26,705 bases of DNA. It comes from a virus. Positions within the stretch are counted from its first letter, which is position 1. Each line of letters begins with the position of its first letter. The stretch spans positions 1 through 26,705 of the IMG/VR virus record IMGVR_UViG_3300037584_005798; one strand, 5' to 3'. Below, piece after piece: positions 1-26,705 of the stretch. A program made the position numbers and the translations under genes. Under the pieces are notes generated by a model. The model had not been told where the DNA came from. It saw only the letters and a list, made by a program, of their open reading frames with translations, and searched no databases.

Positions 1-2249
1 ATTTCGTTTCTGCCATCAATAGATTGGCCATCTCTTGCTTTTACTTTAATCACAAACTCTTGAGCTTTCGCTGTTTCATCTGTCAATACAATAATTTGTC
101 CACTAATCATTTCGCTTGCATTTGGAAGTGTGATGGTGGTATCTTCCTGAGCTTGAATTGCTATAAAGTAATCGTTTGTGAGGACATCGTAGTTTGCACC
201 TATAACTGTTCTATTTCTAACTTCTATACCATGTTGTAGGTTTGGTGACAACACAACGTTTCCATCTTGATCTAGCGATAAATGATTGAAGGAAGAGCCT
301 TGAGGTACATTTGTTAATTTGAGTTGAGGTATGATCGCTTTGCCTGATTTTGGCGAGATGTCAAGGTCTCCGACATCAGTTGCTTTCAAGTCTACATACT
401 GATGTTCGGTTATTCCAAATACAGCATCTGTATTAGTCAATCTCAGCTGGGCATTGGTGTCTTTTATCTCGACTTTCCTAGAGGCACTGTTTGTTCCAAC
501 AGCCAAAGACCCCTGTAGTTTAGTTGCGTTTGCAACGTTGAGATAGGACAAAGTGCCCAGTGCATAAATATTGGTTTGGTTCCCAGTTGAGAGACGACCG
601 GCAATGGTAGTCGCATCAATAGCATTAGCATTTAAGGTTGCTGCATCTATGGTAGTGGTTGATATACTTCCGCTAGATATTATTGTATCGCCATTTGTAA
701 TATTGCTTGACGTAATGTTGGTGAAATATCCAACATGTGAAGACATGGAGACAGATGAAGAGATCTCGCCACTATTGTTCAATATTATATCGCCATTAGA
801 TCCCACCACAAGCTCTCCAAGAACTTTTGTTGAATTGGCTATGTCAATAGTTGGAGTGTCTGTTGAAATGGTTGTGGAGCCATTGTGGACGTTCACAGAT
901 AGCTTTTCGGTTGAGGTTCCCACCTTAAGTTGATTGGCTGGTGCCTCGACCTCAAATTTACTCCCACCAGAATAATCACCGACACCAATCGTTCCACCAC
1001 TTATATAGAGGTCATTGTCGATGACTAACCCATTTGGTGCTGTCATTGTATTAGCATTAATCACAATAGTATCGCTGGATTCGTCTCCGAATGTTAGGGT
1101 ATCCGCTGATACTGCGAAATCTGTAACCCTCGCTGTTAAAGTTCCCGATACAATAAGATTGCCTGTGATCCGAGCGTTGCCCGATACATCAAGTGCATGT
1201 TGTGGTGAGACGTTGTTAATACCCACGCGCTGACCGGTTGGACTGATGGAAAACATTCCTTCTGTGTTCGTTTCTAAGTCCGTATGGTGCTTCAAGGGAT
1301 TAAATAAAAATCCACCACCACTTGATAACTGGTTGGCACCTAAAGAAGACAATCTCAGTTGTGCGCCTGTCTGGTCGAACACTTCCATCTTTTTTGATGG
1401 TTGATTTGTACCGACGCCAACACCACCAACCTTTGCCACAAAAGCATTTGTTGCAAGTGAAATTCCTTGATTCACCACAGCGAAATCCATACCAACGGCA
1501 TTCGATGCATTAACGGTGTTGAAATTGGCAGATGATATTGTCGTCTGTGGGTTAGTGTTGGATATATTTACTTCCGATTGTGCAGTTGGTGTTCCCAAGA
1601 TAACGTTACCATTGGCATCCACAATCCGACCAGTGAGAATGATATCTCCAAAAGTAGAATTAGGAATGACTGCTGTTGAAGAAGATATGGCCGATGCTGT
1701 AAGTTCAGTGGTGATAACAACATCAGATTCTAATTCATCAAATAGAGCGATTGATCCGCTAAACTGTGACGCATCAATCTCAATCGCATTAATGTCTCCA
1801 AGGACATTGAGTAACGTTCCATCAAAGGTCAAAGAATCTTCACCTTGGATTGTTCGTGAATCTGCCGAAGTAACTAGCCTATATTCCCCAGGGTTATTAT
1901 AGTAGTTCACAGGAACACCGTCTAGGTCGCCACCCCAGCCATAATGATTGATAGCGGTTATATCTCCGGCAACACCTATGGAACCAGTAAATCGATGGAA
2001 GTCATCTTCTGAGTCTCCGAATACTGAGGAGCCTGTGGTACTGAAATGATAGACTGTTTGAGTTTGGTTTTGGATCTCAAAGTTATGAGCGATGATGTTT
2101 CCATCAATCATTAGTGCATTGGCGGCATCGTCCCATACCAAGTTGGGATCGTGATCCAATCCATCAGCAGGTCCTGCTATCTGAATTGAGCCCTTAGGAC
2201 CTGACGCTTGGGATCCTACAACATATGCCCATCCAAATTCTTTTGCCAT
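1..2249 (-). CDS. Long modular tail fibre protein (3' end outside window)
   Basis: The frame is open from the ATG at 2249 to the left edge, giving at least 749 residues, so the C-terminus is missing. The N-terminus reads MAKEFGWAYVVGSQASGPKG. The body is rich in Thr, Ser, Asn and Gly and carries fibre-type modules: a segment of the form VGINNVSPQHALDVSGNARI followed by TGNLIVSGTLTA, and two copies of a VGTN..S.K.E....AQLRL unit (about 1440-1340 and 510-425). The last residues seen (IGANYDVLTNDYFIAIQAQE, then TTITLP) resemble the region before the C-terminal tip of many marine phage fibres. Known: LDVSGN..ITG-type repeats are common in trimeric beta-helical fibres and often precede an S74 chaperone, which cannot be checked here. 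Inference: host-recognition fibre. The start codon overlaps the upstream stop by one base (TAATG), so it is translationally coupled to the LamG protein. Confidence 0.8.
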   Translation of the reverse strand, partial: MAKEFGWAYVVGSQASGPKGSIQIAGPADGLDHDPNLVWDDAANALMIDGNIIAHNFEIQNQTQTVYHFSTTGSSVFGDSEDDFHRFTGSIGVAGDITAINHYGWGGDLDGVPVNYYNNPGEYRLVTSADSRTIQGEDSLTFDGTLLNVLGDINAIEIDASQFSGSIALFDELESDVVITTELTASAISSSTAVIPNSTFGDIILTGRIVDANGNVILGTPTAQSEVNISNTNPQTTISSANFNTVNASNAVGMDFAVVNQGISLATNAFVAKVGGVGVGTNQPSKKMEVFDQTGAQLRLSSLGANQLSSGGGFLFNPLKHHTDLETNTEGMFSISPTGQRVGINNVSPQHALDVSGNARITGNLIVSGTLTARVTDFAVSADTLTFGDESSDTIVINANTMTAPNGLVIDNDLYISGGTIGVGDYSGGSKFEVEAPANQLKVGTSTEKLSVNVHNGSTTISTDTPTIDIANSTKVLGELVVGSNGDIILNNSGEISSSVSMSSHVGYFTNITSSNITNGDTIISSGSISTTTIDAATLNANAIDATTIAGRLSTGNQTNIYALGTLSYLNVANATKLQGSLAVGTNSASRKVEIKDTNAQLRLTNTDAVFGITEHQYVDLKATDVGDLDISPKSGKAIIPQLKLTNVPQGSSFNHLSLDQDGNVVLSPNLQHGIEVRNRTVIGANYDVLTNDYFIAIQAQEDTTITLPNASEMISGQIIVLTDETAKAQEFVIKVKARDGQSIDGRNE

Positions 2250-3286
2250 TACTCATCGATTCCCGGTCCGGTTAATTGATACATTCTAGATGCAGGAATA
2301 CCTGTGAGTCCGGCAGAAACATTTACGTCAACATTGCCCGTAGATCTCAAAAACACTTGTTTTGATTTGCAGTTCAATCGTATCTCCTCTTGTGCTCCGA
2401 GAGTTATTTTGTGACGATCCAGTGCGTTATCTAATTGATAACCATCTTCAAAAGTCAAAGTTCCAGTATTAATTGCGAGATTGTTGGAGGATATTCTATC
2501 AAATATTGTTGTCGTAGTGTCCGGAGTTGTAAAGAACGTTTTATAATGATTATCTTCGAAAGCCCACCATGATACAAGTCCATCAATCGCATCTGCACTG
2601 CTGGGCGATGTCTTATAAGACCCATTGTATACTTTAGCAATTTCTGTTTCTGTTAATGCACGATTAAATAAATATATGTTTGAATATGATCCGTCGTGGT
2701 TTGAAGTTGTTGAACCTAGGGTCAGAGTGTTAAAATTAGAAGTAATTGCTTGCGTACTTACTGTTTCTGTTAACAGTGCGCCATTTAAGTATACTTTTGT
2801 ATCGCCACTTTTAACAACAAATACAAAATTAAACCACTGATCTATAACAAGAGGGCTTGTTGATGTGGTTGGTGTGGAGATAGAGCCATCATTGTTTATA
2901 AATACTCTAACATCATCTTTGTTTCTGGTTTGGACCCTAATATCTATGTCTGTCCCAATGAGTGTAGCTATTCTTTTGTCGTTGAGCGATCCTGCTGTGA
3001 GAACATCAAACTTAACCCACATTGATAAAGTTACTTCTTGAGTGGCGGTTATTGATGTAGACAGGTGTTCGTTATTATCCGGCATGTTCGCCGAGCGTCT
3101 TGGCTCACAAAATACAATGTCTAAATTATTTGCTCCACCGTTCGCTACTTTTATGTAGTCTGTAACATTTGGAAATTCATAAAACTTGCTTTCGACACCA
3201 GTAAAAGAATGATTCTTCAACCAAGGTCGACCAGATACTTGAAAGGACCCCATGTTGTTGAGGCCTGTTGTATAATTAAAACTCAT
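2249..3286 (-). CDS. LamG (concanavalin A-like) domain virion protein
   Basis: 345 residues. Residues about 80-220 form a LamG/concanavalin-like jelly roll: a start of TLSMWVKFDV type, the strand FVFVVKSGDTKVYLNGALL, and the closing strand SNIYLFNRALTETEIAKVYNG-like. They are followed by the LVSWWAFEDN block that usually comes after such domains in phage fibre proteins. The first 75 and last 55 residues match the neighbouring 142-residue protein (YTTGLNNMGSFQVSGRPWL at the front; KSKQVFLRSTGN and IPASRMYQL at the end). The protein is therefore that scaffold with a LamG domain inserted. Known: LamG domains bind glycans or proteins. Inference: a host-surface-binding decoration or fibre-associated protein. 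The ATG overlaps the upstream stop (TAATG), and the stop overlaps the fibre start. Confidence 0.8.
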   Translation of the reverse strand: MSFNYTTGLNNMGSFQVSGRPWLKNHSFTGVESKFYEFPNVTDYIKVANGGANNLDIVFCEPRRSANMPDNNEHLSTSITATQEVTLSMWVKFDVLTAGSLNDKRIATLIGTDIDIRVQTRNKDDVRVFINNDGSISTPTTSTSPLVIDQWFNFVFVVKSGDTKVYLNGALLTETVSTQAITSNFNTLTLGSTTSNHDGSYSNIYLFNRALTETEIAKVYNGSYKTSPSSADAIDGLVSWWAFEDNHYKTFFTTPDTTTTIFDRISSNNLAINTGTLTFEDGYQLDNALDRHKITLGAQEEIRLNCKSKQVFLRSTGNVDVNVSAGLTGIPASRMYQLTGPGIDE

Positions 3287-3714
3287 TAGGTCGCCACCCC
3301 TTCTACGTTATCTAGACTAAACATTCTCTCTGTTGGAATTGTAGTAAGTTCTGCGTATATTTGAACATCGGGTGCTGACTGTGTCGCTGTAGCATTGTTT
3401 GTGCTTGAGATAAAAATCTCTTTACACTTCACGTCAAATGTTTGTGAGCCACTCGATGCAATTGTAACAAAATTGTTTTGGTTACTGGCGCCCTTTGCGA
3501 ATGGCGATACACCTGCTTGAAGTGGTGCAAAATGAACACGAATAGCGTGCGCATAGTTTGATTTAACCGTTATTGATTTAGAAACGGATGGAAATTGAAA
3601 ATTCAATGATGTTGTTTGATCACCCGGCATGTTAGAACCGCTTAGGTAAGGTTTTCCACTTACTTGGTAAGATCCAACGTGATTTAGTCCCGCAGTATAA
3701 AAATTTGAACTCAT
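3286..3714 (-). CDS. Small virion protein, paralogue of the LamG protein
   Basis: 142 residues of unknown family. It starts MSSNFYTAGLNHVGSYQVSG and ends with an IPTERMFSLD segment. Both ends align with the 345-residue protein that follows, while the central LamG domain is absent. It therefore looks like the minimal scaffold of the pair: an N-terminal GLNH.GSYQVSGKPYL motif, beta strands rich in V, I and T (FPSVSKSITV, IRVHFAPL, FDVKCKEIFISS) and a conserved C-terminal tail. There are no membrane segments. The ribosome-binding site GGGGAG lies 5 bases before the ATG, and an ACTATTTA late-promoter candidate ends 21 bases upstream of it. Inference: a tail-tip or fibre-attachment protein. The exact role is unknown. 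Confidence 0.7.
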   Translation of the reverse strand: MSSNFYTAGLNHVGSYQVSGKPYLSGSNMPGDQTTSLNFQFPSVSKSITVKSNYAHAIRVHFAPLQAGVSPFAKGASNQNNFVTIASSGSQTFDVKCKEIFISSTNNATATQSAPDVQIYAELTTIPTERMFSLDNVEGVAT

Positions 3715-3735
3715 AATTCTCCCCTCTCTTTACAA

Positions 3736-3743
3736 TAAATAGT
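3736..3743 (-). promoter_or_regulatory. Candidate late promoter element ACTATTTA
   Basis: ACTATTTA on the minus strand begins at the last base of the bS21 stop codon and ends 21 bases before the ATG of the 142-residue virion protein. It is one of eight copies in the window, all on the coding strand. The position and spacing match those of T4 late promoters, although the sequence differs from TATAAATA. Inferred from repetition and placement only. Confidence 0.45.
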
Positions 3744-3937
3744 TATTGCTTCTTCTTCTTAAGGCGTGCTCGCCACTTTTTACGTGCAAGACGCTTCTTC
3801 TCTGAATCAGAAGTGAAATGTCGCTTGTCTCTCATCTCCTGAATGATTCCAAGTTTTTTACATTTTTTTGTAAATCTCTTGATAAATTTTTCCATATTCT
3901 CGCCTTTGCGAGGCTTCATTTTGTAGTTGGTAGCCAT
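3743..3937 (-). CDS. rpsU: Ribosomal protein bS21 homologue
   Basis: 64 residues, strongly basic. The core KGENMEKFIKRFTKKCKKLG, then the IIQEMRDKRHF and SEKKRLARKKWRARLKKKK segments follow the bS21 family pattern (GE..E..L.RF.....k.GI..E...R.hy..PS..rr.k), and the length is normal for bS21. I chose the ATG at 3937 rather than the in-frame ATG at 3964. It forms the TAATG overlap with the upstream stop used throughout this block, and it has an AAAGGGA ribosome-binding site. Known: bS21 is a late-assembling 30S protein near the anti-Shine-Dalgarno region, and phage-encoded copies are recorded in aquatic phages. Inference: the copy is swapped into host ribosomes during infection to favour phage mRNA. 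Confidence 0.9.
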   Translation of the reverse strand: MATNYKMKPRKGENMEKFIKRFTKKCKKLGIIQEMRDKRHFTSDSEKKRLARKKWRARLKKKKQ

Positions 3938-4362
3938 TATTTTCCCTTTGCTAAATGTGACCACAAAGAAGCATTTGCTCCAAAAGCTGACAAGTCAACG
4001 CCGGGGTCATTGGGTGCAACGCCCTCAAGAGCTTTTGAGCTATGAGCTGACTGTGATTTACCGGCTTGCTGGCTTGAAAGCGGAGTAGTGCCTTCAAATA
4101 AGTCGACTCCATTGTAAGAGTCTCGACCAATAGAGTCGAGCATCTTACGTCTACGATCCTTTAGTTGTCGCTGCTGAGCTTCATGATCTATTTGTGGTTT
4201 TTGATATGTCGGTTGTCTTGGTGACTCAACAATACGTTGACTGCCGGTTCCTTTAACAACTTCTGAAATGATTCCGGAAAGGACTCCGTCTTCGAAAATT
4301 ACTTCCTTGATGCATTCTTTAATAAGTGGTCTCAAGGTTTTCTTTAATTGTTCTTTATTCAT
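3937..4362 (-). CDS. Conserved head-cluster protein, possible scaffold/core protein
   Basis: 141 residues, not assigned to a family. The N-terminus is a charged amphipathic helix (MNKEQLKKTLRPLIKECIKE, then VIFEDGVLSGIISEVVKG). The middle is a Gln/Arg/Lys-rich low-complexity stretch (EAQQRQLKDRRRKMLDSIGR) and the C-terminus is disordered and rich in Ser and Gly. It lies directly after the prohead protease, where T4 places the scaffold gene 22. It contains several (L/I)-X-E sites (IKE, IFE) that a gp21-type protease could cut. The first helix loosely resembles the MKLTKETLKQIIKEELE tag found elsewhere in the window. Inference: a prohead core component or cargo. It is half the length of T4 gp22, so this is not an assignment. 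The ATG directly abuts the protease stop, with GGAGAC as ribosome-binding site. Confidence 0.65.
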   Translation of the reverse strand: MNKEQLKKTLRPLIKECIKEVIFEDGVLSGIISEVVKGTGSQRIVESPRQPTYQKPQIDHEAQQRQLKDRRRKMLDSIGRDSYNGVDLFEGTTPLSSQQAGKSQSAHSSKALEGVAPNDPGVDLSAFGANASLWSHLAKGK

Positions 4363-4986
4363 TTAGTCTCCAAGAATCTTCTTAAATAGATTGTGAATGT
4401 TATTTTCATTTTGTTCTCGCAACTTTGTAGAGAACGTAATTGGTTTTTTGCTACCCTGACCTGGGTACACATAAGCATCGGGAGTTGATGGTTCTGACAC
4501 AATATCAAAGCAAATAAGTTGAAAATCGTCTTCAACAATTGTTTCACCCATCTGTTCCTTAACTGACCCTAGGCCACGAGAAGAGATACCAAGCTTCACA
4601 CCAGCATTGATTAGATCTTTTAAAATACGACCAGATGGGGTATCAAGAACTTTGATTTTTCCCATCACATCCTTACCTTCCCACCAACAATCAGTGACCA
4701 TGTGCGAGACATTCTTGAGATTAATAACTGAATCATCTGGATGATCTAGCTCACCAGTTGCACGATTGTCCCTGACAACATTCATGTAATTGTCCATTTC
4801 TCTTTTTAGAACTTTTTCTGGATATCTGCGGCCATTACCGTTTTTCTTATCGGCTGTTTGAATTCTGCCGGTTAAATAGACTGCGCCCTCTTCTTTGATT
4901 TCGCGCTTCTCTCTTTCTGTCAAAAGATCTTGGCACATACCATCGGGGCATAGTGCGTGGAATTCTCTCAATAATTGTTTATTCAT
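4363..4986 (-). CDS. 21: Prohead core maturation protease, T4 gp21-like
   Basis: 207 residues. Conserved blocks are LTGRIQTADKKNGNGRRYP (39-56), GELDHPDD with the probable catalytic His82, GISSRGLGS with the probable nucleophile Ser135/136, and a CFDIVSEPSTPDA block at about 159-171. The order and spacing fit the T4 gp21/herpesvirus-assemblin-like serine protease family, and the size matches T4 gp21. Role: it sits in the prohead core, cleaves head proteins after (L/I)-X-E, then digests itself. I chose the ATG at 4986, with GGAG three bases before it. An open frame continues to 5094, but only by reading through the terminator hairpin. This enzyme is the partner that makes the tag hypothesis (IXE at residues 12-14 of seven proteins) testable. 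Confidence 0.92.
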   Translation of the reverse strand: MNKQLLREFHALCPDGMCQDLLTEREKREIKEEGAVYLTGRIQTADKKNGNGRRYPEKVLKREMDNYMNVVRDNRATGELDHPDDSVINLKNVSHMVTDCWWEGKDVMGKIKVLDTPSGRILKDLINAGVKLGISSRGLGSVKEQMGETIVEDDFQLICFDIVSEPSTPDAYVYPGQGSKKPITFSTKLREQNENNIHNLFKKILGD

Positions 4987-5000
4987 CTTCTTCTCCAAAA

Positions 5001-5030
5001 TAAAAAAGGTGGGTGGGTTTCCCCACCCTT
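5001..5030 (-). terminator. Rho-independent terminator abutting the protease start
   Basis: On the minus strand GGGTGGG-GAAA-CCCACCC is followed by ACC and then TTTTTTATTTT. The U-tract runs directly into the GGAG ribosome-binding site of the prohead protease gene, and no promoter is visible between hairpin and start codon. Protease expression must therefore depend on read-through, antitermination, or RNA processing. Confidence 0.8.
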
Positions 5031-5092
5031 GGCCGGCGCTACCGGCCCGCTTCAGGATCCGCTGCAACAGCGACGGACGGGTTGTAGAACCC
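5031..5092 (-). ncRNA. Structured intergenic RNA: three GC-rich hairpins before the terminator
   Basis: In about 60 bases there are three perfect hairpins: GGGTT-loop4-AACCC (5079-5092), CGCTG-loop3-CAGCG (5060-5072) and GGCCGG-loop5-CCGGCC (5031-5047). The terminator stem follows. The segment is much richer in G and C than the surrounding genes and has no start codon with a ribosome-binding site. It fills the only long gap in the head gene cluster (4987-5097). It could be a small RNA ending at the terminator, an attenuator, or a processing or antitermination signal for the protease mRNA. I match it to no known RNA family. Confidence 0.5.
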
Positions 5093-5097
5093 AACGC

Positions 5098-5427
5098 TTA
5101 ATCACCAACATGCTCACCCCCTGATCTTGATGATAGTCTTAAGCCGAAATCATCGACTAAGACCGAAATTAAATAAGATGTTCCCGCAGACAAACAGCCA
5201 AGCAAGAACGCATTCACAAATGAACGCTCGAAACTAAATAGTTCAGTATAAGGCGAAAGACATGAAACAAGAACACCAACCCAAAACCCAACACACAATG
5301 GGCAATTCCAGAGAGTGTTCCATTTTTTTGTATAGTCCTTTGGTGGTCGAATATCTTCAAATATTTTTCCATAAACAATAATGAAAGTCATGCCATAACA
5401 AATTAATATAAAATGTAGTGTAGTCAA
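5098..5427 (-). CDS. Small membrane protein with CPLC-GFW motif (DUF1360-like)
   Basis: 109 residues from the chosen start. There are three hydrophobic segments: TTLHFILICYGMTFIIVYG at the N-terminus, the NCPLCVGFWVGVLVSCLS segment in the middle and AFLLGCLSAGTSYLISVLV near the C-terminus. The CPxCxGFWxG signature with following hydrophobic helices resembles DUF1360-type membrane proteins, whose function is unknown. I chose TTG at 5427 because GGAG sits five bases upstream and this start avoids overlap. An ATG at 5457 would overlap the preceding gene without a clear ribosome-binding site. The gene sits between head-assembly genes, so a role in prohead assembly at the inner membrane (where T4 gp40 acts) is conceivable but unproven. 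Confidence 0.65.
   Translation of the reverse strand: MTTLHFILICYGMTFIIVYGKIFEDIRPPKDYTKKWNTLWNCPLCVGFWVGVLVSCLSPYTELFSFERSFVNAFLLGCLSAGTSYLISVLVDDFGLRLSSRSGGEHVGD
5235..5242 (-). promoter_or_regulatory. ACTATTTA copy inside membrane-protein gene
   Basis: A coding-strand ACTATTTA inside the CPxC-GFW membrane protein gene, about 250 bases upstream of the prohead protease start. It could be an internal late promoter for the protease transcript, or chance use of the Leu-Phe codons CTA TTT. Confidence 0.25.
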
Positions 5428-5437
5428 GAACTCTCCA

Positions 5438-6013
5438 TCAATAACTATAGCGACCATACAAGTATGGTGCAAACAGAGTGCTTTGGTTAATTGATCCCTT
5501 TTCTGCCTCTTGCGGAACTTCACCAAGCTCTGTGGAATATTCTCCATCAGGCGACAAAAGATGTTCGTCTTCCATGTGATCGTAACCAGTTCTGCCGGAG
5601 ATCATTGGTTGCTCGGTTTCCATCCATTCTGATATTTTCATCAGAGTTATTTCAACAACCTTATTTCCCTCTTGCAACTTGCCTTCGAGTGATCCATAAA
5701 TATTGCCACCTTGAATTGAATCAATTTCCAAAAGACCACTACGCCTAAGATATTCTAGCAATCTGGATTCCGCACCGTATACTAGATCAGAAAGCGTCTC
5801 TTTTGCAAATGCAACAATTTTTTTGTCACCCTGCTTTATTACTATGTCAATATCTTTATGATCCATGATCATCAGATCTCCATTAATTGAAGACCTAAGC
5901 TTAAGCTTTGCTTCAATCTTGTCTTTCTCGACGACCTCAATCTTTACACCCTCTGGTTCCTGTACGGTCTCTTGATCGGTTTCTAGATCGGTAATGTTAA
6001 TATTAATTGGCAT
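5438..6013 (-). CDS. Conserved head-cluster protein of unknown function
   Basis: 191 residues, acidic, with no recognised family. The N-terminal 30 residues are charged (NITDLETDQETVQEPEG, then VKIEVVEKDKIEAKLKL). A mixed alpha/beta core follows (GDLMIMDHKDIDIVIKQGDK, then VYGAESRLLEYLRRSGLLE), and the Ser/Glu-rich tail ends APYLYGRYSY. There is no signal peptide or membrane helix. The gene lies between portal and prohead protease, where T4 has the small core genes 67 and 68, so a prohead core role is a position-based inference only. The start overlaps the upstream gene by 11 bases. Confidence 0.65.
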   Translation of the reverse strand: MPININITDLETDQETVQEPEGVKIEVVEKDKIEAKLKLRSSINGDLMIMDHKDIDIVIKQGDKKIVAFAKETLSDLVYGAESRLLEYLRRSGLLEIDSIQGGNIYGSLEGKLQEGNKVVEITLMKISEWMETEQPMISGRTGYDHMEDEHLLSPDGEYSTELGEVPQEAEKGSINQSTLFAPYLYGRYSY

Positions 6014-6815
6014 TGCGATTTACCTCCGCCAAAAGATCTTGGATGTAAAAGACTTCTTCAACCATTTTTGAATCAATTGGTCTCTTAGAGTAACTATCAA
6101 GTTTGGCCTTAACTTTCTTAAAGTTTTCGTTTAGCGAGGTGTTGCTCCCATCAATGTGAGAACTGACTGCTTCTTTTAGTCTTCCAATTTCATCGTTCAT
6201 AAATGATTTTAATCCAAGACCATTATCTGAGAATGACACAATAAAATTGCTTAATAAATCTTTTTGCTCTCGCAACAATGAGTGTTCATATGTTTGGTTA
6301 AATCTCTTGACGAACATTTTAAATTCAAGTTGATCAACTGGTTTCATTTCTGTTTGGTTCTCGTCTAATCTGGTAAGATATCCTACCACTTTATCCTCGA
6401 GCATAATTCTCTTCTTTGCTCCAAGATTCGAGTTTTGGAAATACAAACCGATTGTTGCAAGATCTTTATAGTTTGGCACAAAGTTTGAGAACGCTTTGTT
6501 GCCAAGAGCCTTGTTAATCTTGTTAATCAGATTAGTCTGTTCATTAAATATGTTTTTGCGGTCAAGAGTGTCAAAGTCTTTCTTTGTCTCGACCATCAGT
6601 CGACGAGAAAAGTCTTGATTGAGCTCTTTGCTTTCAAGGAGAGATTTGTATAGATCAAGCTCTTTGGCAAGAACCTTTCCTTTTGTGAAGAATTCACGCA
6701 AAAGATCCTTGATTTTTGTTTGTTTTTGCTTGTCTTCTTTTAATATTGCTTTTGTCAATTCACGAATCAGACATTCGTAAAGAAAAGCGGTATTTCTTTT
6801 CTTATTGTGTTTCAT
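6003..6815 (-). CDS. Helical head-cluster protein of unknown function
   Basis: 270 residues, very rich in Lys, Leu and Asn and predicted to be almost wholly helical. It begins MKHNKKRNTAFLYECLIREL and contains long amphipathic runs (KQKQTKIKDLLREFFTKGK; KSFMNDEIGRLKEAVSSHI). No motif or membrane segment is visible. The start overlaps the portal gene by 14 bases and the stop overlaps the next gene by 11, so it belongs to the head operon. Position (after the portal, before the protease) and helical character would suit a scaffold or core protein, but nothing in the sequence proves it. Confidence 0.65.
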   Translation of the reverse strand: MKHNKKRNTAFLYECLIRELTKAILKEDKQKQTKIKDLLREFFTKGKVLAKELDLYKSLLESKELNQDFSRRLMVETKKDFDTLDRKNIFNEQTNLINKINKALGNKAFSNFVPNYKDLATIGLYFQNSNLGAKKRIMLEDKVVGYLTRLDENQTEMKPVDQLEFKMFVKRFNQTYEHSLLREQKDLLSNFIVSFSDNGLGLKSFMNDEIGRLKEAVSSHIDGSNTSLNENFKKVKAKLDSYSKRPIDSKMVEEVFYIQDLLAEVNRNAN

Positions 6816-8721
6816 CTGTATCTTCCTTTTTGTTTAATGATTCGAGTAGAGTTTTAATCTCTGCGTCAATGTTAAATAGTTTCTCCTCTTCTTTCGTATC
6901 ACCCTCATAAACTCCACGAGCCAAAGAGTCCAGTCCTCCAAAGCCAACTTTGCCCGGAAATGTTGTTCTCGCTGTTGATCCTCGAACCTCGCCACCAAAG
7001 GCTTGGTTTTTCATTTGTTTGGAAAAACCACCTTTTCTATAGCTAATTTTGTGACTATTGTATGGCCCACGCTTAGTATCATCTCTCTTCGCTGGAGGCT
7101 CAGCCAACAAATCAGGCTCATCTCCAGTTTCAGCAGGTTTCGCATCAGCACCGCCGCCTGTATCTCCACCAAGATCTCCACCAAGATCTAAGTCGCCACC
7201 TCCAGCATCTCCACCGAGGTCACCGCCAAGATCTAATCCACCACCACCAGCTTCACCACCGGCTGCATCAGCAGAGCCTGCGCCTTCGAGACCAGCCATG
7301 AATTTCTTGTCCGTGTACATCTCTCTCTGCATTCTGAGATATTCGTCTTGAGATAGTCCAAGAAGATTTTCCGATATCCATCTGCGTGAGAAGAACCCCT
7401 CGGTCGCAGCACCGGCGATATCAAACTTAGTTTTCCAATGCTCCAGTTCTTGCATCTCTGCAATCTTAGATGGATTATTTAGAGACAGCTTAAAAGTAAG
7501 CAGGTCATCCCCACGATAACCAAGAGTATAGAGATGGATGATACCGATCTTTTCCAATTCTGATAAGATAACTCTCTGTAGTCTTTGGATTGTTCTTGCA
7601 AACCTAATGTCCTTTTGTGCAAGCGTTGTTTTATCCTCAGTTGCACCCTCGCCCATTGATAGGTATGATTGTGGAACTTTTAACGCTGAAAACAATTTAT
7701 CACGAAGATATTTTACATCTTCAATTTGTGCCGTGAACTGACCACCGGGTAAGTTCTCAATGTTTGTGGAAGACTGTCCACCACGGATAGGGATGAAATA
7801 ATCTTCTTCAATTGAAAGAGGGTTGTAGCGCAAGTCTACTCGACCTGTTGCTGCATCAACGACTTGATGACGCTTCATTTGTGTCATAACCTTTTGCATG
7901 TATTGTTCAACATCTTGAGGTGCGACACCGCCGACATCAATCTTAAATACACGACGTTCTGGTGAACGTGTGATGCGATATGCCATCATGGCGTCTTCAA
8001 GTAGTGTAAGCTGTCTCCATATACGTCTAGAGGGCTCTAAAACAGATGTTCCGTATGGAGCATGCTTGTCATTGCCTAGAACTCTAAAGTGTGCTATCTG
8101 CCAATTCTCCAATGTTAGACCTGCATTGTTCCATTGAAACTGAACATAATTTGGGTTTGTAGGATCTTCTCCCTCAAGTCTCTCAACTTCTTGTGGCGGT
8201 AAGCCGATACAGTTCTGCAGACCTTTTTCTTCATCAAGATCGAGATACAAAAACATGTCTCCATACTTGCACATTGTTCGTGCCCAACCAAACATATTGT
8301 GTTCAATATTCATGATGTTGTAGTAAAGTGAGTGTAAGAGATACTTGATCTCATCGTTGGGACACTTGATGTGAAGCATTGGCGTCAATGCTGAGTGTGT
8401 TGTCATCTCGTCTGCGTAGATGTCGAGAGAGGATGCAATCTCCGGTGTAAATTCCATTTGGTCAAAGTCAACATACCTCTCAGAACGATTTCTATTTGAG
8501 ATCATATTGAGGGCTACAATGTTCATTGGGTTGTATTCGGACTTTTTGAACTGTTGTCCTGATGCTGATTTAAATCGTTTTGCGTAAATATCAAGATGTC
8601 TTCTTCTTAGTTGACGACCTGATTGTGTTCTTCGCTGGGTTATAGGTCCCGAGAACATTCTTGTTAAAGCTTTAAATAAATCATTTTGATTGTTATTCGG
8701 GTTTCTATTGTTACGAGCCAT
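6802..8721 (-). CDS. 20: Portal vertex protein, T4 gp20-like
   Basis: 639 residues, longer than T4 gp20. Characteristic blocks include YVDFDQMEFTPEIASSLDIY, a MCKYGDMFLYLDLDEEKG block, APYGTSVLEPSRRIWRQLTL with LEDAMMAYRITRSPERRVF, IPIRGGQSSTNIENLPGGQ, and LRDKLFSALKVPQSYLSMGE. All are typical of gp20-type portals. It forms the dodecameric DNA channel at the head vertex and docks the terminase. The C-terminal 155 residues carry a Gly/Asp-rich low-complexity repeat (about 486-525) followed by a basic segment. The start lies 3 bases after the terminase stop (ribosome-binding site AAGGA). In T4, genes 18 and 19 separate 17 from 20; here they do not. Confidence 0.93.
   Translation of the reverse strand: MARNNRNPNNNQNDLFKALTRMFSGPITQRRTQSGRQLRRRHLDIYAKRFKSASGQQFKKSEYNPMNIVALNMISNRNRSERYVDFDQMEFTPEIASSLDIYADEMTTHSALTPMLHIKCPNDEIKYLLHSLYYNIMNIEHNMFGWARTMCKYGDMFLYLDLDEEKGLQNCIGLPPQEVERLEGEDPTNPNYVQFQWNNAGLTLENWQIAHFRVLGNDKHAPYGTSVLEPSRRIWRQLTLLEDAMMAYRITRSPERRVFKIDVGGVAPQDVEQYMQKVMTQMKRHQVVDAATGRVDLRYNPLSIEEDYFIPIRGGQSSTNIENLPGGQFTAQIEDVKYLRDKLFSALKVPQSYLSMGEGATEDKTTLAQKDIRFARTIQRLQRVILSELEKIGIIHLYTLGYRGDDLLTFKLSLNNPSKIAEMQELEHWKTKFDIAGAATEGFFSRRWISENLLGLSQDEYLRMQREMYTDKKFMAGLEGAGSADAAGGEAGGGGLDLGGDLGGDAGGGDLDLGGDLGGDTGGGADAKPAETGDEPDLLAEPPAKRDDTKRGPYNSHKISYRKGGFSKQMKNQAFGGEVRGSTARTTFPGKVGFGGLDSLARGVYEGDTKEEEKLFNIDAEIKTLLESLNKKEDTDETQ
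6873..6880 (-). promoter_or_regulatory. ACTATTTA copy at the end of the portal gene
   Basis: A coding-strand ACTATTTA within the portal codons for KLFN, 57 bases upstream of the ATG of the 270-residue head protein at 6815. The distance would suit a late promoter for that gene. It could also be chance. Confidence 0.3.
7146..7262 (-). repeat. Gly/Asp-rich in-frame repeat in the portal gene
   Basis: The encoded segment is a near-perfect duplication of the unit LDLGGDLGGDxGGG. The DNA is visibly repetitive too, with recurring ccaccaagatct and ccgccaagatct blocks. The repeat is in frame and sits near the portal C-terminus, where it probably forms a flexible acidic linker. Confidence 0.75.
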
Positions 8722-8724
8722 GTT

Positions 8725-10302
8725 TTATCCTTTGTAAATCCAGAAAAATTCTTTTGTTTTCTTTATCTCCTCCTCGTATTTCTGCGCGAACGTTTCTTTA
8801 TAAATCTTTTGACCTTTGATTTGAGTATTCATCGTTGTTGTCGATTTCATCAAACCACCAAGCATTGCCTTTTTATAAGCCATGTCTCTTTCATTTTCCG
8901 AGAGGGCTGTGTCGCGAACCCAACATGCAATTGCTAGGGACATAACCAAATCATCATTGTAAGAGCGCATTGCTTGAGGCTTGCCGTTGTGCCAAATAAA
9001 AGTTTTTAATTCGTGAAAAACACGATTGGAGTGTATATTAATTAGTTTGTTTCTAACGTACTCCTCCAATTTAGCAACGATTAAAGGTCTTGTCTTGGTT
9101 GAAGTTGTGAAGCCAAGAACTGCTCTATCGTCATTTTCGGCCAAATAAGACTCAACATACTCATGAGTTGATTTGATAGAGTAGTAAATCTTTTTGTAAT
9201 CCAACTCTTTTAATTTTTCCAAAACAGCTATCCCAATCCCATTGTTCTCCACAACAAGAAGGCAAGTTCCGTATTCTGTCCCAGCAGAATAGAGAATGTT
9301 TGAATACATATCTAAGTCTGGCTTGCCTTGATATTCTGCTACAACTGTCATGCTGTCTATTCTTAAGATGTGAAAACACGAGAAGTCACTTCCGTCGCCT
9401 CTTGCAACATCTGCTACAAGGATGTATGGAACACCCTCTTCGTATCTCTCCCAAATCCAATAGTTCCTATCATACCCGGTTTTGTATTCTGGTTCTCGAA
9501 TAAACTCGTGCATCCTTGTCAAATCTTCTGGGTTGATGACTGTTTCACCGGAAGCATTGAAAGAACACTCAAGCTCTTGTGCAATTTGTCTCTTAGACAT
9601 ATTTCGAGTCTCTTTTGTGTACCACTCCTCATTACGCTCAGGATGAACGTCCCACATAAGCTTTGTTGGGTAAAAATCATTCATTCCATTTTCAGATTCA
9701 GTATAGGCCTTGTGAAACCAGTTTCCTACACCGTTGGGAGTGGAGAGGGCTATACACCTACCCCCTGTTGACAGAGTGGGGTAGAGACCCGTCCAGAGCT
9801 CGTCAAGGCCATCTACAAAAGCAGCTTCGTCAATAATCAGAAGAGACAAAGCTTCTGAACGACCAGCATCCCCAGATGTTGTCCCAGCCTTTACTTGAGA
9901 GCCGTTTGTAAGTTCGAACGATTGCTTATTGTCTGTTGTAATCTTTGCAATCATCATCCACGACGGAAGGTTCTTGAAGATCATCTTGACTTTTTTTACA
10001 AGATTCGTCGCTGTTGATAGCTTAGTAGCGATAACAAGTACGTTCTTCTCTCGATGAAACAACATGAACCAAGCAACGTAGGCAGCAGAGATTGTTGAGA
10101 TCCCGAGCTGCCTTGCTTTTAATATAACGTTGAACCGATAATCATTAAAGGACTTGAGCATCTCTTTCTGATAGTCGTAGGTCTTGAAGGGTATTTGACC
10201 ATGCATTGGGTGCGAGATCTTGCAATAGTTATCGATAAAATATTGAGGATCTTTTCCGCACCTTACAAGTTCTTTGACAATTTCATTCTTAGTGAGATTC
10301 AC
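8725..10302 (-). CDS. 17: Terminase large subunit, T4 gp17-like
   Basis: 525 residues. ATPase domain: Walker A-like ARQLGIST (63-70), Walker B LLIIDEAA (154-161, with Asp158 and Glu159) and the coupling motif STPNG (187-191). RNase H-like nuclease domain: VADVARGDGSD with metal ligand Asp298, VVENNGIG with Glu352, and NDDLVMSLAIA near residue 465. Both domains are complete, and the length is close to that of T4 gp17 (about 610) minus terminal extensions. It translocates DNA into the prohead through the portal and cuts the concatemer. The start is GTG at 10302 with AAGGA upstream. The portal follows after 3 bases. No gp16-like small subunit is recognised. Confidence 0.95.
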   Translation of the reverse strand: MNLTKNEIVKELVRCGKDPQYFIDNYCKISHPMHGQIPFKTYDYQKEMLKSFNDYRFNVILKARQLGISTISAAYVAWFMLFHREKNVLVIATKLSTATNLVKKVKMIFKNLPSWMMIAKITTDNKQSFELTNGSQVKAGTTSGDAGRSEALSLLIIDEAAFVDGLDELWTGLYPTLSTGGRCIALSTPNGVGNWFHKAYTESENGMNDFYPTKLMWDVHPERNEEWYTKETRNMSKRQIAQELECSFNASGETVINPEDLTRMHEFIREPEYKTGYDRNYWIWERYEEGVPYILVADVARGDGSDFSCFHILRIDSMTVVAEYQGKPDLDMYSNILYSAGTEYGTCLLVVENNGIGIAVLEKLKELDYKKIYYSIKSTHEYVESYLAENDDRAVLGFTTSTKTRPLIVAKLEEYVRNKLINIHSNRVFHELKTFIWHNGKPQAMRSYNDDLVMSLAIACWVRDTALSENERDMAYKKAMLGGLMKSTTTMNTQIKGQKIYKETFAQKYEEEIKKTKEFFWIYKG

Positions 10303-10339
10303 TGTTTCAATCCTTATAGCTTAGTCGAACTAGACTTGC

Positions 10340-10936
10340 TTAGATGTCATCAAATTCACTACCGGGAGCAGGCGCTGAAGCTGTCGGATCAGCGAAGTTG
10401 CTCATGAACTGCAGGAGTTTTCCTCGAGCATGATGTTGCCAATCAGATGACATCTTCCCAGCTATTTTACTGTCTTTCTGCTTACTGATTGTTGAATTGA
10501 TTAAAGCTTTCATTGCCAATGCTACACGGTTTCCAGCACTAACTTGGTTCAATGCTGCATAGGCTTCAAATAGATCTCGATTTTGTCTTTTCCACTTATT
10601 GAACTCTTGAATATTGGCGGCAGATTGTTTTGCTTGCTCTACCGGTTCTGCTACTTTCGACTTAAACTCTAGGTTTACAGTGTTAAACAGTCTCTCAATG
10701 GTTTCTCTAAATGAGTCTAGGTTTGGCTTCTGAACCACAAGTTCTTTCACTAGATCTCCCAAGTTTCCCTTGATTTGATCATAGTTGTCTGAGCCCCTGA
10801 TTAATCTAAAGAGAGCTTTACCCATTTCGACATCGGTCATATTCTCGCTTAAGACATCAGCGCTTTCTTGTTCGTTCATAACTGCTTCAAGCTCTTCTTT
10901 AATGATTTGCTTTAAATTTTGTTTTGTAAGTTTCAT
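10340..10936 (-). CDS. Tagged protein (MKLTK-type N-terminus), possible capsid cargo
   Basis: 198 residues of unknown family. It begins MKLTKQNLKQIIKEELEAVM, one of the seven tag copies, with Ile-Lys-Glu at 12-14. The rest is helical, with FNKWKRQNRDLFEAYAALNQ and a Pro/Ala-rich C-terminus. The ATG at 10936 is chosen because the tag starts there and the GGAG lies nine bases upstream, inside the preceding micro-gene. The open frame extends to 10999 only because it shadows that micro-gene. The gene sits just before the large terminase, where T4 has gp16, but I see no resemblance to gp16. The tag suggests packaging into the prohead and cleavage after Glu14 (inference). Confidence 0.75.
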   Translation of the reverse strand: MKLTKQNLKQIIKEELEAVMNEQESADVLSENMTDVEMGKALFRLIRGSDNYDQIKGNLGDLVKELVVQKPNLDSFRETIERLFNTVNLEFKSKVAEPVEQAKQSAANIQEFNKWKRQNRDLFEAYAALNQVSAGNRVALAMKALINSTISKQKDSKIAGKMSSDWQHHARGKLLQFMSNFADPTASAPAPGSEFDDI

Positions 10937-10940
10937 TTGT

Positions 10941-11012
10941 TTATTCTCCGCAACATTCACATGTACAGCATGGGCAGCAATTGCCACAACATTTTTCATC
11001 TAAGTTATTCAT
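10941..11012 (-). CDS. 23-residue Cys-rich metallothionein-like microprotein
   Basis: A complete 24-codon reading frame encoding a peptide whose core is CCGNCCPCCTCECCGE, after MNNLDEK. That is nine cysteines in 23 residues, in CC..CC.CC.C.CC order. It is placed like a real gene. Its ATG overlaps the stop of the 184-residue gene (ATGA), with AGGAGA upstream, and its own stop lies 4 bases before the next ATG, whose ribosome-binding site is contained in its last codons. Such Cys clustering is typical of metal-thiolate (Cu, Zn, Cd) peptides. I know of no named family that matches. Its small size and composition carry a risk of chance, but coupling on both sides argues against that. Confidence 0.6.
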   Translation of the reverse strand: MNNLDEKCCGNCCPCCTCECCGE

Positions 11013-11563
11013 TTTTGATTATCTCCTGGTTTAATAGTCTCGTTACTCGGTCGCTTTGCTTTCGCGGCTTGGAGAAACTTTTTAGTGATATCTCTGGTCA
11101 CATCTCCAGAGGGTGCGTTAATCTGGTCCATTTGCAACCCACCAATTTTATAGTGTTGGTATGCTTGGACAAAAGTTCGTACATTTGAAGTTGACTGGAC
11201 TATAATTTGAGGGTCACCCTTAGCCGTCAGAGAGACAGAATTACCAGTAATAGTCTTATATTCTTTCTGCAAAAACTTCTTTACTTCATTGATTGTGCGA
11301 ACGATGTCGTTTTCAAATCCATTGTCTTTGAGCTCTTTCATTCTAACATCTGATTGATAGTTGATAATCATAGAGTCTCCGTAGAACTTGACCTTAAATC
11401 CATCAATCACTCGCTTATCAAGAAGTGGGATTCCCTCTTCTCGCTTAAGTCCTACTTTGCGAATTTGCCCGTCAAGAGAATAGTTATCCATGTGAGCGCC
11501 ATCGTAAGCGTTGGCTGCTGCCTGGGAAAGTCCTCTAATAATTTCTAATGTTTCTTTGCTCAT
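11009..11563 (-). CDS. Conserved phage protein of unknown function
   Basis: 184 residues with no recognised domain. The N-terminus (MSKETLEIIRGLSQAAANAY) is helical. The body is mixed alpha/beta (FKVKFYGDSMIINYQSDVRM, then a long helix NDIVRTINEVKKFLQKEYKT), followed by a strand-rich segment (VSLTAKGDPQIIVQSTSNVR) and a basic tail. There is no signal peptide or membrane helix. It is translationally coupled to the Cys-rich microprotein (ATGA overlap) and lies in the small-gene run upstream of the terminase, so it is probably a virion or assembly protein. Confidence 0.65.
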   Translation of the reverse strand: MSKETLEIIRGLSQAAANAYDGAHMDNYSLDGQIRKVGLKREEGIPLLDKRVIDGFKVKFYGDSMIINYQSDVRMKELKDNGFENDIVRTINEVKKFLQKEYKTITGNSVSLTAKGDPQIIVQSTSNVRTFVQAYQHYKIGGLQMDQINAPSGDVTRDITKKFLQAAKAKRPSNETIKPGDNQK

Positions 11564-11584
11564 GTTCTTGCTTCCTATCTACGA

Positions 11585-11857
11585 TTATTTCATTTTCGGT
11601 GCGATGCGGTGTAACATCTCATCAGACACTTCTGACATATCATAATCATGCTTCTTTGGGTCATAGCCGTTTTGTTCAATGTCTTTCGCGACACTCTCTT
11701 GAGTTTGATAAAATTTATCACCCACTCTGACAAAATATCTTGCTTCACCAGAGTTACTAGGAAAGTTTCTAACTTTCACAACAGATTGCTCTTCGGCGAT
11801 GATTGACTCGAGTTCTTCTTTGATGATTTGTTTTAAAGTTTCTTTTGTAAGTTTCAT
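11585..11857 (-). CDS. Tagged small protein (MKLTK-type N-terminus)
   Basis: 90 residues. It begins with the tag MKLTKETLKQIIKEELESII (Ile-Lys-Glu at 12-14). After a short acidic linker (AEEQS), the remainder VVKVRNFPSNSGEARYFVRV, then GDKFYQTQESVAKDIEQNGY, looks like a small alpha/beta domain; no family is recognised. I chose the ATG at 11857, where the tag begins; an open frame extends to 11899 but overlaps the upstream gene. The first 25 bases of the gene are almost identical to those of the next tagged gene upstream, so the tag is conserved as DNA as well as protein. Likely capsid cargo (inference). Confidence 0.75.
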   Translation of the reverse strand: MKLTKETLKQIIKEELESIIAEEQSVVKVRNFPSNSGEARYFVRVGDKFYQTQESVAKDIEQNGYDPKKHDYDMSEVSDEMLHRIAPKMK

Positions 11858-11870
11858 TGTTTTTTCTCGC

Positions 11871-12188
11871 TTATTTCTCATTAACTTCAGACTCACCATT
11901 TTTAAGGAGAGTTACTTCAAATTCTACAGCGACAGGCTCAACCTGACCCATGTCTCGTTGAGAGTTGAATATAAAATACACGGTATCTTCACCTGGTTGA
12001 TTTTTGTGTGCTTCGATTGCTTGTTCTTCGAAGTCATCGATTGGGATTGAGATGCTCTCGAGTTTTTTCATAGCATCATCCGCAGCATCTTCAAACATGC
12101 CCAGTTGCATAGCAGCATCAGAAGTATACACTACATTTTCCAACTCTTCTCTAATAATTCTTTTTAAAGTTTCTTTTGTAAGCTTCAT
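11871..12188 (-). CDS. Tagged small protein (MKLTK-type N-terminus)
   Basis: 105 residues. The tag is MKLTKETLKRIIREELENVV (Ile-Arg-Glu at 12-14). The rest has an acidic helical part (AAMQLGMFEDAADDAMKKLE) and a beta-rich C-terminus (TVYFIFNSQRDMGQVEPVAV). No family is recognised. The ATG overlaps the stop of the Cys-pair protein by four bases (ATGA), so it is co-translated with it. The three tagged genes between 12188 and 10340, with two untagged genes between them, form a run ahead of the terminase. Confidence 0.75.
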   Translation of the reverse strand: MKLTKETLKRIIREELENVVYTSDAAMQLGMFEDAADDAMKKLESISIPIDDFEEQAIEAHKNQPGEDTVYFIFNSQRDMGQVEPVAVEFEVTLLKNGESEVNEK

Positions 12189-12553
12189 TTATTTGGTCTC
12201 CAACCTAATTTCCATCTGTCTTCTCGACCTTCCACGTATTGGATGTAACACTTAAAACAGCAGTCAAACTTTGTCATATAAACATCGTCAGCAGATTTGA
12301 ATGAATAAGTATTACATGTTGAACATGAACGATCTGATTCTTTATTAAGTAGTTCTTTTGATATTAAAACCCCATTTAGCTCAATCCTTTCGCCTTCATT
12401 TTTATCGTAGCGATAGTTTGACTTGAGTTCATCTAAGTATTCTTTTTCTTTATCATCATCCCATTGAGATTTGGGATTAATCACAGCTTCTTTGCCGTAT
12501 TTTTTTGCTATTGCTTGTTCAATTTTCACAGCATAGTTTGGATCTTTACTCAC
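12185..12553 (-). CDS. Small protein with two Cys pairs, possible zinc ribbon
   Basis: 122 residues from the chosen start. The N-terminal half is helical and charged (YAVKIEQAIAKKYGKEAVIN, WDDDKEKEYLDELKS). The C-terminal half has CSTC (77-80) and CCFKC (98-102), a CxxC-x17-CCxxC arrangement that could bind zinc, followed by a conserved-looking YVEGREDRWKLGWRP tail. I chose GTG at 12553, which has a GAGG five bases upstream and overlaps the previous gene by eight bases. The frame is open to 12688, but that part shadows the upstream gene. The family looks like one that recurs in marine T4-like phages; function unknown. Confidence 0.6.
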   Translation of the reverse strand: MSKDPNYAVKIEQAIAKKYGKEAVINPKSQWDDDKEKEYLDELKSNYRYDKNEGERIELNGVLISKELLNKESDRSCSTCNTYSFKSADDVYMTKFDCCFKCYIQYVEGREDRWKLGWRPNK

Positions 12554-12974
12554 TTTCACCTCGTTTTTGCCAATCATATGAAATTTTGTCCTCTTGAATT
12601 GGGCCTCCCTTTGCCCAAGTTCGGCACGATCTTGCACTGTGGCATTTAAAATGATGCATCCAGCAATAACCCAGTCGACCTTCATCATCAGAGGTTACAC
12701 CTGGCATGCAGGCGTCCATTCTGGGACTTATGTCGAAAGCAACACAATTGCCACAGTTTGATTTTTTTGCCGCTTTTTCTGTAGTATTCCAGTATTCTGC
12801 GATCTCTTCCCAGTAGTTCCCTGGCTCACTTACGTTGAGGGGACCATACTGAATGTAATCTGCCTTAATCGCAGCGTCACGGTTCTTTGTGTTTAATTTT
12901 AAATCTTTTGTAGCAGGTGGGCATGCCATCGCCACTACTTTTTTTATAATATTTTTGATTCTAATTTTTATCAT
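12546..12974 (-). CDS. Cys-rich protein, HiPIP-like cysteine spacing
   Basis: 142 residues. Six of its seven cysteines lie in the C-terminal half: C74-x2-C77-x11-C89-x14-C104-x6-C111-x5-C117, with the context NCGNCVAF, DACMPG, LGYCWMHHFKC and CRTWAKGGPI. The first four spacings and the Gly-(aromatic)-Cys-(aromatic) context recall high-potential iron-sulfur proteins (C-x2-C-x14-16-C-x13-C, G-W-C). A [4Fe-4S] or zinc site is therefore plausible, but this is inference from spacing. The N-terminal basic hydrophobic stretch (IKIRIKNIIKKVVAMA) precedes ACPPATKD; a start at 12929 is also possible but has no ribosome-binding site. The ATG at 12974 overlaps the upstream stop (ATGA). Confidence 0.6.
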   Translation of the reverse strand: MIKIRIKNIIKKVVAMACPPATKDLKLNTKNRDAAIKADYIQYGPLNVSEPGNYWEEIAEYWNTTEKAAKKSNCGNCVAFDISPRMDACMPGVTSDDEGRLGYCWMHHFKCHSARSCRTWAKGGPIQEDKISYDWQKRGESE

Positions 12975-13384
12975 TGTGTTGAGACCTCAATCTGATTGGC
13001 TGCGTAATATGTTAATAATGATGCAGAAGTACCAAGGACAAACCCTCCAAAGAAAACCCATGTTGACCTTTTGGTGCTGGAGTATTTCCTAAGGGTTGCT
13101 ATCTCCTCATCCTTAATCTCTATCATTGCATTGTATTTTGTCTGCAGTGCTTCTTTTTCAATCTCTAAATAGTCAATTTGAAGCTGTTTTTCGGCAATTT
13201 GTAACGAAAAATCTAAAGCAGCGTTAATGCTGCACTGCTCTTCTGCAAACTCTTTCATTGTGATAATTGAAGCGACTGCTTCATCATTGAATAGGCGACC
13301 AGCAAAGGGAGCTGGTTCACCTTCAATCAGAGGTGTCATAAGAGGTTCGGCGGCAACAAGGGAAGTTAGAAAAAATAAAATCAT
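12971..13384 (-). CDS. Secreted/membrane coiled-coil protein, possible lysis (spanin-like) component
   Basis: 137 residues. A short hydrophobic N-terminus (MILFFLTSLVAAEPL) looks like a signal peptide ending VAA. The conserved-looking EGEPAPFAGRLFNDEAVASI follows, then a coiled coil (LQIAEKQLQIDYLEIEKEAL, QTKYNAMIEIKDEEIATLRK), and near the C-terminus a transmembrane helix (STWVFFGGFVLGTSASLLTY). The APF-G-L-(x)n-EA segment recurs in phage proteins near lysis genes. Its place after two other small membrane proteins suggests a lysis cassette. It lacks a lipobox, so it is not a standard outer-membrane spanin. The start overlaps the upstream gene by four bases (ATGA). Confidence 0.6.
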   Translation of the reverse strand: MILFFLTSLVAAEPLMTPLIEGEPAPFAGRLFNDEAVASIITMKEFAEEQCSINAALDFSLQIAEKQLQIDYLEIEKEALQTKYNAMIEIKDEEIATLRKYSSTKRSTWVFFGGFVLGTSASLLTYYAANQIEVSTQ

Positions 13385-13749
13385 TTTAGCTTCGCAATGT
13401 TGAATTCTGTCATTAAGATTCTATCAATTCTATCAGGATCTTCTTTGGCAAGTTCGAGAAGCTCTAACTTTCTCTCTATTGTTTGCCTCTCTAAGTCATT
13501 TTGAGCTGAGGCTCTGCTCTTTATGAGGCTTAGTTTCGCCTCTGAGTATTTTTGTCTCGCTAGCGCTTTTTGTAGCCGCTCTTCTCCAGCGGATTTTTCT
13601 ATAACTTCAATTTCTTTGTTTTTTGATTCTGTGATATCTTCGACAACTTCTAGGTCCACATTTTTACTTTTGCGACCAAGAAGGAACACAAAAAGAACAG
13701 TGACTCCAGCGGCAAGAAATTCCCACTTATCTTTAATCCAGTCCCACAT
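13381..13749 (-). CDS. Single-pass membrane coiled-coil protein, possible i-spanin-like
   Basis: 122 residues. The N-terminal transmembrane helix (FLAAGVTVLFVFLLG, about 11-25) is followed by basic residues (RKSK) and a long charged coiled coil (SKNKEIEVIEKSAGEERLQK, then ALARQKYSEAKLSLIKSRAS). This N-in, coiled-coil-out architecture is that of inner-membrane spanins, but no sequence match is claimed. I chose the ATG at 13749 because it gives the TAATG overlap with the preceding gene and has GGAGG upstream; the frame is open to 13764. It lies between the holin-like gene and the spanin-like protein. Confidence 0.6.
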   Translation of the reverse strand: MWDWIKDKWEFLAAGVTVLFVFLLGRKSKNVDLEVVEDITESKNKEIEVIEKSAGEERLQKALARQKYSEAKLSLIKSRASAQNDLERQTIERKLELLELAKEDPDRIDRILMTEFNIAKLK

Positions 13750-13943
13750 TATCCGTTCCTCCAAGCTTTGGCAAAGTCAATCGCAGTTTGACCACCGATG
13801 TAAGTTACAGCAATCAGTCCCCAAGTGTCAGAGCTCAAGTCTGAGAAATACATTAGAGCAGTTGCCACTGCGAATACCAAAAGCTTTCGAGAGATAAGCT
13901 TCTCTTGAACAGCGTCGAGCATCCCTTTGTCTTCGTTTTCCAT
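13749..13943 (-). CDS. Small two-helix membrane protein, holin-like
   Basis: 64 residues. It starts MENEDKGMLDAVQEKLISRK, then has two hydrophobic segments, LLVFAVATALMYFS and WGLIAVTYIGGQTAIDF, separated by the polar SDLSSDT, and a basic C-terminus (KAWRNG). The size and topology are those of a class II or III holin; the assignment rests on topology and neighbours, not on a family match. The ATG at 13943 has GGAGG upstream (an in-frame TTG at 13958 overlaps the ribosome-binding site and is rejected). It is the first gene after an ACTATTTA element, consistent with late expression. Confidence 0.6.
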   Translation of the reverse strand: MENEDKGMLDAVQEKLISRKLLVFAVATALMYFSDLSSDTWGLIAVTYIGGQTAIDFAKAWRNG

Positions 13944-13968
13944 AATAAAATCCTCCAAAAGAATGCTC

Positions 13969-13976
13969 TAAATAGT
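13969..13976 (-). promoter_or_regulatory. Candidate late promoter element ACTATTTA
   Basis: It lies in the 41-base gap between the SbcCD fusion and the holin-like gene, ending 25 bases before its ATG. No sigma70-like -35/-10 pair with correct spacing is present, so this motif is the best candidate for driving the lysis, small-gene and head block downstream. Confidence 0.5.
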
Positions 13977-13984
13977 TTGGTCAA

Positions 13985-16900
13985 TTACAAATTGACATAT
14001 GCATATCCATCGCTTTTGTCAATATCAATAGTCATGTCAACAACATCCTTCAATTGTTCTAGGTGAGTGATCAACAATACTGTCTTGAATTGACTCTTAA
14101 TCATTTGTAGAAGTCTTGTGAATCCTTCCATATGTTCTGCATCAAGAGCTGTTGCAGGTTCATCGAGAACAAATATATTTGACTTTGGCAATGAAGAGAC
14201 AGAAATCAGTGCAAGACGTACAGCCATGGATGCAATGGTCTTTTCAGCCCCCGAACCCATAGATAGTGGTCTTGGATCATACTTTGGGTGTTGCAGATAT
14301 ATTTCTAGTTTATCACTATCTTCGGCAAAAAACACTTGAAACTCTACTATAGAGGAAAGAACTTTTTGAATTTCCTCATTGATAACTGGAAGCATCGATT
14401 TGATTACCTCATAGGATATGCCGTTTGCATGAGTTGCTTTTACAAAAATATCATATGCAATGTAGTCTCTCTCTGCATCTTTGATTTGTTGGATCCTTTC
14501 TGATGCCTCTGAGATCATTCTTTCCGCTGATCCTTTCTCAGACATAAATTCCAGAACCTTGTTTTCGCACCTTTTGATCTCGGTGGTTTTTAATTCTACA
14601 GTTTTTGTAATTGCACTTAGGTCTCGCTGTAGAGCACACAAGTTCTCATATGCTTCAATATTGTCATTGTAATAATTTATATCTATTTCATAGTCTTCAA
14701 TTTGACGAACCAGTAAGGATTTTTTGCCTTCACAATTTTCCCTCTGTAAAGACATGTTTCGAACCTCCGTCTGTAGTCTTAAGAGAGCATCTTTCTGAAC
14801 CTCATAATCAGTGACTATTGCTTCCAAGCGTTCTTGATCAAACAATGACGACTTCATCTTCAAGTCAAGCATAGTTGAATTCATGCTTTCGATATTAGCA
14901 ATCACACCAACAATGGTTACTTTTGCTTCTTCTGCTTTCTTGACAAACTCGTTATTACTGCAGAATTCACAATTTGGATCATATTCATGGTCATGCAACA
15001 TATCAATCTTGGATTGTAGTCTCGATCTTTCTCTTTTTGCTTTTTCAATTAACTTATTGGTTTCACTCATTTGCTCCTTCAACATTACTAGAGATTGCAA
15101 CTCTCCTGCTGCTCTAGTTGAGTCTTCAAGCCAAGATGGCAGTCTAGACATCAAATGCTCGATTTTAGAGCGTTTAGAAGTGATCTCGGTAGATAACCTA
15201 TCTACTTCTTCAGAGTTGCTTAAAAGCGATTTACGAGCCTTTGAGAGCATCTTTTTTAGATCATCAATATCTATCTCCTTTTGAGATGCTGCTGCGACTT
15301 GATCTTGAATCAATTGTTGTTCCGACTTTAGAACATCGAGCCTAGATGTATGTTTCTCACACAGATTTTTTTGCATCTCTATGTCTTCCAGTATCTCGCA
15401 AAGCTCCGCTTTTGAGCGTGACAGTTTTCTATCCCAGTCCGCAGATTGAAGATGCTTGATCACACCTCGCATTTCTGCGGAATCTTGCTTTGCTAGTTTG
15501 TGCATTTGTTCAAAAATCTGTAGATCTAAAAATTTTGCAAGAATTTCTTTTCTTTTAGTTGAACCTTCGTTTATGAATCCAAAAGATTCATTCTGTGCAG
15601 CAAGAGAGGTCATCATAAAATCCTCAAGAGATCCAAATGTATTTCTTATGTTCTCATCGGTCTTATTTCGAGTATCTCCATTTTTCGACTCCGCTTTTGT
15701 GCCAAGTGCATATTTGGTGAAGTCTAGGTCTGTTTTGGCGGAGTTTGTTTCTTTGCCTTTAGACCTGATGGTTGTTTTTTCGAGAGATCGATTAACTTTG
15801 TATAGATCATCGCCGACAGCGATCTCGAGTTTACAAAGAGCTCTTTCTTGGTTTTGATTGATGATATGGACATTCTTTCTTTCTCCTTTGGAAGTTGTAT
15901 TAAATAACCCAAATAGGGCAGCATCAATGATCGAGGATTTTCCGGAATAGTTTTTTCCGAAGATCCCTACGAGTCCATTTAGTTTAGAAAAGTCAAGCGT
16001 ATTTCCCTTTCCGTAATTAAATAGATAGTTCCACTGCATTTTCTTAATATCCCAAACAACATTTCGAGCCATACCAGAAGAAGTGTCAACCTTCTTTAGA
16101 TAGTCTCGAGATAGTTCAACAACCTTTTCCCTAACAGAATCATCAATTTCTTGATTTGACATGAACTCTCGTAAGAACTTTTCTTGATTCTTTGGATCTC
16201 TCATGTTTAAAGCCTTTCCATTTTTAGCAGAATCTATTTGCCCCGATGAAGATCCGTTGTTAACGAAACTTACAGAGTAGGTGGACCATTTAATTTGTGC
16301 GTAATCGCAAGCTCGCTTTAGTTTTGCTAATGGTAAATTGTGGTTACACACCAATCTCAATCTAGAGTTTTTTGGTACATCTGCCTTAGGCAATGTTCCA
16401 TCTTGATTCAAGTGTATTGTTACAAATGGTCTAGGAGATCGAAACAATCTCTTTTCAATAGAGTGCCTATCCTTGTTGTGGATGTTCCAAATAAGATATC
16501 CTTTGAGTTGAGATTCTCCAAAGTTCTGCTGGACGGTAGAACCAGCATACCACACTCTCTGTTCAGTATCTAGATGTTGCGTTCTGTGGATGTCTCCAAG
16601 CATGGCATAGTCAAAATCTTTAAAGATTGATAGGTCATCCTCTCCATGATCAAGAGAGAATCCCGAGCCAACCTGAGATCCGCGAACAGCACCATGATAT
16701 AAGGCAATGTTTATTGATTTTGAGTTAGACGGAGATCTCCAGTTCTCTCTATCAAATACGGACAGGACGTTGAATGTAAGCCCTGGTTCGGGGGAATATT
16801 CCCCAGAATCTTTTAACAAAGTAAAGTTTGGATGATCCAGCGCTTCTATGATTGGTGTCACAGCATCTTGTCTATCTCCGTTTTTAAGATTACCATCGTG

Positions 16901-17140
16901 GTTCCCCAAGATCATAATTGTGGGCGCTATATCTGCTAGACTCTTTAAAAAGTTGGATGCCATCTCAAAATACTCAGGAGATAGTTGCGTCTTTGTGTGA
17001 GCAAGATCGCCGGTATGTACAATGTAATCTGGTTGCTCCTGCTTTAAAGAGTCATAAATGTTATTAAAGACGTGACGATATTCGTCATGATATTTTAAGT
17101 TTCGGATATGTGTATCGCTAATGTGTGCAATTCGTTTCAT
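13985..17140 (-). CDS. Fused SbcD-SbcC (Mre11-Rad50; T4 gp47-gp46) recombination nuclease
   Basis: 1051 residues. Residues 1-290 are a calcineurin-like phosphoesterase: ISDTHI (Asp9, His11), HTGDLAH (Asp45), GNHDGN (Asn80, His81) and GDIHRTQ. From about 375 on it is a Rad50/SbcC ATPase: Walker A GIFGKNYSGKSS (about 391-402), a long coiled coil with a CEFC zinc hook (about 721-724), the ABC signature LSMGSGAEKT, Walker B NIFVLDEPATALD (near 987) and a His switch ITHLEQ. The two halves are separate genes in T4 and in E. coli. Role: resection of DNA ends for recombination-dependent replication. I chose the ATG at 17140 (GGAGGG seven bases upstream); an earlier in-frame codon at 17173 lies inside the promoter. 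There is no frameshift in the linker. Confidence 0.93.
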   Translation of the reverse strand: MKRIAHISDTHIRNLKYHDEYRHVFNNIYDSLKQEQPDYIVHTGDLAHTKTQLSPEYFEMASNFLKSLADIAPTIMILGNHDGNLKNGDRQDAVTPIIEALDHPNFTLLKDSGEYSPEPGLTFNVLSVFDRENWRSPSNSKSINIALYHGAVRGSQVGSGFSLDHGEDDLSIFKDFDYAMLGDIHRTQHLDTEQRVWYAGSTVQQNFGESQLKGYLIWNIHNKDRHSIEKRLFRSPRPFVTIHLNQDGTLPKADVPKNSRLRLVCNHNLPLAKLKRACDYAQIKWSTYSVSFVNNGSSSGQIDSAKNGKALNMRDPKNQEKFLREFMSNQEIDDSVREKVVELSRDYLKKVDTSSGMARNVVWDIKKMQWNYLFNYGKGNTLDFSKLNGLVGIFGKNYSGKSSIIDAALFGLFNTTSKGERKNVHIINQNQERALCKLEIAVGDDLYKVNRSLEKTTIRSKGKETNSAKTDLDFTKYALGTKAESKNGDTRNKTDENIRNTFGSLEDFMMTSLAAQNESFGFINEGSTKRKEILAKFLDLQIFEQMHKLAKQDSAEMRGVIKHLQSADWDRKLSRSKAELCEILEDIEMQKNLCEKHTSRLDVLKSEQQLIQDQVAAASQKEIDIDDLKKMLSKARKSLLSNSEEVDRLSTEITSKRSKIEHLMSRLPSWLEDSTRAAGELQSLVMLKEQMSETNKLIEKAKRERSRLQSKIDMLHDHEYDPNCEFCSNNEFVKKAEEAKVTIVGVIANIESMNSTMLDLKMKSSLFDQERLEAIVTDYEVQKDALLRLQTEVRNMSLQRENCEGKKSLLVRQIEDYEIDINYYNDNIEAYENLCALQRDLSAITKTVELKTTEIKRCENKVLEFMSEKGSAERMISEASERIQQIKDAERDYIAYDIFVKATHANGISYEVIKSMLPVINEEIQKVLSSIVEFQVFFAEDSDKLEIYLQHPKYDPRPLSMGSGAEKTIASMAVRLALISVSSLPKSNIFVLDEPATALDAEHMEGFTRLLQMIKSQFKTVLLITHLEQLKDVVDMTIDIDKSDGYAYVNL

Positions 17141-17159
17141 TTGCCCTCCACGGCTTATA

Positions 17160-17456
17160 TTATAATTTAACACGTTTTTCTTTGTGTGTCAAGTAATTTT
17201 TTTCATTTTTATCATAAAAAAGTGGACCATTCTTCATAAATGTTAAGTCGATCACATTGTAATCAAACCACTCAAGAGCTTCAACTGCATCCATATCTGA
17301 ATTGTCTTTGAAGCATTTCAAAAGCTCATCAACTTCGTAAACCAATCTTCCATGCTCTTTGTCAAATCCAACAATCGCTTTATTCAAGTCTGATTGTGGC
17401 TCAAGCACCACAAAATTATAGCCGGCTTCAACACCGTCCTTTATAAATTTATTCAT
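17160..17456 (-). CDS. Small conserved phage protein of unknown function
   Basis: 98 residues, acidic, soluble. It contains AIVGFDKEHGRLVYEVDELL and VEALEWFDYNVIDLTFMKNG, the latter resembling small proteins common in T4-like marine phages; no function is known to me. The GGAGG lies seven bases before the ATG, and the gene has its own sigma70 promoter. Its last ten codons double as the promoter of the SbcCD fusion gene, so its C-terminal sequence (LTHKEKRVKL) may be constrained by that. Confidence 0.7.
   Translation of the reverse strand: MNKFIKDGVEAGYNFVVLEPQSDLNKAIVGFDKEHGRLVYEVDELLKCFKDNSDMDAVEALEWFDYNVIDLTFMKNGPLFYDKNEKNYLTHKEKRVKL
17164..17192 (-). promoter_or_regulatory. Sigma70-like early promoter for the SbcCD fusion
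   Basis: TTGACA (17192-17187), 17 bases ending in GTGT, then TAAATT (17169-17164). It lies inside the last codons of the upstream 98-residue gene, whose stop overlaps the -10. A short leader follows with GTGGAGGGC before the ATG at 17140. Confidence 0.8.
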
Positions 17457-17478
17457 TTTACACCTCCATGTATAAAAG

Positions 17479-17507
17479 AATATAACATGTTAGAGAATGC
17501 TTGTCAA
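17479..17507 (-). promoter_or_regulatory. Sigma70-like early promoter
   Basis: TTGACA (17507-17502), 17 bases ending in ATGT, TATATT (17484-17479), then a short leader containing CATGGAGG before the ATG at 17456. It has the same architecture as the other early promoters in the window. Confidence 0.85.
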
Positions 17508-17508
17508 A

Positions 17509-17715
17509 TTAATTCATCAAAATAATCATTTCAGAGGATACAACCATATCAATATCTCCAAATTGAACCGAAAACCACATTATTCCTTTGCCCAAGTCTT
17601 CGCCAATTAATTCATCGAAAGAAATTGTCGCCAAAACAATGCCTACGTTTGGTATTGTTTCGCTTTCAAAATCTTCTAGGAACCTAACAAGACTTCCGAC
17701 TTCAATACTCTCCAC
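17509..17715 (-). CDS. Small beta-rich protein of unknown function
   Basis: 68 residues. The pattern VGSLVRFLEDF, VGIVLATISFDELIGEDLG, FSVQFGDIDMVVSSEMI alternates short strands and turns and looks like a small SH3-like barrel. Proteins of this shape (VG-LVRF, GIVL, VQF, V-EMI) are frequent in aquatic T4-like phages and unassigned. The start is GTG at 17715, with GGAGGG upstream. An ACTATTTA element precedes it by 17 bases. The next promoter (TTGACA) begins just past its stop codon. Confidence 0.65.
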   Translation of the reverse strand: MESIEVGSLVRFLEDFESETIPNVGIVLATISFDELIGEDLGKGIMWFSVQFGDIDMVVSSEMIILMN

Positions 17716-17732
17716 ACACTGCCCTCCAATAT

Positions 17733-17740
17733 TAAATAGT
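17733..17740 (-). promoter_or_regulatory. Candidate late promoter element ACTATTTA
   Basis: It lies in the 42-base gap between the lipoprotein gene and the 68-residue gene. The flanks (CACTATTTAAT) are identical to those of the element upstream of tRNA-Ala, and the distance to the start codon (17 bases) fits the set. Confidence 0.45.
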
Positions 17741-17757
17741 GTCGAGCGGCTGGGAAG

Positions 17758-18669
17758 TTACTCTATATGTCCTGTTCCTACAACTGACCATTCAAGCTGC
17801 GCATCTACATAGCCATTGAGCCCTTCATATGGAACTCTTTGTTGAGAAAATCTTGTCATGTAAATCGCAGTCAATGACCAAGTCGGATATGATTGAAAAT
17901 AAGACCCATCAAAAAGATAAGACCCAGTGTCTTGTGTTGAACAAGATATTACGCCTAACAACTGGCTGCCATCTGGTGAGTATGTTGCTATTGTTATATT
18001 GAAAAGGTCTGGTCCACCAGATGGACCCCATTGGAATTGTGTTCCGAATTTAGACACAACAGCGGCAAAGGCATAGGAAATGTCAACATAACGCATTTCA
18101 TAGGGCTCAATAAAATCAAATCCATGGATGGAGCGAAACTGAAGTGATGAGCCGTCTTGCATCTGGACATTCATATTTGTGTCTCGATCATATTGAGATT
18201 CCTGAATAAAGCCAGTGTAAGTATTCATTCCATTGTTAAAAGCAGAGAAAGAGTTTGGACTCCCAACAACGCTCAGGGATTGCCCCACGCTCTTGGTGTC
18301 GACACCTATGGTTAGTGGATTAGTGTTGGTTGTGCACTGACCCATAGGTGGAAACCAAGTTGGATGATTTTCTCCAATCTTTTCATGAAACTTGGCATCA
18401 AACTGAATTGTGATTTCTTGACTCACGCCCATGCATGCTTGACAAGCAATCTGCTCTAGATTGAAATTTATAAGCCCTACAGTGCCGTTCAAAGGCTCGC
18501 TAGATGGTTCTCCACTAGGTTCGCTAGATGGCTCCCAAGAAGGCTCCGAAGAGGGTTGAGAGACCGCTGTGTCGACCACCTCGATTCCTGTATCAGCAGG
18601 TTGGATTTTATCGACGGTTCTGATTCCGATGTCTCCACCGCAAGCAAGTAGCAAAAGTGATAACAGCAT
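17758..18669 (-). CDS. Phage-encoded lipoprotein with SEP-repeat linker
   Basis: 303 residues. A short hydrophobic N-terminus with a lipobox-like LLLAC (Cys10) is followed by an Asp/Thr-rich stretch and the repeat SQPSSEPSWEPSSEPSGEP, then a mainly beta domain of about 240 residues containing CQAC and two further Cys. The ATG at 18669 has AGGAG overlapping the upstream stop codon. A TTG at 18720 in the same frame would give a more usual positively charged signal peptide (MRTSRYIHNN...) but overlaps the Smr gene, so the start is uncertain. Known: PSSEPS-type linkers occur in surface lipoproteins, notably of myxobacterial-type bacteria. Inference: acquired from a host and shown on the infected cell, perhaps for superinfection exclusion. 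No homologue of the C-terminal domain is recognised. Confidence 0.7.
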   Translation of the reverse strand: MLLSLLLLACGGDIGIRTVDKIQPADTGIEVVDTAVSQPSSEPSWEPSSEPSGEPSSEPLNGTVGLINFNLEQIACQACMGVSQEITIQFDAKFHEKIGENHPTWFPPMGQCTTNTNPLTIGVDTKSVGQSLSVVGSPNSFSAFNNGMNTYTGFIQESQYDRDTNMNVQMQDGSSLQFRSIHGFDFIEPYEMRYVDISYAFAAVVSKFGTQFQWGPSGGPDLFNITIATYSPDGSQLLGVISCSTQDTGSYLFDGSYFQSYPTWSLTAIYMTRFSQQRVPYEGLNGYVDAQLEWSVVGTGHIE

Positions 18670-18677
18670 AGTCTCTC

Positions 18678-18887
18678 CTAGTGTGACTTTATTATTATGT
18701 ATGTACCTAGAGGTTCGCAAACAAAATCAAGATTGTAGGACTCTGCTGTTGATGAGACGACACATCTCATTAAACTTGAGTGACCCGTTATGATCTTGAG
18801 CATTTTGCCCCAATGGTCATTAATAAATAGTTCAAGTTTGCGTTTAGCGTCTTCATGTCGCAATCCATGCAAATCTAGCGTTAGCAT
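18678..18887 (-). CDS. Minimal Smr-domain protein
   Basis: 69 residues, hardly more than the domain itself. LTLDLHGLRHEDAKRKLELF at the N-terminus carries the LDLHG motif of Smr domains, and KIITGHSSLM carries the TGH(G/S) motif, here with Ser in place of the second Gly. Known: Smr domains occur in MutS2 and SmrB and act as DNA or RNA endonucleases; SmrB cleaves mRNA at collided ribosomes. Inference: a phage RNA/DNA-nicking or mRNA-handling protein. The ATG at 18887 has GGAGA five bases upstream, directly after the terminator U-tract. The open frame to 19010 runs backwards through the terminator and tRNA and is not coding. Confidence 0.75.
   Translation of the reverse strand: MLTLDLHGLRHEDAKRKLELFINDHWGKMLKIITGHSSLMRCVVSSTAESYNLDFVCEPLGTYIIIKSH
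18824..18831 (-). promoter_or_regulatory. ACTATTTA copy inside the Smr gene
   Basis: A coding-strand ACTATTTA in the ELF codons of the Smr gene, about 155 bases upstream of the lipoprotein start. It could serve as a late promoter for the lipoprotein, or be chance. Confidence 0.25.
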
Positions 18888-18895
18888 TTTTTCTC

Positions 18896-18924
18896 CAAAA
18901 AAAAACCTCTCCGAAGAGAGGTTT
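18896..18924 (-). terminator. Rho-independent terminator with UUCG loop
   Basis: AAACCTCTC-TTCG-GAGAGG followed by nine T on the minus strand. It lies 43 bases after tRNA-Ala and directly before the GGAGA of the Smr gene. Nearer the tRNA, a 12-base palindrome GAACCTAGGTTC followed by six T (18945-18962) may be a weaker, first stop or a processing signal. Confidence 0.9.
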
Positions 18925-18966
18925 GAAAAGTGTGCGAGAGCTCCAAAAAAGAACCTAGGTTCAAAA

Positions 18967-19042
18967 TGGTGGAGATGAGGAGATTCGAACTCCTGACCCC
19001 TTGCGTGCAAAGCAAGTGCTCTCCCAACTGAGCTACACCCCC
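18967..19042 (-). tRNA. tRNA-Ala (anticodon UGC)
   Basis: 76 bases including an encoded CCA. The acceptor stem is GGGGGTG/CATCTCC (with two G-U pairs), followed by discriminator A and CCA. The D arm is TAGCTCAGTTGGGAGAGC, the anticodon arm CTTGC-TTTGCAC-GCAAG with anticodon TGC, and the T arm is the standard GGAG-TTCGAAT-CTCC type. All arms are intact. It lies 7 bases after the stop of a nucleotidyltransferase gene and is followed by a terminator, so it is probably co-transcribed or driven by the ACTATTTA element 8 bases upstream. It supplies tRNA for GCA/GCT-type alanine codons. Confidence 0.97.
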
Positions 19043-19049
19043 ATTCACA

Positions 19050-19880
19050 TTAAATAGTGTGTGTCAATATATTCGGAATCTTTTCTTTTTGGCTTTCTAG
19101 TATTTCCTTGTAACGATTTACAACCTTAAAATAACTGCCTGAATCACAGTTAAGCAGCCAAGAATGAAGCTGAGCGAATGTTTGAGTTTGACTATGTCTT
19201 ACTATTCCATAGTGCTCTGAAAGCAGTTGTAGGGCATCCTCGGGGCTCGAAATTAGCCAATCTTTTGTCTTTTTCTTTTTTATACCAGAAAAGTGATTGA
19301 ATGTATATCCGATCTCCGAATACAACGCTACAAGAAACTGGGTTCTATGTAAACCCTTTAGTCCATACTCACCATGAGAATAGTATGACCAAGTCAGCCA
19401 ATCAATGTCACCAACCATCCAATCAATCTGTACATAATCATCTGTTGGGCCATTCTCGTCATATTGAGGAAAGCAAGTAAAAATATTACCGGCAGTCACC
19501 CTGTCTCCAATACTCATATTATCTGCAAGCCTTTCTGATATCAATGTCAGTAATGCACGCATCTTTGTCATCTCATAAGTCGCAGTCCTCGCTCTTTTGT
19601 GAATCTTTACATAGAGGTCGTTCCACTCATGGTAGTCAATTTGCCACTTTTTCAATTCTGATTCCGTAAATGACCGAACTATATGGGTTGAGTCGATGGC
19701 CAAATCAAGATCTCCCGAAATCTCTTTCTTTCCTGCTGAACCTACGGGTTCGAAAAATGTAAGAGAGTGAGATTTCATTGGAAATATTTGTGCCAAATTT
19801 TGCTTGTAGGCTGCTATTGTTGGTTCAATCCTGTGTTTTGGAATTGATGTTGCTTTGTTTTTAAAGATGTTGCCACCCAT
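19050..19880 (-). CDS. Pol-beta-fold nucleotidyltransferase-like protein
   Basis: 276 residues. GSAGKKEISGDLDLAID (47-63) carries the GS...GDxD signature with Asp57 and Asp59, and YVQIDWMV supplies a third carboxylate, Asp153. These are the three catalytic residues of the Pol-beta nucleotidyltransferase superfamily. The rest is helical, with a basic KKKK patch, and is not recognised. Substrate unknown: candidates are tRNA (the gene ends 7 bases before tRNA-Ala, though that tRNA already encodes CCA), a protein, or a small molecule. MNT-type toxins and resistance enzymes share the fold. It has its own early promoter and GGAGG; its stop codon overlaps an ACTATTTA element. Confidence 0.75.
   Translation of the reverse strand: MGGNIFKNKATSIPKHRIEPTIAAYKQNLAQIFPMKSHSLTFFEPVGSAGKKEISGDLDLAIDSTHIVRSFTESELKKWQIDYHEWNDLYVKIHKRARTATYEMTKMRALLTLISERLADNMSIGDRVTAGNIFTCFPQYDENGPTDDYVQIDWMVGDIDWLTWSYYSHGEYGLKGLHRTQFLVALYSEIGYTFNHFSGIKKKKTKDWLISSPEDALQLLSEHYGIVRHSQTQTFAQLHSWLLNCDSGSYFKVVNRYKEILESQKEKIPNILTHTI
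19051..19058 (-). promoter_or_regulatory. Candidate late promoter element ACTATTTA before tRNA-Ala
   Basis: It overlaps the stop codon of the nucleotidyltransferase gene and ends 8 bases before the tRNA 5' end. That is the distance expected for a T4-type late element to start transcription at or near the mature tRNA end. Confidence 0.45.
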
Positions 19881-19901
19881 AGATCCTCCATTGTTTACAT
19901 T

Positions 19902-19930
19902 AATATAACATAAACTTTATCATTTGTCAA
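19902..19930 (-). promoter_or_regulatory. Sigma70-like early promoter
   Basis: TTGACA (19930-19925), 17 bases ending in ATGT, TATATT (19907-19902), leader with CAATGGAGG, ATG at 19880. The -35 contains the TGA stop codon of the primase gene. Confidence 0.87.
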
Positions 19931-20862
19931 ATATTTTCCAATAATTTTTCGAAAAAATACATTTCATTCTTTATTGGGCTTGATGTTGGCAATCTTCTTT
20001 TAAACTCTTTCGTTCCCATTTCCGATACATCCTCATCGTCAATTGGAACCTTGAATACTTCGAGATCATACTTTAACATAGACCTAATGATCCACTCTGC
20101 TTTCTTCTCGGCGTCACCATCGAGAGCCATGTAGACTGGTGTGTCATGAATCGCAATTGCTTGAAACAACCGTGAGCGTTCTCGCAGAGTTGACCCAAGA
20201 ATAGGAATGGCATTTTCTCCTGCGGCAATAGCATCGAAGACACCTTCCACAAGAACAATTGGCTCATCCCAGTCAATGTTTAGTTCGTTAAAAACGATAT
20301 CACGGTCCGCTGGAGGGTTGAGGTACCTATAAGAATGCCCAACGTAACTGCGAGCAATGAAGTAATTGCAATCTCCATCCACGTCAAACGACGGTATAAT
20401 AATTCTTCCGGCATAGCGTCCCTCCTTGCAATAGCCCATTTTCCACTTAAGAATCTCTCGACGGCCAATGCCCCGAGATGATAGATAGCGAAACACATCC
20501 GTTGTGTCCATCGGCAAGCCTTTGTTGCATAGCGATATGAACTCTTCGGGTAGATCTATGTGTTGCTTCTCTTCTTCGTTATTTAGTTCTTTAAAGAGAT
20601 CTTCGAACTCGTTAAGGTCAAGCCGACCTTGTAGTTCAAGATATTTCTGTCGTTGCTGGTAAGTTCCGAACTTTCTTACAATTCTGTAAATGTTCTTTCC
20701 TCTTTCGTCGCAAATCCAGCATTTATAATAACCATTTGCGAAGTTCACCGACATTTTCTTTTTGTGGTGATTGCAATAAGGACAATGATACAAATGTTCA
20801 TCGCCCTTTTGATAATAAGACCCAAGAACTTGGGTTACAATTTTTCTTTTGTCCTCGATCAT
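19927..20862 (-). CDS. 61: DNA primase, DnaG/T4 gp61-like
   Basis: 311 residues. An N-terminal zinc ribbon has CPYC (27-30) and CWIC (48-51), with His residues at 32-33. A TOPRIM domain has PIVLVEGVFDAIA (Glu206) and YMALDGDAEKK (Asp248, Asp250), and an RNA-polymerase-like core lies between (FRYLSSRGIGRREILKWKMG, GRIIIPSFD). The set is that of bacterial-type primases, and the size is near that of T4 gp61 (342). It makes RNA primers for lagging-strand synthesis with a replicative helicase not present in this window. The ATG at 20862 (AGGAGG upstream) is chosen over an in-frame codon at 20889, which lies next to the -10 box. It is driven by its own early promoter. Confidence 0.92.
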   Translation of the reverse strand: MIEDKRKIVTQVLGSYYQKGDEHLYHCPYCNHHKKKMSVNFANGYYKCWICDERGKNIYRIVRKFGTYQQRQKYLELQGRLDLNEFEDLFKELNNEEEKQHIDLPEEFISLCNKGLPMDTTDVFRYLSSRGIGRREILKWKMGYCKEGRYAGRIIIPSFDVDGDCNYFIARSYVGHSYRYLNPPADRDIVFNELNIDWDEPIVLVEGVFDAIAAGENAIPILGSTLRERSRLFQAIAIHDTPVYMALDGDAEKKAEWIIRSMLKYDLEVFKVPIDDEDVSEMGTKEFKRRLPTSSPIKNEMYFFEKLLENI

Positions 20863-20879
20863 AATGTCCTCCTGTTTAT

Positions 20880-20908
20880 AAGATAACATGTCATAGAAGG
20901 TTTGTCAA
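20880..20908 (-). promoter_or_regulatory. Sigma70-like early promoter for the primase
   Basis: TTGACA (20908-20903), 17 bases ending in ATGT, TATCTT (20885-20880), short leader with CAGGAGG, ATG at 20862. The 43-base gap upstream (20909-20951) holds nothing else that I recognise. Confidence 0.87.
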
Positions 20909-20951
20909 GTAAAAAGTTTAGATTAAAATTGATGAGACGATTGTGTCTTTA

Positions 20952-21269
20952 TTAATACAAGTCCAAATAGGTGGACCCTGATTTAGCAGCATCGGCCTTG
21001 TGTCGGTCAGCGATGGCGGTTTTTAAATTTTTGGTTGCCTCTTCTCTTCGAGCAATAATCTCTGCTCTCATGTCTTCAAAATCTTTTTGGGTAATTTTTC
21101 CACTGTCTCGCTCTGATTCAATAGCAGAAATTTCATCGTTAAAAGGTTTTGCAATACGTTGATGTTTAGCATTCATAGAAGATAAAGACATAGGTTGACC
21201 ATCGGACTTGAGCATTTCGTCCAGCTCCTCTTTGATAATTCTTTTCAATGTCTCTTTTGTGAGTTTCAT
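20952..21269 (-). CDS. Tagged small protein (MKLTK-type N-terminus)
   Basis: 105 residues. The tag is MKLTKETLKRIIKEELDEML (Ile-Lys-Glu at 12-14). The remainder is a highly charged helical segment (FNDEISAIESERDSGKITQK, then DFEDMRAEIIARREEATKNL) ending in a small polar tail (SGSTYLDLY). This looks like a coiled coil, not an enzyme. The ATG overlaps the stop of the next tagged gene upstream (ATGA), so the two are coupled. The pair sits between NMN-adenylyltransferase-like and primase genes but follows an ACTATTTA element, so it may be expressed late. Confidence 0.75.
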   Translation of the reverse strand: MKLTKETLKRIIKEELDEMLKSDGQPMSLSSMNAKHQRIAKPFNDEISAIESERDSGKITQKDFEDMRAEIIARREEATKNLKTAIADRHKADAAKSGSTYLDLY

Positions 21270-21547
21270 TTTTCTATGTTTTCCCCATCAATTGTGATTC
21301 TAACATCTTTGCCGGTTTGTCTTCTAATCATGGCTGCGATAGACTTCATTTGTTCGACTTGATCTACCTCTGTTTCTTTTGGAGGATAGTCGGGGTTTGG
21401 GCCACCGGTGCCTTTGTAGTCTGGTCTTAGAGACGGGTTACGTTTGTATCTCATACCTTTGTGTCCCTCTTCCATCTCGCCTTCTTCAAGGGCGGCTTCG
21501 AGTTCTTCTTTGATGATCTGCTTTAATGTTTCTTTTGATAGTTTCAT
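21266..21547 (-). CDS. Tagged small protein (MKLSK-type N-terminus)
   Basis: 93 residues. The tag is MKLSKETLKQIIKEELEAAL (Ile-Lys-Glu at 12-14). It is followed by an acidic Glu/Gly segment, a proline-rich basic stretch (MRYKRNPSLRPDYKGTGGPN) and a short alpha/beta end (MKSIAAMIRRQTGKDVRITI). No family is recognised. I chose the ATG at 21547, where the tag begins and GGAG lies eight bases upstream; the frame is open to 21676 only as a shadow of the preceding gene. An ACTATTTA element ends 21 bases before this ATG. Confidence 0.75.
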   Translation of the reverse strand: MKLSKETLKQIIKEELEAALEEGEMEEGHKGMRYKRNPSLRPDYKGTGGPNPDYPPKETEVDQVEQMKSIAAMIRRQTGKDVRITIDGENIEK

Positions 21548-21560
21548 GGTGAGGTCTCCG

Positions 21561-22076
21561 TTATGATTTAAATAGTGCGATAACAGATTGTTCATCCACG
21601 CCATTAGGCAAAAACTTTGCGATTGATTCTTTGTTTTGCAATGCCGCTCGGAAGTTCGTTGCAGAAATATTGTCATTCATCTTAAAAATTGGCACATAGA
21701 CATACTTATCGTTTCCATAAAAGTAATCGCCGAACGATACTTGATATCCCGCATCCTTTTCGGAGCAAGCGAGGCCAAACCGGTGTTCGGTGTTTTCATC
21801 GCCCCAGTCAAAGCAGTCTGCAAGAGGATTGGTGTAATTCTTCTTCTTACCTTCTCGAATCGATGCTCGTCTGTAATCCATCTTTGGGTGAGATAGTAGT
21901 CCATAGATCTCGAGAATCTTTTCGGTGTGCTCTAGTGTGATTCCGTCACGTTCTTTGTCTCCGCAGAAAAGAATGACTCGGTCAACCTCGGGATTGTCGA
22001 GATAGAATTTGATGTAGTCGCAGTGACCTTTGTGTGGTGGTTTAAATCCACCGGGAATTAAAACTGTGTATTGCAT
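21561..22076 (-). CDS. NMN/nicotinate-nucleotide adenylyltransferase-like protein
   Basis: 171 residues. VLIPGGFKPPHKGHCDYIKF carries the HxGH nucleotide-binding motif (His15-His18) of the nucleotidyltransferase alpha/beta-phosphodiesterase superfamily, and ISATNFRAAL (137-146) matches its ISxTxxR motif. The pattern G-F-P-H-GH fits NMN adenylyltransferase (NadM/NadR type) best, but pantetheine-phosphate or glycerol-3-phosphate transferases share it. Role if NMNAT: NMN + ATP to NAD+ + PPi, part of the NAD salvage that several large phages encode. No NadV partner is present in this window. The ATG at 22076 has GGAGG upstream and its own early promoter; an in-frame ATG at 22106 lies in the -10 region. 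Confidence 0.8.
   Translation of the reverse strand: MQYTVLIPGGFKPPHKGHCDYIKFYLDNPEVDRVILFCGDKERDGITLEHTEKILEIYGLLSHPKMDYRRASIREGKKKNYTNPLADCFDWGDENTEHRFGLACSEKDAGYQVSFGDYFYGNDKYVYVPIFKMNDNISATNFRAALQNKESIAKFLPNGVDEQSVIALFKS
21569..21576 (-). promoter_or_regulatory. Candidate late promoter element ACTATTTA before tagged genes
   Basis: It is formed by the final codons of the adenylyltransferase-like gene (Ala-Leu-Phe) and ends 21 bases before the ATG of the tagged gene at 21547. It would give late expression to two tagged genes embedded among early genes. Confidence 0.5.
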
Positions 22077-22096
22077 GTGTCCTCCATGATGTTTAT

Positions 22097-22125
22097 AATG
22101 TAACATGCTTGGAGATGTTTGTCAA
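22097..22125 (-). promoter_or_regulatory. Sigma70-like early promoter
   Basis: TTGACA (22125-22120), 17 bases ending in ATGT, TACATT (22102-22097), leader with CATGGAGG, ATG at 22076. The -35 starts 2 bases after the stop codon of the upstream gene. Confidence 0.87.
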
Positions 22126-22126
22126 G

Positions 22127-22783
22127 TTAAAACTTTAAATTTATGTTAAACAAAATTAGCTTTTTCGAACCCCTCAAGGCTTTGAGGGTGGTGGGCTCCT
22201 TTTTATACATCTTAGATAGGGGAGATTCATGCCAAGGGATTCCCGTCTTCTCTTCGTATTCATACGAAATGTTTTGCAGGCAATTATCAAAAGGAATGGG
22301 GTCTCTTTTTAAAGGATCATCTTTGGGATATGTTAGCGAATCTTGTTCATTATCAAGTTGAAGCTTCTCAACATCATCTCGTTTACTATATTTGTCCCAC
22401 ACATTATAGGCATCTTGAGAAACAATTGTACGGTCTGATACAAGACCACCAGCCTTTAGTGTAGCAACTTCAATCGCAACATCATACAATAGAGGGCCCC
22501 AATTTCTAGCGGCGTCAGAATAGGCAACCATAAGCGCGTCGAGACATGGAAAGTCTTGAGCCATTTGAACTTCTAAATCTATTGAGATCTGTCCATAGGG
22601 TTTGGAATCGTTTTCGAATTTCAACACTTGGCCGTCTTTATTTGCATAGGAGATATCGATAACATCCTCGTAATCTCCGTCAATCTTGATAAACACCCCC
22701 TCTGGAAGATCGGCTACTGTTTTCATGCCTTCTTCGAGGACTTCGATAATAAGTTGTTTTAATTTTGCTTCGGTAAGTTTCAT
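22127..22783 (-). CDS. Tagged protein with GPLLYD-SDR-VW domain
   Basis: 218 residues. The N-terminus MKLTEAKLKQLIIEVLEEGM is the second tag variant, with Ile-Ile-Glu at 12-14. The body has ARNWGPLLYDVAIEVATLKA, then GGLVSDRTIVSQDAYNVWDK, then a YSKRDDVEKLQLDN segment, and near the end IPWHESPLSKMYKKEP. The run G-PLLYD-A-E, GG-L-SDR, VS-A--VW--Y, R-DV reads like an acyltransferase (GNAT-type) fold, and I have seen this signature in other aquatic phage proteins; activity is not established. It is the best candidate here for an enzymatic cargo delivered with the tag. It overlaps the next tagged gene upstream by four bases (ATGA). A hairpin within its last codons (22171-22188) has no U-tract. 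Confidence 0.7.
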   Translation of the reverse strand: MKLTEAKLKQLIIEVLEEGMKTVADLPEGVFIKIDGDYEDVIDISYANKDGQVLKFENDSKPYGQISIDLEVQMAQDFPCLDALMVAYSDAARNWGPLLYDVAIEVATLKAGGLVSDRTIVSQDAYNVWDKYSKRDDVEKLQLDNEQDSLTYPKDDPLKRDPIPFDNCLQNISYEYEEKTGIPWHESPLSKMYKKEPTTLKALRGSKKLILFNINLKF

Positions 22784-23346
22784 AATGTTGATGAGTCCAA
22801 CGTTGCTTCGCCATGTGTATTGATGTGGTCTTTAGCGAAATCTGCCATGTTCTCTTCATCAGATGTCATGAAGTCAATCAAGCCACTAGTCGAAATGTCA
22901 TTACCTTCATAGTAATTAAAGAGTTCATTTTCTTCTCTGTCAAATTGTGTGATAGCGAATCGCTTGCTGCCGTCTCGATAGATTTTAAGTTCTGAATCAA
23001 TGTCTCCCGGCATACCAGATTCTCCAAGGGAGACGGTATACCATCTGTTAATAGTGATAAAATGCCACTCTGGGGCTACGGGAGTGCCCTCAATTTCACG
23101 AGCAAGAGAATCAATCGCTGCTTGAAACCTATCTTGCAAGGGAGAACGAAGATAATCTAACCCCTTTATGTTGGAGATTATACCATTTTCTTTTCGCAAA
23201 TAAACATCAATTTCAAATTGTGCATTTTCAGGTAAACTTGAAAAAGTTTGTTGGAGTTCTTCCAGATATTCAATTAATTGGCCTAATTGAAAATCATTCA
23301 TTTGTTCGACAATTAGTTGTTTTAGTTTTGCTTCGGTTAGTTTCAT
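22780..23346 (-). CDS. Tagged protein of unknown function
   Basis: 188 residues. It begins MKLTEAKLKQLIVEQMNDFQ (Ile-Val-Glu at 12-14), near-identical to the following tagged gene over the first 11 residues and then diverging at once. A helical linker follows (LGQLIEYLEELQQTFSSLPE), then a beta-rich part (AQFEIDVYLRKENGIISNIK; EWHFITINRWYTVSLG) and an acidic C-terminus. No family is recognised. It starts 8 bases after the RuvC-like stop with only a weak ribosome-binding site (AAGAA), and overlaps the next tagged gene (ATGA). Confidence 0.7.
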   Translation of the reverse strand: MKLTEAKLKQLIVEQMNDFQLGQLIEYLEELQQTFSSLPENAQFEIDVYLRKENGIISNIKGLDYLRSPLQDRFQAAIDSLAREIEGTPVAPEWHFITINRWYTVSLGESGMPGDIDSELKIYRDGSKRFAITQFDREENELFNYYEGNDISTSGLIDFMTSDEENMADFAKDHINTHGEATLDSSTL

Positions 23347-23354
23347 GTTCTTAA

Positions 23355-23870
23355 TTAGTCTCGGAGATCAAAATGGGAAAGAGCAACTACAATTGCATCT
23401 GCTTCGTCATCGAGTCCAGGCTTTGGATTTCCGTGTCTCGTATGTTCCATAATAAAGTTGTCAAACTTGTCGTCAACCCATGCTAACACAATCACCTTTG
23501 CCTTTGTCCCTCGAGGAACCTTGATTCCTACTCTAGAACGCGCTGTGGTGGCTCCTACGAGCGTTGGAGGTTTCTTGAGTAGTTGATGTGCTATAAGCGA
23601 AACCATGCCGTTAAAACGCTGTAGAGAGCTCATGGTCTTTGCTGTTGTCTTTCCACCTGAGAACATTGAGAATGGTTCTTCAATTCTTATCTCGGTTATA
23701 TCGTGGATGGCCATGATTGGCTCGAGAACGCTCTCCTTAAGAGCGGTTGCTCGCTCTTCCAAAGGCGTCTTTGGTTTTGTCTTGAAAAAATCTGAATCAA
23801 CAAGCTCTTGCTTATCGTTAATAATGGCCCAACCGATTCTTGTAGTCGAGACGTCTAATCCTAATATCAT
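23355..23870 (-). CDS. ruvC: RuvC-like Holliday junction resolvase
   Basis: 171 residues. The RNase H-fold motifs are all present: LGLDVSTTRIGWAI (Asp6), the IRIEEPFSMFSGG block (Glu64/65), a basic central region and GLDDEADAIVVA (Asp154/155 and Asp158). The size and motif order are those of RuvC and of phage and poxvirus RuvC-like resolvases. Role: cuts branched DNA so that replicating concatemers can be packaged; T4 uses the unrelated gp49 for this. The ATG at 23870 has AAAGGAG upstream. It is the first gene after the structural block and has an extended -10 promoter. Confidence 0.88.
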   Translation of the reverse strand: MILGLDVSTTRIGWAIINDKQELVDSDFFKTKPKTPLEERATALKESVLEPIMAIHDITEIRIEEPFSMFSGGKTTAKTMSSLQRFNGMVSLIAHQLLKKPPTLVGATTARSRVGIKVPRGTKAKVIVLAWVDDKFDNFIMEHTRHGNPKPGLDDEADAIVVALSHFDLRD

Positions 23871-23887
23871 ATAAACTCCTTTTATAT

Positions 23888-23916
23888 ATTATAGCATATA
23901 TTTTAGGGTATCACAG
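23888..23916 (-). promoter_or_regulatory. Extended -10 promoter for the resolvase
   Basis: TGCTATAAT (the TATAAT at 23893-23888) is a perfect extended -10. At 17 bases upstream the -35 is only CTGTGA (three of six matches) and overlaps the upstream stop codon. Position and spacing match the five stronger early promoters. Confidence 0.65.
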
Positions 23917-25062
23917 ATCTAATTTCATTTTAAACAAATATTCATTGACTTCGGTCTTACGAATTGGTGTCGCTAACTTGCATATTCCAACGAGTCGCTT
24001 GTTCTTGTCGTAGATGCAAATCTTCGAGATATACGTTTCTTTTTGAAATGGAGGCTCTTCATCAGTTTGGGCAGCTGGGACAACGTTCTTGATATTTCTG
24101 TTTGTCTCGATGAATTGATATGAGCCCGATGAGTAGGTTGGTGCTTTGCCCGTGTACTTAAGATAAGTCGGATTGTTGGAGTGATTAATTTCTCCGTAAG
24201 GCGCTTTTGCCAAGATTGTCATGTTCTGCAAGTGTGATACTGAATCGAATTCAAGCGAGAAAGATGCAGACAGAGTTGTTGTGCCAATTGTAGAGCCGTC
24301 ATTCATTCCATAACCATATCTAATCCATGACGATGATGTTGATGTTTCATATGCCAAGGCGTTTGAGTCAATGGTTGCTGAGGATGTTAGAAGTATAATT
24401 CCCTCATTATACATGACGGTTCCAACTACAGAGCCAGTAGTTGGTCCCTGAGTTTGCACCAATTCTCCGTTCTCACGAAGATCTGTGGCTGTTGCTGCTA
24501 GAGTTCCTGAGATATAATATTTCAAACATAGAGTGCCCTTCTTTAGACACTTACCATAGAAAATTGATGGAATATTGATCATGTTGACTGGATTTGTAGC
24601 AACGTCCTCATAGTGAGCAGTGAAGTCAAAATGCTGAGATCGAAACATGTAATGGTTGCAAGAGGATTTTAAGGCGCGAAGTTTTCTATAGTTCTGATCT
24701 GCTGTGGTCTCTATGAACATTCTTGTCACCGAAGCAGATAAGTTATAGTTAAAAACCATCGTGGCGCCTTCATATCCAAATTGTGTGTTAAATTGAACAT
24801 CTGTTATTGATTTAAACTTTTGCTTTTGACCCCCCTTGGTTATAAAAGGGTGGATACGATAATTAGGATCACGGTTAACATTGTATTCATATAGTGATAT
24901 GAACCCTTCTGGTACGCCTAGAATATTGTCAGAGTAAGTCCCAGATATTGCTTGCTGGTCGTTGATGTATACCGACCCGCTTTGAACATAGAATTTATAA
25001 CTCGGATTTGCTTCTATGGTGTTAATAAAGACGTCATTGTCTTTTAGTTTGTAATAAGACAC
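23911..25062 (-). CDS. Virion structural protein, paralogue of upstream neighbour
   Basis: 383 residues, beta-rich, not assigned to a named family. The C-terminus (YISKICIYDKNKRLVGICKL, then ATPIRKTEVNEYLFKMKLDL) aligns with that of the 357-residue protein encoded just upstream, as does the block GEINHSNNPTYLKYTG. The N-terminal 250 residues differ. Proteins with this NP-T-Y, IYD-N--L--AKL, KLD(L/F) end are frequent in marine T4-like phages as virion proteins. The start is GTG at 25062, with CGGAGGG upstream. Inference: tail or baseplate-associated structural protein, perhaps with an exchangeable N-terminal part. Confidence 0.7.
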   Translation of the reverse strand: MSYYKLKDNDVFINTIEANPSYKFYVQSGSVYINDQQAISGTYSDNILGVPEGFISLYEYNVNRDPNYRIHPFITKGGQKQKFKSITDVQFNTQFGYEGATMVFNYNLSASVTRMFIETTADQNYRKLRALKSSCNHYMFRSQHFDFTAHYEDVATNPVNMINIPSIFYGKCLKKGTLCLKYYISGTLAATATDLRENGELVQTQGPTTGSVVGTVMYNEGIILLTSSATIDSNALAYETSTSSSWIRYGYGMNDGSTIGTTTLSASFSLEFDSVSHLQNMTILAKAPYGEINHSNNPTYLKYTGKAPTYSSGSYQFIETNRNIKNVVPAAQTDEEPPFQKETYISKICIYDKNKRLVGICKLATPIRKTEVNEYLFKMKLDL

Positions 25063-25075
25063 AGAAGCCCTCCGA

Positions 25076-26149
25076 TTAGTAGTCCAATCGTAAGCGGAGA
25101 GTAAATTCGTTACTTGCTGCTTTCTTCAGTGGTTCAGATAATTTAGCGGTTGCCAACAATTCGTTGTTGTCATTGTATAGGCCAATTGTTGTAATATATG
25201 CTACGGGCTCATCTGTTGCTTGGGTTTTGACATTAATTCTAGAGCCACTAACATATGTTGGATTGGAAGAGTAGTTAAACTCGTTGTGATTAACACGACA
25301 GAAGTATACGGTTGAATTCAACTCAGTTGTATTATTGAATTGAAGATTGTAAATTCTGTGCCTAAGAGCATCAGCGTTAGCATCAATAGTCGATCCAGTC
25401 AGCAATACTTCAACTTTCTCATTAGAAGAATTCATGTTAACATCAGGGCTCGTTAATTGACCTCTAAAAACAGAACCTGTCAACACTGCGATGCCTGCTT
25501 GATAAAACAGCAATCCGGCATGCCAATATTTGACACCATTGATTGAGGCAGTATGAGTCGAGGAGGCAGCCAAGAGTGCACTGGAGGCTGTTGCATAGAG
25601 GATTCCATAATCTCCAGCAGGAGAATTTGTTCTATATTCAGTTGATGCGCTTACGTCAGAGATTGTGATGAGTGAATCAAACGGTGTTGCGAAGGCTGTT
25701 TTGACACCTAATTGTAGCTGAAAAGTTTCTTTTTTAATTTCATCTTTTGTTAGTAATCGAGAGAAGGGAACAATAAAGCACTCTTCCATTTTAGCTCCGC
25801 CCAAGAGGAGATCTCCGTCTTCGTCAAACTTTTGGATAGATCCCGTTGCGTCATAACCCATAAGAATTTGAGCCATTTGGTTATATATGTTTCGTTTCTT
25901 TGTGAATTGTGTATCACTAGATACAATTTGGCTATCTGGATGTGTGCCAACTGTGATATCAAAAATGTGATTCGCTGAAGAGCTCAAGTATGGATAGTCA
26001 TAGACTGATTGAAACATTCCGTGAGAATAATTTTTAATATTGTCTGTTCCATAGGTTCCACTGACAATTGCCCCAGTAAGAGGAATTGCTTCGTGAAGAA
26101 GTGTTCTAGTGTTTACGGTATCGTTTTCGTTTAGTGGTTTGAAAGTCAT
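25076..26149 (-). CDS. Virion structural protein with shared C-terminal domain
   Basis: 357 residues, rich in Ser, Thr and Ala. It starts MTFKPLNENDTVNTRTLLHE and continues with PLTGAIVSGTYGTDNIKNYS. The middle contains MEECFIVPFSRLLTKDEIKK, where hydrophobic and charged residues alternate. The C-terminus NEFNYSSNPTYVSGSRI... YITTIGLYNDNNELLATAKL SEPLKK is shared with the following 383-residue protein. There is no signal peptide or membrane segment. A ribosome-binding site (AGGGG) lies seven bases before the ATG. Unknown exact role; likely tail-associated because it precedes its paralogue in one unit. Confidence 0.7.
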   Translation of the reverse strand: MTFKPLNENDTVNTRTLLHEAIPLTGAIVSGTYGTDNIKNYSHGMFQSVYDYPYLSSSANHIFDITVGTHPDSQIVSSDTQFTKKRNIYNQMAQILMGYDATGSIQKFDEDGDLLLGGAKMEECFIVPFSRLLTKDEIKKETFQLQLGVKTAFATPFDSLITISDVSASTEYRTNSPAGDYGILYATASSALLAASSTHTASINGVKYWHAGLLFYQAGIAVLTGSVFRGQLTSPDVNMNSSNEKVEVLLTGSTIDANADALRHRIYNLQFNNTTELNSTVYFCRVNHNEFNYSSNPTYVSGSRINVKTQATDEPVAYITTIGLYNDNNELLATAKLSEPLKKAASNEFTLRLRLDY

Positions 26150-26162
26150 TTGTTTCCCCTTT

Positions 26163-26705
26163 TTATAATCTCAAGAATCTTACTGGGATGTCAATCATAA
26201 CACCAGTTTTTACGCCAACGACTCGGATATTTGAATCGATGAACTTTGTATCAACATTACCGCCATCTTGCTTGGGCATGCTAACTTCTCCACCTAACTG
26301 CTCGAACAAGAAAGAGCTTGTATTCAAATCCATTGAAGATTGGATTCTAAACTCAAGACTTGTTCCTCGAGGGCCCTGAATTACTTGAGAGGCACTAACG
26401 GTATCATCAGTAATCTCCGTTACGAAGGTGTCTCCGAGATCTACGGTGTAGTATGCGATATTATCATCATCCAAGTAGTCAAATGTTGCAAGAGTCCCTT
26501 GGGAATCAACAAGCTTACAAAGCCTGTTGTCCATTTGAACTGTGTAGCTTGTTTCTTTCAATTCATCGTCGAGCCGTCTTTTTGGAGAGATCTCGATTGT
26601 ATCTAAGCCTTCATCCAATTTAATAATCGTTCCTACCAAAGATTCTCCAAACAAGAAACCTTCCCTGATTGATCCATCGGTGTTTCTACCGATACCAGTT
26701 AGTGC
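26163..26705 (-). CDS. Virion structural protein (5' end outside window)
   Basis: The frame is open to the right edge, so the N-terminus is missing; 180 residues are visible. An in-frame TTG at 26654 could be mistaken for the start, but coding continues upstream (ALTGIGRNTDGSIREGF). The visible part is beta-rich and acidic (KLDEGLDTIEISPKRRLDDE; DYLDDDNIAYYTVDLGD), ends VKTGVMIDIPVRFLRL and has no recognised motif. It lies 13 bases ahead of two paralogous structural genes and probably belongs to the same tail unit. Confidence 0.65.
   Translation of the reverse strand, partial: ALTGIGRNTDGSIREGFLFGESLVGTIIKLDEGLDTIEISPKRRLDDELKETSYTVQMDNRLCKLVDSQGTLATFDYLDDDNIAYYTVDLGDTFVTEITDDTVSASQVIQGPRGTSLEFRIQSSMDLNTSSFLFEQLGGEVSMPKQDGGNVDTKFIDSNIRVVGVKTGVMIDIPVRFLRL

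Follow-up and report, generated by a model that had tools for sequence, protein, structure and literature searches.

Can a frame of only 72 bases be a phage gene, and what might a peptide that is two-fifths cysteine do? These questions are raised by positions 10941..11012 of a 26.7-kb virus record (IMGVR_UViG_3300037584_005798), which was analyzed over its whole length of 26,705 nucleotides, here called the window. The phage is marine and T4-like; a comparison of terminases puts it nearest, among named phages, to Flavobacterium phage immuto (47%), followed by Microcystis phage Mel-JY01 (44%). Read from 11012 to 10941, the frame translates into the 23-residue peptide MNNLDEKCCGNCCPCCTCECCGE with nine Cys and a TAA stop, as a preliminary description of this DNA had reported; the strand, which had been left unstated there, is the minus strand. 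The expression signals named in that description were also seen. The ATG of the microprotein gene overlaps the preceding stop codon (ATGA), and this TGA belongs to the upstream gene of a 184-aa protein (11009..11563, minus strand). An AGGAGA ribosome-binding site is located at 11022..11027 on the minus strand, 9 nt before the ATG and within the 3' end of the 184-aa gene, and GGAGA is retained upstream of the ATG in most relatives. The microprotein stop lies 4 nt before the ATG (10936) of the next gene, which encodes a 198-aa protein with the N-terminal tag MKLTKQNLKQIIKEELEAVM (10340..10936, minus strand), and the final microprotein codons, GGAGAA, occupy the position expected for the ribosome-binding site of this tagged gene. 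The terminase large subunit is encoded at 8725..10302, minus strand (PHROG terminase large subunit, E 3.6e-52). The function of the 184-aa protein is unassigned; it has hundreds of relatives in IMG/VR, with no PHROG match, no significant Pfam match and no match among the phages searched. N-terminal tags like MKLTKETLKQIIKEELEAVM are common to several unrelated genes of the window (approximate minus-strand starts 10936, 11860, 12188, 21269, 21560, 22783 and 23346) and to many more in relatives, and may be capsid-targeting or prohead-protease propeptides.

The microprotein is a genuine gene, and its cysteines are under strong selection. This conclusion is based on its occurrence as a family in 19 contigs, on a synonymous bias at the Cys codons and on the result of sequence shuffling. 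The family comprises 19 marine phage contigs including the window, with the gene at the terminase-side junction in 15 and in the holin-side region in four; 17 of them came from scanning 2.9 million viral contigs with a strict pattern, and contig L017 and the window were added to these. Among 80 loci fetched via the 184-aa protein, 13 had, at the corresponding ATGA junction, a frame for 23 residues that is rich in Cys. Ten copies from the terminase side have together kept 89 of their 90 Cys codons, with both TGT and TGC in use in eight of the nine Cys columns. Parsimony on these ten close copies, with a tree of the neighbouring 184-aa gene, gave 18 third-base (synonymous) substitutions versus a single first- or second-base (amino-acid-changing) one in the Cys codons (p at most 3e-11, kappa up to 4). 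The non-Cys residues Gly10, Asn11 and Pro14 are mostly kept among the terminase-side copies, and L017 (MNNVQDECCPICKCKCCECDCCE) keeps nine Cys with a different spacing. In 300 first-order shuffled windows, no frame that starts with ATG and has up to 40 codons reached nine Cys. The microprotein shows that frames under the usual gene-calling limits can face very strong selection.

A scan of genome contigs revealed no cellular relative of the microprotein; its four matches were, by translation, unrelated low-complexity or chance frames. A tblastn comparison of the peptide with named phages gave no match either, a result of little weight because of the low-complexity filter. A scan with the loose pattern CCx2CCxCCxC was dropped, as it returned chiefly antisense GCA/TGC repeats, and looser matches in large contigs were out-of-frame pieces of long genes with the exception of L209. 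The idea that a frameshift extends the 184-aa protein into this frame was set aside, because the copies in a second clade (clade B) stand free behind a different gene.

The microprotein cassette is optional. When the same locus was checked in relatives for conserved short Cys-rich frames, as had been proposed, 12 of the 60 distinct close relatives, a number that includes the window, had them, and the cassette was absent from the other 48. The next gene is tagged in ten of the cassette-bearing relatives and is the terminase in two; among those without the cassette it is tagged in 34, the terminase in 13 and another gene in one. In cassette-free relatives the stop of the 184-aa gene abuts the next gene, leaving an empty junction with no remnant or broken frame. 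A broken frame or unconserved cysteines between kept flanking genes had been named in the preliminary description as evidence against a gene, and the relatives that keep the flanks either retain the Cys or lose the whole cassette. At least seven gains or losses were placed on the tree, an approximate count, since the tree was built quickly from one gene and many of its forks are open. Since most relatives are without any Cys module, the microprotein is not essential.

The proposed coupling of the microprotein into an operon of head and tagged genes applies to the genome studied here but not to all carriers. In L002 and L017 the terminase follows directly, hence the microprotein can do without the tagged gene; its place in another clade is beside a holin-like gene. 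The tagged 198-aa gene is itself variable cargo, as in relatives the junction holds a different tagged gene or lacks one. The head/tag link is thus not a constant association, and the recurrent neighbour across clades is the holin-like lysis gene.

In the window, this gene encodes a small membrane protein of 64 aa (13749..13943, minus strand), recognized through the family alignment and through phrog_9987 matches among its homologues. The microprotein gene of the window's clade is located 2.7 kb downstream of it, beside the head genes, and the holin-like protein of the window has no Cys extension. The most frequent PHROG match of the family, phrog_9987 (holin), was obtained for 14 of 23 members and is weak (best E 4.5e-4), and nothing relevant was found in Pfam. 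In the homologue from L232 the match spans residues 59-86, outside the Cys-rich N-terminal extension; a low-confidence predicted model of this protein has helices at 43-58 and 62-72 after a disordered Cys-rich N-terminus, with a pLDDT of 42-51 in the extension. No segment of the window protein exceeds a simple hydropathy cut. In the linked protein, the placement of basic residues on both sides of the hydrophobic part, together with acidic ones in the middle loop, suggests that both ends are cytoplasmic. Judged from its sequence, the linked membrane protein is a probable rather than an established holin. The adjacent gene at 13381..13749 (minus strand) is a candidate for an Rz-like inner-membrane spanin: its homologues weakly match Rz-like spanin PHROGs (E 0.005-0.02), and its sequence reads as a hydrophobic N-terminal stretch with a charged helical remainder. 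A 137-aa protein encoded at 12971..13384 (minus strand) adjoins the Rz-like gene and has a hydrophobic segment at residues 2-20 and no family match; it is a candidate spanin partner.

Cys modules are linked to the holin-like gene by both adjacency and fusion in the sister clades. In clade B, three contigs (L078, L210 and L212) have the CCx2CCPCCxCx pattern immediately after the holin-like gene, whose end contains a GGAGG as the likely ribosome-binding site of the peptide; in L209 a CCx2CCPCC-pattern peptide is found behind it with one tagged gene in between. In L254, L260, L263 and L264 the position just behind the holin-like gene is taken by an unrelated mini-ORF, Cys-rich too but different at its N-terminus, for example MKAFLHKLANLFNSAHCCCCCGCCACVSCQSGC, possibly an amphipathic helix plus a Cys tail. 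A third clade (clade C, 38 rows, support 100) has the holin-like gene visible in 25 rows, and in all 25 a Cys-containing N-terminal extension is fused to it. These extensions, with Cys, His and acidic residues, contain at least six Cys in 20 rows and two to four in the remaining five. Their aligned Cys are kept amid changes elsewhere in all ungapped pairs compared except the most diverged. The fused holin-like protein had no match among the phages or plasmids searched. Two large contigs, of 191.7 and 187.4 kb, each contain a single stand-alone frame with at least eight Cys in 16 residues, namely the peptide neighbouring the holin-like gene. For fused and second-type modules the search covered ~4-6 kb of sequence around the genes for the 184-aa and holin-like proteins, plus the whole of the two large contigs. 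This regional search is biased toward finding holin links, a bias from which the type-1 pattern scan is free. All relatives are metagenomic contigs. We infer a common origin of the free peptide and the fused extension, which is not provable at such length, and their likeness may be convergent.

The dense CC and CxC motifs, the lack of aromatic residues and the selection on Cys suggest a metal-thiolate peptide, and the occurrence of three module formats on one membrane protein suggests that it acts on the holin-like protein, probably as a cytosolic regulator. The reading that we tentatively prefer, at somewhat less than an even chance, is that of a cytosolic metal-thiolate peptide which is the free counterpart of a domain elsewhere attached to the holin, acts in trans and gates lysis. 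What we infer here is that the peptide binds metal, that it is cytoplasmic, that the membrane protein is a holin and that lysis is affected at all. The peptide would be produced late, together with the lysis and packaging genes, and in the cytosol the Cys of its free 22-23 residues would bind metal, most likely Zn(II) or Cu(I), as a thiolate cluster. It would represent the free-standing form of a Cys module which in sister phages is either part of the holin-like protein, at its cytoplasmic N-terminus, or encoded directly behind the gene of that protein. Acting at the inner membrane face on the holin-like protein, it would cause hole formation to be delayed or gated by the metal or thiol state. 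The proposed anatomy resembles that of a small cytosolic antiholin. RIII of phage T4 is larger and is not a Cys-rich metal-thiolate peptide. As a cytosolic antiholin that binds the cytoplasmic domain of the holin T (PMC11413866), RIII is a precedent for the proposed position and not a relative, the link in our phages consisting of fusion and adjacency. A wider formulation, in which a detachable metallothionein-like module, either holin-fused or a peptide of 20-39 residues, gates lysis as a metal- or redox-gated clock, appears rather unlikely. The recurrent holin-like pairing leads to the testable proposal that lysis timing in this group of uncultured marine myoviruses responds to metal or redox state.

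The main rival to a lysis regulator is a general metallothionein-like accessory buffer, which would sequester Zn, Cu or Cd or quench oxidants without any specific target, its placement near lysis genes reflecting late expression only. We regard this as a real possibility. Its nine Cys in 23 residues, arranged in CC and CxC motifs, and the lack of His and aromatic residues place the peptide within the general composition range of metallothioneins (Cys ~30% or more, CC/CxC, few aromatics), in agreement with the metallothionein-like Cys density proposed before. The bacterial metallothioneins SmtA/BmtA have over 50 residues, His ligands and a folded zinc site. Like these proteins (Metallothio_Pro), the microprotein is Cys-rich and a presumed metal ligand in the bacterial cell; unlike them, it has 23 residues, no His and no Metallothio_Pro profile match. 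Up to E 10 the peptide matched no family at all in Pfam or NCBIfam, metallothioneins included, in a comparison whose sensitivity is limited by the short length. The statement that it is far shorter than known bacterial metallothioneins is correct, but its size is not unprecedented: the fungal family 8 copper-thioneins of Neurospora crassa and Agaricus bisporus have 26 aa and 7 Cys in the pattern X2-CXC-X5-CXC-X3-CXC-X2-C-X3 (PMC4755600). The microprotein shares with them the very short length, the dominance of Cys and the absence of an export signal, whereas its CCx2CCxCCxCxCC arrangement with four CC pairs differs from their CxC repeats (PMC4755600) and falls outside the family pattern; there is no measurable homology, and the likeness is one of composition. 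The open-access literature searched describes neither a phage metallothionein, in line with the earlier claim that such phage peptides are undescribed, nor a Cys-rich holin domain. Should the microprotein indeed bind metal, few natural metal-thiolate proteins would be shorter, and within the literature searched it would be the first described in phage. A buffer also fits the patchy presence of the cassette with its repeated gains or losses on the tree, the variation in Cys number and spacing, as in L017, and the two operon positions. Against it stand the missing match to any metallothionein model and the convergence of three Cys-rich formats on one holin-like gene, which a buffer leaves unexplained.

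In all copies of the window's clade the microprotein is translationally coupled to the 184-aa gene, which would suit a structural microprotein with zinc or an iron-sulfur centre whose partner is the 184-aa protein or the adjoining tagged head protein. Such a role is improbable, however, because the 48 close relatives without the cassette have the same 184-aa gene, the tagged genes beside the microprotein differ or are missing, and the clade-B microprotein is located away from the 184-aa gene. A thiol/disulfide redox peptide, serving as an oxidant sink or as a counter-defence factor through disulfide exchange and not through metal, would explain the conservation of Cys as well as metal binding does. 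We consider it quite improbable, since the dense CC/CxC pairs, like the combination of Cys, His, Asp and Glu in the fused forms, are more suggestive of metal ligands and the cytosol is reducing. Even less probable is a leader peptide whose nine Cys codons would make ribosomes pause and so adjust how the next gene is translated. The frame is very short and directly coupled to that gene, and TGT/TGC interchange would be neutral under such a model too, but the conservation of Gly10, Asn11 and Pro14 and the variable downstream gene argue against it, as do the fused Cys-rich stretches of clade C; moreover, RNA folding at the locus was weaker than in shuffles (z +1.19), with no Rfam match. A spurious frame, for which its mere length could speak, can practically be dismissed given the synonymous bias of its Cys codons, its coupled positions in the 19 contigs and the shuffled windows.

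Several other genes were noted in the window, all on the minus strand. A 142-aa protein (12546-12974) with a conserved CGNC...GYCWMHHFKCHSARSC set is present in some relatives, not all, and is possibly an iron-sulfur or zinc protein; an association of the microprotein with this CGNC-type protein looked weak (4/8 vs 8/57, counts uncorrected for relatedness). A conserved zinc-ribbon-like protein with the motifs SCSTCNTYSF...CCFKCY is encoded at 12185-12688 and also occurs in the clade-B loci read. The 1062-aa gene at 13985-17173 combines an SbcD-type metallophosphoesterase and an SbcC-type ATPase in one frame (the roles of T4 gp47 and gp46), and a 320-aa lipoprotein-like protein with a PSSEPS repeat (17758-18720) looks host-acquired. 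In L376 and L387, a second conserved Cys-rich mini-ORF, ending in CPxCECDPCDCxWGxY, was found away from the lysis block, at ~121249-121432 of the 191.7-kb contig and ~151623-151776 of the 187.4-kb contig.
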